From contig VFJY01000132.1 in the NCBI GenBank assembly GCA_009885825.1, forward strand, positions 1-60,628: 60,628 nucleotides of DNA, written 5' to 3'. The notes below the pieces were generated by a model. It saw nothing but the letters and a program-made list of their open reading frames with translations. It did no database searches and was not told the origin of the DNA. Numbering within the stretch: the first letter of the stretch is position 1; the number at the start of each line of letters is the position of its first letter. This document shows positions 1 to 60,628 of the stretch, piece by piece. Source of the DNA: Rhodobiaceae bacterium (GTDB taxonomy: Bacteria; Pseudomonadota; Alphaproteobacteria; Rhizobiales; Aestuariivirgaceae). The translations under genes were made by a program, and so were the position numbers.

Positions 1-434
1 CCCGCCGCAATGCCGGACTTCATGTCGAGCAGCCCCCGCCCCGGCAGGAAATCACCTGACGTCAGATCAGCGAGGGCCAGCACGTTTTCACCGGTCTGCG
101 CCAGTCGCGCAATCATCACATCGCGCAGCGCCTCCGGGTTCAGGGCAAATTTCGCCAGCTCTCCATAGTCGCTGAATGACACCGTATCAAAATGTCCCGC
201 CAGCACAATCATGCGTGAACTCGTGCCCCGCTTCAGCGCAAAAACATTTGAGCGCCCCACCGCATCCTTGGGCAGAGCTTCAGTCCACACGTCCAGTGAT
301 TTTGAACGCTGCAGATAATTTGCAAAGCGCCCTGAAAACGCGGCCTCATCCGGCGTTCCCGTAACCGATGGCCACGAGGTGAGTTCCAGGGCAATGTCTC
401 GTGCACGCTGGGCGAGGACATTTTTTTGTGACAT
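1..434 (-). CDS. M20-family peptidase, RocB type (3' end outside window)
   Basis: The reverse strand reads an open frame from the ATG at 434 that runs off the left edge, so only about 144 N-terminal residues are present. Near the start is ELTSWPSVTGT, typical of RocB-type (arginine utilisation) M20 proteins. Then come the metal-binding GHFDTV and the GRGLLDMKSG motif with the second zinc Asp. M20 enzymes are di-zinc amidohydrolases that remove N-acyl or peptide groups. The start lies only 24 bp from the divergent nitronate monooxygenase start, so one or both promoters must overlap coding sequence. The substrate cannot be told from this fragment. Confidence 0.85.
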   Translation of the reverse strand, partial: MSQKNVLAQRARDIALELTSWPSVTGTPDEAAFSGRFANYLQRSKSLDVWTEALPKDAVGRSNVFALKRGTSSRMIVLAGHFDTVSFSDYGELAKFALNPEALRDVMIARLAQTGENVLALADLTSGDFLPGRGLLDMKSGIAA

Positions 435-458
435 GCTGCTCAACAGGAGTGTTTGCAA

Positions 459-1421
459 ATGAATTCGCTTTTCATGGACTGGTTTGGCCTCACTGTTCCC
501 ATCTTGCAAGCCCCCATAGGCGGGGCAGCCACGGTGGAACTGGCAACCGCCGTGGGGCGGGCCGGGGCGCTTGGTTCGCTCGCCCTGTCCTGGCCCGAGG
601 CGCAAGCGGGCCTGCGCGATGCCACGGAACTCAAAACCAGAAAAATTCCGTTCTTCACCAATTTCGTCCTGCGCTTTCCCAACGAGGCCTTGCCCCTCAT
701 CATCGCTCTTGGAGTTCCGGCCGTCACCTTTTCCTGGGGCGTGGATGAGGCATTGGTTGCCCGCGTCAAGGCCAGTGGCGCAAAAGTTGGCGTTCAGGTG
801 GGCTCAAAGGCTGGCGCTCAAACGGCCCTGAAGGCGGGGGCGGATTTCATCATTGTCCAGGGCATGGAAGCAGGCGGCCATGTCCAGTCCTCCACCCCGC
901 TGCAAAAACTTCTGGCCGACGTGGTGGCCATTGCAGGAGCGGTTCCCGTCATCGCTGCCGGTGGCATCGCCGATTCACAGGGCGTCGCTGCGGCTATGCG
1001 GCAAGGTGCGCAAGGTGTCATGATGGGAACGAGGTTTCTGGCAACCGTCGAAAGCGACGCCCATGAACTTTACAAACAGGCCCTCGTCCAAGCCACGGCA
1101 GGTGATACCAGCCTGACCAATTGTTTTGATGTCGGCTGGCCCTACGCCATGCACCGCGTGTTGCGCAATTCAACCTTTGAAATGTGGGAAGCGGCTGGCA
1201 GTCCTGCCGCACCAAACCGCCCCGGTGAGGGCGATGTTGTTGCCACCAGTGGCCCAACCCAGCTCCTGCGGTATTTCGATTCATCGCCACCCGAAAACGC
1301 AACGGGCGATGTTCTGGCCGCCTGCCTTTATGCCGGAACGGGTGTTGATCACATCAATGCCGTTGAACCCGCCGGAGCGCTGGTCACCAGATTGTGGGCG
1401 GAAACTCAGAAACTGCTTTGA
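459..1421 (+). CDS. Nitronate monooxygenase (2-nitropropane dioxygenase family)
   Basis: A 320-residue FMN-dependent TIM-barrel enzyme that oxidises alkyl nitronates to carbonyl compounds and nitrite. The N-terminus carries the family's substrate-pocket pattern (FGLTVPILQAPIGG). The centre has QGMEAGGHV, and the later AAGGIAD plus GVMMGTRF form the FMN phosphate site. ATG 459 is chosen over an in-frame TTG at 453 because AGGAG at 445-449 is 9 bases from 459 and only 3 from the TTG. It is convergent with the next gene, with a 4-base gap between stops. Many relatives act as general nitroalkane detoxifiers, and the true substrate is not evident here. Confidence 0.93.
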   Translation: MNSLFMDWFGLTVPILQAPIGGAATVELATAVGRAGALGSLALSWPEAQAGLRDATELKTRKIPFFTNFVLRFPNEALPLIIALGVPAVTFSWGVDEALVARVKASGAKVGVQVGSKAGAQTALKAGADFIIVQGMEAGGHVQSSTPLQKLLADVVAIAGAVPVIAAGGIADSQGVAAAMRQGAQGVMMGTRFLATVESDAHELYKQALVQATAGDTSLTNCFDVGWPYAMHRVLRNSTFEMWEAAGSPAAPNRPGEGDVVATSGPTQLLRYFDSSPPENATGDVLAACLYAGTGVDHINAVEPAGALVTRLWAETQKLL

Positions 1422-1425
1422 CCCG

Positions 1426-2667
1426 TCAGGCAAATTTCTGGTCATATTCGATGACGGCGTTGAGTAGCACCTGCGATCCCGCGCCACATTCCTCCAGCGT
1501 GGTTGACTCCGCCTCGTTGTGTGAAATGCCGCCAAGGCAGGGAACAAAAATCATGGTGGTCGGCGCAACCCTGGCGATGTAAGCCGCGTCATGGCCAGCC
1601 CCTGAAGCCATCTCGCGCATGTCAAAGCCCGCTTGCGCCGCCCCCTTCCGCACACATTCAATCAGCTCAGGATTGAATTTCACCGCCGGTGATTTCCAGA
1701 TGCATTTTTCTTCATAAGTGAGTTTCTCTTTGTCCGCGGCAGGTCCAAGGGCGGCGCGGAATGAAGCCTCCATTTTATCCAGCACCGCCTCATCGGGATG
1801 GCGCAGATCAACCGTGAAGAAAACTTCCCCCGGCACCACATTGCGGCTGTTGGGCCGGTTTTCAATCAGTCCCACCGAAGCAACCCCCGGCAGATGCGCC
1901 AGCCCCACCTGATGAATGGCTTCGATCATGCGCGACGCTCCAAGCAGCGCGTTTTTCCGGAGCAGCATCGGTGTTGCCCCCGTGTGGGATTCCTGCCCCG
2001 TGACCATCACTTCATACCAGCGCATGCCCTGCACGCCCGTCACCACGCCGATCATCTTGCCCTCGGCTTCCAGGATAGGTCCCTGCTCGATATGCAATTC
2101 AAACATCGCCTGGAATTGGTGGGTGCCCACCGGCTCTGAGCCCAGATAGCCAATGCGCTTCAACTCATCACCCAGCTTGATGCCGTCGCGGTCTTCGCGC
2201 GAATACGCGTAATCGGGCGTGAACACGCCCGCATAAACGCCGGAGCACAGCATCGCCGGCGCAAACCGCGAGCCCTCCTCGTTGGTCCAGTTCACAATCA
2301 TGATGGGCGCGTTGGTTTCATAACCCATGTCAACCATGGTTCGCAGCGCCTCAAGCGCCCCCAGCACCCCCAGCACGCCGTCAAATTTCCCGCCCGTGGG
2401 CTGCGTATCGAGATGCGATCCCAAGGCGATGGGCAACATGTCCTTGCGGCCAGGCCGCGTGGCGAACATGTTGCCAACGCTGTCCACCTGCACGCTGCAG
2501 CCCAGCGCCTCGCACTGCGCCTTGAACCAGTCGCGCACCCGCCGGTCTTCATCCGAAACGGTGAGCCGCTTGATGCCGCCCCTCGCGGTGCCGCCAAACT
2601 TGGCGGTCTCCATGAGCGAGTCCCACAGCCTCTGCGGATTGATCACCAGATTGGATTTGGATGTCAT
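1426..2667 (-). CDS. Zn-dependent M20 amidohydrolase (N-carbamoyl-beta-alanine/allantoate amidohydrolase family)
   Basis: A 413-residue hydrolase of the N-carbamoyl amino acid amidohydrolase family, full length for the group. Metal ligands are visible as GSHLDTQPTGGKFDG (His85, Asp96), NWTNEEGSRF (Glu130/131) and ELHIEQGPILE; the C-terminal SGAGHDA holds the last zinc His. Members release ammonia and CO2 from beta-ureidopropionate, allantoate or N-carbamoyl amino acids. Its RBS (AGGGAA) overlaps the vapC stop codon and only 9 bases separate the genes, so it is probably transcribed from the vapBC promoter. A role as beta-ureidopropionase in reductive pyrimidine breakdown would fit the RutR-linked importer 9 kb away, but that is inference. 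Confidence 0.93.
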   Translation of the reverse strand: MTSKSNLVINPQRLWDSLMETAKFGGTARGGIKRLTVSDEDRRVRDWFKAQCEALGCSVQVDSVGNMFATRPGRKDMLPIALGSHLDTQPTGGKFDGVLGVLGALEALRTMVDMGYETNAPIMIVNWTNEEGSRFAPAMLCSGVYAGVFTPDYAYSREDRDGIKLGDELKRIGYLGSEPVGTHQFQAMFELHIEQGPILEAEGKMIGVVTGVQGMRWYEVMVTGQESHTGATPMLLRKNALLGASRMIEAIHQVGLAHLPGVASVGLIENRPNSRNVVPGEVFFTVDLRHPDEAVLDKMEASFRAALGPAADKEKLTYEEKCIWKSPAVKFNPELIECVRKGAAQAGFDMREMASGAGHDAAYIARVAPTTMIFVPCLGGISHNEAESTTLEECGAGSQVLLNAVIEYDQKFA

Positions 2668-2676
2668 GGAAATTCC

Positions 2677-3072
2677 CTAAGCCACACGAATGTCAGTATG
2701 GACAAAATCATCGCCCTTGAACAGCAGCGGAACGCGGTGATGCCTGGCGCAGGCATAGGCGAAGCAGTCGCCCATGTTCAGCGCGGCCCTGTGCCGGCCC
2801 TTGCCATATTGGCGAAAGGCATCGACTGCCATCTCACCGATTATGTCATCTATTGAAATCATCCGGGCCTTGGTGATGGTCAGGAAATCGCGAACCGCCG
2901 CAGCCGCAGCCACAATGTCTCCATCCAGAATGCGCGCAAATCCCAAGCTTGCCTCGTACACCGCCAAAGGCGAAGCAAACACCCGGTCGGAGGCATTCAG
3001 CTTGTCCCTGATTGCAAATCGCTCCGGCTCCTTTGCCAGCACCGCGATGATCGCCGATGCGTCCACAAACAT
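2677..3072 (-). CDS. vapC: VapC-family PIN-domain RNase toxin
   Basis: A 131-residue single PIN domain. The acidic catalytic set is in place: Asp4 in MFVDAS, Glu40 in YEASLGF, Asp102 in [11 protein letters not shown] and Asp121 in FKGDDF. VapC toxins are Mg-dependent endoribonucleases that cut tRNA or rRNA when freed from the cognate antitoxin. The start overlaps the vapB stop by one base (TGATG), the usual translational coupling. The next gene downstream on this strand, an amidohydrolase, follows after 9 bases. Confidence 0.95.
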
Positions 3073-3311
3073 CAGATATCGCCAGAAAGTTCGTCGAAAA
3101 ATGCTTTGTCGGCCTGCAATCCACTGCGCGGCGCGCCACTGAACCGGTCGGCGAGCGCATCAAGTTTCTCGGCAATGCTCTGAGTGGCTTTGCTGCTTTG
3201 ATATTCTTTTTCAACCGCCTCGCGGATCGTGTCAGTGAGTGTCTTCCCCTTGAGCTTGGCAAGCTTTCTGACAGCCTTATCCGTTGCGGGGTCTTTCACA
3301 TAGAAAGCCAT
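3072..3311 (-). CDS. vapB: VapB-family antitoxin
   Basis: A 79-residue antitoxin of the Rv0623-like type. The N-terminal half ([19 protein letters not shown]) is the DNA-binding and dimerisation part, and the acidic/aromatic C-terminal tail would wrap the VapC active site. A GGAGA ribosome-binding site sits about 6 bases before the ATG at 3311. It lies immediately upstream of, and overlaps, vapC. Tandem GTATATAC sites in front of it are the likely autoregulatory operator. Confidence 0.93.
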
Positions 3312-3322
3312 CTCATTTCTCC

Positions 3323-3353
3323 GTATATACAGGTATATAATTTGTATATACAG
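3323..3353. promoter_or_regulatory. Candidate VapB operator: two GTATATACAG repeats
   Basis: GTATATACAG occurs at 3323-3332 and again at 3344-3353. Each contains the self-complementary GTATATAC, and the copies are 21 bp apart, about two helical turns, so two VapB dimers could bind on one face. A TTATATACC -10-like element on the vapB strand lies between them. The region is shared with the divergent PhyH-like gene. Confidence 0.6.
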
Positions 3354-3426
3354 CTATGTCAAGTCGAAAACCGCTCTTGCCTGCAAACGCCACGGTGTTA
3401 ATCTTTAAGAACAGGAGGATCAGGCC

Positions 3427-4313
3427 ATGTACACCAAACAAGCCTTGCGCGAACTGGGATTGACCGGCGATGAATTGAGCGACGGACAAAAACGCCAGCT
3501 TGATGAGCAAGGCTTCTTCATCATCGAAAGTTTTTACAGCCGCGCTGAAGCCCGGGAAATGGCCGAAGAATTTGACCGCCTGCATGCCAGGGAAGGCGAA
3601 AAGGGTGGCCATGAAGTGCACGTCGAGCCTGGCGCGCCCCGCGTTTCGAATATCTACAACAAAACCCAGGCCTTTGACATTTGCTTGAACTGCAAGCCCC
3701 TGCTTGCCGCCGCCCACCACATGCTGGGCGAGTTCAAGCTGCATGGCGCAAACCTGCGCGATCCGCTGCCCGGCAAGGGCCATCAGGATCTGCATGTCGA
3801 TGTGCCGAAGAAATTCGCCGATGACTGGTGGGTCACCAACGCGCTGGTGCTGTTCGATGACATGGCCAAGGACAACGGCCCCACCCGCATCGTGCCGGGT
3901 TCCCACCTCTGGCAGCCCATCAACGTGCCTTACGTGAATATCGGCGACTGGGTGCCAGCGCCCCTGACGCCAGAAGAGCAGGCCCGGGTGCCCAAGGATT
4001 TATCCGCCCCCTATCCGGGGGAACTGCAGGTGACAGCCCCTGCCGGTTCTGTTGTGGTGATGAATTCCTCCATGTGGCACGGCGGCACCCGCAACAACAA
4101 CGGCGCCCGCCGCCGCGTGCTGCACTTGACCTACACAAGGCGCGACCTGCCCCAGCAACTGGTGCAGCGCGAATATCTCACCCAGGATTTGTATGAGCGC
4201 ATGAGCCCGGCCCAGCGTTCCTGTTGGATATCGAACCCCTGTCGGAAACCCAGCGCTCAGCCGCCACGGGTTCCGCCAAACGCGAAGGCGAACACAAGGG
4301 CTGGTGGAATTAG
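3427..4313 (+). CDS. Phytanoyl-CoA dioxygenase (PhyH) family protein, frameshifted near the C-terminus
   Basis: A non-haem Fe(II)/2-oxoglutarate-dependent hydroxylase of the PhyH family. Iron ligands are His119 and Asp121 (GHQDLHVDV) and His218 (MWHGGTRN), with the 2OG-binding Arg near 228-230. AGGAGG at 3413-3418 supports the ATG at 3427. After codon 264 (about 4219) the frame is broken. As written, the frame runs on to a stop at 4491 with unrelated residues. Adding one T to the TT at 4216-4217 restores RFLLDIEPLSETQRSAATG and a stop at 4311-4313. The active site lies before the break, so the protein may be functional or the shift may be a sequencing error. Confidence 0.82.
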
Positions 4314-4573
4314 GGCGGGAGCTCATAAACACGCAGCCCAATGCGGGTCGAGGCCACGGAGTTTAGTACGCATTGTCCGTGGCACTCTTTTTTGGAGATT
4401 GAACCCGCATCTCTGGCAGCATCATGTCCGGAACGGTTCAACGACCGCCCCAACATGGGGCTCGGCCGGATCCCTCTCGCCCAGAAACTGAGACCTCAAA
4501 TAGCCGCGTAAGTTCTTCAATCAGGCTCCGCTGAAAATGGAGGGAATTACCCTTGACCGACAGCACCAATCGC

Positions 4574-5017
4574 CTATGACGCTCTGCCAATTCGGCCCGT
4601 CAATGTTAGTCCGTCCCGGATATTGAGTCCCATCATTGCAAGATTTGTGAAGCCTGCGAGCAGCTCAAGAAATTGCACTGCGTAGAACGAGGTGTCGAAC
4701 GCGCCGGAAGCGGCCTTGAATTCGAGGTAGAATGCGGCTGGCACCAAGATGAGCAATCCATTCGCGGCGATGAAGGGCATACGCTTCTTCTTGGCGAGGG
4801 AGAGCCTGTCCTGGCGCTTGCCCCCAAGTGACATTCCAGACGCGCCCACAATAGCCATGGCGGGGACAAGAACGAACATGCCGTTCAGAATTGCGGCCTT
4901 TATTGCGGCAATAGTTGTATAATCCGTAAACAGCTCGGAATAAAGTGTTGACGTCCAGAACAGCGCAATGGTGAGAAAGCCGATGATACCTGCGATAGCG
5001 TGTATTTTAGTTTTCAT
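4574..5017 (-). CDS. Small four-helix membrane protein of unknown function
   Basis: A 147-residue protein with four hydrophobic segments (about 9-28, 38-60, 83-100 and 114-133) and a basic loop (GGKRQDRLSLAKKKR) between the second and third. I do not recognise a named family. The ATG at 5017 is preferred over a GTG three codons earlier because AGGAG lies 8 bases upstream. It follows the monooxygenase-like gene on the same strand with a 22-base gap, so the two are probably one operon under the divergent MarR regulator. Confidence 0.75.
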   Translation of the reverse strand: MKTKIHAIAGIIGFLTIALFWTSTLYSELFTDYTTIAAIKAAILNGMFVLVPAMAIVGASGMSLGGKRQDRLSLAKKKRMPFIAANGLLILVPAAFYLEFKAASGAFDTSFYAVQFLELLAGFTNLAMMGLNIRDGLTLTGRIGRAS

Positions 5018-5039
5018 GCTTGCCACTCCTCGATTTGTG

Positions 5040-5408
5040 TCATGCCACGCAAAGATTGGCGACAGTCATTTTCTGAAAAAGGTGCGGCGAGATGACGGCG
5101 CTCTCTGGGTAAGCCGCCAGGGCACTCTGAAACGTTGGGTTGGTAAACGCCTGACGGAAATGATCGACAGACTCCCAGACCGCGTAGTTCATGAACACGT
5201 AGCTGTCGCCAATCGCGCGATGCAGCTGGGTTGAGATAAACCCCGGCTGCTGCTTCATCCACAATGCATCACTCTCCCATGCCTTGAGCAGCGCATCGAC
5301 GTCCGCTGCATCGACTGTGAATACGTTGACAAGAACCGCGGGTGAGGCGGCGACTGCGAGTTGGCGAGTGATTGGGAAATTGGGGTCTAGAGGGCGAAGC
5401 TGGGGCAT
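5040..5408 (-). CDS. Antibiotic biosynthesis monooxygenase (ABM) family protein
   Basis: About 122 residues forming one dimeric alpha/beta-barrel ABM domain. The recognisable core is VLVNVFTVDAADVDALLKAW, followed by QQPGFISTQLHRA and YAVWESVDHFRQAF. Family members include cofactor-free quinone-forming monooxygenases and stress proteins; the substrate is unknown here. The ATG at 5408 has AAGGAA about 8 bases upstream. The longer frame from a GTG at 5435 would start inside the operator region. It is divergent from a MarR gene with paired palindromes in the gap. Confidence 0.87.
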   Translation of the reverse strand: MPQLRPLDPNFPITRQLAVAASPAVLVNVFTVDAADVDALLKAWESDALWMKQQPGFISTQLHRAIGDSYVFMNYAVWESVDHFRQAFTNPTFQSALAAYPESAVISPHLFQKMTVANLCVA

Positions 5409-5436
5409 GGCCAAGGTTCCTTGATTTGGGTTCACA

Positions 5437-5495
5437 TTGAATACATGATGTCAGTTTGACATTATCAATCCAGCATATTGACATCATGATGTCAA
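5437..5495. promoter_or_regulatory. Paired MarR operator candidates
   Basis: TTGACATCATGATGTCAA at 5478-5495 is a perfect 18-bp palindrome. TTGAATACATGATGTCAG at 5437-5454 matches it at 14 of 18 positions. The sites start 41 bp apart, about four helical turns, in the gap between the divergent ABM and MarR genes. This is the layout expected for a MarR repressor controlling itself and its neighbour. Confidence 0.72.
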
Positions 5496-5514
5496 TAAGA
5501 CAATAAAAGGACGA

Positions 5515-5988
5515 ATGAGCAAGATGTCTCGCACACCTTCCGGAGACGCCGTGACGAACTTGATTCTAGAAGTGTTCAGACTCAATGGACGTTTGCTGGT
5601 AGCAGGCGACCGGCTTGTGGCTGAGCTGGGCCTGACAAGCGCACGCTGGCAGGTCTTAGGCGCTATAGCGCTCTCGGATCGGCCTCAGCCAGTGGCCTGG
5701 CTCGCGCGCAGCATGGGCCTCAACCGGCAGGGCGTGCAACGTATCGTCAATGAATTACAAAAGGAGGGCCTCGTCGCATTCAAGCCGAATCCCAATCATC
5801 GCCGCGCGCATTTCGTCATTCTGACCGGGAGCGGTAAATCCGTTTATGACAAGGCCGAGCGCCTGCAGGGGCCTTGGGTCAGCAGTCTCGCCGAAGGAGT
5901 ATCTGTCAAAGACATTGCAACCGCCACTCGGGTCGCCGGAGTGCTGCGCGAGCATTTGGAAAATGCGGCTGTCGATAGGTCTGAGTAG
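5515..5988 (+). CDS. MarR-family transcriptional regulator
   Basis: A 157-residue winged-helix regulator. The helix-turn-helix is LARSMGLNRQGVQRIVNELQ, followed by the wing (VAFKPNPNHRRAHFVILT) and a C-terminal dimerisation helix. It is divergent from the ABM and membrane-protein pair, with a perfect palindrome directly upstream, so it is probably an autorepressor that also controls that pair, with a phenolic or oxidant ligand lifting repression. The ligand is not visible from sequence. The frame offers ATG 5515 and an in-frame ATG at 5524; neither has a strong SD, and AAAGG lies 5-9 bases before 5515. Confidence 0.92.
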   Translation: MSKMSRTPSGDAVTNLILEVFRLNGRLLVAGDRLVAELGLTSARWQVLGAIALSDRPQPVAWLARSMGLNRQGVQRIVNELQKEGLVAFKPNPNHRRAHFVILTGSGKSVYDKAERLQGPWVSSLAEGVSVKDIATATRVAGVLREHLENAAVDRSE

Positions 5989-6237
5989 CACTGCTAATCT
6001 GCACGGCTTTCCGGTTGTTTCCACACACTCGTTTGTGCCATTCTCAAACTTGAACTGATAGACTCGATGACTGCGCCTGGCCGATTTGCGACATAGGTTG
6101 GAATGCGGCCGAGGCCTGCTCCAAGTCCGGAAGGAGACGCCGGCTCGTTGGTCCGGCCATGCCCCTTTATTGATTCACGCCCTTGATCGCAGCGGCAACA
6201 CGTGAGCAGCGCCACCCAAAGCCCGGAGCCTCGCTTC

Positions 6238-7045
6238 TCAAAACCCGTCGATTTTTTTAGCCATGATGGCAATGGCCTGCTGGTAAACCGTGGCGGCATT
6301 CCAGCCCTGGATGGCGGCGAAACTCGCCTGTCCGGGCTGATAACCCTCGCCTGCCACAAAACCATGGGCCGCCAGAAATCTGGCCGTTGACGCCAAAGCA
6401 TCGGCTTTGGTGTTGAGATTGACGCCGCCCTTGCCGTCGCCATCGGTGCCATAGAGCAAAATGTTTTTTGGCAGGAATTGTGTCTGCCCCACTTCGCCGT
6501 GCATGGCGCCTTTGGAGGATGCGGTGAGAACACCCCGGTCAACCAGCTTCAACGCCGCGTAGAGCTGCTCGGTGAAAAACGCGGCTCTGCGGCAGTCATA
6601 GGCAAGGGTGGCCACCGCCGACAAGGTTTGCTGGTTTGCCGAGATAGCTCCCAAAGCCCGTCTCCATGCCCCAAATCGCCAGCAGCGGGCCGGGTGGAAC
6701 GCCGTAGCGCTTTTCGAGCGACGCAAAAAGCGGCCCGTTGGCTTTCTTCAGGGACTTGCCCTGCGCGATGATCCCGGCAGCACCCCGCTTCTGCATGAAG
6801 GCGCCAAGCGGCAGCTTGAAATTTTTCTGGCCGCGGTCTGCCTTGATGGTTCCGGTTGAATAGCGTGTGTCCGCCAGGGCCATGAGGGCCTTGGGGCTAA
6901 CGCCCTTGGCCCTGGCCTCCGCGGCAAATGCCGTCTTCCATTTTTCAAAACCCGCACCTGTATTACCACATTTGGCGGCCTGTGCCGCCGCAGGCCACAT
7001 CATGACAACCGCCATACAAACCAACGCCGCGCCCACAAACCTCAT
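6238..7045 (-). pseudogene. Lytic murein transglycosylase (MltB/SLT_2 family), frameshifted
   Basis: The N-terminal part has a signal peptide (MRFVGAALVCMAVVMMWPAAAQA) and runs through the catalytic segment IWGMETGFGSYLGK, where the Glu is the catalytic acid. That frame ends in unrelated residues. The adjacent frame carries the rest (SAVATLAYDCRRAAFFTEQL, then QTQFLPKN, then IQGWNAATVYQQAIAIMAKK) to the stop at 6238. Removing one base of the CTTG at about 6623-6625 joins them into a family-like GKPANLSAVATL. Without that correction the enzyme is truncated just past its catalytic Glu. ATG 7045 is chosen for its GAGG and a clean signal peptide; longer starts reach 7087. Confidence 0.82.
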
Positions 7046-7133
7046 CCCAATCCTCATTTCCCAAAAATCGCGGGCGGACATTGCCAAAATCCCCAGGCCT
7101 TGTCAGCACCTTCCAGCCGGATTATGGGACCCC

Positions 7134-7733
7134 ATGAAAAATCATATCGAACGCCTTTTCCCAACCCAGATTTACCGCGCCGAAATTCCCGGCGCGGCGG
7201 CGCTTAATCTGGAGCTGGAGGATGCGAGCATGGCCCTCAGCCAGCGCGACGCCAAAGGCAGGCGCTGGTGCGAGAAACATGGCTATGCCGGCTACACGTC
7301 CTACGCCTCGATCAATGATCTGGCCCGGCGTTCAAAACCCTTCGCCAGGCTGGAAAAAATCATCCACGCCCACGCGGGCCAATTCGCCAAATCCCTGCAG
7401 TGGGAATTGCGGGGCGGCAAGCCCCTGTGCGATTCCCTGTGGGTGAACGTCCTGCCGCAGGGCGGTTCCCACACCTCCCACATCCACACCAACGCCGTGT
7501 TGAGCGGCACCTATTATGTGACAGCGCCACAAGGTGCGAGCCCCATTGTCTTCGAAGACCCGCGCCATGGCCTTATGATGGCAGCCCCTCCCCGCAAGAC
7601 CAGCGTTTATGAAAGCCGCTCGCCCAAGGCGGGAACGTTGATGCTGTGGGAAAGCTGGCTCCGCCACGAGGTTCCCATGAACCGCGCCAAAGAGGACCGC
7701 ATCAGCATCAGCTTCAACTGCGTAATCGGCTAG
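7134..7733 (+). CDS. TIGR02466-type putative 2OG-Fe(II) oxygenase
   Basis: A 199-residue protein of the family of small 2OG-Fe(II) oxygenases defined by a C-terminal HXH...H motif. It begins IERLFPTQIY, typical of the group. The iron ligands would be His116 and His118 (SHIHTN) and His178 (WLRHEV), with Arg189 in RISISFN holding 2-oxoglutarate. The ATG at 7134 gives the usual family length; an upstream extension of the frame overlaps the opposite-strand transglycosylase and is not credible. Biological substrates of the family are mostly unknown. Confidence 0.88.
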   Translation: MKNHIERLFPTQIYRAEIPGAAALNLELEDASMALSQRDAKGRRWCEKHGYAGYTSYASINDLARRSKPFARLEKIIHAHAGQFAKSLQWELRGGKPLCDSLWVNVLPQGGSHTSHIHTNAVLSGTYYVTAPQGASPIVFEDPRHGLMMAAPPRKTSVYESRSPKAGTLMLWESWLRHEVPMNRAKEDRISISFNCVIG

Positions 7734-7868
7734 ATCTTTCAAGGCAGGTGTTGATCCATTTGCTGCCAGGCTCCGTATAGCCTGCATGTCCCGGAAACAC
7801 GGGAAGTGGGTTGCGCCTGCAGATGCGGACGCATTCTTGGCTCAATGGATTTTCAGAGGAAACATGAC

Positions 7869-8351
7869 ATGCATAGATTGATTATTGCGGCAGGCCTGGC
7901 TGCAACCCTCACGACCACCTCAGCGCTCGCCGACAACATTGTCGAAACCGCACAAGGCGCTGGAAAATTTGGAACCCTGCTGGCGGCGGCCAAGGCTGCG
8001 GGTCTTGCCGATGCCCTCGCGACAGGTAAAAACCTGACCGTGTTTGCACCAACCGATGAAGCCTTCGCCAAGCTTCCGGCAGGCACCGTGGAAAATCTTT
8101 TGAAGCCCGAAAACAAGGAGAAGCTGGCGGCAATCCTGTCCTATCATGTGCTGCCGCGCGTCCTCACCTCCAACCAGTTGCCCGCAGGCCCCATCCATGT
8201 GCGAACCCTCAAGTCTGAAGGCGACCGCACTCTCGCGATTGCCAAAGGCGACGGCGTGACCGTCGACGAGGCCAACGTCGTTGCAGCGGATATCAAGGCT
8301 GATAACGGCGTGATCCACGTGATTGACAGCGTCATGTTGCCCTCCAGCTGA
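7869..8351 (+). CDS. Fasciclin-domain secreted protein
   Basis: A 160-residue protein with a signal peptide (MHRLIIAAGLAATLTTTSALA) and a single FAS1 domain. The two FAS1 signature stretches are present: NLTVFAPTDEAFAKLP and, near the end, NGVIHVIDSVMLP, with YHVLP between them. FAS1 proteins are extracytoplasmic adhesion or interaction modules. AGAGGA at 7855-7860 supports ATG 7869 over upstream in-frame starts. A 10-bp hairpin follows the stop. Confidence 0.93.
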   Translation: MHRLIIAAGLAATLTTTSALADNIVETAQGAGKFGTLLAAAKAAGLADALATGKNLTVFAPTDEAFAKLPAGTVENLLKPENKEKLAAILSYHVLPRVLTSNQLPAGPIHVRTLKSEGDRTLAIAKGDGVTVDEANVVAADIKADNGVIHVIDSVMLPSS

Positions 8352-8367
8352 TCCGTCGCGTGGCCAG

Positions 8368-8394
8368 CCCCTTCCCGGCTCCGGGGAAGGGGCG
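8368..8394 (+). terminator. Hairpin after the fasciclin gene
   Basis: GCCCCTTCCC (8368-8377) pairs perfectly with GGGAAGGGGC (8385-8394) across a 7-base loop, 17 bases after the fasciclin stop. No T-run follows on the + strand, so it may stop transcription only weakly or protect the mRNA 3' end. Confidence 0.5.
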
Positions 8395-8463
8395 CCGCGC
8401 CGCACATTTCCGCCATAAATCTATTGGCAATTGTGGTCGGAGACTTGTTGGAAGGGCTGCGTC

Positions 8464-9258
8464 ATGTTTGCCAGGTTCTTTGCCGCGTTTTGCGTGATGT
8501 TGTTTTGCTCAAATGCAGGCGCCCAAACCCTGTCCAGCGATTGCCTGGCGGTGGCGCAGGGTCCGGCCACCGTTCATTTCGTGAAGTTCACCCCCGCCGC
8601 CCTTGCCGAAACTGAAGTGCAACTCACTTTCGTCGGCCATTCCACCTTCCTGATCGAAAGTGCCGCCGGTATCCGCATCGCCACGGATTTCGCTGGCTAC
8701 GCCGGCGGCACAACACCCGATATCGTCACCATGAACCGCGCCCACAGCTCGCACAATACGAGCTTTCCCGACCCCGCCATCAAGCACGTGCTGCGCGGCT
8801 GGAACCCCGAAGGCGGCCGCGCCGAACACAACCTCTCGCTAAAGGATGTCTATATCCGCAACGTCACCACCGATATCCGGGGCGGCCAGATGGGCCGCAT
8901 TCCTGACGGCAATTCCATTTTCATTTTCGAGATCGCCGGCCTCTGCATCGGCCATGTGGGCCATCTCCACCACGAACTCACCCCCCAGCACATGGGCCAG
9001 ATCGGCAGGCTTGATATTGTGATGGTCCCCGTCGACGGCGGCTACACCATGGCCCAGGTCAACATGATGCAAGTCGTCAAGGATCTCAAAGCCTCAATAG
9101 TAATCCCCATGCACTACTTCGGCCCCGAAACCCTTTCCAACTTCATCTCCAATGCGAGGGCGACATTGAAAATAGATGTAAAGGATTCACCCACACTCAC
9201 CGTCTCGCGCAAGACGCTGCCAAAAGAACCGACCCTGATCGTGCTGCCGTGGTATTGA
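8464..9258 (+). CDS. Secreted MBL-fold metallo-hydrolase
   Basis: A 264-residue protein with a signal peptide (MFARFFAAFCVMLFCSNAGA) and a UlaG-like metallo-beta-lactamase fold: FVGHSTFLIES, then DIVTMNRAHSSHNTS in place of the usual THxHxDH, then IGHVGHLHHELT and PMHYFG. The HxxH cluster is reduced, as in a known subgroup, so metal content and activity are uncertain. It probably acts in the periplasm. It starts 69 bp after the fasciclin-gene hairpin and is probably a separate transcription unit. Confidence 0.88.
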   Translation: MFARFFAAFCVMLFCSNAGAQTLSSDCLAVAQGPATVHFVKFTPAALAETEVQLTFVGHSTFLIESAAGIRIATDFAGYAGGTTPDIVTMNRAHSSHNTSFPDPAIKHVLRGWNPEGGRAEHNLSLKDVYIRNVTTDIRGGQMGRIPDGNSIFIFEIAGLCIGHVGHLHHELTPQHMGQIGRLDIVMVPVDGGYTMAQVNMMQVVKDLKASIVIPMHYFGPETLSNFISNARATLKIDVKDSPTLTVSRKTLPKEPTLIVLPWY

Positions 9259-9292
9259 GCTTGCAGCATTCGCCCTCGCCCGTATTCCAGTT

Positions 9293-9841
9293 CTATGAAG
9301 AATTACCGGATTGGTGCAAATAGGATTTGATAATTTCCAAACCCTCAGTTTCAGGCATCTGTGCAATCACTTCACTGGGTGTGCACCAGGGATAAGGCAA
9401 GCTAATCAGCCAGTTCATGAGCTTGTCATAATGACTCTGGGGAAATACTTTCATCTCGTCGATGGTGATCTTAAGTAGCTCTACAAGAAATTTATCGTCC
9501 GCCGTAAAATACCAATCATAACGCCCACAACCTATGCGAATGGGACCATTGTTCTTGCCGGACATGCCAACCAACCAGTGGCACGGAAAGTGTCGGCGGT
9601 CCTGTGAAGTTGGACGCGACATACAGAATGTGTACACATTTTCGAAGTCATTGGAGAAGCGGCGGCACAGGATATCTTCAATTGCATCCAGACCCGTTGC
9701 ATTGGAAGGAAATGATATCGCGTCAGTATTGACTACCATCTCCAATTCGACATTCTCTGAAAATGCACGCCGCATCAGGAAAGGCCGATTGCCGTCCTTG
9801 GCATAAAAATAAGTACTGACAGTATCAAAAGGACTGGACAT
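9293..9841 (-). CDS. NTF2-like/SnoaL-like domain protein
   Basis: About 182 residues. The part from FYAKDGNRPFLMRRAFSENV through NVYTFC to GCGRYDWYFT has the pattern of a small nuclear-transport-factor-2-like (SnoaL-like) family in proteobacteria. The C-terminal 50 residues add a helical tail. ATG 9841 follows AAAAGG by six bases; an in-frame TTG at 9856 is less likely. Function is unknown. Local GC is lower than in neighbouring genes, consistent with an accessory origin. Confidence 0.75.
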   Translation of the reverse strand: MSSPFDTVSTYFYAKDGNRPFLMRRAFSENVELEMVVNTDAISFPSNATGLDAIEDILCRRFSNDFENVYTFCMSRPTSQDRRHFPCHWLVGMSGKNNGPIRIGCGRYDWYFTADDKFLVELLKITIDEMKVFPQSHYDKLMNWLISLPYPWCTPSEVIAQMPETEGLEIIKSYLHQSGNSS

Positions 9842-9862
9842 GAATAACCTTTTCAAGAAGGA

Positions 9863-9917
9863 TTAAGGCGTAACTTCCACCTGCTTCACGCCCTTCGGCG
9901 CGGTCACGCCTTTCCAG
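9863..9917 (-). repeat. Dispersed 55-bp repeat, copy 1
   Basis: This stretch matches 10640-10693 over nearly its whole length in the same orientation. On the minus strand it encodes KGVTAPKGVKQVEVTP followed by a stop, the tail of an open stretch that begins inside the antitoxin gene's end. The two copies flank the BrnT/HTH pair. Confidence 0.65.
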
Positions 9918-9972
9918 GGCGCATGCGCCACAGTCACCATCACCTGTTGGTGAGCATAGATATTCAACTTTC

Positions 9973-10365
9973 TCACTCAGCCGCAACAATCACGCTCTGC
10001 CCCAACTTCTCCGCCACACCTTGCGGATCAGCAGCGATCACCTTGAGATAGGCCCGCGCCGGAGCGTCTGGTTCTGACCGTCCCTGCTCCCAATCGCGCA
10101 ACGTTCCGACCGGGATTTGATAACGTTCGGCAAATTCTTCCTGGGTGAGCGACAGCTGACGGCGCAGCGTTCGCACACGTGGCACGCGCTTCCGGTTGGC
10201 AAGCTGATCCTCAGTCCGCGGCATATTGTCGGGATCATGGGCTGGATGATCAACATCCCCGCGCAACTCAGGTTCCGGGATATCGATCTTGACCCAGCCT
10301 AAGCCAGTTTTTTGTTCAAGCGTCCTATTTGGAAGCGTTCTCACGGTAATAATGGTTTTGCTCAT
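9973..10365 (-). CDS. HTH (XRE-type) antitoxin partner of BrnT
   Basis: About 130 residues starting MSKTIITVRTLPNR at ATG 10365. A Cro/C1-type helix-turn-helix spans RRQLSLTQEEFAERYQIPVG and TLRDWEQGRSEP near residues 74-108. It overlaps the end of the brnT-like toxin gene by about 41 bases, the common layout in which toxin precedes antitoxin. It probably neutralises the toxin and represses the promoter through the palindrome at 10608-10622. It differs from classical BrnA in having an XRE domain. Confidence 0.85.
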   Translation of the reverse strand: MSKTIITVRTLPNRTLEQKTGLGWVKIDIPEPELRGDVDHPAHDPDNMPRTEDQLANRKRVPRVRTLRRQLSLTQEEFAERYQIPVGTLRDWEQGRSEPDAPARAYLKVIAADPQGVAEKLGQSVIVAAE

Positions 10366-10606
10366 GTTGCGTTGCCCTTCGGGCGGATATGATGCGGGTG
10401 GCTTCTCCGCGTTCAGTATAAACAATCGTCAATATGGAACGTGTGCCCATTGCGTAAGCAATCATGCGGTCTTCACCATAGTTTTCCCTATCGTCCAGTT
10501 CTTCAACGACGAGCGGGTCACTAAGTGCAAAAGCCGCTTCCTGAAACGTGATCCCATGTTTGCGAAAATTCTCTTCCGCTTTTATGAAATCCCATTCAGT
10601 CTTCAT
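10325..10606 (-). CDS. brnT: BrnT-family RNase toxin (DUF497)
   Basis: A 93-residue protein with the full BrnT pattern: WDFIKAEENFRKHGITFQEA, then DPLVVEE, then GEDRMIAYAMGTRSILTIVYTERG and RIISARRATQHE at the end. BrnT folds like RelE-type RNases and blocks translation by cutting RNA. ATG 10606 starts two bases from a 15-bp inverted repeat, so binding there would block translation initiation as well as transcription. Confidence 0.93.
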   Translation of the reverse strand: MKTEWDFIKAEENFRKHGITFQEAAFALSDPLVVEELDDRENYGEDRMIAYAMGTRSILTIVYTERGEATRIISARRATQHEQNHYYRENASK

Positions 10607-10607
10607 A

Positions 10608-10622
10608 TACGGGTTTCCCGTA
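10608..10622. promoter_or_regulatory. Candidate BrnT/antitoxin operator
   Basis: TACGGG-TTT-CCCGTA is a perfect 6-bp inverted repeat with a 3-base spacer, ending one base before the toxin start codon. Its position fits autoregulation by the HTH antitoxin. Confidence 0.6.
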
Positions 10623-10639
10623 GTAATGTCAAGACAACC

Positions 10640-10693
10640 TTACGGCGTAACTTCCACCCGCTCGCGCCCTTTGGCGCTGTCACGCCTTTCAAG
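10640..10693 (-). repeat. Dispersed 55-bp repeat, copy 2
   Basis: Same orientation as 9863-9917 and one base shorter. The missing base falls in the codon after KGVTAPKG and breaks the frame that copy 1 keeps open to VEVTP-stop. Third-position differences (ACC/ACA, CCG/CCA, CCT/CCG) suggest both copies were once coding. Confidence 0.65.
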
Positions 10694-10922
10694 ATGGCAT
10701 TGGCCAAATGGATGGGCGCGTTGGTTTGTCTCGCCACAAAAATCACCGACCCCCAGTTTTGCACGTATATCGCCGTGCTCCCAGGCCACGCGATCGCGCG
10801 ATAACTCGGTCTTCGGCGTACGCTTGCATTTATCATACTGGGCCAAGCCATTCGCCGACGGCGAAAACAGTAGCAGCGCAAATGTCGCTTTTATTTCCAT
10901 GGCAGTTGGATAATCCCAAAGG

Positions 10923-10955
10923 ATCCTCTCCCACAAGAAGTATGCGGGAGAGGAT
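10923..10955 (-). terminator. Hairpin downstream of the ABC importer operon
   Basis: ATCCTCTCCC (10923-10932) pairs perfectly with GGGAGAGGAT (10946-10955) around a 13-base loop, 10 bases past the stop of the substrate-binding protein gene. No clear U-tract follows on the minus strand. Confidence 0.5.
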
Positions 10956-10965
10956 GGTGGTCGCC

Positions 10966-11958
10966 TCACATCCCCTTCGCGGCGTCCGTCACAACGCTGG
11001 TCCAGGCGCCTTCGGGCTTTGCGGTGATCACCGGATCAGAACCGCCTTTCATCAGTGTTTCCACTGTCCGTTCCGCCGCCGCCACATCGAGCGAGCCATC
11101 GGAGCCTTCGGTCAGCATGTTGATCTCCTGGATCATCGTCGTCTGGTGGCCTTCCGTCTGCGAGCCTGAAGCATCGTTTTCGAGAACGATCTTCACGGCG
11201 TCCGCTGGATTGGCGCGCGCGTCATCCCAGCCTTTCATGGAAGCCTTCACAAACTTCGCCATGGTGGCAACGAAAGCCGGGTCTTTCAGCTTGTCTTCGA
11301 GGACATAAAGGCCGTCCTCCAACGTCGCCACGCCCTGGTCCTCATATTTGAACACCACCAGCTCGTCAGCCTTCATGCCGGCTTCAATGATCTGGTAATA
11401 TTCATTGTAGGTCATGGTTGAAATGCAATCGGCCTGCTTCTGCAGGATGGGGTCCACGTTGAAACCCTGCTTCAGCACGTTCACGCCGTCAGCCCCGCCG
11501 GTGGTTGGAATGCCGAGCTGGCTCATCCACGACAGGAACGGATATTCATTGCCAAAGAACCACACGCCCAGCGTCTTGCCCTTGAAATCCTCAGGCTTGG
11601 TGATGCCGGTTTCCTTGCGGCAGGTCAGCATCATGCCCGAGCGCTTGAAGGGCTGGGCGATGTTCACAACCTTGGAGCCCTTTTCGCGCGTCGCCAGCGC
11701 CGAAGGCATCCAGTCGATCACCACGTCGGCGCCGCCACCAGCCAGAACCTGCTGCGGATTGATGTCGGGTCCGCCCGGCATGATGGTGACCTCAAGGCCC
11801 GCATCCTTGTAATAGCCCTTGGCCTGGGCCACGAAGTAACCGGCGAACTGCGCCTGGGTCACCCACTTCAACTGAAGTTTCACCGCTTCGGCGAATGCGC
11901 TGCCCGATGTTGCCAGAAGCGCGCCTGCCGCTGCGGCGGCCAATAGATATTTCTTCAT
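10966..11958 (-). CDS. ABC transporter periplasmic substrate-binding protein (NMT1/ThiY-like)
   Basis: A 330-residue protein with a signal peptide (MKKYLLAAAAAGALLATSGSAFA) and an NMT1/THI5-like fold. KLQLKWVTQAQFAGYFVAQAKGYY and GADVVIDWMP are typical of binding proteins for pyrimidine-like or other small aromatic ligands. GGGAG precedes ATG 11958; upstream in-frame starts overlap the permease gene. It is last in the operon ATPase-permease-permease-binding protein. The RutR-type box at the operon head points to a pyrimidine or pyrimidine-derived ligand, which is inference. Confidence 0.9.
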   Translation of the reverse strand: MKKYLLAAAAAGALLATSGSAFAEAVKLQLKWVTQAQFAGYFVAQAKGYYKDAGLEVTIMPGGPDINPQQVLAGGGADVVIDWMPSALATREKGSKVVNIAQPFKRSGMMLTCRKETGITKPEDFKGKTLGVWFFGNEYPFLSWMSQLGIPTTGGADGVNVLKQGFNVDPILQKQADCISTMTYNEYYQIIEAGMKADELVVFKYEDQGVATLEDGLYVLEDKLKDPAFVATMAKFVKASMKGWDDARANPADAVKIVLENDASGSQTEGHQTTMIQEINMLTEGSDGSLDVAAAERTVETLMKGGSDPVITAKPEGAWTSVVTDAAKGM

Positions 11959-11990
11959 TTCAACTGTCTCCCTTTTCCAAAAAAACCCGC

Positions 11991-12752
11991 TTACGTCCTG
12001 TAAGACGGATGCCAAAAAGTCACCCACCGCTCGAGAGCGACAAGCAACCCGTAAAAAGCCGAACCCACCAGTGCTGCCACGGTGATTTCAGCCCAAACCA
12101 TATCCAGCCCCATGCGGCCCACTTCCGTTGAGATGCGGAACCCCATTCCCACAATGGGGGTGCCGAAAAACTCAGCAACAATCGCGCCAATCATCGCCAA
12201 TGTCGAGTTGATCTTGAGCGCGTTGAAAATGAAGGGCATGGCGGCGGGCAGGCGCAGCTTCACCAGCGTCTGCAGCCAGTTGGCGCCGTAACTCCGCATC
12301 AGGTCGCGCTCCAGATGCCCTGATGCCTGCAGGCCGGTGACGACATTCACCAGCATCGGAAAGAACGTCATCACCACAACCATCGCAGCCTTCGATTGCC
12401 AGTCGAAGCCAAACCACATGACCAGGATTGGAGCCACACCCACAATGGGAAGCGCCGCCGCCAGATTGCCCAGCGGCAGCAGCCCGCGCTTGAGAAAATC
12501 AAAGCGGTCGCACAGCAGCGCCACCAGAAATCCGGCAAGCGAGCCGATAATCCAGCCCGGAATGACAGCGCGAATGAACGTCTGCACAAAATCTTCGTAA
12601 AGCGTTGGCAGCGAGGTGATGAGCTTCGCCCATATGTCAGTAGGCGCCGGAAAGATCACGAAGGGCACATCGAAAAACCGCACGAAGGCTTGCCAGAACA
12701 CCAGAACGGCCACGCCAAAAATCACCGGCGCGATGAAATTCTGCGTCTTCAT
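11991..12752 (-). CDS. ABC transporter permease (BPD_transp_1), second copy
   Basis: A 253-residue inner-membrane permease with about six membrane segments. The EAA-type ATPase-contact loop appears as RSYGANWLQTLVKLRLPAAMP. Its start overlaps the stop of the upstream permease gene by four bases (ATGA), so the two subunits are translationally coupled and probably form the heterodimeric channel of the importer. Confidence 0.93.
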   Translation of the reverse strand: MKTQNFIAPVIFGVAVLVFWQAFVRFFDVPFVIFPAPTDIWAKLITSLPTLYEDFVQTFIRAVIPGWIIGSLAGFLVALLCDRFDFLKRGLLPLGNLAAALPIVGVAPILVMWFGFDWQSKAAMVVVMTFFPMLVNVVTGLQASGHLERDLMRSYGANWLQTLVKLRLPAAMPFIFNALKINSTLAMIGAIVAEFFGTPIVGMGFRISTEVGRMGLDMVWAEITVAALVGSAFYGLLVALERWVTFWHPSYRT

Positions 12753-13594
12753 GCGCGAACCCCCATGCGGGCATTCACCACGCGCTCAATGCCGCCCACA
12801 CCATAGACCAGGCTTGCCGCGACTGCCGACGCCGCAACGAGTGCTGCCCAGATCTGGATGGTCTGCCCGTAGTAGGAGCCAGCCAGCATGCGCGACCCAA
12901 TACCCGCTTGCGCCCCCGTCGGCAGCTCGCCCACAATCGCGCCCGTCAAGGCGATGGCGATCGCGATCTTGAGCGAGGTGAACAGAAACGGCATCGCCGC
13001 CGGAAACCGCAGCTTCCAGAGAACCTGTGGCCCACTCGCATTGTAGGTCCGCATGAGATCAAGCTGCATGGGATCCGGCGATGTGAGGCCCTTCACCATG
13101 CCGATGGTCACCGGGAAGAAGCACAGATACATCGAGATGATGGATTTGGGAAAAATCCCCGTAAGGCCCACCGACCCCAGCACCACGATAACCATGGGCG
13201 CGATCGCCAGGATGGGAATGGTTTGCGAAGCGATGATCCACGGCATCAGGCTTTTATTGAGCAGTTTGGAATGCACAATGGCCACCGCCAGCCCAATGCC
13301 CAGCAGCGTCCCCAGCGCAAATCCCAAAAGCGTCGAGGACAGCGTCACCCACACATGAAACACCAGCGACTTCACTTTCCATGGCGCCACCGTGAACACC
13401 GTTTTCCACACTTCAACCACAACCTGATGCGGAGCCGGGATCACCGGCCGCTCAAGGCTCCAGGAGATATCCAGCGTGTTCACCAAGCCGCCACCCGCCG
13501 CTTCAATTTTCGCCTCCGCCACCACCGTGTTCATGAAGACAGCCGCAATATACCAGGCAACAAGTATGGCCAGGCACACCACGGTCACAGGCAT
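12749..13594 (-). CDS. ABC transporter permease (BPD_transp_1), first copy
   Basis: A 281-residue membrane permease of the SsuC/ThiX type. It starts MPVTVVCLAILVAWYIAAV at ATG 13594, which AGGAG supports at a spacing of about 10; an ATG six codons earlier (13612) has a poorer upstream. The EAA-type loop is RTYNASGPQVLWKLRFPAAMP. A periplasmic insertion of about 60 residues follows the first membrane segment, which the second permease lacks. It lies 39 bases after the ATPase gene. Confidence 0.92.
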   Translation of the reverse strand: MPVTVVCLAILVAWYIAAVFMNTVVAEAKIEAAGGGLVNTLDISWSLERPVIPAPHQVVVEVWKTVFTVAPWKVKSLVFHVWVTLSSTLLGFALGTLLGIGLAVAIVHSKLLNKSLMPWIIASQTIPILAIAPMVIVVLGSVGLTGIFPKSIISMYLCFFPVTIGMVKGLTSPDPMQLDLMRTYNASGPQVLWKLRFPAAMPFLFTSLKIAIAIALTGAIVGELPTGAQAGIGSRMLAGSYYGQTIQIWAALVAASAVAASLVYGVGGIERVVNARMGVRA

Positions 13595-13633
13595 GGTCGA
13601 GTTTCTCCTCATCTAAACTCTGTCATCTCGTCT

Positions 13634-14413
13634 TCAATCCTCATAGCTGTGCCCCGCCTTCAACCCTTCCCTCACCCGCTGCGCGATCTTCAGGAACGCG
13701 CCCGTCTCGCGGATATCCAGTGTGCGGTCCCTTGGCAAATTCGTCTCGATCACATCAATGATCCGCCCGGGGCGCGGGCTCATCACCACAATCCGCGTCG
13801 ACAGAAACACCGCCTCCGGAATTGAGTGCGTCACAAACACCACAGTTTTTTTGGTGGCCGCCCACAGCTCCAGCAATTGCTGGTTCAGCTTGTCGCGCAC
13901 GATTTCATCGAGCGCCCCGAACGGCTCATCCATCAGCAAGAGCTTCGGCTCGACAGCCAGCGCCCGCGCGATGGAAACCCGCTGCTGCATGCCGCCCGAC
14001 AATTGCCAGGGAAACTTCTTCTCAAACCCGCCCAGATTCACCAGATCCAGATTGCGCTTCACCCGCGCGGCCGCGTCAGCGGTCCCCATGATTTCCAGCG
14101 GCAGCCCGACATTCTGCTCAACCGTCCGCCAGGGATAAAGCGCTGGCGCCTGAAACACATAGCCGTAGGCGCGGGCTTTGCGCGCCTGTTCCGGCGCCAT
14201 GCCATTGACCGAAACCGTCCCCGCGCTCGCCCGCTCCAAATCGGCGATCACCCGCAAAAGCGTGGTTTTCCCGCATCCCGAAGGCCCGATCAGCGAAACA
14301 AAATCCCCGTCCTTCACCGTCAAATTGATGTCCTGCAGGGCAAACACCGGCCCATCCGCCGTGGTGAACGTGAGGCTCAAGTCGCTGGCGCTGATCACGG
14401 CTTGAGCCGTCAT
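13634..14413 (-). CDS. ABC transporter ATP-binding protein (nitrate/sulfonate/taurine type)
   Basis: A 259-residue ATPase. Walker A is [11 protein letters not shown], the Q-loop [12 protein letters not shown], the signature [15 protein letters not shown], Walker [14 protein letters not shown] and the switch His [13 protein letters not shown] 14413 is preceded by GGGAGGGG; an ATG eight codons earlier lacks this. It is the first gene of the importer operon, with the RutR-type box 47-62 bases before the start codon. Confidence 0.95.
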
Positions 14414-14735
14414 GACCCCTCCCGGGCATTTTTTCATTGTCCCTAAAAACTATCCGCTCTTGACCATTTGATCAAGAATTATAAGGCGCCTTCCAATGCC
14501 CCAGTTGATAGCCGGCAAGGCGAAGGTTTTGCGATCATCGATGAAGGTGGAAATATTGCTTGCGGATAGGCGCTGATCAAGCTTTGAACGAACGTGAAGG
14601 AGCGTGGCTCCGCTCAGAGCGGATCGTCATTGGCCTGCTAGACGAAAGATTGAATTTTAAAATGCCGCACCCTAGACTGAAGCATGAGTTCTTGCTTTCT
14701 CTGTTCACAACATGTTTGTTGAGGTCCTGAAATGA
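14414..14735. other. Divergent intergenic region, about 320 bp
   Basis: It holds the RutR-type box near the ABC operon end and, at 14609-14623, TCCGCTC-A-GAGCGGA, a perfect 7-bp inverted repeat about a single base that could be an operator or hairpin. I see no further gene or convincing promoter pair in the remainder. Confidence 0.5.
14460..14475. promoter_or_regulatory. RutR-type box upstream of the ABC importer operon
   Basis: TTGACCATTTGATCAA matches the published E. coli RutR consensus TTGACCANNTGGTCAA at all but one fixed position. The same 16 bases recur at 18615-18630, before the RutR-like gene in this window. The site sits where an operator for the ABC operon would be expected. Confidence 0.78.
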
Positions 14736-17390
14736 GTGCTTTCAATGCTCGTTGAGCGCGAAATCCAATTGATCGCTCTGCGGGAAGCGGCAAAACGCGC
14801 ATCATCAGGGCAGGGCGGCATCATCATCCTTGAAGGCGAGGCTGGCATCGGCAAAACCTCTCTCTTAATGGAATTTTCCAGTCGGGCCGCGAAGGATTGC
14901 AAATTTTTGTGGGGCGGCTGTGAAGCGCTTTTTACGCCACGCCCACTTGGTCCCCTGCAGGACATGGCGGAAGCCCTGGACAGCAATGTGGCGACGCTCC
15001 TTGGGCAAACGGCAGCCCAGGGCAGGATTTTTCCGGCCCTATTGTCCGCCCTGCAAAGCGCCGATGAAACGCGTGTCATGATTTTCGAAGACGTGCATTG
15101 GGCGGACAACGCAACCCTTGATCTGATCAAATACCTGGGCCGCAGAGTTTCAATGTTGCATGTCCTGCTGGTGTTAAGCCTGCGCCGGGACGAAGTTGAC
15201 GTTGATCATCCCTTGAACCAGGTCTTGGGCGACCTGCCCTCTGCGGCCACAAATCGCCAGTCTCTCCAACCGCTTTCGCCCGACGCGGTCGCCACTCTCG
15301 CTGAATCTGCTGGCCACGGCGGCGAAAGGCTTCACGAGATCACGGGTGGAAACCCATTTTTTGTGACGGAGCTATTGGCTGGCAACAGCGACGACTTGTG
15401 GCGCATTCCCGCGTCAATACGCGATGCGGTCTGGTCACGCATTTCACGTCTCACCCCGGCGGAGCGTGAGTTGCTAGAAATGATAAGCATCGTGCCCGGA
15501 AGCATTGAATTTTCCCTGCTCCAGGCCTTGTTCGGCGCCAGTGCAAATGCGTCAATAGAAAAGTGCCTGAGCAGCGGCATGCTGCTCCGCGATGAACAGG
15601 GAAATCTCAGGTTCCGCCACGAGCTTGCCAGACAGGCAACGCTGGAACGCCTGAACGCCGCCCGGCAAAAGACTTTCCATCAAAAAGTTGAAGCAGCGAT
15701 GACCGCAAACCCGGCAGGCTTTCCACTTTCACGCAGGGTTCACCACGCGGCAGGCGCAGATAACGGTCCTCGTGTTTTGTCTCTCGCTCCGCAAGCCGCA
15801 ACTGAGGCCGCCCGTCTCGGCGCCCACCAGCAGGCAGCACAGCACCTGGCTACGGCATTGAAATATGTCGACCAGGCCCCAACCGGGCTTGTCGCCCAGC
15901 TTTACGAAGATTGGGCCTATGAAGCAGGCATCGCGCTTCAAATCGATGACTCAATCATCGCCGCCAGGCAAAATGCCATCAAGCTTTGGCAACAGCTGGG
16001 CCGGTTTGATAAAGTGGGCCTGAATTTGAGATGGCTGTCGAGACTGCACTGGTATCGCGGCGAATCGCAGCTTGCCAATGATTACGTCAACCAGGCTGTT
16101 GAGGAATTGGAAAAACAGGCGCCCGGCGCAGAGCTTGCCATGGCCTATAGCGCGCGGTCGCAAATGCACATGCTGAATGATCGGACTGATGAAGCCATCG
16201 CATGGGGAAAGCGCGCGATCAACTTGGCTGAGCAGCTCGGAGAGACGGAAACGCGCGTCCACGCGCTCAACAATGTTGGCAGCGCGTTATTGTTTTCGGG
16301 CCGGTCCGGCGGCGCCCAGTTCATGGAGGAAAGCCTGCGCCTCGCCCTGCAACATGGCTTTCATGAACAGGCAGCGCGAGCCTACACCAACTATGCCGAA
16401 TATGGCGTCGTTTTCAAGGACTTTGCCCTCGCCGAAAAAATCCTCGCCGAGGGCATTGCATTTGATACGCGCCACGACCTGGACTCGTGGACCCATTATC
16501 TTGTTGGCCGCAAGGCGCAGCTTTGCATGGAACAGGGCAAGCTGCGCGAAGCTGAGACCATCGCTGCGGGCGTCATGAAACTTGATCGCCTGACACTTGT
16601 CATGAAACTTCCGGCCCTCATGGTCTTGGGCAGGGCCCGGATGCGTCTTGGTGAAAGCGATGGCCTGGGTCTTTTGCAACAAGCCTTGCGCGATGCCTTG
16701 GCGACTGGCGAGCCTCAAAACATTACGCCCACCCGTTTTGCATTGGTTGAAGCCGCGTGGTTATCGGGCGAGCGGGCGATGTCACACATGCATCTGAACG
16801 CCCTTGCCGCCATGGATTTGGCGGGGTTTGACCCCTGGGAACTCGGCGAAATGGCTGTCTGGTGGAAGCGCTGCAAAATGGGCTCTGAATTTGCAACCGA
16901 ACCCAAAACATTGGCCGCCCCGCGCGCCGCCGAACTGCAAGGCGATCTCGACAACGCTGCGCATCAATGGCTGCAACTCGGGCTTCCCTATGAGGCTGCT
17001 CTGGTGTTGATGCAAACAGGCAAGAATGAATCTGCGTCTCGCCTGAGACAAGCAGTGATTATTCTCGATGAAATGGAAGCGAAATTGGCGGCAAGTTTCG
17101 CCCGGGCGGTGGCGAAAGGCTGTGGCACAATTGAACATATGCCAAGAGCGAGGCGCGGCCCATATTCGGCCTCACGCAATCACCCACTTGGCCTTACGCC
17201 ACGCGAGGTGCAGGTCCTTGAGTTGGTTGTTCAGGGAATGGCAAATCAGGACATCGCTGCAAAACTGGTGCGATCCCAACGTACCGTTGAACATCACGTT
17301 TCATCGTTGCTCGGCAAGTTGAATGCCAATAGCCGCATAGATATCATGCTGCGCTTGCGCAGCGAGCCCTGGCTTTTGAAAAGCCAATAG
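14736..17390 (+). CDS. Large LuxR-family (LAL-type) ATPase transcriptional regulator
   Basis: An 884-residue STAND-type regulator. The N-terminal AAA_16 domain has Walker A GEAGIGKTSLL at about 30-40 and Walker B MIFEDVHWAD near 115. The middle is alpha-helical with TPR-like repeats (about 350-750). The C-terminal LuxR helix-turn-helix is LTPREVQVLELVVQGMANQD plus RTVEHHVSSLLGKL. Such proteins are signal-integrating activators; the signal is unknown. GTG 14736 lies 11 bases after GAGG, with an in-frame ATG at 14745 as alternative. It is divergent from the ABC operon, but I see no shared site tying them beyond proximity. Confidence 0.92.
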   Translation: MLSMLVEREIQLIALREAAKRASSGQGGIIILEGEAGIGKTSLLMEFSSRAAKDCKFLWGGCEALFTPRPLGPLQDMAEALDSNVATLLGQTAAQGRIFPALLSALQSADETRVMIFEDVHWADNATLDLIKYLGRRVSMLHVLLVLSLRRDEVDVDHPLNQVLGDLPSAATNRQSLQPLSPDAVATLAESAGHGGERLHEITGGNPFFVTELLAGNSDDLWRIPASIRDAVWSRISRLTPAERELLEMISIVPGSIEFSLLQALFGASANASIEKCLSSGMLLRDEQGNLRFRHELARQATLERLNAARQKTFHQKVEAAMTANPAGFPLSRRVHHAAGADNGPRVLSLAPQAATEAARLGAHQQAAQHLATALKYVDQAPTGLVAQLYEDWAYEAGIALQIDDSIIAARQNAIKLWQQLGRFDKVGLNLRWLSRLHWYRGESQLANDYVNQAVEELEKQAPGAELAMAYSARSQMHMLNDRTDEAIAWGKRAINLAEQLGETETRVHALNNVGSALLFSGRSGGAQFMEESLRLALQHGFHEQAARAYTNYAEYGVVFKDFALAEKILAEGIAFDTRHDLDSWTHYLVGRKAQLCMEQGKLREAETIAAGVMKLDRLTLVMKLPALMVLGRARMRLGESDGLGLLQQALRDALATGEPQNITPTRFALVEAAWLSGERAMSHMHLNALAAMDLAGFDPWELGEMAVWWKRCKMGSEFATEPKTLAAPRAAELQGDLDNAAHQWLQLGLPYEAALVLMQTGKNESASRLRQAVIILDEMEAKLAASFARAVAKGCGTIEHMPRARRGPYSASRNHPLGLTPREVQVLELVVQGMANQDIAAKLVRSQRTVEHHVSSLLGKLNANSRIDIMLRLRSEPWLLKSQ

Positions 17391-17681
17391 CTTCCAAATT
17401 TAAAAATTGGGTGCGGGCCTTCGGAAAATTAGGTGGCCGCCCCGATGCAACCCGCGCGCGTTTTCCATAGCACTATTCCCAGCGCAGACAGGTGCGCGAT
17501 GTTACAGATTGAACTGGGCAATGGTTCAATATCCTTGGCGGGCACTCGGCCAGTAATCCTATTCCTGCAAACTGGCGGGTGCCCAGAGGTGTTCGAGCTC
17601 TGGCGCCCAGACCATGCTGATTGATCGCCGCGGCGTCTATCAGGTGACAAAAATGGCAAAGGGCGGGGGTATGGAGAATCT

Positions 17682-18626
17682 ATGTCGCGCAAAAGCGCAA
17701 ATTTTCTGTTGCTTATCGCAGCCCTGCTATGGGGCATCGGAAACGTGGCTCAGCAAACAATACTGGAAGATATCGGGCCTTTCACCGCCGTTGGATTGAG
17801 ATGCCTTGTTGCGGCTTTGGTTGTGCTGCCATTCACGCTGCGGAAAGTTCCAACGCCAGCAAAATTGGATAATGCCGGAAAGAAGCTGGCGTTGAAAACA
17901 ATCACGCTCTTTGCAATTTCTGTCACTCTTTTGCAAATAGGATTTGGCTTGACCACGGTCACCAACGCAGGTTTCCTGGTGAATACGGTTGCTGTGATAA
18001 CACCCCTCGTCGCCTTTTTTGTTATGCGGCAGAAAATTTCAACCATGGTTTGGCCAGCCGCGTTTATCATTCTCCTTGGGGCAGGCTTGATGAGCTCAAC
18101 GTCAGCGGTGGCCTATGGGCTGGGAGACATCCTGTGTCTTGCCGCGGCCGTTTCCTATTCATTCTGGATGATTTATCTCGGCCAGTTTGTCATCCGCTAC
18201 GGCCATGCATTAAGATTGACGTTCACGCAATTTACTGTCGCTGGCTTGGCATGTCTTTCGATTGGCATGGGTTTTGAGCCGATAAGTGCCGCGGGTCTCC
18301 AAAATGCGCTGCCCGAATTGCTGCTCTTGGGCGTATTCTCAACCGGATTTGGCTATTTGCTTCAGGCTGTCGCCCAACAAGATACCTCCGCAAGCGAAGC
18401 GGCAATCATTACCAGTGCCGAAGCCGTTTTTGGTGCAATCGGCGGGTATCTGGTTCTGGGAGAAACACTCAACCTGCATGGGGCATTGGGCGCAGCCCTG
18501 ATTTTCGGTGGAATTCTGCTCGTCCAGTTACCGCAAAAACCGGCGCCCCGCTTGGCGCCAACCTCGCATATGTCACGATTTTCTTCCTATGCAAAAGTAA
18601 AATCCGGGCCGCGCTTGACCATTTGA
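17682..18626 (+). CDS. EamA/DMT-family transporter
   Basis: A 314-residue protein with about ten hydrophobic segments arranged as two EamA repeats. The first starts FLLLIAALLWGIGNVAQQT; the second contains ITSAEAVFGAIGGYLVLGE, a DMT hallmark. These are drug/metabolite exporters or permeases. GGAG precedes ATG 17682 by six bases. The final dozen codons overlap the RutR-type box at 18615-18630, so its 3' end doubles as the operator of the next gene. The 291 bp before it hold no recognisable gene. Confidence 0.9.
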   Translation: MSRKSANFLLLIAALLWGIGNVAQQTILEDIGPFTAVGLRCLVAALVVLPFTLRKVPTPAKLDNAGKKLALKTITLFAISVTLLQIGFGLTTVTNAGFLVNTVAVITPLVAFFVMRQKISTMVWPAAFIILLGAGLMSSTSAVAYGLGDILCLAAAVSYSFWMIYLGQFVIRYGHALRLTFTQFTVAGLACLSIGMGFEPISAAGLQNALPELLLLGVFSTGFGYLLQAVAQQDTSASEAAIITSAEAVFGAIGGYLVLGETLNLHGALGAALIFGGILLVQLPQKPAPRLAPTSHMSRFSSYAKVKSGPRLTI

Positions 18627-18630
18627 TCAA
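18615..18630. promoter_or_regulatory. RutR-type box upstream of the RutR-like gene
   Basis: TTGACCATTTGATCAA, identical to the site at 14460-14475, lies 20 bases before the RutR-like start codon. This fits autoregulation of the repressor and co-regulation with the importer operon. Confidence 0.78.
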
Positions 18631-18650
18631 AAATCATAAAGTGGCAGGTG

Positions 18651-19280
18651 ATGCCACACGCAAAAGCCAAACCCGCGATCAATACCCGCATCCAGGCCCG
18701 CAACAAGGAATTGATCCTTGAGGCGGCGCTGGAGGTCTTCTCGGTTTCCGGTTTTCGCGGCGCCACCGTCGACCAGATCGCCGCCAGGGCGGACATGTCC
18801 AAGCCCAACCTGCTGTATTATTTCCGCCGCAAGGAGGACATCTATGTGGCCCTCCTTGAGCACACCCTGAGCGATTGGCTGGAGCCCTTGCGCGCCCTCG
18901 ATCCCGCGGGCGACCCGCTGGCCGAGCTCTCCCGCTACATCACCGCCAAGATGCAGATGTCGGAAGCCAATCCCATGGCCTCAAGGTTGTTCGCCAATGA
19001 AATCCTGCATGGCGCCCCCATGATCGAGAAGTTCCTCAAGGGCCCGTTGAAACAGCTCGTCGCCGAGAAGGCGGAGGTGATCCGGTTCTGGATGGCAAAC
19101 GGCAAGCTCGCCCACGCCGATCCCTATCACCTGATTTTCGCGATCTGGGCTGTCACCCAGCACTACGCCGATTTCTCCGTGCAGGTTGAAGCCGTGCTTG
19201 GCCGCCGCGAAAATGGCAGGTCGGCGCAAAAGGCCGTGCTGGATATCCTGTTGCGCGGCTTGCGGCCTAGGCAACCTTGA
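18651..19280 (+). CDS. rutR: RutR-like TetR-family regulator of pyrimidine metabolism
   Basis: A 209-residue TetR protein close in length to E. coli RutR and alignable along its whole length. The HTH is TVDQIAARADMSKPNLLYYFRRKEDIY. The C-terminal YcdC-like domain keeps NPMASRLFANEILHGAP and DPYHLIFAIWAVTQHYADFSVQVEAV. RutR senses uracil/thymine and represses pyrimidine-use genes in enterobacteria. ATG 18651 or the GTG one codon earlier may start translation. It is convergent with PPK2, and the 3' ends overlap by 14 bases. No rutA-G operon is in the window. Confidence 0.88.
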   Translation: MPHAKAKPAINTRIQARNKELILEAALEVFSVSGFRGATVDQIAARADMSKPNLLYYFRRKEDIYVALLEHTLSDWLEPLRALDPAGDPLAELSRYITAKMQMSEANPMASRLFANEILHGAPMIEKFLKGPLKQLVAEKAEVIRFWMANGKLAHADPYHLIFAIWAVTQHYADFSVQVEAVLGRRENGRSAQKAVLDILLRGLRPRQP

Positions 19281-20091
19281 CCGTCCCGGGGTCCCAGCCA
19301 TCGGGCTTGGGATATTGCGGGTTCATCTCTTCCAGGGTCTCGCGCACAATCCGCGCAATCGCCGCATTGCGCGCCCAGTTCCGGTCTGAAGGGATGACAT
19401 GCCAGGGCGCCACGTCGGTTGAGCATCGCCTGACCGCCACTTCATAGGCCGCCAGATACTGATCCCACTTGGCCCGTGTTTCCAGGTCGCTGGGTTTGAA
19501 TTTCCATTGCTTGGTTGCGTCATCAACGCGCTCCTGCAAACGAACCGCCTGTTCCTCTTTGGAAATATGCAGCATGAACTTCAAGATCTTCGTCCCCGCG
19601 TTTGAAACCAGTTTTTCAAACTGGTTGATCTCCTCATAGCGCCGCTCGATGGCCTCAGGGCTGGCGAATTTCTCAACCTTCACCACCAGCACATCCTCAT
19701 AATGCGAGCGGTTGAAAATTCCGATGGTGCCCCTGGGCGGGCAGGCATGATGCACCCGCCACAGGTAATCATGGGCCCGCTCTTCCTCCGAAGGCACCTT
19801 GAAGGATTTGACATTCACCCCCAGCGGCCCGCAGCAGTTGAATACGGCGCGCACCGTGCCATCCTTGCCGGAGCAGTCAATCCCCTGTAAAACCACCAGC
19901 AGCGCGCGTTTGCCTTCCGCAAACAGGCGGTCCTGCAGCCTGTCGATGGCCTCGGCGTCAGCCAGCAACTGGGCCTTGGCTTTATCCTTGTCCTCAAAGG
20001 CGCTGTCATCCCTGGGGTCAAGCTTGGCGAGTTCAAGGGCCTTGCCTGGAGCCGCCGTGAATTTCGCCGCAAACGCTTTTTTAACACCCAT
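19267..20091 (-). CDS. ppk2: Polyphosphate kinase 2 family protein
   Basis: A 274-residue PPK2 enzyme, which moves phosphate between polyphosphate and nucleotides. Walker A is LQGIDCSGKDGT, Walker B lies in GTIGIFNRSHYEDVLVVKVE with the lid Arg, and DQYLAAYEVAVRRCST is the conserved C-terminal part. Whether it prefers AMP, ADP or GDP cannot be told from sequence. ATG 20091 follows AGGAG by about ten bases; the longer frame to 20148 would overlap the divergent LOG gene. Confidence 0.93.
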   Translation of the reverse strand: MGVKKAFAAKFTAAPGKALELAKLDPRDDSAFEDKDKAKAQLLADAEAIDRLQDRLFAEGKRALLVVLQGIDCSGKDGTVRAVFNCCGPLGVNVKSFKVPSEEERAHDYLWRVHHACPPRGTIGIFNRSHYEDVLVVKVEKFASPEAIERRYEEINQFEKLVSNAGTKILKFMLHISKEEQAVRLQERVDDATKQWKFKPSDLETRAKWDQYLAAYEVAVRRCSTDVAPWHVIPSDRNWARNAAIARIVRETLEEMNPQYPKPDGWDPGTVKVA

Positions 20092-20128
20092 GGACCAACG
20101 TCTCCTTTTTTGAACCCGAGTTGAAGCT

Positions 20129-20884
20129 GTGACAAGCCATCCTTCCAATAAACCACAAATGGCGGCCCCCGCCTACAGGCTGCCAGCCCTCGATCAGGAT
20201 TTCCTGCTGGGCGATTCAACAAGGGGCCTGCGGTTCCAGCTCGAATACCAGAAGGCCGAGGAGCATCTGCGCGCCTGGGGCGTTGACTCAACCATTGTGG
20301 TGTTCGGCTCCGCCCGCGTGGCCGAGGGCGATGGTTCCGGCTGGTATGAGGCCGCCAGAAAATTCGCCCAGATCTGCTCCAATCACGGCGGCGCCAAATT
20401 GAACCATAGGCCGCCGCGCCAGAATGTCATCGCCACCGGCGGCGGCCCCGGCATCATGGAGGCGGCCAACCGCGGCGCCTATGACGCCGATGCGCCTTCC
20501 ATCGGCTACAACATCACGCTGCCTCACGAGCAGGAACCCAATCCCTATTCCACCCCGGACTTGACCTTCCGCTTTCACTATTTCGCCATGCGGAAAATGC
20601 ACTTCGCCATGCGCGCCGCCGCCCTTGTGGTCTTCCCCGGCGGCTTCGGCACATTGGATGAGCTGTTTGAAATCCTGACGCTGCGGCAGACCGGAAAGAT
20701 GACCAAGCCGCTGCCGGTGCTCCTCTATGATTCAAAATTCTGGAACCGCGCCGTGAATTTCGAGACCTTTGTCGAAGCCAGGCTCATTCATAAAAATGAC
20801 CTGAAACTTTTCGATTTTGCTGATACACCTGAAGAGGCGTGGGACGATCTCGTGGCCCGCGGACTTGATATCCCCAGGGAGTAG
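20129..20884 (+). CDS. LOG-family (TIGR00730) nucleotide phosphoribohydrolase-like protein
   Basis: A 251-residue Rossmann-fold protein with TGGGPGIMEAANRGA and PGGFGTLDELFE, the phosphate-binding and catalytic motif of LOG proteins, which cut nucleoside 5'-monophosphates to base and ribose phosphate (cytokinin activation in plants). The start is uncertain: GTG 20129 gives the longest frame, with ATG 20159 inside. It ends two bases before the beta-CASP nuclease gene, so the pair is an operon, and it is divergent from PPK2. Confidence 0.9.
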   Translation: MTSHPSNKPQMAAPAYRLPALDQDFLLGDSTRGLRFQLEYQKAEEHLRAWGVDSTIVVFGSARVAEGDGSGWYEAARKFAQICSNHGGAKLNHRPPRQNVIATGGGPGIMEAANRGAYDADAPSIGYNITLPHEQEPNPYSTPDLTFRFHYFAMRKMHFAMRAAALVVFPGGFGTLDELFEILTLRQTGKMTKPLPVLLYDSKFWNRAVNFETFVEARLIHKNDLKLFDFADTPEEAWDDLVARGLDIPRE

Positions 20885-20886
20885 CA

Positions 20887-22548
20887 ATGCCAGTCCGACT
20901 GAAGTTTCACGGCGCCGCGCAAACCGTCACCGGTTCGTGCTATCTCTTGGAAACCGACGACGCCCGTGTGCTCATTGATTGCGGCATGTTCCAGGGCTCG
21001 CGCACCGAGCGCGAATTGAACAGCCGGAAATTTCCCTTTGATCCCGCTAGCCTTGACGCCATGCTCCTCACCCACGGCCACGTCGATCACACCGGCCTCA
21101 TCCCCAAGCTGGTGAAGCATGGTTTCACCAAAAAAATCCACTGCACCAGGGCAACCGTCGATCTCTGCGCGGTCATGCTGCCCGACGCGGGCTTCATCCA
21201 GGAGGCCGACGCGAAGTTCCAGAGCCAGCGCAATTTGAAGCGCGGCCTTCCCGAAGTGGAGCCCATCTACACTTTGGAAGACGCCCACAAGGCGCTTGAA
21301 TATTTTTCAGGCCTTGAATACGAGGCCTGGATGGAGCCGGCCAAAGGCATTCGCGCCCGCTGGTGGAATGCCGGTCATCTCCTGGGATCGGCGTCCATTG
21401 AAGTCGAAGTGGCTCAGAACGGCAAGCCGCCCCTAAAAATCCTCTTCTCCGGCGACATCGGCCCCGATCACAAGATGCTGCAGCCCGACCCGCAAGCGCC
21501 AACCGGCTTTGATTATGTCATCTGTGAATCAACCTATGGCGGCAAGGACCGTTTCGAACGCTCGGAAGAAAAGCGCCGCGAATTGATGGCGGCCGAAGTC
21601 AACGCCGCCGCCGCAAGAAAAGGCGCGCTGCTCATTCCATCGTTTGCCGTCGAGCGCACCCAGGAAGTGGTGACCGATCTGATTTACCTGATGGAGCACG
21701 GCAAGGTTCCAACCGCCACCATCTTCATCGACAGTCCGCTCGCCAACAAGGCCTCGCAGATTTTCAAGAAGTATTCCAAAGACCTTGAGAATGGTGATCT
21801 GCTGTTCAAGGCTTTCAGCTCGCCCCTCCTCAAATCAACGGAAACCGTCGAAGACAGCAAGGCCATCAACCGCTTCTCCGGCTTTCACATTGTGGTGGCG
21901 GCCAGCGGCATGTGCGATGCGGGCCGCATCCGGCATCATCTCAAGAATAATCTGTGGAAAGCCAGCACCACGGTCCTCCTCGTGGGCTTCCAGGCTGCGG
22001 GGTCCCTGGGCCAGGTGCTGGAAAGCGGCGCCGAGATGGTGAAGATTCACGGCGAGGAAATCACAGTGCGCGCCACCATTCGCAGGTTTGAGGATTATTC
22101 CGGCCACGCCGATGGCCCCGAGCTGGTGCAATGGCTGAAGGAGCGCATGCCCATCGCCAAGACAGTCTTTCTCACCCACGGCGAAGAAAGCCCGCAAATA
22201 GCGCTTCAGGAAGCCATCACCGGAACGGTCGTCACGGGTGATTGCATTCTGCGGCCCCAGCTCGATGATGTCTATGAGCTCAGCGGCGAGGCCTGCGCCT
22301 TCCTCGAGCGCGAAAGTCAGCCCCGCATCGATCCGTCAAGCGTGGCCAAACACGACTGGAACAATGACCTCACCCGCCTGGTGCTCGACATCGACCAGGA
22401 ATTGGCCAAAGCCGCCGACGCCAAATCCAAAGCCGCCATCATCCGCCGCCTGAATCGCGCCCTCGCCGGCGACACCCCCGACAACACCAGGCGACGCCCG
22501 CCCCTCTCCGGCGCCACGAGAAGGTCACGCGGCTTCGAGGATAACTGA
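20887..22548 (+). CDS. MBL-fold beta-CASP RNA-processing nuclease
   Basis: A 553-residue protein with an N-terminal metallo-beta-lactamase domain (THGHVDHTG; His63, His65, Asp67, His68), a central beta-CASP domain (IPSFAVERTQEV, then DSPLANKASQIFKKY) and the RMMBL segment (FEDYSGHADGPEL, then VFLTHGEES). This is the architecture of CPSF/YSH1-like RNA endo- or exonucleases found in bacteria. The last 80 residues are a charged tail ending in RRRPPLSGATRRSRG. It is coupled to the LOG-family gene upstream. Confidence 0.94.
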   Translation: MPVRLKFHGAAQTVTGSCYLLETDDARVLIDCGMFQGSRTERELNSRKFPFDPASLDAMLLTHGHVDHTGLIPKLVKHGFTKKIHCTRATVDLCAVMLPDAGFIQEADAKFQSQRNLKRGLPEVEPIYTLEDAHKALEYFSGLEYEAWMEPAKGIRARWWNAGHLLGSASIEVEVAQNGKPPLKILFSGDIGPDHKMLQPDPQAPTGFDYVICESTYGGKDRFERSEEKRRELMAAEVNAAAARKGALLIPSFAVERTQEVVTDLIYLMEHGKVPTATIFIDSPLANKASQIFKKYSKDLENGDLLFKAFSSPLLKSTETVEDSKAINRFSGFHIVVAASGMCDAGRIRHHLKNNLWKASTTVLLVGFQAAGSLGQVLESGAEMVKIHGEEITVRATIRRFEDYSGHADGPELVQWLKERMPIAKTVFLTHGEESPQIALQEAITGTVVTGDCILRPQLDDVYELSGEACAFLERESQPRIDPSSVAKHDWNNDLTRLVLDIDQELAKAADAKSKAAIIRRLNRALAGDTPDNTRRRPPLSGATRRSRGFEDN

Positions 22549-22556
22549 TCTCGCTT

Positions 22557-23147
22557 CTACCCCACCACCACCACGCGGGTTCCAACCTCCACCCGGTCAT
22601 AGAGGTGGATGATGTCGACGTTCAGCATGCCGAAGCATCCCGCCGTTTTCTTGCGCCCGATTTCGGTCGGCTTGGCCGAGCCATGGATGCGGTTGATCGT
22701 GTCGACCTCGCCTTGGTAGAGATACAGGGCCCTGGCCCCCATCGGATTGTCGGGGCCTCCCGGCATACCATTGATGTGCTTGGCGAGTGAGGGGATTTCC
22801 GCAAGATGATAGGGCGCTGGAACCCACACCGGCCATTTCGCCATGCGCTTGATGACCGCCTCGCCCGTCCACGCCTTGCTCGATTTTCCCACCGCGACGC
22901 CGTAGCGCGTCGCCATGCCGCCGCCCGTCACGTGATAGAGAAAGCAGCGCTTCGCATCGACGACGATGGTGCCGAGGGGCTCCTGCGTTTTAAACTCCAT
23001 CTCGCGCCGCCTGAACTTGTAGTCAACCTTCCGTGGCTCCGCCTCGTTGACCGGAAAGGGCTCGCCCGCTTGCGCCAGCGCCTGGCAGTTGTGGGCAAAC
23101 CCTGCATAAAGCGCGGATGTCAGCAGCGCGCGGCGTGTGATCGGCAT
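22557..23147 (-). CDS. L,D-transpeptidase (YkuD) with Tat-type signal
   Basis: A 196-residue secreted protein. The N-terminus PITRRALLTSALYAGFA resembles a twin-arginine signal. The YkuD domain includes LGTIVVDAKRCFLYHV and catalytic IHGSAKPTEIGRKKTAGCFGM, with His155 and Cys171. The usual SHGC or SSGC before the nucleophile reads TAGC, but the Cys is kept. Such enzymes make 3-3 peptidoglycan crosslinks or anchor outer-membrane proteins, abundantly so in Hyphomicrobiales. It is convergent with the beta-CASP gene. Confidence 0.93.
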   Translation of the reverse strand: MPITRRALLTSALYAGFAHNCQALAQAGEPFPVNEAEPRKVDYKFRRREMEFKTQEPLGTIVVDAKRCFLYHVTGGGMATRYGVAVGKSSKAWTGEAVIKRMAKWPVWVPAPYHLAEIPSLAKHINGMPGGPDNPMGARALYLYQGEVDTINRIHGSAKPTEIGRKKTAGCFGMLNVDIIHLYDRVEVGTRVVVVG

Positions 23148-23280
23148 GGATATCCCTGCTCCCGTTGCAAGGCCTGTTTCTAAAGCGGCGGCGGCGAAGA
23201 ATCAAGTTCGCGACCGTCCATTGCCACACCGGGTGGCAGTGGTGGGGAAGGTTGCGGAAATAACAAACACAACTCCTCTC

Positions 23281-23310
23281 TTGACAACATACCGACTGGT
23301 TGGTACGCAT
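23281..23310 (+). promoter_or_regulatory. Promoter with embedded TetR operator
   Basis: A TTGACA -35 at 23281-23286 is followed by TACCGACTGGTTGGTA (23290-23305), a near-perfect 16-bp palindrome of the kind bound by AcrR/TetR regulators, and an AT-rich -10 candidate near 23304-23313. It lies just before the TetR gene at 23316. Confidence 0.68.
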
Positions 23311-23315
23311 ATTTC

Positions 23316-23924
23316 ATGCAAATGACGCCAGCCAAGACTAAGCTCCTCAATGCTGCCCTCAGGATCGTGCGGACCAATGGCTATGAGGCAACGTCAGTGG
23401 ATGAATTGTGCCGGGACGCAGGCGTCACCAAGGGCGCGTTCTTTCATCACTTCAAGAGCAAGGAAGACCTGGCCGTTGCTGCGGCAGGTTACTGGAACGA
23501 GGTCACCGGCAAGCTCTTCGCCGCCGCCCCCTACCATGACTATGAAGACCCGCTGGACCAGTTGATCGCTTACATTGACTTTCGCGCCACGTTGCTGGAT
23601 GGCCGCTCAATACCCGAAGCCACGTGCCTGCTCGGCACTATGGTGCAGGAAACTTACGAATCGAATCCCGCCATCCGCGCGGCCTGTTTTGGTGGCATCA
23701 CCAGCCACGCCGAAACCATTGCCGACATCATTCGCGCCGCCAAGGCCCGCCATGCGCCGAAGGCCACATGGTCCGCCGAAAGCCTGGCGCTGCACACGCA
23801 GGCCGTCATCCAGGGCGGCTTCATTCTGGCCAAGGCGAAAGATGATCTGGCGCTGGCGCGCGACTCGATCCTGCACTTGCGCCGTTATGTCGAACTGCTG
23901 TTTCATCATGCGAAGGAGGATTGA
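23316..23924 (+). CDS. TetR/AcrR-family regulator
   Basis: A 202-residue regulator with the N-terminal HTH TSVDELCRDAGVTKGAFFHHFKSKEDLA. The C-terminal domain (EATCLLGTMVQETYESNPAIRAACFGGI) resembles regulators of electrophile or small-molecule stress genes. It heads an operon with DUF6958, two VOC proteins and an SRPBCC protein: the next start (23927) follows its stop by two bases. The operator over its promoter suggests autorepression of the whole operon. Confidence 0.92.
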   Translation: MQMTPAKTKLLNAALRIVRTNGYEATSVDELCRDAGVTKGAFFHHFKSKEDLAVAAAGYWNEVTGKLFAAAPYHDYEDPLDQLIAYIDFRATLLDGRSIPEATCLLGTMVQETYESNPAIRAACFGGITSHAETIADIIRAAKARHAPKATWSAESLALHTQAVIQGGFILAKAKDDLALARDSILHLRRYVELLFHHAKED

Positions 23925-23926
23925 CC

Positions 23927-24223
23927 ATGTCAGACGCGGAAACCATCGAGATCCTGAATGTCATCCAACCCGGCAGGACTTACCGTGCCAACCGGGCAAA
24001 GTATGATGCCATGAAAACCGCGGTACTCAAGGTGCTGCCGAAATCGGCCCCGGGATTGACGGTGGAGGAGCTTGGCAAGGGTGTTTTGCCACATTTGCCT
24101 GAGAAACTTTTTCCTGGCGGCGCCACCTCTGGCTGGTGGATCAAGGCCGTGCAGCTTGATCTCGAAGCCCGCAGCGTCATTGCCCGGGTGAAAACAAAAC
24201 CGCTGCGCCTGCACAAAGTCTGA
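23927..24223 (+). CDS. DUF6958-like small protein
   Basis: A 98-residue soluble protein: ILNVIQPGRTYRANRAKYDAMK, then LPEKLFPGGATSGWWIKAVQLDLEA, ending RVKTKPLRLHKV. I recognise it as the family usually called DUF6958, with moderate certainty; no catalytic motif is evident. AGGAGGA precedes ATG 23927. It is second gene of the TetR-led operon. Confidence 0.82.
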   Translation: MSDAETIEILNVIQPGRTYRANRAKYDAMKTAVLKVLPKSAPGLTVEELGKGVLPHLPEKLFPGGATSGWWIKAVQLDLEARSVIARVKTKPLRLHKV

Positions 24224-24247
24224 AAAGAAATCCAGGAGGACTGAACC

Positions 24248-24661
24248 ATGTCGACCAAAATCTTTGTGAACCTGCCGGTCACAGACCTGCCGCGCTCCAT
24301 CGCCTTCTACACAGCCATGGGATTCACCCTGAACCCGCAATTCAGTGATGACACTGCGGCCTGCATGGTGATCAGTGAAGAGAACTACGTGATGCTGTTG
24401 ACGCATGAGAAGTTCAAGGGCTTCAGCGATGAACCCATTCCCGATGCCCGCAAGACAACCGGACTGATGATCGCTCTGGACCGTGCGAGCCACGCCGCTG
24501 TTGACGCCACCGCCAAGGCGGCCCTGGCCAAGGGTGGCACAGAGCCGCGCCCCGCCAGGGACCTGGGCTTCATGTACAACCGCACCATCGCCGATCCCGA
24601 TGGCCACCGCTGGGAGCCCTTCTTCATGGACATGGCAGCGGTGCCGCAACAGCAGCAATAA
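24248..24661 (+). CDS. VOC-family protein (glyoxalase/bleomycin-resistance fold)
   Basis: A 137-residue protein forming one VOC domain: IFVNLPVTDLPRSIAFYTAMGF at the start and IADPDGHRWEPFFMD at the end, where the His and Glu would be metal ligands. VOC proteins include glyoxalases, dioxygenases and resistance binders; this subtype is widespread and uncharacterised. It is third in the TetR-led operon. Confidence 0.92.
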   Translation: MSTKIFVNLPVTDLPRSIAFYTAMGFTLNPQFSDDTAACMVISEENYVMLLTHEKFKGFSDEPIPDARKTTGLMIALDRASHAAVDATAKAALAKGGTEPRPARDLGFMYNRTIADPDGHRWEPFFMDMAAVPQQQQ

Positions 24662-24683
24662 TCATCAGCCTACGGAGGATAAC

Positions 24684-25442
24684 ATGAGCAACTTCATCTG
24701 GTACGACCTCATGACGCCCGACATGAAAGCCTCGGCGGATTTCTACGCCCATGTGGTGGGCTGGACCATCGCCGACAGCGGCATGCCCGGCATGAATTAC
24801 TCAATCATCAAGGCAGGAAGCATTGATGTGGGCGGCATGATGCCGGTCCCGCCGTCAGCATCGGGCATGCCGCCGTGCTGGAATGGCTACATTCACTCAA
24901 CCAACGTGGACAAGGATGCCAAGCGGGCCGTCACGCTTGGCGGCACGATTTTCCAGGAGGCAATGGACATTCCAGGCGTCGGGCGCTTTGCCGTGCTGGC
25001 CGACCCATTCAAGGCTGCCTTCATCATCTTCACGCCAAACTCAAGCGAAAGCCCGGCAAAGGTTCCCGATGGCACGCCGGGCCACATCGGCTGGCGCGAG
25101 CTGCAGTCCGGCGACTGGCAAAAGGCCTGGGCATTTTATGCCGCCATGTTCGGCTGGACAAAGGCAGACGCCATGGACATGGGACCCATGGGCACCTACC
25201 AGATGTTCAAGTCCGGCGAACAACTGATCGGCGGCATGATGACCAAGACCGCCGATGATCCCATGCCTCCCCATTGGAACTATTATTTCAACGTGGACAG
25301 TGCGGAGGCCGCCGTGGCGCGGGCAAAGTCAATGGGCGCCAAAATCACCTTCGGCCCCATGGAAGTGCCGGGCGGGCAATGGGCCGTCAACGGCATTGAT
25401 CCGCAAGGCGCGTCATTCGCACTCGTCAGCACCAGGAAATAG
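24684..25442 (+). CDS. Two-domain VOC-family protein (CFP-30B-like)
   Basis: A 252-residue protein with two VOC domains. Domain 1 starts FIWYDLMTPDMKASADFYAHVVGW and domain 2 starts IGWRELQSGDWQKAWAFYAAMFGW. The paired GGMM segments and closing NGIDPQGASFALVS are typical of the mycobacterial 27-kDa antigen CFP-30B type. ATG 24684 follows GGAGG; the frame extends upstream only by reading through the preceding gene. It is fourth in the operon. Confidence 0.92.
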   Translation: MSNFIWYDLMTPDMKASADFYAHVVGWTIADSGMPGMNYSIIKAGSIDVGGMMPVPPSASGMPPCWNGYIHSTNVDKDAKRAVTLGGTIFQEAMDIPGVGRFAVLADPFKAAFIIFTPNSSESPAKVPDGTPGHIGWRELQSGDWQKAWAFYAAMFGWTKADAMDMGPMGTYQMFKSGEQLIGGMMTKTADDPMPPHWNYYFNVDSAEAAVARAKSMGAKITFGPMEVPGGQWAVNGIDPQGASFALVSTRK

Positions 25443-25452
25443 GAGAGAGACC

Positions 25453-25899
25453 ATGCCCTACACATTGAATTTTCATCGCGTTCTGAAGGCCCCGCCCTCG
25501 CGCGTCTACAAGGCCTTCCTCGATCCCGCAGCCCTGTGCAAGTGGATCGCGCCCGCAGGCTACACCTGCACCGTGCATCACCTTGATGCAAAGGCCGGTG
25601 GCACGTTCAAGATGTCCTTCACCGAATTTGATTCCGGCGGCAGCAACAGTTTTGGCGGAAAATACATCGAACTCATCCCCAATGAAAAACTGCATTACAC
25701 CGATGTTTTTGATGATCCCAACCTGAAGGGCGACATCACGGTGACGGTTGTCCTCAAAAAAGTTTCCTGCGGCACCGACATGTCGATCACGCAGGCTGGA
25801 GTTCCTGATATCATCCCGGAAGAGATGTGCCATTTGGGCTGGCAGGATTCGCTCAAACAGTTGGCGCAGTTCGTTGAGGTTGCAGCGCCCGCAACGTGA
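25453..25899 (+). CDS. SRPBCC (AHSA1-like) domain protein
   Basis: A 148-residue protein of the AHSA1/START-like fold: FHRVLKAPPSRVYKAFLDPAALCKWIAPAG at the N-terminus and EEMCHLGWQDSLKQLAQFVE at the C-terminus. These bind hydrophobic ligands. GGAGAGAGACC precedes ATG 25453. It is the last intact gene of the TetR-led operon, ten bases after the two-domain VOC gene. Confidence 0.92.
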   Translation: MPYTLNFHRVLKAPPSRVYKAFLDPAALCKWIAPAGYTCTVHHLDAKAGGTFKMSFTEFDSGGSNSFGGKYIELIPNEKLHYTDVFDDPNLKGDITVTVVLKKVSCGTDMSITQAGVPDIIPEEMCHLGWQDSLKQLAQFVEVAAPAT

Positions 25900-25938
25900 A
25901 CCCAGCTTAACTCCAATGTAACAGAAGGAATGACAGCC

Positions 25939-25956
25939 ATGGCACAGTTCCATTAA
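25939..25956 (+). other. Five-codon start-stop remnant after the TetR-led operon
   Basis: An AAGGAA ribosome site is followed at proper distance by ATG GCA CAG TTC CAT TAA. This looks like the start of a further operon gene cut off after five codons, at the border with the hipBA/DUF2971 segment. The next 195 bases hold, on the minus strand, an open stretch of about 60 codons ending PNYSMGKD-stop at 25953 with no start I trust. Confidence 0.4.
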
Positions 25957-26150
25957 TCCTTGCCCATGCTGTAGTTTGGAGTCAAAGCAGGGCTATGGCC
26001 AACCGCCATGAAAATCCGCGCCAGTACAAATCGGTGAAAATCGGCGACAGTGCGTATACCTGACGCGCCATGGCTCAAGCCCAAGGCGGCAGCCAAAATA
26101 GCATGAATACGTGCACTGTCACTGATTTCCCGTGATAGCTACCAATCGCG

Positions 26151-27047
26151 TCAGACGCGGACGAACCCGAGCTTTCCACCTGCGCCGCGTTCCGCTCCAA
26201 AAACCGCAATATTTGAGTTAACTTCCTGAGCCATTCGGACAATGTCATCTCTGTCCAAATTCTCCATCGCGAGTCCGAGATACAGCTCCGTTATTTCTTC
26301 GTGATGGTAGGGGAGGGTATCCCATGGTTTTTCACTCTGCCGCATAGGTATGGCGAGGCGGTATTCGCTTTCGTGCTGCCATTCCAGCGTCTTGGCGTAG
26401 ACAATCTTTTCGAGCATCAACTTCCGGCGTGCTTCCTGGTCCCCAAACAGGCTGCCCGCGATGAACTCAAGTGTGTCGTCGTAAAGCGCGGGCCGCTTCT
26501 CGCGGTAGGTGACTGGTCGAAACAGTTGAAACTTCGAGTCCTTGGCTAGGTTCGGCTCGATCCGCAACGCGATGCCCTTGTGGTTCTCGGCATAGTTGGA
26601 CCACATCGCTTCGGAGTCTTTGCGGGTTGTCACACAGAGCACGCGGTATCCCTGCATGAACTCGTTTATCTCCGCAACGAACGCTTCGGCTCGAGTGCGC
26701 ATGTACTCCAGGTTATAGACCGGGTTTCCTGGTTCTTTTGCTATCTCGGCCTTGATCACATCGGCGGCTTGGGGATTGGTCCTGAATGCGTGCTGAATGA
26801 GCGCGACTTTCTCCTTGATCGCCGAGCCGCACGTGGGCGGATCGTTGATGTGTTTAAGGATTACGTCTGTGAAGCCGCCCACAAGCCTCTCCAGCGCCGT
26901 CTCGGCATCTTCCGGAAAGATACTCTGAATCGTGAAGTCTTCTGTGTCATTGAAATCCGACGGCTTTGCATGCCTGAACGTTCCATTCCCAAGTGTTAGT
27001 CTTGCTCCCAGCACGCTGAGGTATTTGTAAATTGGTGGCTGTGCCAT
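26151..27047 (-). CDS. DUF2971-domain protein
   Basis: A 298-residue protein of the DUF2971 family: YKYLSVLGARLTLGNGTFRHAKPSDFND near the start and CVTTRKDSEAMWSNYAENHKGIALRIEP in the middle, both typical, with LEWQHESEYRLAIP towards the end. The biochemical role is not established. The family often occurs in variable islands. It follows hipA on the same strand after 51 bases and could be a third gene of the hipBA operon. No SD precedes ATG 27047. Confidence 0.88.
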   Translation of the reverse strand: MAQPPIYKYLSVLGARLTLGNGTFRHAKPSDFNDTEDFTIQSIFPEDAETALERLVGGFTDVILKHINDPPTCGSAIKEKVALIQHAFRTNPQAADVIKAEIAKEPGNPVYNLEYMRTRAEAFVAEINEFMQGYRVLCVTTRKDSEAMWSNYAENHKGIALRIEPNLAKDSKFQLFRPVTYREKRPALYDDTLEFIAGSLFGDQEARRKLMLEKIVYAKTLEWQHESEYRLAIPMRQSEKPWDTLPYHHEEITELYLGLAMENLDRDDIVRMAQEVNSNIAVFGAERGAGGKLGFVRV

Positions 27048-27098
27048 GAATCAACAGGAACTAAGTGAAGAATCAGATAGGTGCTGCAGCATCAATTT

Positions 27099-28367
27099 CT
27101 ACTCCGGCGTTCTTTGGACAATGCCTGCGCATCTCTCAGCGCGATCAGTATCCAGTTCGGCAAATCGCGAAAGCGCAGCTTCATCGAGCCCGGGGTTCAT
27201 CAGCATGCCCGCAACATCGTGTGCCTGTGCCTTCACCCCGTCGCTAATCTCGGAAACCCGTCGCCGGATAAGCGGCAGGCCGAGGCCTGCGTCGGCTGCG
27301 AATGCGGTCCAGCCCTTTTCGTCCAGTTCGGCAAGCGTCGCCCGATTGCCGATCTTCATGGCGAATTTCGGCGAGAGATCGGGATAGGCGACAGTCGCCA
27401 GCAGATCATAGAGGGGCGCGAGGCGCGGGCCTTCGCCGTCATAGAGGATCGAGAAGTTCTTGCCGTGCGCGTCGGCGTTTCCGGCGATCACATTGAAGAT
27501 CACCGCATCGAGCAGTTTCAGCACATCGACTGCAGGCCTTGCGGCGACACTTCGTAGAAGTGCAAAGCAATCCTTGAAAGTCGGGCCGCCCTCGCTGGCG
27601 TATTTGGTTTCCGGCGGCACACCGAGCGCCTGGCAGAAATCCTCCTGATGGATGCGGCGCACGTTGCCATCGTCACCGCCCGCCCTGTCATAGCGTTGAA
27701 CCAGCAGGAACGTTCGGTCCCGCACAACACGCGCTTCAACCGGCGCCACATCAAGGCCAACGGCCGCGGCCAGGCGCATCACGAAGGCTTCGTTTTCGGT
27801 TGTGGCCGAGAACCGCGAAATCGGCGGCTTGAGAATATGGGTTGTGGGCTGGCCGGGCGCGGGCAAGGCCACCGCGCCATCCACCAGAACCACCGGCACT
27901 TTCGATTGCGCGCCCGCGAGTGACAGCCGCAGCCCTTCCTCGCCTGCGAGCAGCGGGCGAACCGGCAGCGTGTCCAGCACCCGGATCAGCCCTGCATCGT
28001 CGAGCGGGTGTGGCCGCTGATCCAGGGCGGGAGCGGTTGTTGCTTCGCCGGGCGGCAGAAGTTGCAGCGCGCCCGCGACGTCGCCGCCGAGGCGGTCGAG
28101 AAGGGCGAAATCATTGCCGGGTGAAACGCCGAGCGCCCGCGCCGCCGCGTCCCGCTGGCTTTCTTCTGGAAGGAGACCGCCGAAGAACGGGCGGCACTCG
28201 CGTCGGGTGAAGGGCTCCGCGCGCTTTGGCAAAGAGGCGGACAAAGGCAGCGCCTCGTCGTCATTGAGCCAATCCGGCGCATAGGCGAAGCCGAGTTCGC
28301 CATGCTGGTTTTGCGTCAGCTGGCCGACAAGCCGACTGTCCCACCAGATGTCGAGGGCGCGCGTCAT
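27099..28367 (-). CDS. hipA: HipA-family Ser/Thr kinase toxin
   Basis: A 422-residue HipA toxin with the N-terminal coupling domain (about 1-110) and the kinase core. Seen are the nucleotide-contact THILKPP (175-182), catalytic NADAHGKN (Asp299, Asn304) and the metal-binding Asp321 in LAPLYDLLA. E. coli HipA phosphorylates GltX and induces persistence. The catalytic residues are all present, so it should be active. Its start overlaps the hipB stop by four bases (ATGA). The gene is more GC-rich than its surroundings. Confidence 0.95.
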   Translation of the reverse strand: MTRALDIWWDSRLVGQLTQNQHGELGFAYAPDWLNDDEALPLSASLPKRAEPFTRRECRPFFGGLLPEESQRDAAARALGVSPGNDFALLDRLGGDVAGALQLLPPGEATTAPALDQRPHPLDDAGLIRVLDTLPVRPLLAGEEGLRLSLAGAQSKVPVVLVDGAVALPAPGQPTTHILKPPISRFSATTENEAFVMRLAAAVGLDVAPVEARVVRDRTFLLVQRYDRAGGDDGNVRRIHQEDFCQALGVPPETKYASEGGPTFKDCFALLRSVAARPAVDVLKLLDAVIFNVIAGNADAHGKNFSILYDGEGPRLAPLYDLLATVAYPDLSPKFAMKIGNRATLAELDEKGWTAFAADAGLGLPLIRRRVSEISDGVKAQAHDVAGMLMNPGLDEAALSRFAELDTDRAERCAGIVQRTPE

Positions 28368-28606
28368 GCCTTGCGCGCTCCTTTGGGTTCAGGCGGGGCC
28401 ACGATATCGAAGGAACAGCCTAGTGCTGCCAGGACTTGCAGCGTCTTACCGATTTGGGCCGTTGGCTTGCCCGCTTCGAGATCGACAATGAAGCGCAAGC
28501 CGACCCCTGAAGCACCCGCGAGCTCGTCCTGCCGCAAGCCGACGGCCTTGCGGGTGGTTCGAACAATGTCGCCGATCTCGGCAGGGGTGAGCGTGCGCTT
28601 TGCCAT
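28364..28606 (-). CDS. hipB: HipB-family XRE antitoxin
   Basis: An 80-residue Cro/C1-type HTH protein: IGDIVRTTRKAVGLRQDELAG, then SGVGLRFIVDLEAGKPTAQIGKTLQVLAALG. ATG 28606 starts five bases from palindrome O1 and has no SD, so the longer frame to 28705 is discarded: it would put coding sequence across two operators. It is the partner and repressor of hipA. Confidence 0.93.
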   Translation of the reverse strand: MAKRTLTPAEIGDIVRTTRKAVGLRQDELAGASGVGLRFIVDLEAGKPTAQIGKTLQVLAALGCSFDIVAPPEPKGARKA

Positions 28607-28610
28607 GATA

Positions 28611-28626
28611 TTTACCGAGCGGTAAA
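28611..28626. promoter_or_regulatory. HipB operator candidate O1
   Basis: TTTACCG-AG-CGGTAAA has perfect 7-bp arms with a 2-base spacer, immediately before the hipB start codon. It is centred 49 bp from O2. Confidence 0.75.
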
Positions 28627-28659
28627 ATAACATGAATTTCTGGAGAATGTCAACAAAAA

Positions 28660-28675
28660 TTTCCCGTTCGGGAAA
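28660..28675. promoter_or_regulatory. HipB operator candidate O2
   Basis: TTTCCCG-TT-CGGGAAA has perfect 7-bp arms and the same geometry as O1. It is centred 49 bp from O1 and 49 bp from O3. Confidence 0.75.
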
Positions 28676-28706
28676 ACCAGTATGATGCGGCGGCGACAAA
28701 GACAAA

Positions 28707-28726
28707 ATATTCCCGATCGGGAATAT
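28707..28726. promoter_or_regulatory. HipB operator candidate O3
   Basis: ATATTCCCGATCGGGAATAT is a perfect 20-bp palindrome whose core ATTCCCG-AT-CGGGAAT shares the O1/O2 pattern. It is centred exactly 49 bp beyond O2. Confidence 0.75.
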
Positions 28727-28924
28727 ATGCGCTCAGCTCGAACAAGTCATTTCAGAATTCAAACTGAAATACAACCGCAGGATCACTGGCGGAAACTGAA
28801 CAATGCCTTCCACAACTTCCCCAAAATAGAACACCTATTCCATTTTTCTTGGTCTTTTCGCCTTTCCGTGATTAAATCAGGAAAAAATTTTCACCGCGCG
28901 CAAAAAACGGGTTTTTTCGACACT

Positions 28925-28944
28925 CTAATGTCATGCTTTTTGGT
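28925..28944 (+). promoter_or_regulatory. Inositol-regulon motif, copy before iolR
   Basis: CTAATGTCATGCTTTTTGGT recurs exactly, inverted, at 31682-31701 before iolG. It lies 28 bases ahead of the iolR start codon. Two neighbouring TTGGTG words (28940-28960) add to the repeat structure. Confidence 0.65.
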
Positions 28945-28972
28945 GATTTCTTGGTGCTAAAAGCGAGCCTAT

Positions 28973-29809
28973 TTGACCGATTTTGATGACATTCCGCGCG
29001 ACTTTCCGGGCCTCAAGGAGCGCATTTTGGAGCGCGCGCCTGCCCTACCCAAGCGCCTCAGCCAGGTTGCCATCTATGCCATTGAACACCCCGATGAGGT
29101 GGCCTTTGGCACCGTCGCCAGCATCGCGGTCCACTCCGGGGTGCAGCCATCAACGCTGGTACGCTTTGCCAAGGCCATGGGCTATCAGGGGTTCTCCGAG
29201 CTGCAGGAAGTGTTCCGCTCCAGGCTCCGCGAACGCATCTTGAACTACGATGAGCGCCTCGAGCAATTGCGCCACCACGCCCATTCGGCCTCGAAGCCCA
29301 ATGTCATATTCCATGGCTTCAGCAACGCCGCAAGGAAATCCATCGACATCCTGCAGGAGCGCCTGGAGCCCGGCAAGCTCGACAGCGCCGTACAGATTTT
29401 GGCCGGCGCCGAGACAGTCTACCTGGTGGGGCTCCGCCGCTCGTTTCCCATTTCAACCTACATGTCCTATGCCTTCGGCAAGCTCAACATCAAGAATGTG
29501 CTGATTGACGCCATCGGCGGCCAGGCCCAGGAAGAGCTGAGCTTCGCCACCAGCAATGATTGCGTGCTGGCCATCAGCTTCACCCCCTACGCCTCCGAAA
29601 CCGTGGCGCTTGTCCAGGCGGCCGCCGCCAAGGGCGTGCCCATCGTGTCGATCACCGACTCAGGCTTTTCGCCCATCGCTTCGCGCGCCAAGGTTTGGTT
29701 CGAGGTGACGGAGGCGAATTTCGAAGGCTTCCGCTCCATGTCGGCCACCCTGTCGCTTGCCATGACATTGACGGTGGCTGTGGCCGAAATGAAAAGCCGC
29801 AGATATTAA
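28973..29809 (+). CDS. iolR: RpiR/MurR-family regulator, probable inositol regulator IolR
   Basis: A 278-residue RpiR-family protein. The N-terminal HTH (VASIAVHSGVQPSTLVRFAKAMGYQGFSEL) precedes a sugar-isomerase (SIS) domain from about 125 to 270 (YLVGLRRSFPISTYMSYAF, then LAISFTPYASET). Rhizobial inositol clusters are controlled by this type, IolR, which responds to an inositol breakdown intermediate. No in-frame ATG exists near the start; TTG 28973 is the only start after an upstream stop. It is convergent with the SDR gene. Confidence 0.85.
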   Translation: MTDFDDIPRDFPGLKERILERAPALPKRLSQVAIYAIEHPDEVAFGTVASIAVHSGVQPSTLVRFAKAMGYQGFSELQEVFRSRLRERILNYDERLEQLRHHAHSASKPNVIFHGFSNAARKSIDILQERLEPGKLDSAVQILAGAETVYLVGLRRSFPISTYMSYAFGKLNIKNVLIDAIGGQAQEELSFATSNDCVLAISFTPYASETVALVQAAAAKGVPIVSITDSGFSPIASRAKVWFEVTEANFEGFRSMSATLSLAMTLTVAVAEMKSRRY

Positions 29810-30630
29810 ACCGCTGGCGGTTCCGCGATTGAATTTCCGGTGCCCAGAACCTGCTGGTCAAAATCAATGATGGCGCCCGTCATCATGCCGGATTCATCGC
29901 TGGCGAGATAGCCGCAGGCCCTGGCCACTTCCTCAGGTTTCAACAGCCGTCCAAACGGGCGGCTCGCTTCCGCATTTGCCAGCCAGCCTTCCTCCGCGTC
30001 ATGATAGGTTTTCATGATGCGGTCTTCGCCCGGTGTGTCCATCCAGCCGATCATCAGGCCATTGACGCGGATCTGGTGCTTCATCACCGAATAGGCCGTG
30101 TTCCGGGTCAGCGTCGCGAGCGCGCCCTTGGAAATGCAATAGGCCGAAATGAAATCCTGCCCGCCATGGCCCGACATGGAAATGATGTTGACGATCGTGC
30201 CCTTGATCTTTTCGCGCTTCATTAAATGGAGCGAATCCTGGATGAGAAAATAGGGAGCCCTGACATTGACCGCCATCATGGCGTCAAAAAGCTCAGGTTT
30301 TGTGTCCCAAATGGTGCCCCGGTCGGTGATGCCCGCCGCGTTGACAAGCGTATCCACCCGGCCAAATTCGGTGTCGGCGGCCGCAATAATTTTCCGCGTA
30401 TCATCCACGCTGGCGAGATCGGCTTTCACAAAAAGCGTTTTGACGCCCTTCTTTTCCAGATCGGCTTTGACACGTGCGCCATTTTTTTCATTGCGGCCGG
30501 TAATGACAATGCCTTTGCAACCGCGATCCGCAAAGAGATGCGCTATCGCTTCGCCCAGTCCCTGGGTTGAACCCGTGACGACAGCGATCTTGCCGTCGAG
30601 AGAGAGGTGCGAGAGCGACGAGGCCAGCAT
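29806..30630 (-). CDS. SDR-family dehydrogenase coupled to iolG
   Basis: A 274-residue short-chain dehydrogenase: NAD(P)-binding TGSTQGLGEAIA, NAAG, and catalytic Ser/Tyr/Lys in ISMSGHGG and YCISKGA. The start ATG overlaps the iolG stop by one base (TGATG), so both are made together. It may oxidise an inositol isomer or a ring intermediate, but the substrate is not shown by sequence. The IMSGHGG region differs from FabG-like sequences. Confidence 0.92.
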   Translation of the reverse strand: MLASSLSHLSLDGKIAVVTGSTQGLGEAIAHLFADRGCKGIVITGRNEKNGARVKADLEKKGVKTLFVKADLASVDDTRKIIAAADTEFGRVDTLVNAAGITDRGTIWDTKPELFDAMMAVNVRAPYFLIQDSLHLMKREKIKGTIVNIISMSGHGGQDFISAYCISKGALATLTRNTAYSVMKHQIRVNGLMIGWMDTPGEDRIMKTYHDAEEGWLANAEASRPFGRLLKPEEVARACGYLASDESGMMTGAIIDFDQQVLGTGNSIAEPPAV

Positions 30631-31619
30631 CAGGCCACCTTGACAGGCTTGCCGGTTGACCACGACTTCGTAGCCGCGTCAGCCAGCTTCTGCGCCTGCA
30701 GTCCGTCATGGCCATTGGGTCTGGCGGACACGCCCTTGGTCACGCCATCAATGAAGCTGTCCACCTCATTGGCGTAAGCCTGGCCATAACGCTCGGTGAA
30801 GAAGTTGAGCACCGGGTCGCCCTGGAAACCATTTCCATTTGCAAGCTCTACTGTCGTGTTGTGAACGTTCCCGGCCCGCAGCATGCCCTTGGCGCCGTGC
30901 ACTTCCATGCGCTGGTCGTAGCCGTAAGTGGCCCGCCTCGAATTGGTGATCACGCAGATCTTTCCCGAAGCCGTTTGCATTTGCACTGACGCCGTATCAA
31001 CGTCACCCGCCTTGCCGATGTCCTTGTCAACCAGCGAGGCACCGAGCGCCTGCACCACGACAAATTCCTCACCCACCAGAAAGCGCGCCATGTCAAAATC
31101 ATGGATCATCATGTCGCGGTAAAGCCCGCCCGAGCGCTTGATGTAATCGACAGGTGGCGGGCCGGGATCGCGGCTTATGATCGTCACCAGCTCAACGGTT
31201 CCGATGTCACCCTTGCGGATGCGCTGCTCCAGATTGGCGAAATTGGGATCGAAGCGGCGGTTGAAGCCGATCATCAATTTGGCCTTGGTCTTTTCCACAA
31301 CCTTCAGGCACTTCTCAATCCGCGCCACCGAAAGTGAAACCGGCTTCTCGCACAGGATCGCCTTGCCAGCCTTCGCCGCCAGCTCGATGTAATCCGCATG
31401 GGTGTCAGTCGGCGTTGCAATCAAAACCGCGTCAACATTTTTCGATTTGATAATGTCTTCAATACTGGCAACCTCAGCTCCCACCGATTTGGCCAACTCC
31501 GCCGCAGCCTTCGGCATCGCATCCGCAATAAAGACGACTTTCGCCTTGCTCGATTTCGCAATTGTGGCCGCATGCACCTTGCCAATTCTGCCAGCCCCAA
31601 AAATTCCAAACCTGATCAT
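30630..31619 (-). CDS. iolG: Inositol 2-dehydrogenase
   Basis: A 329-residue Gfo/Idh/MocA oxidoreductase that converts myo-inositol to 2-keto-myo-inositol with NAD. The Rossmann GxGxxG is FGIFGAGRIGKVHA; LCEKPVSLS carries the conserved catalytic Lys; GFNRRFDPNF and GGLYRDMMIHDFDMARFL hold the active-site Asp and His. Length and motifs match IolG. It is divergent from iolC across a 217-bp regulatory region with shared motifs and is co-translated with the SDR gene. Confidence 0.93.
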   Translation of the reverse strand: MIRFGIFGAGRIGKVHAATIAKSSKAKVVFIADAMPKAAAELAKSVGAEVASIEDIIKSKNVDAVLIATPTDTHADYIELAAKAGKAILCEKPVSLSVARIEKCLKVVEKTKAKLMIGFNRRFDPNFANLEQRIRKGDIGTVELVTIISRDPGPPPVDYIKRSGGLYRDMMIHDFDMARFLVGEEFVVVQALGASLVDKDIGKAGDVDTASVQMQTASGKICVITNSRRATYGYDQRMEVHGAKGMLRAGNVHNTTVELANGNGFQGDPVLNFFTERYGQAYANEVDSFIDGVTKGVSARPNGHDGLQAQKLADAATKSWSTGKPVKVA

Positions 31620-31681
31620 TTACCTCTCCCAAATAGCACCAAAAGTGATGCTTTTTTCATTCAAAAATACATCAAAAAGTG

Positions 31682-31701
31682 ACCAAAAAGCATGACATTA
31701 G
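31682..31701 (-). promoter_or_regulatory. Inositol-regulon motif, copy before iolG
   Basis: The reverse complement reads CTAATGTCATGCTTTTTGGT, identical to 28925-28944. It is 63 bases upstream of the iolG start, with a related TGATGCTTTTTTCA closer in (31647-31660). Two copies facing inward bracket the iolR-SDR-iolG block. Confidence 0.65.
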
Positions 31702-31756
31702 CATACAAAAAAAATTGCAATCTTTCATGCTCTCATGGTCTTCCTCGATAAATCGT

Positions 31757-31800
31757 GGAATAAATATTCTAACTTGACTTCATTTTGGAATTGTTGTTTC
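31757..31800 (+). promoter_or_regulatory. Two GGAA-N6-TTCC-like sites before iolC
   Basis: GGAA-TAAATA-TTCT (31757-31770) and GGAA-TTGTTG-TTTC (31787-31800) are 30 bp apart, about three helical turns. Both are one base off GGAA-N6-TTCC, which I recall as the rhizobial IolR recognition pattern. They lie 37-80 bases before the iolC start codon. Confidence 0.55.
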
Positions 31801-31836
31801 AATATGTCAAGTCCACCCCGAGTTTAGGAGAAAATA

Positions 31837-33753
31837 ATGACGTCCAAAAGCGGCAAAACGGCCGAACTTGACGTCATTACCGTAGGCCGCTGTTCCGTTG
31901 ACCTCTATGGCCAGCAAATTGGCTCCAGGCTTGAAGACATCACGTCCTTTGCGAAGTCAGTTGGCGGCTGCCCGTCCAACATTGCGATTGGCACCGCCCG
32001 CCTTGGCCTGAAATCAGCGGTGATCACCCGTGTCGGCGATGAGCAGTTGGGCCGTTATGTGCGCGAGCAGATGACCCGCGAAGGCGTCAATACCGATGGC
32101 ATCGTGACCGATCCACAGCGCCTGACCTCTTTGGTGCTATTGTCGGTGGAAAACGACAAGACCTTTCCCCTGATATTCTACCGCGACAATTGCGCCGACA
32201 GCGCCCTGTGCGAAGACGACATCGACGAGGCCTTCATCAAGTCAGCGCGCGCGCTGCTGGTGACAGGCACGCACTTTGCCAGGCCCCACAATGATGCGGC
32301 CCAGCGCAAGGCCATACGCATTGCCAAAACCAATGGCGCCAGGATCATTCTGGACATTGATTACCGGCCAAATCTCTGGGGCCTTGCCGGACACGCCGCC
32401 GGCGAAGAACGCTACATCAAGTCCGACCGTGTTTCCGGACACATGAAATCCATTCTCCCCGAATGTGATCTGATTGTCGGCACCGAAGAAGAAGTTCACA
32501 TTGCCGCTGGCAGCGAGGACACTTTGACAGCGCTGAAAACCATCCGGTCGCTTTCAGCTGCCACAATCGTTTTGAAGCGTGGCCCCATGGGATGCGTGGT
32601 CTATCCCGCTGCTATCCCCAATCGATTGGAAGATGGAATTGTCGGCCAAGGCTTTCTCATTGAAGTTTACAACGTGCTGGGGGCCGGTGATGCTTTCATG
32701 TCCGGCTTTCTGCGCGGCTGGCTGAAGGGCGAGCCGCTGGAAACCAGCGCCACCTACGCCAATGCTTGCGGCGCGTTCGCCGTGTCGCGGCTTCTCTGCT
32801 CGCCCGAAATTCCAACCTGGGAAGAGCTCCAGTATTTCCTCACGCATGGCAGCACTTACAAGGCGCTCCGCAAAGACGAAGCCATCAACCATGTGCATTG
32901 GGCCACAACCAGGCGCGCACAACCGGAAAAACTCCTGGCGCTTGCCATTGATCACCGCATGCAACTTGAAACCATTGCAGATAACGCCGGCGCACCGCAC
33001 GCCCGCATTTCGGATTTCAAGCGCCTGGCCGTGGCGGCAATCGCCAAGGTCGCCAATGGCCAGCCCGGTTTTGGTACATTGCTTGACGACACCTATGGCC
33101 GCGAGGCCATGTTCGATGCCGCAAAGCTTGGCCTCTGGATCGGGCGGCCCCTGGAGCAGCCGGGATCACGTCCGCTCCGTTTTGAATTCACGCAGGATGT
33201 CGGAGCCAGGCTGGTTGAATGGCCGGTGACCCACACCATCAAGTGCCTGGCCTTCTATCACCCCGATGATCCAACCGAACTCAAAACTGAACAATCACAG
33301 AAGCTGCTGACCCTTTATGAGGCCGCCCGCATGGTGGGCCGCGAACTGCTGGTCGAAATCATTTCAGGTAAACATGGCCCTCTCAATGAGGACACGGTTT
33401 CGCGCGCCATGGCGGAGCTTTATGCCCTTGGCATCAAGCCCGATTGGTGGAAGCTTGAACCCCAGACCACCAGCGCCGCCTGGAGCAACATCGAAAGAAC
33501 CATCGCCACCCATGACCCCTATTGCCGTGGCATTGTGGTTTTGGGCCTCGATGCCCCCGAGGCCGAACTCGCCAAGGCTTTTGAACTGACCGCCGGACAC
33601 GCCGCCGTCAAAGGCTTTGCCGTTGGGCGCACGATCTTCAGCGCCATCGCAGGCGATTGGCTTTCCCACAAGATCGACGATGCAAACGCCACATTGCAGA
33701 TGGCCGGGCGATTTGCCAAATTGGTCACTGTCTGGAACGCCTCCCACCCCTGA
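31837..33753 (+). CDS. iolC: Bifunctional 5-dehydro-2-deoxygluconokinase / DUF2090 aldolase
   Basis: A 638-residue fusion. The N-terminal PfkB kinase (about 10-325) has SVGGCPSNIAIGTARLG and the catalytic base Asp285 in VLGAGDAFMSG, and phosphorylates 2-deoxy-5-keto-gluconate. The C-terminal DUF2090 domain (from about 345, LALAIDHRMQLETIA) resembles class I aldolases and is taken to cleave the phosphorylated product, the IolJ step, giving DHAP and malonate semialdehyde. No separate iolJ is seen nearby. TAGGAG precedes ATG 31837. Confidence 0.93.
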   Translation: MTSKSGKTAELDVITVGRCSVDLYGQQIGSRLEDITSFAKSVGGCPSNIAIGTARLGLKSAVITRVGDEQLGRYVREQMTREGVNTDGIVTDPQRLTSLVLLSVENDKTFPLIFYRDNCADSALCEDDIDEAFIKSARALLVTGTHFARPHNDAAQRKAIRIAKTNGARIILDIDYRPNLWGLAGHAAGEERYIKSDRVSGHMKSILPECDLIVGTEEEVHIAAGSEDTLTALKTIRSLSAATIVLKRGPMGCVVYPAAIPNRLEDGIVGQGFLIEVYNVLGAGDAFMSGFLRGWLKGEPLETSATYANACGAFAVSRLLCSPEIPTWEELQYFLTHGSTYKALRKDEAINHVHWATTRRAQPEKLLALAIDHRMQLETIADNAGAPHARISDFKRLAVAAIAKVANGQPGFGTLLDDTYGREAMFDAAKLGLWIGRPLEQPGSRPLRFEFTQDVGARLVEWPVTHTIKCLAFYHPDDPTELKTEQSQKLLTLYEAARMVGRELLVEIISGKHGPLNEDTVSRAMAELYALGIKPDWWKLEPQTTSAAWSNIERTIATHDPYCRGIVVLGLDAPEAELAKAFELTAGHAAVKGFAVGRTIFSAIAGDWLSHKIDDANATLQMAGRFAKLVTVWNASHP

Positions 33754-33784
33754 GCCAAGCCGGATTTTGAAAAGGAGCCTATCC

Positions 33785-35638
33785 ATGGGCAAAACTATTC
33801 GCCTCACCGCGGCGCAAGCGCTGGTCAAATTCATGACCCGGCAGATGACCCTCATTGATGGCAAGAAGGTGCCGATATTTGCCGGTGTCTGGGCCATCTT
33901 TGGCCACGGCAACGTGGTGGGAATTGGCGAGGCGCTCTATGGCGCCAGAAAAGAGCTGCCAACTTTCAGGGCCCACAATGAGCAGGCCATGGCGCATGCC
34001 GCAACCGCTTTTGCCAAGGCCTCCAGGCGTCGCCGCATGATGGCGGCGACCACCTCCATCGGCCCCGGAGCCTTGAACATGGTGACCGCCGCGGCTGTCG
34101 CCCATGTCAACCGTATTCCTTTGCTGCTGCTTCCCGGCGATGTCTTCGCCAATCGCCAGCCAGACCCTGTGCTGCAACAGGTCGAGGATTTCGGTGACGG
34201 CACGGTTTCCGCGAATGACTGCTTCAAGCCGGTGTCCCGTTATTTTGATCGCATCGCAAGGCCAGAACAGCTTATTCCCGCCCTTAACCGCGCCATGGCG
34301 GTTTTGACCGACCCCGCCGATTGCGGGCCGGTCACGCTCTCCATGTGTCAGGACACGCAAGCCGAGGCCTATGATTATCCCGTAAGCTTCTTTGATGAAA
34401 AAGTCTGGACAACGCGGCGCATGCGGCCCGATGAGGAGGAGCTTGCCAAAGCCGTCGGTGTGCTGAAGAATGCCAAAAAACCTGTCATCATCGCAGGCGG
34501 TGGCGTGCTGTTTTCAGAAGCCTCAGCCCAGCTTGCAAGCTTTGCCCAAGCCCACGGCATTCCGGTGGTTGAAACCCAGGGTGGAAAATCATCCCTGCCC
34601 TTTACCCATCCCCTGAACATGGGAGCCGTCGGTGTCACCGGAACCGCCGCCTCCAACACCGTTTGTGAAGACGCTGATGTGATTTTGGCGGTGGGCACAA
34701 GGTTGCAGGATTTCACCACCGGCTCCTGGACCCTGTTCAAGAATGCCGGTCGAACCATTATCGGCCTCAACACGCAAGTCTTTGACGCAACCAAGCACCG
34801 CGCCCTTCCATTGGTCGCCGATGCGCGCGTCGGCCTTGAAGAACTTTCGATCAACTTGGGCAAATGGACAGCCCCTGCCGCCTGGACCAGATCGGCGCAA
34901 AACGGATTCGCCGCATGGCTCAAGACAGCGTTAAAATACACCAACGCCAGCAATGCGGAGAGACCCTCTGACGCGCAAGTCATTGGCGCCGTGCAGCGGG
35001 CGCTTGGCCGGGAGATTTCCATACTGGCCGCCGCTGGCAGTGTCCCGGGCGAATTGCACAAGCTTTGGCAGGCGAGCTACCCATCATCTTACCACATGGA
35101 ATATGGCTTCTCCTGCATGGGCTATGAAATCGCCGGCGGCATTGGCATGAAAATGGCCCAGCCCGACCTCGAGGCCGTGGTCATGGTGGGCGACGGCACC
35201 TATCTCATGATGAACTCCGAACTCGCAACATCCGTGATGCTCGGCATCAAGCTCACTGTCATCCTGCTTGACAACCGGGGCTACGGCTGCATCAACCGTT
35301 TGCAATTCGCCAGCGGTAGTGAGCGCTTCAATAATCTGTTCGACCACAACACGCTCCATGAGGTTTCGCCCGATATTGATTTTGCCGCCCACGCTAGAAG
35401 CCTCGGCGCAATTTCTGAAAAAGTCTCGTCGCTGGCTGACCTCGAAACCGCATTAAAGAAATCCAAATCCAACAGCCGCACCACGGTGATTGTCATTGAC
35501 ACGGATCCCATGATGTCAACCGACGCAGGCGGCAATTGGTGGGATGTGGCCATCCCCGAGGTTTCATCCCGCAAACAGGTGCAGGCGGCGCGCAAAAAAT
35601 ATGTGAAGGCGCTTGTGAAGCGGCAGGCCATTACCTGA
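33785..35638 (+). CDS. iolD: 3D-(3,5/4)-trihydroxycyclohexane-1,2-dione hydrolase
   Basis: A 617-residue thiamine-diphosphate enzyme that opens the inositol-derived ring to 5-deoxy-glucuronate. The conserved Glu that activates ThDP is in RAHNEQAMAHAA. The metal and ThDP-binding motif GDGTYLMMNSE runs to LDNRGYGCIN near the C-terminus. AGGAG stands nine bases before ATG 33785. It follows iolC by 31 bases, so it is in the same operon. Its usual substrate supplier IolE is not encoded in the window. Confidence 0.94.
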   Translation: MGKTIRLTAAQALVKFMTRQMTLIDGKKVPIFAGVWAIFGHGNVVGIGEALYGARKELPTFRAHNEQAMAHAATAFAKASRRRRMMAATTSIGPGALNMVTAAAVAHVNRIPLLLLPGDVFANRQPDPVLQQVEDFGDGTVSANDCFKPVSRYFDRIARPEQLIPALNRAMAVLTDPADCGPVTLSMCQDTQAEAYDYPVSFFDEKVWTTRRMRPDEEELAKAVGVLKNAKKPVIIAGGGVLFSEASAQLASFAQAHGIPVVETQGGKSSLPFTHPLNMGAVGVTGTAASNTVCEDADVILAVGTRLQDFTTGSWTLFKNAGRTIIGLNTQVFDATKHRALPLVADARVGLEELSINLGKWTAPAAWTRSAQNGFAAWLKTALKYTNASNAERPSDAQVIGAVQRALGREISILAAAGSVPGELHKLWQASYPSSYHMEYGFSCMGYEIAGGIGMKMAQPDLEAVVMVGDGTYLMMNSELATSVMLGIKLTVILLDNRGYGCINRLQFASGSERFNNLFDHNTLHEVSPDIDFAAHARSLGAISEKVSSLADLETALKKSKSNSRTTVIVIDTDPMMSTDAGGNWWDVAIPEVSSRKQVQAARKKYVKALVKRQAIT

Positions 35639-35732
35639 GCAAGCAATTTCCGGAAAATGCCCGGCCAGCGGTTTACGCCGGGCTGGAATATGGTAACCTG
35701 TCCCCATTCCAGAAAGAAGGCGCTTGATCTCA

Positions 35733-36527
35733 ATGACTAACCTGTTGGTAAAACCCCGCAAAGGCGGCGGACGTGTCATTCACGTCACGCCCAAGACCGC
35801 GCGCTGGGCGCATGTGGGCTTCGACGTGTGGAAGCGTGAAGCGGGTGAAATCGCCACGGGCATTGATGGCGACCGCGAAATCTGTCTGGTTTTCATCAGC
35901 GGCCGCGGCAAGGTGCGCGTCGGTTCAAACGAGCTTGGAATTTTAGGTGGGCGCGCAACGCCTTTCGATGGCAAGCCTTGGTCGGTCTATGTCTGCCCCG
36001 GCCATGTCTGGTCCGTCGAGGCAACTGAGGATTTGGTTTTGGGCGTCTGCTCGGCCCCCGGTGTTGGCAAGCATGAATCCCGTGTGATAGCCCCCGACAA
36101 GCTCGTGCAGGAAATCCGCGGCAAGGGCTCCAACGTGCGCCATGTCACCAATATCCTGCCCGAATGGGAGCCAGCCGAGAATCTTCTGGTGGTGGAGGTC
36201 ATAACACCAGCCGGCAACACGTCATCCTATCCGCCCCACAAGCATGACCAGAACAACCTGCCCCACGAATCATTCCTCGAGGAAACCTATTACCATCGCT
36301 TGAACCCGCCCCAGGGCTTCGCCTTCCAGCGGATCTACACCGATGACCGCGAGCTCGACGTTTCCATGGCCATGGAGGATGGCGATGTGACGCTGGTGCC
36401 AAAAGGCTATCACCCTTGCGCCACATGCCATGGTTATGATTTGTACTACCTTAACGTGATGGCTGGTCCAAAGCGGACCTGGAAATTCCATAACGCCAAG
36501 GAACACGAATGGCTGTTGAAGCAGTAG
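35733..36527 (+). CDS. iolB: 5-deoxy-glucuronate isomerase
   Basis: A 264-residue cupin-type isomerase converting 5-deoxy-glucuronate to 2-deoxy-5-keto-gluconate, the IolC substrate. The metal site is visible in SSYPPHKHDQ and EETYYHR, with VPKGYHPC later. ATG 35733 is preferred over a TTG three codons earlier, judged by distance from AAGAAGG. It follows iolD by 94 bases, and its 3' end overlaps the MFS gene by 19 bases. Confidence 0.93.
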   Translation: MTNLLVKPRKGGGRVIHVTPKTARWAHVGFDVWKREAGEIATGIDGDREICLVFISGRGKVRVGSNELGILGGRATPFDGKPWSVYVCPGHVWSVEATEDLVLGVCSAPGVGKHESRVIAPDKLVQEIRGKGSNVRHVTNILPEWEPAENLLVVEVITPAGNTSSYPPHKHDQNNLPHESFLEETYYHRLNPPQGFAFQRIYTDDRELDVSMAMEDGDVTLVPKGYHPCATCHGYDLYYLNVMAGPKRTWKFHNAKEHEWLLKQ

Positions 36528-37735
36528 AAGCCCGGCCCGCAGCCTTCATTTTTATTTTTGTAACCGTAGCCCTTGATATGCTGGCCATCGGCATCATCAT
36601 TCCGGTGCTGCCCAAGCTGATCGAAAGCTTTGCCGATGGCAACACGGCGCGCGCCGCTGAAATTGTCGGCATTTTCGGCACGACCTGGGCCTTTATCCAG
36701 TTCCTGTTTTCGCCAGCCCTCGGCTCGCTCTCGGATCGCTTCGGGCGCAGGCCCATTGTGCTGTTGTCAAATCTCGGGCTCGGCCTTGACTACATCTTCA
36801 TGGCGCTGGCCCCTGCCCTCTCCTTGCTCTTCATCGGACGGGTCGTCTCCGGCCTCACATCCGCCAGCATCGCAACCGCTGGCGCCTATATCGCCGACGT
36901 CAGCCCGCCCGAAAAACGCGCCCAGAATTTCGGCATGCTGGGTGCGGCCTTCGGTTTAGGCTTTGTCCTGGGGCCAGCCCTTGGCGGCATTCTTGGCAGC
37001 TATGATCTGCGCTATCCCTTCTGGGCCGCAGCCTTCATGAGCCTCGCCAACTTCGCCTATGGTTATTTCATCTTGCCTGAATCCCTGAAACCGGAAAACC
37101 GCGCGCCCTTTTCGTGGGCCAAGGCCAACCCCCTGGGCTCGGTCAAACTGCTTTTGAGCCACCGGGAGCTTTGGGGCCTGGGCGTTATGCAGTTCCTGTC
37201 GCAACTGGCCCACACATCCCTGCCATCGGTCTATGTTCTCTACGCTGGCTATCGCTACGGATGGGGCCCGGGCGAAGTAGGCTTTTTGCTGGCGGGCGTG
37301 GGCGTTGCCTCGGTGGTGGTGCAAGCGGGGCTGGTGAAACCCATCGTCAAGCGTATCGGTGAACGCCCGGCACTATTGGCCGGATTGCTTTTGGGCGGCA
37401 TCGGAATGATCTGGTATGGCGCCGCCTGGACAGGCCCCCTGGCCTGGATCGCCGTTCCCGTCGCCGCCTTCTGGGGCCTCTTTGGCGCCGCCAGCCAATC
37501 CATCATGTCGCAACGGGTTTCCGCCTCCGAGCAGGGCCAATTGCAGGGCGCGACCGCCAGCATTACAGCTTGCGCCGGCATCATCGGCCCCTTCCTCTTC
37601 GCCTTCATCTTCGCCCGGTCAATCGACCCTGCCTATGGCATCAATCTCCCGGGTGCGGCCCTCTGGCTTGCCGGATTTTTGCTCTTGCTGGCATTCCTGT
37701 TTGCGGCCTGGCAGTTGAACAGGGCAAGAAAATAA
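36509..37735 (+). CDS. MFS transporter, TetA (TCR) type
   Basis: A 408-residue permease with about 12 membrane helices. The loop motif [20 protein letters not shown] and [28 protein letters not shown] are close to TetA-type multidrug/tetracycline:H+ antiporters. ATG 36509 lies inside the last codons of iolB, with AAGGAA five bases before it, so it is translated with the inositol genes. The family exports drugs rather than importing inositol, so its substrate here is open. Confidence 0.9.
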
Positions 37736-37850
37736 AAGGAAGTGCGCCTCACCGCAATGCGCCGTCCGTCTGCTGCGCTGCCGGCAAAGACCAGGTGGAC
37801 GCTTTCACCCTGCTCCCATATTCTGCGCGCCCGTGATAGGGTGCAAAACC

Positions 37851-38525
37851 ATGGGAGCATCAGGGACATGGGCGGTCCGTCTTGGTCTTGGCCTGTTTCT
37901 TGCGGTGGCCAGCGCCAAGGCGGAGGACACCCATTGGACAAGCCGCGAATATGTGGATCTGTATTTCCGCCACTATAACGGCCGGGTGCCTCTACCGCAT
38001 CTGCGCGAAGACGCGCAAAAGGCGCTGTTCAATCACCTCATTGATCCGCGCAACATCACCCGCATTGCGGAGGCTTCCGTATCGCAGGATGAAAAGCTCC
38101 GCCAGTTGCGGATCATTCTTGCCGTGCTCGGCGCCTATCGCGCCGCTTACAACGTGGCGGTCATCGTAGGCGAGCCGCTCGAGCAGGAACTGACTCTGGT
38201 TCAGGCCTACTCCCTTCAGGTTGCGGGCACATTGGCAAGCCTGATGCGAAAGCCGCCCGGTGCTGGGGACGCTTCTTCCGCCTGGGCCACGCTTGTCGAA
38301 GGCGTGATCGCGTCGACTGACGATAGCGAACATTACTCGCCTGCGCAGAGCGCGATTCTTGCGGAGGCGGTCACTCTGCATTATCCGGCCATCGCCGCGG
38401 TTCTGACAAAGGACGATCGCCGCCGCCTGCGCGCTCAAGCGCTCGCCCTCAAGCCCGCGCATGGCAACGCCGCCCGGCGCGAGGCCATGGCGCGAATGAA
38501 ACGGGTGCTCTCGACCGCGCCATAG
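37851..38525 (+). CDS. Hypothetical secreted protein
   Basis: A 224-residue protein with a signal peptide (MGASGTWAVRLGLGLFLAVASAKA) and a helical mature part. No known domain is recognised and there are no cysteines or metal motifs. ATG 37851 is preferred to a GTG six codons earlier because it gives a clean signal peptide after TAGGGTG. It stands alone between the inositol operon and the class II aldolase gene. Confidence 0.68.
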   Translation: MGASGTWAVRLGLGLFLAVASAKAEDTHWTSREYVDLYFRHYNGRVPLPHLREDAQKALFNHLIDPRNITRIAEASVSQDEKLRQLRIILAVLGAYRAAYNVAVIVGEPLEQELTLVQAYSLQVAGTLASLMRKPPGAGDASSAWATLVEGVIASTDDSEHYSPAQSAILAEAVTLHYPAIAAVLTKDDRRRLRAQALALKPAHGNAARREAMARMKRVLSTAP

Positions 38526-38655
38526 GGGCCCCAGCAAGAGCCAACGCCGACGACTCCCGATGACAACTTCATGTTCTGAAGCATTCCACGGCCGTTAACT
38601 TCGCAAGTTTTCTGTCTTTCCGGGATTCCGGGAGGGCCGGCTCGAGGCGCGGGGG

Positions 38656-39360
38656 CTACTTCCGCCTCAGCTTCGGCGCGAACACCGTGAGTGTTTCCCC
38701 CTTCGCCAGATCGGCCTTCTGCTTGCCGTAGGTTTTGAAGCGCTTGAGCACGCTGGTCATTTCCGCATCGCTCAGGACCACCGGTTTGCCTGCGAGGCTT
38801 GCCGCCCAGTATTGCTGGCATAGCCCTTCAATTTCCCCCGCCAGCCACAGGGCCTTGTCAAGATTCGGGCCAAAACAAATCTGACCGTGGTTGGCGAGAA
38901 GACAGCCATTGCGATCCTCCATGGCCTTCAGCATCGTATCTGACAGTTCCTGGGTGCCAAACTCCGCATAGTTGGAAACCCGCAAGCTCGTGCCGCCGGT
39001 CACGCCGATCATGTAATGAAACGCCGGAACATCTTTGCGCAAGCACGAGAGCGCCGTGGCCCAGGTCGAATGCACATGCACGATGGCCTTGGCCTCGGGC
39101 CTGGCCCGGTAAATATCCATGTGCATGCGCCATTCAGTGGATGGCAGATAGTCGCCCGAATAGTGTCCTTCCAGATCCATCTCGACCACATGCGCCGGTT
39201 TCATTTTGGCGTAAGGCACACCCGATGCCGTCAGCAAAAATCCCCCATCAGTGCGAACGCTCACATTGCCAGAGGTGCCGCGATTGATGCCTTCGGCGTT
39301 CATTTTCAGGCAAGTCTCGATAACAGCCTTGCGCAGTTCCATAAGTTTCAGTTTTTTCAT
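38656..39360 (-). CDS. Class II aldolase/adducin family protein (fuculose-phosphate aldolase-like)
   Basis: A 234-residue zinc-dependent aldolase of the FucA/AraD type: EGINRGTSGNVSVR at the N-terminus, zinc His pair in IVHVHSTWATAL and the third His in LLANHGQICFG. Such enzymes cleave sugar-1-phosphates to DHAP and an aldehyde. It is divergent from an FGGY kinase gene with 55 bases between starts; kinase plus aldolase would catabolise one ketose. The exact sugar is unknown. Confidence 0.92.
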   Translation of the reverse strand: MKKLKLMELRKAVIETCLKMNAEGINRGTSGNVSVRTDGGFLLTASGVPYAKMKPAHVVEMDLEGHYSGDYLPSTEWRMHMDIYRARPEAKAIVHVHSTWATALSCLRKDVPAFHYMIGVTGGTSLRVSNYAEFGTQELSDTMLKAMEDRNGCLLANHGQICFGPNLDKALWLAGEIEGLCQQYWAASLAGKPVVLSDAEMTSVLKRFKTYGKQKADLAKGETLTVFAPKLRRK

Positions 39361-39415
39361 TGGGGTTCCGTTATTGGATTGATCTCGACCGCAGGCCCAT
39401 CATAGAAAGGCAGCG

Positions 39416-40816
39416 ATGGAATTACAATTGCCCCGTGGAATAGCCGTCATTGACGCCGGCAAAACCAACACAAAAATCGTGTTGTTTGGCCCTGATGGCG
39501 GGTTGGTGACCGAGCGCAAGGTGGCGAGCCAAAACCATGAGGGCCCGCCCTATCGCCACATCGATCCAACAGTCTTTATGGGGCTTTGCCAGGCGGCGCT
39601 GCCCGAACTTGATGCCATTCTACCTATTGATGTCGTGGTGCCCTGCGCCCACGGAGCGGCCATGGCCTGTGTGGCCGCAGACGGCTCTTTGGCCCTGCCC
39701 GTCATGGATTATACATCCGAACCGCCGCCTGACATCATCGCGGCTTACCGGAAAATACAGCCCCCATTTCACGAAGTTTATAGCCCGCTGCTTCCCATGG
39801 CGCTCACCCACGCCTTGCAGCTCTTCTGGCAGCAGCAAGCCTTCCCGCAGGAGTTTGCAAAGACGCAAACCCTGATGACCTGGATTCAATATGTCGGATT
39901 CTGCCTGAGCGGAGTGGCCATCTCCGAAATTTCCAGCATGTCGTGCCAGACCCATTTGCTGAATGTGAACACCGGCAAGCCCTCATCCTTCGTTCGGGCG
40001 ATGGGCTGGGAGAAATTTTTGCCCCCCTTTGCCAAAGCCTGGGAACCCATCGGAAGCCTGCATGAAAAATTTCGCGGCAGGGCGTTTCGCGGGGCTGGCA
40101 AAGTCCTGGCTGGCGTCCACGACTCCAACGGAAACTATCTGCGTTACCTCGCTGCGGACCAGAAGAGGTTCACCCTGCTTTCAACCGGAACCTGGATCAT
40201 CGGTTTTGACACGGAAGCCAGGCTGCAATCCCTCGATGAAAGCCGGGGCATGGTTTCCAACACGGATGTTCTTGGAAACCATGTCGTTTGTTGCCGGTTT
40301 TTTGGCGGCAAGGAGTTTGAGATTCTGGGCGAGGGAGTCCCTGGCGACGAGGCAACTCTCAACGCCGTTCAGGATTTGATCGCCCAGGAAACCTTTGCCC
40401 TGCCCTATTTTTCCGACAGCGTTGATGGGCCAGTTCCGCACCGAAGCGGCAGCCGCGGCGAGATCACAGGTCCCGCCCCAGCCTCGCCGGAACAAAGGGC
40501 GTCCCTCGCCTCGCTCTACTGCGCGCTCATGGTGTCCGAGTCACTCAACTCAATAGGTTCAACACACGACATCATCGTCGACGGACCGTTTTCTGAAAAC
40601 CTGGTTTTCCTGATGGTGTTGGCCCAGCTTCGTCCCAATCAGGATCTTTTTGCTTCCGACCTGCGTGACGGCACCACGGCGGGCGCCGCCTGCCTCGCCC
40701 TGATGCAAAGTGGAGATCTGCCCCATGTGCCGCTTTCGCTCGTGCAAATTCACGCGAGCAAACTTGCGGGCTTGCAAGAATATGCCGCCACTTGGCTCGA
40801 CCTCGCCCATCGCTGA
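39416..40816 (+). CDS. FGGY-family carbohydrate kinase
   Basis: A 466-residue kinase. The N-terminal phosphate-binding VIDAGKTNTKIVLF, central GVHDSNGNYLRYL with the catalytic Asp, and LLSTGTWIIGF are FGGY hallmarks. A C-terminal SLYCALMVSESLNSIGSTHDIIVDGP helps bind ATP. The shape resembles L-fuculo- or rhamnulokinases, and the divergent class II aldolase fits that, but the substrate is inferred only. Confidence 0.9.
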   Translation: MELQLPRGIAVIDAGKTNTKIVLFGPDGGLVTERKVASQNHEGPPYRHIDPTVFMGLCQAALPELDAILPIDVVVPCAHGAAMACVAADGSLALPVMDYTSEPPPDIIAAYRKIQPPFHEVYSPLLPMALTHALQLFWQQQAFPQEFAKTQTLMTWIQYVGFCLSGVAISEISSMSCQTHLLNVNTGKPSSFVRAMGWEKFLPPFAKAWEPIGSLHEKFRGRAFRGAGKVLAGVHDSNGNYLRYLAADQKRFTLLSTGTWIIGFDTEARLQSLDESRGMVSNTDVLGNHVVCCRFFGGKEFEILGEGVPGDEATLNAVQDLIAQETFALPYFSDSVDGPVPHRSGSRGEITGPAPASPEQRASLASLYCALMVSESLNSIGSTHDIIVDGPFSENLVFLMVLAQLRPNQDLFASDLRDGTTAGAACLALMQSGDLPHVPLSLVQIHASKLAGLQEYAATWLDLAHR

Positions 40817-40872
40817 GTTAACCTATCAGCAATATTCCCGGTGCACACTGAGGCCATAGTGGTGGGTGTGAT

Positions 40873-41277
40873 ATGCGTAACAACGAAGTTTCAACTTTTA
40901 CCCTGACGTGCCCGGGCGAAGACACAACCGACCCGCAGGTTCAGGAAATCCAGGGCCGTGGCAATCTTCCGCTGATGATCGGCGATGATGTGCTGGCTGA
41001 AATAAAATACGAAGACCTGGTCGAAAGTTGGGAATCGGCGGTTTCTTTGCCAGCCACCGAGCTCAACGCCATGACGACATTGGCTGGCCAGCGCCTGGGC
41101 CTCATGCTCGAAAACAATCTTGAAGCTGAGGATTTGACCGACGTTGTATCCGACGCAGCCGTGCTTTTCCTGCTGGCCATGCGCCGCTTCGGCGTTTCCG
41201 AACCCCACCGGATTCCCGCCTGCACCGTAAAGTGGAATGGACACGAGGCCATTGAAAGTGTTCAAATGCTGGCATGA
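40873..41277 (+). CDS. Hypothetical acidic protein
   Basis: A 134-residue soluble acidic protein; no family recognised. The centre is helical (LNAMTTLAGQRLGLMLENNLEAEDLTD) and the end reads WNGHEAIESVQML. GGTGGG precedes ATG 40873. Its stop overlaps the start of the next VOC gene by four bases (ATGA), so it is translationally coupled to it. Confidence 0.72.
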   Translation: MRNNEVSTFTLTCPGEDTTDPQVQEIQGRGNLPLMIGDDVLAEIKYEDLVESWESAVSLPATELNAMTTLAGQRLGLMLENNLEAEDLTDVVSDAAVLFLLAMRRFGVSEPHRIPACTVKWNGHEAIESVQMLA

Positions 41278-41705
41278 AAGCCAGCGAACCGCCTGTCTCC
41301 GCCGCCGATTATGGCCGTTCCCTCCGGGGCCTTGGATTTAACCTGATTGTCGCGGATGTGCCCCGTGCCGTAAGGTTCACAACCGAAGTTCTGGGCGCCA
41401 CATCCTTTTTTGACAACGACAGTTTTGCCGCCATGAAATTGGTGGGCGGCGACTTCATGTTCCACGCCGACCACACCTATCACGGCAATCCCTTGGCCGG
41501 CATGGTGAAAACCGCTGAAGCCCGGGGCACCGCCGTTGAACTCCGCGTCTACGGTGTCGACCCCGATCAGGCGGAAAAACGCGCCCGCGATGGCGGCTGG
41601 ACCATCCTCGCCGGCAGTCTCGACAAACCCCATGGCCTGCGCGAATGCATGATCATTGACGACGATGGCTTTGTCTGGATTCCATCCGTTCATTTGCCGA
41701 AATAG
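41274..41705 (+). CDS. VOC-family protein
   Basis: A 143-residue VOC-fold protein: LGFNLIVADVPRAVRFTTEVLGAT begins the first half, and the second half ends CMIIDDDGFVWIPSVHL. The usual C-terminal metal Glu is not obvious, so it may bind ligands rather than metal. Coupled to the preceding hypothetical gene by ATGA; 83 bases separate it from mmsA. Confidence 0.85.
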   Translation: MKASEPPVSAADYGRSLRGLGFNLIVADVPRAVRFTTEVLGATSFFDNDSFAAMKLVGGDFMFHADHTYHGNPLAGMVKTAEARGTAVELRVYGVDPDQAEKRARDGGWTILAGSLDKPHGLRECMIIDDDGFVWIPSVHLPK

Positions 41706-41788
41706 GATGCTTATTCCAATCCTCAATTGATTTGGCTGGCCTATATGGTCTAAGCAAACCCCAGCTACAGTCATATAGAGAGTAAACA

Positions 41789-43288
41789 ATGGTCAAGGAA
41801 ATCGGGCACTTCATCGGTGGCAAGCATGTCAAGGGCCAGTCGGGCCGGTTTGCTGATGTCTTCAACCCCAACACCGGCGAAGTGCAGGCCAGGGTGGCGC
41901 TCGCCTCCACCGCTGAACTGCGCGCAGCAGTTGAAAATGCCAAGGCCGCGCAGCCCGCCTGGGCCGCCAAGAACCCGCAATTTCGTGGCCGCATCATGAT
42001 GAAATTTCTGGAGCTTGCCGCCAAAAACAAGGAAGAACTTGCAACGCTCATTTCAATGGAGCACGGCAAGACGGTTCCCGATGCTTTGGGTGACCTGCAG
42101 CGGGGCGTAGAAGTGGCCGAGTTTGCCTGTGGTGTTCCCCATCTCCTCAAAGGCGAATTCACCGATGGCGCAGGCCCCGGCATTGACATGTATTCCATGC
42201 GCCAGGCTCTGGGTGTTGTGGCTGGCATTACGCCATTCAATTTCCCCGCCATGATCCCCCTGTGGAAATGCGCGCCAGCAATTGCAGTGGGCAACGCCTT
42301 TATCCTCAAGCCATCCGAGCGTGATCCCTCTTGTCCCATGAGATTGGCCGAACTCTTCCTCGAAGCAGGCCTGCCTCCCGGCATTTTGAATGTCGTGAAT
42401 GGCGACAAGGAATCCGTTGATGCGATTTTGAACGATGCTGACATCAAGGCCGTAGGGTTCGTGGGCTCAACCGCCATCGCCCAATATGTTTATGCAGGGG
42501 CCACCGCCACCGGCAAGCGCGCCCAGTGCTTCGGCGGCGCCAAGAACCACATGGTCATCATGCCTGACGCCGATATGGATCAGGCCGTGGATGCCCTGAT
42601 CGGGGCGGGTTATGGCTCGGCTGGCGAACGCTGCATGGCGATTTCCGTGGCTGTTCCAGTCGGCGAGGCAACTGCAAACACGCTCATCGAAAAACTCATC
42701 CCCCGCGTTGAGAAATTGAAGATCGGCCTCTCCTCTGATCGTGACGCCGACTACGGCCCGCTGGTCACCAAAATGGCGCTCGACCGCGTCAAGGGCTACA
42801 TCGACATTGGCGTCAAAGAAGGCGCCAGCCTCAAGGTCGATGGCCGTGGCTTCAAAATGCAAGGCTATGAAAACGGTTATTTCCTTGGCGGCACATTGTT
42901 TGACAATGTCACCAAGGACATGCGGATCTACAAGGAAGAAATTTTTGGACCCGTACTCGGTGTCGTGCGCGCCAAAACCTATGAGGAAGCCTTGGGCCTG
43001 TGCAACGACCATGAATATGGCAATGGTGTTGCGATCTATACCCGCGACGGCGATGCCGCCCGCGACTTTGCCAGCAAAGTGCAAGTCGGCATGATAGGCA
43101 TCAATGTGCCAATCCCCGTGCCGCTGGCCTACCACACGTTCGGCGGCTGGAAATCCTCGAGCTTTGGTGATTTGAACCAACATGGCCCCGACTCCATCCG
43201 CTTCTACACCAAAACCAAGACGGTGACCTCGCGCTGGCCCTCCGGCACCAAGGAAGGCGCGCAATTCTCCATTCCGACAATGCGATGA
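41789..43288 (+). CDS. mmsA: CoA-acylating methylmalonate-semialdehyde dehydrogenase
   Basis: A 499-residue aldehyde dehydrogenase converting malonate or methylmalonate semialdehyde to acetyl- or propionyl-CoA (the IolA step). Catalytic Cys in GSAGERCMAIS; the NAD site is GFVGSTAIAQYV; GITPFNFPAMIPLWKCAPAI and VPIPVPLAYHTFGGWK are MMSDH-specific. It completes the inositol route started 10 kb upstream, though valine breakdown also uses it. Its stop overlaps the next start (ATGA). Confidence 0.95.
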   Translation: MVKEIGHFIGGKHVKGQSGRFADVFNPNTGEVQARVALASTAELRAAVENAKAAQPAWAAKNPQFRGRIMMKFLELAAKNKEELATLISMEHGKTVPDALGDLQRGVEVAEFACGVPHLLKGEFTDGAGPGIDMYSMRQALGVVAGITPFNFPAMIPLWKCAPAIAVGNAFILKPSERDPSCPMRLAELFLEAGLPPGILNVVNGDKESVDAILNDADIKAVGFVGSTAIAQYVYAGATATGKRAQCFGGAKNHMVIMPDADMDQAVDALIGAGYGSAGERCMAISVAVPVGEATANTLIEKLIPRVEKLKIGLSSDRDADYGPLVTKMALDRVKGYIDIGVKEGASLKVDGRGFKMQGYENGYFLGGTLFDNVTKDMRIYKEEIFGPVLGVVRAKTYEEALGLCNDHEYGNGVAIYTRDGDAARDFASKVQVGMIGINVPIPVPLAYHTFGGWKSSSFGDLNQHGPDSIRFYTKTKTVTSRWPSGTKEGAQFSIPTMR

Positions 43289-43668
43289 CAGAAACAACCG
43301 GCCACTGCCTATGTGGTGCAGTAACCTATAAATACGAGGGCGCCGAGAACTGGCGTGGCCACTGCCATTGTGAAAGTTGCAGGCGGTGCACGTCCTCACC
43401 CTTCACAACTTTCTTTGGTGTTCCAAAATCCGCATTTGCTTTCACCGGCGAAGCGCCGAAAACCTTTGTGTCATCTCCCGGTGTCAGGCGTCTGTTCTGT
43501 GGTACCTGCGGCAGTCCGATAGCTTATGACTCGGATAGCTATACGGGCGAAATACATCTCTATGCAGCCAGTCTTGAAAATCCAATCGACTTCACCCCAA
43601 CATTTCACACCCATTCAGATGAAATGCTGCCGTGGATCCATTTAGATGATGGATTGCTCAGAAAGTGA
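43285..43668 (+). CDS. GFA-family (CENP-V type) zinc protein
   Basis: A 127-residue protein with the GFA cysteine pattern: GHCLCGAV, HCHCESCRRC and FCGTCGSPI, which bind two zinc ions. The family includes glutathione-dependent formaldehyde-activating enzymes and many of unknown role. It overlaps mmsA by four bases and the GNAT gene (GTGA) by four, so it is in the same tight operon. Confidence 0.92.
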   Translation: MTETTGHCLCGAVTYKYEGAENWRGHCHCESCRRCTSSPFTTFFGVPKSAFAFTGEAPKTFVSSPGVRRLFCGTCGSPIAYDSDSYTGEIHLYAASLENPIDFTPTFHTHSDEMLPWIHLDDGLLRK

Positions 43669-44291
43669 ATAGGCTGGATTTGCCACTGGGCTATTATGAA
43701 TTGCCGCCGGGCAGGCTCGTCAATGTGGTGACCTGTCTGGAGATGATGGCCAAACCGCCACGCGCTGCAAAACCCCTGCCAACTGGCTACGGTTTGCAGC
43801 GTGTTGATCCAACTGACCTCGGCAGTTACCGCGCCATCTTCCGCCAAGTGGGTCAGGATCTGATGTGGTTTTCCAGGCTCATCATGTCCGACGAAAAACT
43901 CGCGGCAATTCTCGGGCATCCAAAAACTGAATCCTACACTCTCAATCAGGGCAACACCCCGGTCGGCATTCTGGAGCTTGACTTCAAAGACATGCCCAAT
44001 TGCGAACTGGCATTCTTTGGTCTTGCAAAAGCGGCGATTGGCGCCGGATTAGGTCGCGCATTGATGGATATCGCCATCGAGAAAGCCTGGTCGAAACCCA
44101 TCAACCGTCTTTGGGTTCATACCTGCCACTTTGACCACCCCAATGCTTTGGGTTTTTACCAGAGGTCCGGCTTTGTGCCCTACGCCCTGATGATTGAAGT
44201 TCACGACGACCCAAGGCTTCAAGGCTTCCTTCCCCGCGATGCCAGCCCCCATGTGGCGCTGATTGATCCCAGGCAAGAGAACCGCGCGTGA
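43665..44291 (+). CDS. GNAT-family N-acetyltransferase
   Basis: A 208-residue protein. The acetyl-CoA-binding motif reads GLAKAAIGAGLGRALMDIAI, and RLWVHTCHFDHPNALGFYQRSGF follows as the typical C-terminal part. GTG 43665 overlaps the GFA stop. An N-terminal extension of about 45 residues precedes the fold. Substrate unknown. Confidence 0.9.
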   Translation: MNRLDLPLGYYELPPGRLVNVVTCLEMMAKPPRAAKPLPTGYGLQRVDPTDLGSYRAIFRQVGQDLMWFSRLIMSDEKLAAILGHPKTESYTLNQGNTPVGILELDFKDMPNCELAFFGLAKAAIGAGLGRALMDIAIEKAWSKPINRLWVHTCHFDHPNALGFYQRSGFVPYALMIEVHDDPRLQGFLPRDASPHVALIDPRQENRA

Positions 44292-44722
44292 AGAGGATTT
44301 CGCTGGTCCTCCTCTTCTTTGTTGCCACAACAATGACCTATTGCAACCTTCCGCTGACATCGGTTGCGACTTTGACCCTGGCCTTGTCAGATCAAATCGG
44401 CCGCAAGATCACAAGCGGCGCCACGGCGACCTACATGGACAGCGACGGCAAGCCCATAGTCAGCATCACGTCCACCACCCCGTCATCCTGGGACAACAGT
44501 CTGCACTGGTGGTCCCATAGCCATCATGCAACCAGCACCCTGCGGCCTGATGATGCCAAGCGCGCGACAATGGCTGAAGTCAGGGCGATGAATTGTGAAA
44601 CAGCAAAGATCCCCGTCATCCTCGAGCGGCGTTATGAACCCATGAGCCTCATGCCCCATGGCGGTGGCAGTGCCTACTTCCTCTACAGTTTCGAGCGAGA
44701 CGTGGTCCTTCAGTGCAAGTGA
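44288..44722 (+). CDS. Small secreted hypothetical protein
   Basis: A 144-residue protein starting at a GTG that overlaps the GNAT stop by four bases. A hydrophobic N-terminus (ISLVLLFFVATTMTYC) looks like a signal peptide; the Cys at its end is not in a good lipobox. The rest (DNSLHWWSHSHHATSTLRPDD) has no recognised family. It is the last gene of the mmsA-led string. Confidence 0.65.
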   Translation: MKRISLVLLFFVATTMTYCNLPLTSVATLTLALSDQIGRKITSGATATYMDSDGKPIVSITSTTPSSWDNSLHWWSHSHHATSTLRPDDAKRATMAEVRAMNCETAKIPVILERRYEPMSLMPHGGGSAYFLYSFERDVVLQCK

Positions 44723-44756
44723 TTCCACTTCAACGGGAAGCGCGCTAAAGTGTCGT

Positions 44757-45035
44757 CTACGAATAATGCCCCATGGACATGATCTGGCCGATTTCCGCCA
44801 CAAAGGGCTGAAGCCGGGCGTCCTTTTGAAAAGCCTCGCCCGCAGCCTTGGCATATGAAATATCGTCCCAGGTCACCAGATCGGCGAATGAGCTGGCGTC
44901 TTCGGTTGACGTCAAAGCCTGCCAGGTGCGAAACCCAGGGTAACTGGCGATCACCGCGCGCGCCGCTTCCCGTGCCGAACTGGCGGCCTCATGGCCCTTG
45001 ACCGTGTAGACAACGATTTCAAAACAGGTTTTCAC
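44757..45035 (-). CDS. Small ABM-like dimeric alpha/beta-barrel protein
   Basis: A 92-residue protein: CFEIVVYTVKGHEAASSAREAAR, then YPGFRTWQALTSTEDASSFADLVTWDD, the layout of an antibiotic-monooxygenase-like barrel. GTG 45035 is chosen because GGAGG lies seven bases upstream; an ATG at 45065 has no SD and would extend into the helicase upstream region. Role unknown. Confidence 0.75.
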   Translation of the reverse strand: MKTCFEIVVYTVKGHEAASSAREAARAVIASYPGFRTWQALTSTEDASSFADLVTWDDISYAKAAGEAFQKDARLQPFVAEIGQIMSMGHYS

Positions 45036-45226
45036 AACAGGCCCTCCTTTTGGCTGGGAGCGCATCTCTAGGCCCTTGCCCTGTCAGCTTCTGTCAGCAT
45101 GGGGCGGGTTTTACACGGGCATGGTGTTTGCAAGGAAACTCCTATAAGAGCCTCCCAAATGGCGCGGCCTGGAAGAAATTTCCAGCTTGCCGGCCCCCTA
45201 ACTCCTTTAGCAAAGCACCCGATCAC

Positions 45227-47122
45227 GTGGCATTTCCTCTGACACCTCCCCCATTCGCCCGTGCCTTGGCCGAGCGTAAATATGAAGACCCGACACCCGT
45301 TCAGCTGGCAGTTCTGGAAGCTAAGGCCGAAGGCCGCGACCTTGTGGTTTCTGCCCAGACCGGTTCCGGCAAAACCGTGGCCTATGGCCTGGCTATTGCC
45401 ACAACACTCCTGGGCGAAGCCGAGCGATTTTCCCAGGAAGCATCTCCCGTAGCCCTCATTGTGGCCCCAACGCGTGAACTCGCCATGCAGGTCGAGCGTG
45501 AGTTGGAATGGCTCTATCACTACACGGGGGCTCGCATTCTCTCTTGCGTTGGCGGCATGGACCCAAAGCGAGAACGCCGCAGGCTTGCCGATGGCGCGCA
45601 TATTGTTGTGGGAACACCCGGCAGGCTTCGCGACCATCTCGAGCGTGGTGTCCTTAATATCGCCGACCTCAAGGCCGTCGTTCTCGATGAAGCCGACGAA
45701 ATGCTCGATCTGGGTTTTCGCGAAGACCTCGAATTTATCCTCGAAGCAACGCCTGCCACAAGACGCACGCTTCTGTTTTCAGCCACCATGCCCAAACCCA
45801 TTGCCATGCTGGCCAAGCGCTATCAGCGGAATTCCCTGCGCATTGAAGCAACCGGGCTTACACGCGCTCACGCCGACATAGAATACCGCGCCATCCGGGT
45901 GGCCCCCAATGAAGTTGAACACGCGGTTGTTAACGTGCTGAGATTTGTTGACAGCCCCAGCACCATTGTTTTCTGCAATACCCGCGATCACGTCCGCCAT
46001 TTGCACGCAACACTTTCCGAACGTGGTTTTTCAGCCGTCAATCTTTCCGGAGAACTGAGCCAAGGCGAACGCAACCACGCCATGCAAGCACTCCGTGATG
46101 GCAGGGCCCGCGTCTGCGTCGCAACCGACGTGGCAGCCCGCGGCATTGATTTGCCAAATCTCGGCCTTGTCATTCATGCCGACTTGCCAAATGACGCGGA
46201 AACGCTGCAACACCGCAGCGGACGCACCGGGCGCGCGGGCAAGAAAGGCGTGAGCGTTGTTCTCATTCCGCTGTCCCGCCGCAGAAAAGCCGAACAGATG
46301 CTGGCAGCTGCCGGTGTCAATCCCGTATGGAGCGGCCCGCCGCAGGCCGAAGATATCCGCAAGCTTGATCAGCAACGCATGTTGCAAGACCCTATCCTCA
46401 CGCAAGTGAGCAGTGAAGAGGATTTGGAAATGGCGCGCTCGGTATTGGCATCGCGCAGCCCCGAAGAAATTGCCGCAGCGCTTGTTCGCATTTACCGCTC
46501 GAAACTGCCGGCCGCTGAAGATGTGTTCGATCCAGGCCCCGGCCGTGATTTTCGCGAGGCAAAGCCATCGCGCAAGGAGCCCCGCGCCTCGACTTCTGAC
46601 CCACGTGACTACACCTGGTTCCGTCTCGATATTGGCCGCAAGAACAATGCGGACCCCAAATGGCTGCTGCCGATGATTTGCCGACGCGGCAAGGTAACCA
46701 AGGTTGATATCGGCGCCATTCGCATTACCGACAACGAAACCCGCTTTGAAATTGCCAATGCCGTGGTGGAGCGTTTTGCACTCGCCAGCATTGTTGCAGA
46801 TGACGAAGATGTTAAAATCGAAATGGTGGGACGTGCGCCAGAAGCTGCGCGGCCATCACGCAACCCTGAGCGCAAACCAAATTTCAAGCCAGCACCAGAA
46901 GGCGAAAGGGTCCGCTACGAAGATCGGAAGCCTCACGCGGAAGGTGAACGGCCAAAGTTCCAGGGCGCAGGTAAGCCCAAAGGTGAAGGCTACAAAGGCA
47001 AAAAACCATTTTCTGCTGGCGGCAAACCCAAATTTGAGGGCACCGCTAGACCGCGAGCCGAAGGTGAAAAGACCGTATTCAAAGAAAAGAAAGCCGCCTG
47101 GAAAAAGAAAAAACGGTCGTAA
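45227..47122 (+). CDS. DEAD-box RNA helicase with DbpA RNA-binding domain
   Basis: About 631 residues. Helicase motifs in order: Q-motif near PTPVQLAVLEA, motif I AQTGSGKT, PTRELA, motif II VVLDEADEML, motif III SAT, IVFCNTRD, and HRSGRTGRAGKKG. A DbpA RNA-binding domain follows (YTWFRLDIGRKNNADPKWLL), then a lysine-rich tail with repeated EGERPKF-like units. It likely acts in ribosome assembly. Start uncertain: GTG 45227 begins where homology should (AFPLTPPPFARALAE); the open frame extends to 45050 without family-like sequence, overlapping the opposite-strand gene. Confidence 0.9.
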   Translation: MAFPLTPPPFARALAERKYEDPTPVQLAVLEAKAEGRDLVVSAQTGSGKTVAYGLAIATTLLGEAERFSQEASPVALIVAPTRELAMQVERELEWLYHYTGARILSCVGGMDPKRERRRLADGAHIVVGTPGRLRDHLERGVLNIADLKAVVLDEADEMLDLGFREDLEFILEATPATRRTLLFSATMPKPIAMLAKRYQRNSLRIEATGLTRAHADIEYRAIRVAPNEVEHAVVNVLRFVDSPSTIVFCNTRDHVRHLHATLSERGFSAVNLSGELSQGERNHAMQALRDGRARVCVATDVAARGIDLPNLGLVIHADLPNDAETLQHRSGRTGRAGKKGVSVVLIPLSRRRKAEQMLAAAGVNPVWSGPPQAEDIRKLDQQRMLQDPILTQVSSEEDLEMARSVLASRSPEEIAAALVRIYRSKLPAAEDVFDPGPGRDFREAKPSRKEPRASTSDPRDYTWFRLDIGRKNNADPKWLLPMICRRGKVTKVDIGAIRITDNETRFEIANAVVERFALASIVADDEDVKIEMVGRAPEAARPSRNPERKPNFKPAPEGERVRYEDRKPHAEGERPKFQGAGKPKGEGYKGKKPFSAGGKPKFEGTARPRAEGEKTVFKEKKAAWKKKKRS

Positions 47123-47126
47123 TGAC

Positions 47127-48041
47127 CTAGCTTCCAATGGGCTTGGGCAAATTTCGCTTGGCCGCCAGTGTAATCTGTTTTTGCCGCTCCCGCGCTGAGG
47201 CCCTGGATTTATCGCTCAAACTCGCAAAACACTTGGGGCAACTCACACCTTCTTCATAATGCGATGACATTTTATCGCCGGCAGCCAATGGCATCCGGCA
47301 ACCGTGGCACATTTCGAGTTCGGTGGGCACAAGTCCTTGACCCACCGCGACCCGGTGATCGAAAACAAAACACTCACCCTGCCACTTGCTGTTCTCTTTG
47401 GGCACTTCCTCAAGATATTTCAGAATGCCGCCCTTCAGGTGATAGACTTCGCGAAACCCCAGGTCCCGCAGGTGCGCCGAAGCCTTCTCGCAGCGAATGC
47501 CGCCCGTGCAGAACATCGCAATTTTTCGATGCCGCGAAGGATCGAGATTGCCTCTCACAAAATCCGGGAATTCGCCGAAGCTGCCGGTCTTGGGATCGAT
47601 GGCGCCCTCAAACGTGCCAAGCGCCACCTCATAATCGTTGCGCGTATCGATGAGAACGACACCGGGATCTGAAATCAGGGCATTCCAGTCCTTTGGCTCC
47701 ACATAGGTGCCAGCCAGCCTGTTGGGATCGACGCCCTCAACCCCGATGGTGACAATTTCTTTCTTGAGCTTGACCTTGCTGCGATAGAAGGGGTTCTCAT
47801 CGCATGTGGATTCCTTGTGATCGACGTCAATAAACCGGGGATCTGATTTCAAAATCCTGAGGAACCCATCGATGGCTTCACGGCCACCGCTGATCGTGCC
47901 GTTGATGCCTTCTTCGGCCAGCAGCAGGGTTCCCCTGACACCACAAGTTTTCATGGCCTTGAGCAAGGGGGCCCTGAGTTCGGCGAAATCTTTCAGCGTG
48001 ACAAATTTATAGAGGGCGGCGACAACGATTGCTTGGTACAT
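47127..48041 (-). CDS. trhO: tRNA uridine(34) hydroxylase (rhodanese family)
   Basis: A 304-residue YceA/TrhO protein. The N-terminal acylphosphatase-like part ([15 protein letters not shown]) is followed by a rhodanese domain with [10 protein letters not shown] and the catalytic loop [10 protein letters not shown]. The C-terminus has a CxxC pair (MCHGC and CPKC), probably zinc-binding. TrhO performs O2-dependent hydroxylation of U34 in tRNA. It ends four bases from the helicase stop (convergent). Confidence 0.94.
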
Positions 48042-48088
48042 AGGCCAAGCTTTTATGAGCCCCGTGATTCTTTTTCAATTGAGGAAAT

Positions 48089-49308
48089 ATGCCAGATTTT
48101 ATAATGAATGTCGGGCTGGAAGTTCCCTTTCTTCTTATGCTCCTGGCTATTTTGGGCCTCCGGAGCAAGGTGACGCCCCGGGCATCTGTTGTGGTAAATG
48201 CGCCCGCCGACAAGGTTTTTGAGGTCGTTGACCTCCATGACGGCAAGGTCAACACCTGGACGCGCACAACGGTCACCTCCAATCTCATTGATCCCCTGCG
48301 CCAGATTTTCCGAATGTCATACATCACCAACTTGTCGAACGGCCTGCAGCAGAAGTCGCAGGCGGATTTCCGCATTCACGAGCGTCGCGCCCCCAATTAC
48401 CTTGAGTTGCACCGTGAGGGTCTGGAAGGCAAATCCCACAAAAATGAGCTCATGAAGCTCGTCTACGAAGTCGAGGAACTGCCGAAAGGCGCCAGGCTTC
48501 GTCTCACCTATTATTGGGGTTCCCGCCCGCTCATGGCACACTTGCTCGCGCGTACTGATTTGTGGGGCGGCATCTATCGCCTGAAGGGCCTCGTCGAAAC
48601 CGGCAGGCCCGATGAAAGAACCCACCTGCTCATCACAATTGCGGTTGCGGTCGTCACGGGTGCCCTCAGCCTGCTGGCCTTCGGGCTTATGCTGGGTTGG
48701 CTGGTGGCGCTGGCGCTTGTCATTGCCCTCACAATCCATGAATTTGGTCATCTCATCGCATTTCGCATGATTGGGCAGCCCTGGGGAAAAATCGTCTTTC
48801 TTCCCTTTCTGGGAGCGCTTGCCGTGCCGAGGCTGGCCTATCAGACGCAGGCGCAAGCAGTTTTTTCAGCCCTTATGGGGCCAGGGTTCAGCGCCCTTGC
48901 CGCCATTGCAATCGCTGTTCCCATATCGCTCGGGCTGCCAGTGCCCCTGTGGCTTGTCGCGTTTGGAATAATTGTCGTGGCCCTCAATCTCTTGAATTTG
49001 CTGCCAGTGGAGCCCCTGGATGGCGGCGTGGCCCTGCGCTCTGTGTTGACCAGGCTCATGGGCGGTTACGCGCGTTTCGGCCTCATGCTGATTGGGGTCT
49101 TGATGATTGCCGGAAGTTTTTATTTCCAGCAAATCATATTGCTCGTTTTTGGCGGCATTTCCGTGCTCGCGAATATCAGGCCCAGGATCATCGACCACGG
49201 GCTGAAACCGCTCTCCGCCTTGCAGGTCATTTTCTCTGCAACTGGCTTCGGCGCCATTATTTCATCCTATGTTATCGTCCTGCAAATTTTTATAGGCCAA
49301 CTGGTTTG

Positions 49309-49309
<1 letters not shown>
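48089..49309 (+). CDS. SRPBCC-domain / site-2-protease (M50) fusion membrane protein
   Basis: A 406-residue protein. A membrane anchor (about 10-25) is followed by an SRPBCC/polyketide-cyclase-like domain (about 30-170; VNAPADKVFEVVD), then an M50 intramembrane zinc protease: HEFGH at 217-221 and NLLPVEPLDGG with Asp311. All catalytic residues are present, so it is likely an active membrane protease whose soluble domain could sense a lipid or substrate. GAGGAA precedes ATG 48089. The stop overlaps the zapE start (TGATG). Confidence 0.88.
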
Positions 49310-52646
<3,337 letters not shown>

Positions 52647-52647
<1 letters not shown>

Positions 52648-53525
52648 TGTCCATTCTTATCACCAAGAAAACCAAGGTCATCTGCCAGGGCATCACCGGC
52701 AACAACGGCACCTTCCATACGCAGCAGGCCATCGCCTATGGCACGCAAATGGTGGCGGGCGTCACCCCCGGCAAAGGCGGCACGAAATACATTGGCCTTC
52801 CCGTTTATGACACCGTGTGGGAAGCCCGTGAAAAAACTGGCGCTGATGCCTCCGTGATCTACGTGCCGCCACCCTTCGCGGCCGATGCCATTCTCGAAGC
52901 CATCGATGCTGAAGTTCCGCTGGTGGTCTGCATCACCGAAGGCATTCCCGTGCTCGATATGGTCAGAGTGAAGCGCGCCCTCACAGGTTCCAAAACGCGG
53001 CTGATCGGGCCAAACTGCCCCGGCGTTTTGACACCAGGGGAATGCAAAATTGGCATAATGCCCGGAAATATTTTCAAGAAAGGCTCCGTCGGCATTGTGT
53101 CGCGTTCCGGCACGTTAACCTATGAGGCCGTGTTCCAGACAACCCAGGAAGGTTTGGGCCAGACGACGGCTGTGGGCATTGGTGGTGACCCCGTGAAGGG
53201 CACCGAGTTCATCGCCATGCTTGAAATGTTTTTGGCCGATCCCAAGACCCAATCCATTATAATAATTGGGGAAATTGGCGGTTCGGCGGAAGAGGACGCA
53301 GCCGAATTCATTCGCAAGTCAAAAGTTAAAAAGCCCATGGCGGGCTTTATTGCCGGCCGCACCGCGCCGCCAGGCCGCCGCATGGGCCATGCGGGCGCCA
53401 TAATCTCGGGCGGCAAGGGTGGCGCCGAATCTAAAATTGAGGCCATGAAGCGGGCCGGAATCGCGGTTTCTGACTCGCCCGCGCTTCTCGGTAAAACATT
53501 GATAAAGAAATTACGGCGTACATAA
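52647..53525 (+). CDS. sucD: Succinyl-CoA synthetase alpha subunit
   Basis: A 292-residue CoA-binding subunit: [20 protein letters not shown] at the N-terminus, [12 protein letters not shown], and the phosphohistidine loop [17 protein letters not shown]. Translationally coupled to sucC. A gap of 62 bases to sucA holds no clear terminator, so the operon probably continues. Confidence 0.97.
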
Positions 53526-53587
53526 GAAAAACACAGGTCTAATGCATATATGTCTGGTGGCCGGACAGAGTTACCGGCTCCTCGGAA

Positions 53588-56533
53588 ATGGCGGCGATGA
53601 ACAAGACAGATTTGATAACGGCGTTTGAGCAAACCTCCTTCCTCTATGGCGGCAACGCGCAGTTTATTGAAGGGCTCTACGCCAAGTATCTTGAAAATCC
53701 GGCAAGCGTGGATATTCACTGGCGGCAATTTTTTGCCAGCCTCAATGAAAATGCGGAAGCGCAAGTTTCCGGCCCCTCTTGGCAGCGCAAGGACTGGCCG
53801 CTGGCCCCGACCGGTGATCTCGTTTCAGCCTTTGACGGTAATTGGCCCGCCGTTGAAAAAACCGTAGGCGCCAAGATCGCGGCAAAGTCTTCCAGCCTCT
53901 CGGCTGACGAGGTTCGCAAGGCCACGATGGACTCCGTCCGCGCCCTGATGATGATCCGCGCCTTCCGTATGCGCGGCCACCTGGCCGCCGATCTCGACCC
54001 CCTGAAGCTTGCCGAACGCCCGCCCCAGCCTGAACTTGAGCCCGCGTCCTATGGTTTCACTGAAGCTGATCTCGACCATCCGATTTTCCTCGACAAGGTT
54101 TTGGGGCTTGAGCAGGCGACCATCCGGCAGATCTTGGATATCCTCAAGCGCACCTATTGCCACACGCTGGGTGTGGAGTTCATGCATATCACCGATCCGG
54201 CCGAGAAGGCCTGGCTGCAACGGCGCATCGAGGGCCAGAACAAGACGATTTCCTTCACCGCCAAGGGCAAGATAGCCATTCTGAAAAAACTGATCGCGGC
54301 GGAGGGCTTCGAGAATTTTCTCAATGTGAAATACACCGGCACCAAGCGCTTTGGCCTCGATGGCGGCGAGAGCATGGTGCCAGCCCTGGAGCAGATCATC
54401 AAGCGCGGCGGACAATTGGGCATCAAGGAAATCGTGCTCGGCATGGCCCACCGGGGCCGCCTGAATGTGCTGGCCAATGTGATGGCAAAACCCTTCTCCG
54501 CCATTTTCCATGAATTCAAGGGGGGCTCTTCCACCCCCGATGAAGTGGAAGGATCGGGCGATGTGAAGTATCATCTGGGGTCTTCCTCCGACCGCGTGTT
54601 TGACAACAACACGGTCCACCTTTCACTGACCGCCAATCCATCGCATCTTGAAATTGTCGATCCCGTGGTTCTGGGCAAGGCCCGTGCCAAGCAGGACCAG
54701 CGCGGCGACAGGGAGCGCACCAGCGTGCTTCCACTGCTCATTCACGGGGATGCGGCCTTTGCCGGGCAGGGCGTTGTGGCCGAATGCTTTGGCCTGTCCG
54801 GCCTTCGCGGCCACAAGTCAGGCGGCTCCATTCATTTCATCGTCAACAACCAGATTGGCTTCACCACCAGCCCGCATTTCGCCAGATCCTCGCCCTATCC
54901 ATCGGATGTGGCCAAGATGATCGAAGCGCCGATTTTCCACGCCAATGGCGACGATCCGGAGGCCGTGGTTTATGCTGCCAAGATTGCCACCGAGTTCCGC
55001 CAGAAATTCAGGAAGCCGGTTGTCATAGACATGTTCTGCTATCGCCGCTTTGGCCACAACGAGGTGGATGAACCCTTCTTCACCCAGCCCTTGATGTACA
55101 AGGCGATCTCCTCCCACCAAACCATTGTGAATATCTACTCCAAGCGCCTGATGGACGAGGGCGTGATCACGGCGGACGAATTCGAAACAATGAAAGCCGG
55201 CTACCGCAAGAGCCTTGATGAGGATTATGCGGCATCCGAGGGCTACAAGGCCAACAAGGCCGATTGGCTTGATGGCCGCTGGGTCGGGCTGAAATCCGCC
55301 AAGGATCTGGACGATCCGCGCAAGGGCCAGACCGGTGTTGATCTGGAAAAACTCAAGGACCTTGGGCGCAAGGTTTCCAAAGTTCCAAGGACTTTCGCCG
55401 TTCACAAAACCATGCAGCGCGTGCTCGATGCCCGCCTCAAGATGATTGAAGACGGCGCGGGTCTCGACTGGTCCATGGGCGAGCATCTGGCCTTCGCGAC
55501 ACTTTTGGATGAGGGATTCCGTGTCCGGTTGTCCGGCCAGGATGTGCAGCGCGGCACGTTCTCCCAGCGCCATGCGGTGCTGTCCGACCAGCAGACCGGC
55601 AAGTTCTACACCCCGCTCAATCATCTGGTGAAAGATCAGCAGGTGAAAATTGAAATCATCAATTCCATGCTGTCGGAAGAAGCTATCCTTGGATTTGAGT
55701 ATGGCTATTCGCTCGCCGAACCCAATACGCTGACTTTGTGGGAAGCCCAGTTTGGTGATTTCGCCAACGGCGCGCAGGTCGTGTTTGACCAGTTTGTCTC
55801 ATCCGGCGAACGCAAATGGTTGCGCATGTCGGGCCTCGTGGTGTTGCTGCCCCATGGCTATGAAGGCCAGGGGCCGGAGCATTCATCGGCAAGGCTCGAG
55901 CGCTTCCTGCAGATGTGCGCCGAAGACAACATGCAGGTCGCGAACTGCACCACGCCTGCGAATTATTTCCACATCATCAGGCGGCAATTGAAGCGCGACA
56001 TTCGCAAGCCCCTGATCCTGATGACGCCAAAATCCCTGCTGCGAAACAAGCGCGCCACATCGAGCCTGGCGGAGTTTGCCGAAGGCACGTCCTTCCACCG
56101 CATTCTTTGGGATGACGCTGAAATCCTGAAGGACCAGGCGATAAAACTGGTGGCCGACGATAAGATCCGCCGCGTGGTGATGTGTTCCGGCAAGGTTTAT
56201 TTCGATCTCTATGAAGAGCGTGAAAACCGCAAGATCAACGACATTTATCTCCTGCGCGTGGAACAGCTCTATCCCTGGCCCCACAAGGTCCTGATCCAGG
56301 AACTTGCGCGTTTCAGGAAGGCGGAGGTTGTCTGGTGCCAGGAGGAGCCCATGAACATGGGCGCCTGGACCTATGCGCAATCCAACATTGAACGCGCCCT
56401 GGAATTCACCAAGGCAGAACATACGCGGCCCCGCTACGCGGGCCGCCATCCATCAGCTTCAACGGCCACCGGGTTGATGAGCCGTCACCTCGCGGAATTG
56501 AAAGCGTTCCTCGATGTGGCATTGGGCGCCTAG
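53588..56533 (+). CDS. sucA: 2-oxoglutarate dehydrogenase E1 component
   Basis: A 981-residue thiamine-diphosphate enzyme, typical length. N-terminal peripheral segment SFLYGGNAQFIEGLYAKYLENP, catalytic GMAHRGRLNVLANV, ThDP motif GDAAFAGQGVVAE running to NNQIGFTT, and LLPHGYEGQGPEHSSARLER. ATG 53588 or ATG 53597 (which matches the usual MNKT-like start) could begin translation. First of the sucA-sucB-SDR-lpdA group. Confidence 0.97.
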   Translation: MAAMNKTDLITAFEQTSFLYGGNAQFIEGLYAKYLENPASVDIHWRQFFASLNENAEAQVSGPSWQRKDWPLAPTGDLVSAFDGNWPAVEKTVGAKIAAKSSSLSADEVRKATMDSVRALMMIRAFRMRGHLAADLDPLKLAERPPQPELEPASYGFTEADLDHPIFLDKVLGLEQATIRQILDILKRTYCHTLGVEFMHITDPAEKAWLQRRIEGQNKTISFTAKGKIAILKKLIAAEGFENFLNVKYTGTKRFGLDGGESMVPALEQIIKRGGQLGIKEIVLGMAHRGRLNVLANVMAKPFSAIFHEFKGGSSTPDEVEGSGDVKYHLGSSSDRVFDNNTVHLSLTANPSHLEIVDPVVLGKARAKQDQRGDRERTSVLPLLIHGDAAFAGQGVVAECFGLSGLRGHKSGGSIHFIVNNQIGFTTSPHFARSSPYPSDVAKMIEAPIFHANGDDPEAVVYAAKIATEFRQKFRKPVVIDMFCYRRFGHNEVDEPFFTQPLMYKAISSHQTIVNIYSKRLMDEGVITADEFETMKAGYRKSLDEDYAASEGYKANKADWLDGRWVGLKSAKDLDDPRKGQTGVDLEKLKDLGRKVSKVPRTFAVHKTMQRVLDARLKMIEDGAGLDWSMGEHLAFATLLDEGFRVRLSGQDVQRGTFSQRHAVLSDQQTGKFYTPLNHLVKDQQVKIEIINSMLSEEAILGFEYGYSLAEPNTLTLWEAQFGDFANGAQVVFDQFVSSGERKWLRMSGLVVLLPHGYEGQGPEHSSARLERFLQMCAEDNMQVANCTTPANYFHIIRRQLKRDIRKPLILMTPKSLLRNKRATSSLAEFAEGTSFHRILWDDAEILKDQAIKLVADDKIRRVVMCSGKVYFDLYEERENRKINDIYLLRVEQLYPWPHKVLIQELARFRKAEVVWCQEEPMNMGAWTYAQSNIERALEFTKAEHTRPRYAGRHPSASTATGLMSRHLAELKAFLDVALGA

Positions 56534-56552
56534 AATTTAAAGGACAGGAAGA

Positions 56553-57701
56553 ATGAACAAGGAAATTCGCGTGCCCACCCTCGGTGAATCCGTCACCGAG
56601 GCGACGATTGCAAAATGGTTCAAGAATATCGGCGATGCCATCAAGGTGGATGAGCCGATGGTCGAGCTCGAAACTGACAAGGTCACCGTGGAAGTTCCGG
56701 CGCCCGCATCGGGCAAGCTATTGTCCATTGACGCCGCCACCGGATTGACGGTCAAGGTTGGGGCGCTTCTGGGATCAATCGAAGAAGGTGCGGCCGGTGC
56801 CGCTTCCAAGCCAGCCGCCGCAGCGCCGGTTTCCGCAAAACCTGCGGAAGCTCCGCTTTCGCCAGCGGTAAGAAAAATCATCACTGAAAACAAACTGGAA
56901 CCGGCGAGCATTCCCGCGACAGGCAGGGATGGCCGCCTGACCAAGGCCGATGTGATTGAGCATCTGGAAAAACCGGCGGCGCCTGTTGTGGCCCGGGTTG
57001 CTGGCAAGGAGGAGCGCGTGAAAATGTCGAGGCTTCGCCTCACCATCGCCAGGCGCCTGAAGGAGGCCCAGAACAACGCCGCCATGCTCACCACCTTCAA
57101 TGAAGTGGATATGACGGCGATCATGACGCTGCGCAACCAGTTCAAGGATGTGTTTGAGAAGAAGCATGGCGTGAAGCTCGGCTTCATGAGCTTCTTTGCC
57201 AAGGCCGTGATCCAGGCCCTGAAAGACGTGCCCGCCGTGAATGCCGAGATAGATGGCGAAGATCTGGTTTACAAGAACTACTATCACATCGGCGTCGCCG
57301 TTGGCACCGACAGGGGCCTGGTTGTTCCCGTGGTGCGCGATGCGGACACGTTGTCATTCTCGGGGATTGAAAAAACCATCGCTGACTACGGCAGGAAAGC
57401 CCGCGACGGCCAATTGCAAATCGCTGACATGCAGGGCGGCACCTTCACCATTTCCAATGGGGGTGTCTATGGCTCGCTGATGTCAACGCCCATTCTCAAT
57501 GCGCCGCAATCCGGCATCCTCGGCATGCACAAAATCCAGGAACGCCCCATGGCCATGAATGGTCAGGTTGTCATCCGCCCCATGATGTATCTGGCGCTGT
57601 CCTATGACCACCGCATTGTCGATGGCAAGGAAGCCGTCACCTTCCTCGTGCGTGTCAAGGAAAGCTTGGAAGACCCCCAGCGTGCGCTGTTGGATTTGTA
57701 A
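56553..57701 (+). CDS. sucB: Dihydrolipoyllysine succinyltransferase (E2)
   Basis: A 382-residue E2: one lipoyl domain with the lipoylated Lys in [12 protein letters not shown], an E3-binding segment ([20 protein letters not shown]) after an Ala/Pro linker, and the catalytic domain ending [14 protein letters not shown]. It is somewhat short, mainly in its linker. AGGA precedes ATG 56553, 19 bases after sucA. Confidence 0.96.
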
Positions 57702-57713
57702 GGACACCTGTCG

Positions 57714-58472
57714 ATGGCCCAGAAGCCTGAAGTCGCCATCGTAACGGGCGGAAGCCGGGGCATCGGCGCGGCGACCAGCCTGTTGCTGGCAAAGGCAGGT
57801 TACGTTGTTGTGGTGAACTATGTGTCGAATGCCCAGGCGGCCGAGACCGTTGTCATGCAGATTGAAAAGGCGGGCGGCAAGGCAGCGGCAATACACGGCG
57901 ATGTGGCCAGTGAAAACGACATCGTGGCGCTTTTCAAGGCCGCCGACCAGTTTGGCCAATTGAAAGTGCTGGTCAACAATGCGGGCGTTGTCGATGTGAA
58001 GGCCAGGGTTGACGAAATGTCAGCCGAAAGACTGGCGCGCATGTTCGCCATCAACATCACGGGAACTTTCCTCTGCGCCCGTGAAGCGGTGAAACGCATG
58101 TCGACGCGCCACGGCGGCTCAGGCGGTGCAATCGTCAATCTATCGTCAGCGGCAGCAACCCTCGGTGCCCCCGGCATGTTTGTGGATTATGCTGCAAGCA
58201 AAGGCGCCATTGATGTTTTTACCCTGGGCCTGGCCCGTGAAGTGGCGAGTGAGGGAATCCGCGTCAACGCGGTCCGCCCCGGAATCATCGACACGGATAT
58301 CCATGCCTCCGGCGGCGAACCGGACCGTGTTGCACAAATGCGTGGGCAGCTTCCCATGCTGCGTGAAGGCACTTCGCTCGAAGTGGCCGAAGCAATTATT
58401 TGGCTGGCGTCCGGCAAGGCATCCTATGTAACAGGGACGTGCCTGGGTGTTTCAGGTGGACGCAGTATTTGA
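57714..58472 (+). CDS. SDR-family oxidoreductase within the 2-oxoglutarate dehydrogenase operon
   Basis: A 252-residue classical short-chain dehydrogenase: TGGSRGIGAATSLL, NNAGV, SSAAATLGAPGMFVDYAASKGA with catalytic Ser/Tyr/Lys, and SYVTGTCLGVSGGRSI at the end. It sits between sucB and lpdA, with 12- and 18-base gaps, so it is co-transcribed with the complex. Its substrate and relation to it are unknown. Confidence 0.94.
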   Translation: MAQKPEVAIVTGGSRGIGAATSLLLAKAGYVVVVNYVSNAQAAETVVMQIEKAGGKAAAIHGDVASENDIVALFKAADQFGQLKVLVNNAGVVDVKARVDEMSAERLARMFAINITGTFLCAREAVKRMSTRHGGSGGAIVNLSSAAATLGAPGMFVDYAASKGAIDVFTLGLAREVASEGIRVNAVRPGIIDTDIHASGGEPDRVAQMRGQLPMLREGTSLEVAEAIIWLASGKASYVTGTCLGVSGGRSI

Positions 58473-58490
58473 AATTTTGAGGTTTCCGTC

Positions 58491-59879
58491 ATGGCTGAAC
58501 AATTTGATCTTACCATAATCGGCACCGGACCCGGCGGCTACGTCTGCGCCATTCGCGCCGCCCAGCTTGGCTTGAAAGTCTGCGTTGTGGAAAAGCGCGC
58601 CACCCATGGCGGCACCTGTCTGAACGTCGGCTGCATTCCGTCCAAGGCGCTGCTGCATGCGTCTGAAATGCTTGCGGAAGCCAGCCATTCCTTCGCCAAG
58701 ATGGGCATCAATGTCACGCCGACCTTCGATCTCGCGAAAATGATGGGCTTCAAGCAGGAAGCCATTGACGGCAACACCAAGGGCATTGATTTTCTGTTGA
58801 AGAAAAACAAGGTGGCAGTCGTGCGCGGCCACGGCAAAATCTTGGCGGCCGGCAAAATTGACGTTGCGGGGCAAGTCATCGAGACAAAAAATATTGTCAT
58901 CGCCACGGGCTCCGGCGTGGCGACCCTCGCGGGTGTCGAAATCGACGAAAAGCAGATCATCTCTTCAACGGGCGCCCTCGAGCTTGCGAAAGTTCCGCCT
59001 CATCTCGCCATCATTGGCGCCGGTGTCATTGGCCTTGAGCTCGGTTCTGTCTATGCGAGGCTGGGATCGAAGATAACCGTCATCGAATACCTCGACCGCA
59101 TCCTCCCCGGCATGGATCTGGATGTCGCCAGGAATTTTCAGCGCCTGCTGCAAAAACAGGGATTCACCTTCAAGCTGTCAAGCAAGGTCACGCAAGCCAA
59201 AAAATCCGCATCTGGCGTAACGCTGCAGATCGAGCCTGCCGCTGGTGGAGCTGCGGAAACATTGAGCGCCGATGCCGTGCTCGTGGCTGTGGGCCGCGTG
59301 CCCTTCACCGAAGGCCTGGGCTGCGATGAAGCGGGCGTCAAGCGTGGCGCCAAGGGCCGCATCGAGGTCAGCGATCATTTCGAAACCAGCCTCAAGAATG
59401 TTTACGCCATCGGTGATGTGATCCGTGGCCCCATGCTGGCCCACAAGGCGGAAGACGAGGGCGTGGCCCTGGCCGAAATGCTCGCAGGCCAGGCAGGCCA
59501 CGTGAATTACGACGTCATTCCCGGCGTCGTCTACACCTCTCCCGAAGTGGCCAGCGTTGGCAAAACCGAGGAAGAGCTCAAGGCCGCCGGAATTGACTAT
59601 AAGAGCGGAAAGTTCCTGTTTCTCGCCAATGGCCGCGCCAAGGCCAATCAGACGACGGATGGCTTCGTGAAGATTCTGGCCGACAGCCACACCGACCGGG
59701 TTCTGGGCGCCCACATCATCGGCGTCATGGCTGGCGAACTTATCCATGAAATCGCGGTGTTGATGGAGTTTGGTGGTTCCGCTGAAGACCTGGCCCGCAC
59801 CTGCCACGCCCACCCCACGTTGTCAGAAGCCGTCAAGGAAGCCGCCATGGCCGTCGCCGCAAGGGCGATTCATGGCTGA
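58491..59879 (+). CDS. lpdA: Dihydrolipoyl dehydrogenase (E3)
   Basis: A 462-residue flavoprotein: [21 protein letters not shown], redox disulfide [19 protein letters not shown] loop [17 protein letters not shown], and the interface [13 protein letters not shown] with the catalytic His-Glu. It reoxidises the E2 lipoyl group. Last gene of the TCA operon. Confidence 0.97.
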
Positions 59880-59942
59880 AGTTTAGCAATTCGTAAGCGT
59901 TCTCGCCCATATTCGGCCGATGATTTCCCTTTTGAAGGCAAT

Positions 59943-60344
59943 ATGATGGTTAACGGCAACAAGCATGTGGATGTTCTGATCCTCGATGATGATCTGGATT
60001 TGCTGACCACAACGGCCGAGTTGCTCGCGGAAGAGGGCTACCGGGTCAAGGGCTTCGCCGATCCGGAATCAGCCCTTGAATTCGCCATGGGCCAAACCTT
60101 CTCGGTGGGACTCATCGATTTCAGGCTTGGCAGTTTGAAGAACGGATTGGATGTTGTCGAAACCATGCAGGCCCTTGGCTGCAAATCGGTTTACGTGATG
60201 ATCTCGGCCGATGTCGAGAATTCAACCCGGGTGCGCGCTGTCAATCTCAAGCTGTTTGAGTTCATGCGCAAGCCCGTGGCGCCGGAAGCCCTGCTTGCCA
60301 CTGTTGAACGGGCCCTCGCCCAGTCCCGGAATTTGGCTGCCTGA
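59943..60344 (+). CDS. Single-domain response regulator
   Basis: A 133-residue receiver domain with no output domain: acidic pair LDDDLDLL, phosphoacceptor Asp59 in GLIDFRLG, Ser88 in VMISAD and Lys110 in MRKPVAPEA. Lacking an output domain, it likely passes phosphate to, or binds, a partner. No kinase gene is adjacent. ATG 59943 or 59946 follows AAGG. Confidence 0.9.
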   Translation: MMVNGNKHVDVLILDDDLDLLTTTAELLAEEGYRVKGFADPESALEFAMGQTFSVGLIDFRLGSLKNGLDVVETMQALGCKSVYVMISADVENSTRVRAVNLKLFEFMRKPVAPEALLATVERALAQSRNLAA

Positions 60345-60628
60345 TCACAGGCCGGTGGTGGGCCTTGGGTTGCTGCCGTCAAAATAGCGCGAATGGCGGA
60401 ACGGCCTGGGGTCGACACAAGGTTTTTCGCCCGCCACCAATTCAGCCATCAGCTTTCCAGCCCCCGGCCCCAAGCCAAAGCCATGCCCGGAAAATCCCGA
60501 CGCGAGAAAGAGTCCGCTTATTTTATCAACCGCTGAGATCACCGGCACCGCATCAGGTGTGGCATCAATCACGCCTGCCCACCGCTCCGCGATCCGCATC
60601 GGCGCGAAGGCGGGATAATAGCTTTTCA
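60345..60628 (-). CDS. FAD-dependent oxidoreductase (DAO family), C-terminal part
   Basis: The reverse strand is open from the right window edge to the stop at 60345, giving about 94 residues: RIAERWAGVIDATPDAVPVIS, then GLFLASGFSGHGFGLGPGAGKLMAELV, the C-terminal FAD-binding signature of glycine/D-amino-acid oxidases. The start lies outside the window. It is convergent with the response regulator. Confidence 0.9.
   Translation of the reverse strand, partial: KSYYPAFAPMRIAERWAGVIDATPDAVPVISAVDKISGLFLASGFSGHGFGLGPGAGKLMAELVAGEKPCVDPRPFRHSRYFDGSNPRPTTGL

Follow-up and report, generated by a model that had tools for sequence, protein, structure and literature searches.

What does the NMT1/THI5-type ABC importer encoded in the window analysed here (a stretch of 60,628 nt from a Rhodobiaceae bacterium) carry into the cell, and under which control does it stand? 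The importer set is complete, being composed of an NMT1 binding protein, two BPD_transp_1 permeases, and an ATPase, and the original prediction placed it in a pyrimidine-sensing regulon. We consider it highly probable that the locus belongs to a RutR/PydR-type regulon for reductive pyrimidine breakdown that includes the importer and whose shared operator has been duplicated, where we infer the repression, the ligand, the substrate, and the ancestral state from sequence.

The 16-mer TTGACCATTTGATCAA is present in two exact copies, one on the importer side and one on the regulator side (Table 1), at the coordinates originally predicted. The box-to-gene distances given there also hold, with 46 bp between the importer-side box and the ATPase start and 20 bp between the regulator-side box and the regulator ATG. 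All places in the window other than the two boxes show at least two mismatches to TTGACCANNTGNTCAA. Each box differs at one position from TTGACCANNTGGTCAA, which is the RutR consensus in the form quoted in the original prediction; the regulator-side box thereby agrees with 13/14 positions of this quoted consensus. The two boxes are the cores of a 50-nt direct repeat.

Table 1. Positions of the importer, regulator, operator, and neighbouring features in the window
Feature	Position	Strand	Remarks
M20 hydantoinase/carbamoylase-family amidase, probable beta-ureidopropionase	1426..2667	-	family cut-off passed; without own box
NMT1/THI5-family substrate-binding protein	10966..11958	-	ORF open from 12027; start 11958 inferred from alignment
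Importer permease 2 (BPD_transp_1)	11991..12752	-	domain match
Importer permease 1 (BPD_transp_1)	12749..13612	-	domain match
Importer ATPase	13634..14413	-	ORF open from 14437; start 14413 supported by alignment with relatives
Importer-side copy of 50-nt direct repeat	14454..14503	+	3' end resembles regulator start-codon context (ATGCC)
RutR-type operator, importer side, TTGACCATTTGATCAA	14460..14475	.	exact match; box in rutR/ATPase gap of 30/30 genus loci
AAA_16-LuxR (GerE) regulator gene, between boxes	14736..17390	+	domain matches
EamA transporter gene, between boxes	17682..18626	+	domain match; last bases overlapped by regulator-side box
Regulator-side copy of 50-nt direct repeat	18609..18658	+	76% identical to importer-side copy
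RutR-type operator, regulator side, identical 16-mer	18615..18630	.	overlaps EamA ORF stop codon
RutR/PydR-like TetR_C_3 regulator	18651..19280	+	ORF open from GTG 18648; TetR_N and TetR_C_3

The conservation of the box was followed in a genus sample of 36 loci, the window included, and in a wider sample of the best 80 of at least 584 importer relatives from a species-representative collection. Six of the 80, being duplicates of genus loci, were taken out, so that 74 remained, with some near kin (e.g., L036) still among them. Counts for the gap between regulator and ATPase refer to the 30 genus loci in which both genes are divergent and adjacent on one contig, leaving out L169 and L170, which have another gene order, and L144, L145, L173, and L175, in which one gene is missing. 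A lack of the box before orthologous importers had been named as evidence against the original prediction, and the opposite was found: the rutR/ATPase gap carries it in all 30 genus loci, always in the same orientation (27 single, 3 double). The one fixed deviation from the E. coli RutR consensus turns out to be a conserved trait, as all 33 genus boxes, read from the regulator side, start with TTGATC, position 5 being T, and close with GGTCAA. Within 300 bp upstream of rutR-like genes, a box matching at least 12/14 positions is found in 33/33 genus cases and 40/47 others, the control of 60 permuted palindromes giving means of 0.03 and 0.02, respectively, with a maximum of 1. At the same threshold, the box precedes the first gene of the importer operon in 28/30 genus loci and in only 31/62 others, for which the first gene was traced by script (control means, 0.02 and 0.00).

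The gene behind the regulator-side box had been described as alignable with RutR. Its product matches PF08362 (TetR_C_3; 165.2 bits) and PF00440 (TetR_N; 49.7 bits), has E. coli RutR as its top PDB match, and aligns with it free of gaps across the ligand pocket. E. coli RutR contacts uracil through W77, Y97, W167, Q171, and Q179, and K52 and K62 are located in its DNA-binding domain, as stated in passages of PMC10891134. The window regulator has all five uracil-contact residues as well as K52/K62. The five are unchanged in 32/32 genus and 36/36 other orthologues with at least 50% identity, and they are intact in nine of ten more distant orthologues, the tenth having F at position 167. Because the protein stays under both NCBI RutR cut-offs (TIGR03613, 218.7 of 368 bits; NF011584, 194.3 of 230 bits), we named it RutR/PydR-like. 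All four orthologues that were scored miss TIGR03613 and two of them also miss NF011584; the Sinorhizobium meliloti protein annotated as rutR misses TIGR03613 and passes NF011584 (232.5 of 230 bits).

The genome-wide scan with TTGACCANNTGNTCAA at no more than one mismatch yielded 18 places (22 rows, versus 5 in the reversed control), and three of these are not wholly within an ORF of at least 80 aa, namely, the two window boxes and a box at C63:42858. The latter lies 39 bp upstream of preT, a PreT-like gene with a Fer4_20 domain that stands immediately ahead of preA (PreA, 722 bits versus a cut-off of 335). The preT upstream region was examined in 30 genus loci, from 36 genomes with a preT match; it carries a box of at least 12/14 in 27 of them and of at least 11/14 in all 30 (control means, 0.08 and 0.3; maxima, 2 and 5). 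The scan had been proposed originally as a check for shared sites at dihydropyrimidine dehydrogenase and hydantoinase genes; the dehydrogenase operon has one, whereas hydA has a weak site with 3 mismatches, 140 bp upstream. This hydA gene is the one dihydropyrimidinase gene above cut-off in the genome (contig C1; TIGR02033, 571.8 of 393.25 bits) and does not adjoin the importer.

The M20 amidase of the window had been put forward as a possible later step. In favour of this, it is the sole hydantoinase/carbamoylase-family amidase above cut-off in the genome (1/5 matches), and its orthologues (81-87%) are found downstream of the importer on the same strand in 10 genus loci; in a further locus (L161) the orthologue adjoins preT on the opposite strand. 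It has, however, no box of its own, a candidate site before it being rejected with a best match of 9/14, and 0/13 genus M20 genes reach 11. The remark that no rut operon lies nearby can be extended to the whole genome, as RutA is below cut-off (best, 20.7 of 498.3 bits; assembly 98% complete), and a Rut operon elsewhere was rejected on this ground. The reductive route through preTA, hydA, and the carbamoylase is the pathway here, and not Rut. The box conserved near the importer and common to preT-preA supports, at the level of sequence, the placement of the importer in a pyrimidine-sensing regulon.

On the basis of gene linkage, the importer is likely an uptake system for uracil or thymine. 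No PF00860 or PF02133 match, representing the NCS1/NCS2 permeases, is present in the genome at E 0.001. It seems unlikely that the importer carries instead a downstream or related compound (e.g., a hydantoin, dihydrouracil, or an N-carbamoyl-beta-amino acid), hydA and M20 then working as hydantoinase and carbamoylase. Both families do include such enzymes, and the M20 amidase also scores above the cut-off of a subfamily model that bears the name allantoate amidohydrolase, but the box is common to preTA, whose substrates are uracil and thymine, and the uracil pocket is found in the regulator.

The closest solved folds of the binding protein are one thiamin-pyrimidine-binding and one thiamin-binding protein, a result of the structure search that concerns the fold and not the ligand, and the nearest characterised binding proteins have thiamin or its precursor as ligand, not uracil. 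An importer that stands under the regulator and, like ThiY, carries the thiamin-pyrimidine (HMP or formylamino precursor) in place of uracil or thymine is, in our judgement, very improbable. Control by a TPP riboswitch is common, but not universal, for ThiXYZ thiamin-precursor importers. The Rfam scan of the window gave no match reaching the gathering score and the loci of five relatives scanned contain no TPP riboswitch, so thiamin control through this element was rejected. In addition, 67 of the 74 other importer loci tie the binding protein to at least one of hydA, M20, preA, preT, and rutR-like genes; hydA is found in 63, the M20 amidase in 55, and a rutR-like gene in 44.

With TTGACCANNTGGTCAA and up to two mismatches, 37 genome places match versus 25 in the reversed control, suggesting that most of the weaker matches are probably chance; the ORF classification of these places covers all of the 37 but one (L116). 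The sites at C38:3256, between genes for an 8-oxoguanine deaminase and a YdcS-like binding protein, and at C27:11408, before a SelR-domain gene, are each a single two-mismatch site and were not convincing as regulon sites. Such chance matches notwithstanding, there is next to no likelihood that the two window boxes are a random repeat without a regulatory role, and the evidence indicates that they are not, since position and orientation are kept in 30/30 genus loci and the permuted-palindrome controls are near zero.

In the preferred reading, a pyrimidine-responsive regulon that includes the importer, a dimer of the regulator would occupy the two window boxes and the third box before preT-preA, blocking transcription of its own gene, the four-gene importer, and the dihydropyrimidine dehydrogenase. 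Intracellular uracil or thymine would enter the conserved pocket and cause release from the DNA, and the released importer genes would allow the uptake of further pyrimidine base, or of a closely related derivative, which preTA, hydA, and the M20 carbamoylase would break down for nitrogen. This scheme builds on the observed box positions and their conservation, the pocket residues, the gene linkage, and the lack of matches to the two nucleobase permease families.

In the 27 genus loci with an unsplit gap, 52-103 bp hold one box, whereas the window gap measures 4210 bp and has two boxes, with a LuxR-type regulator and an EamA transporter between them. Two boxes also flank an EamA gene in G006, and a gene for a 181-aa protein without a Pfam match in G026, the tail of which we take to be a PEP-CTERM-like motif. 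In G024, where the locus is spread over two contigs, a box lies on each side, together with an ORF that has a CxxCH motif and is presumably cytochrome c-like. The EamA proteins of the window and G006 were compared directly and are not alike. A GWRRKR-type tail as in G026 is readable beside the regulator also in G006 and G024, so the inserts of these three share a part; a scripted search did not find this tail in the window insert.

In four genomes of the clade the inserts are flanked by a box on either side, the main inserted gene is a different one in each, and a relic adjoining the regulator is common to three of the four.

The importer-side repeat copy of the window still agrees with the G014 gap, which is unsplit, and the agreement takes in the regulator start context. 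At the box edges, the window has other flanks than G006, G024, and G026. In a tree built from three proteins of 15 genomes, the window is sister to the other four with 97% support, and the unsplit G014 falls inside a poorly resolved group (37-65% support). There may have been two independent splits, or a single split followed by a loss in G014. The ancestor would have had a single operator common to the divergent regulator and importer genes. The shared operator appears to have been duplicated here, with 4.2 kb now between the copies, and the duplication together with two unrelated genes between the copies would have left each transcription unit with its own box. A tentative and rather doubtful extension is that the duplicated RutR operator might serve as an insertion site, where unrelated genes settle between repressor and target with the control unbroken.

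The system shares with E. coli RutR the TetR_C_3 domain, a near-palindromic operator, the uracil-contact residues, and K52/K62. It differs in the genes marked by the box, which belong to the reductive pathway and an ABC importer in place of rutA-G, in the regulator score, which is under the curated RutR cut-offs, and in the genus operator, where position 5 of the regulator-proximal half-site is always T. Pseudomonas putida PydR, which a title in the reference list of PMC7332683 describes as a RutR-like repressor of dihydropyrimidine dehydrogenase, is likened here by description only, as a RutR-like regulator of the reductive pyrimidine pathway. The RegPrecise RutR regulons of pyrimidine catabolism, given in sections of PMC5343134 as 68 proteobacterial genomes in 13 groups with 273 sites and 743 genes, are similar in regulator group, pathway, and kind of evidence, and taxon-specific substitutions of the RutR motif are reported in the same sections.

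A homologous S. meliloti cluster on pSymB (CP090106.1) is already annotated with rutR and hydA and also includes a Zn-dependent hydrolase and the ABC importer, its binding protein being 72% identical. There, rutR and the importer are separated by the amidase and hydA, whereas our genome has hydA on a different contig, the amidase at a distance of 8 kb, and a regulator gap of 4.2 kb. The arrangement itself is known, because RutR regulons have been published (in the sections of PMC5343134 referred to above) and the homologous cluster carries the rutR annotation. The new detail is local, namely, the duplicated shared operator with its copies 4.2 kb apart.

Ten matches were listed for plasmid-borne orthologues of the binding protein; six of these are annotated, all as "ABC transporter substrate-binding protein". 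Some annotation systems name this importer a pyrimidine ABC transporter. In the literature searched for the importer as a pyrimidine transporter, this phrase was found in a passage of PMC11698098, on marine bacteria and without RutR, and not elsewhere; the portions consulted of PMC7685610, PMC9491525, PMC5381064, and PMC9870897 contain nothing bearing on the importer.

For the importer, whose plasmid-borne orthologues have a bare annotation, the analysis proposes a substrate class that is open to test, namely, uracil/thymine or close derivatives, and a possible nucleobase uptake route is suggested for a genome in which no NCS1 or NCS2 permease is matched. In the split operator, nature would have preserved an example of the duplication of a control site common to two genes, each of which remains next to a box.

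Two copies of the RutR-type operator common to the divergent genes are seen in the clade of the window, in four genomes, with the main gene between the copies differing among them and the tail sequence adjoining the regulator being common to three of the four. In the window, a PIN-domain ORF adjoins the M20 amidase gene and is possibly a toxin-antitoxin component.

No dihydropyrimidinase copy like that of the relative G006 follows the importer in the window. The dihydropyrimidinase of this genome lies on another contig, C1, and shares only 65% identity with the copy after the importer in G006. Near this gene on C1, ABC genes accompany a second binding protein of the NMT1 family. The 2-mismatch box on contig C38 may be a chance match.

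Coordinates of the features (bare numbers, window; L-numbers, fetched loci)
Feature	Position	Context
Duplicated-operator region	14454-18658	window
Duplicated-operator region	L142:5480-7000	
Duplicated-operator region	L143:6570-7500	
Duplicated-operator region	L144:10050-10210 with L145:340-460	
Dihydropyrimidinase	L111:9236-10693	
Second binding protein	L111:13714-15015	
2-mismatch box	L207:1501-1516 (C38:3256)	gap between the divergent genes of an 8-oxoguanine deaminase and a YdcS-like binding protein
PIN-domain ORF	2677-3072	
Match to Rfam RF02646 (Ruegeria cis8 sRNA)	L048:20011-20138	Kiloniella

The loci L038, L079, L080, L086, L090, and L094 carry binding-protein genes without orthologous permeases alongside, each with a box matching 13 to 14 of the 14 consensus positions about 165 to 295 bp upstream of the matched stretch, and four of the six also include the dihydropyrimidine dehydrogenase genes preT-preA.
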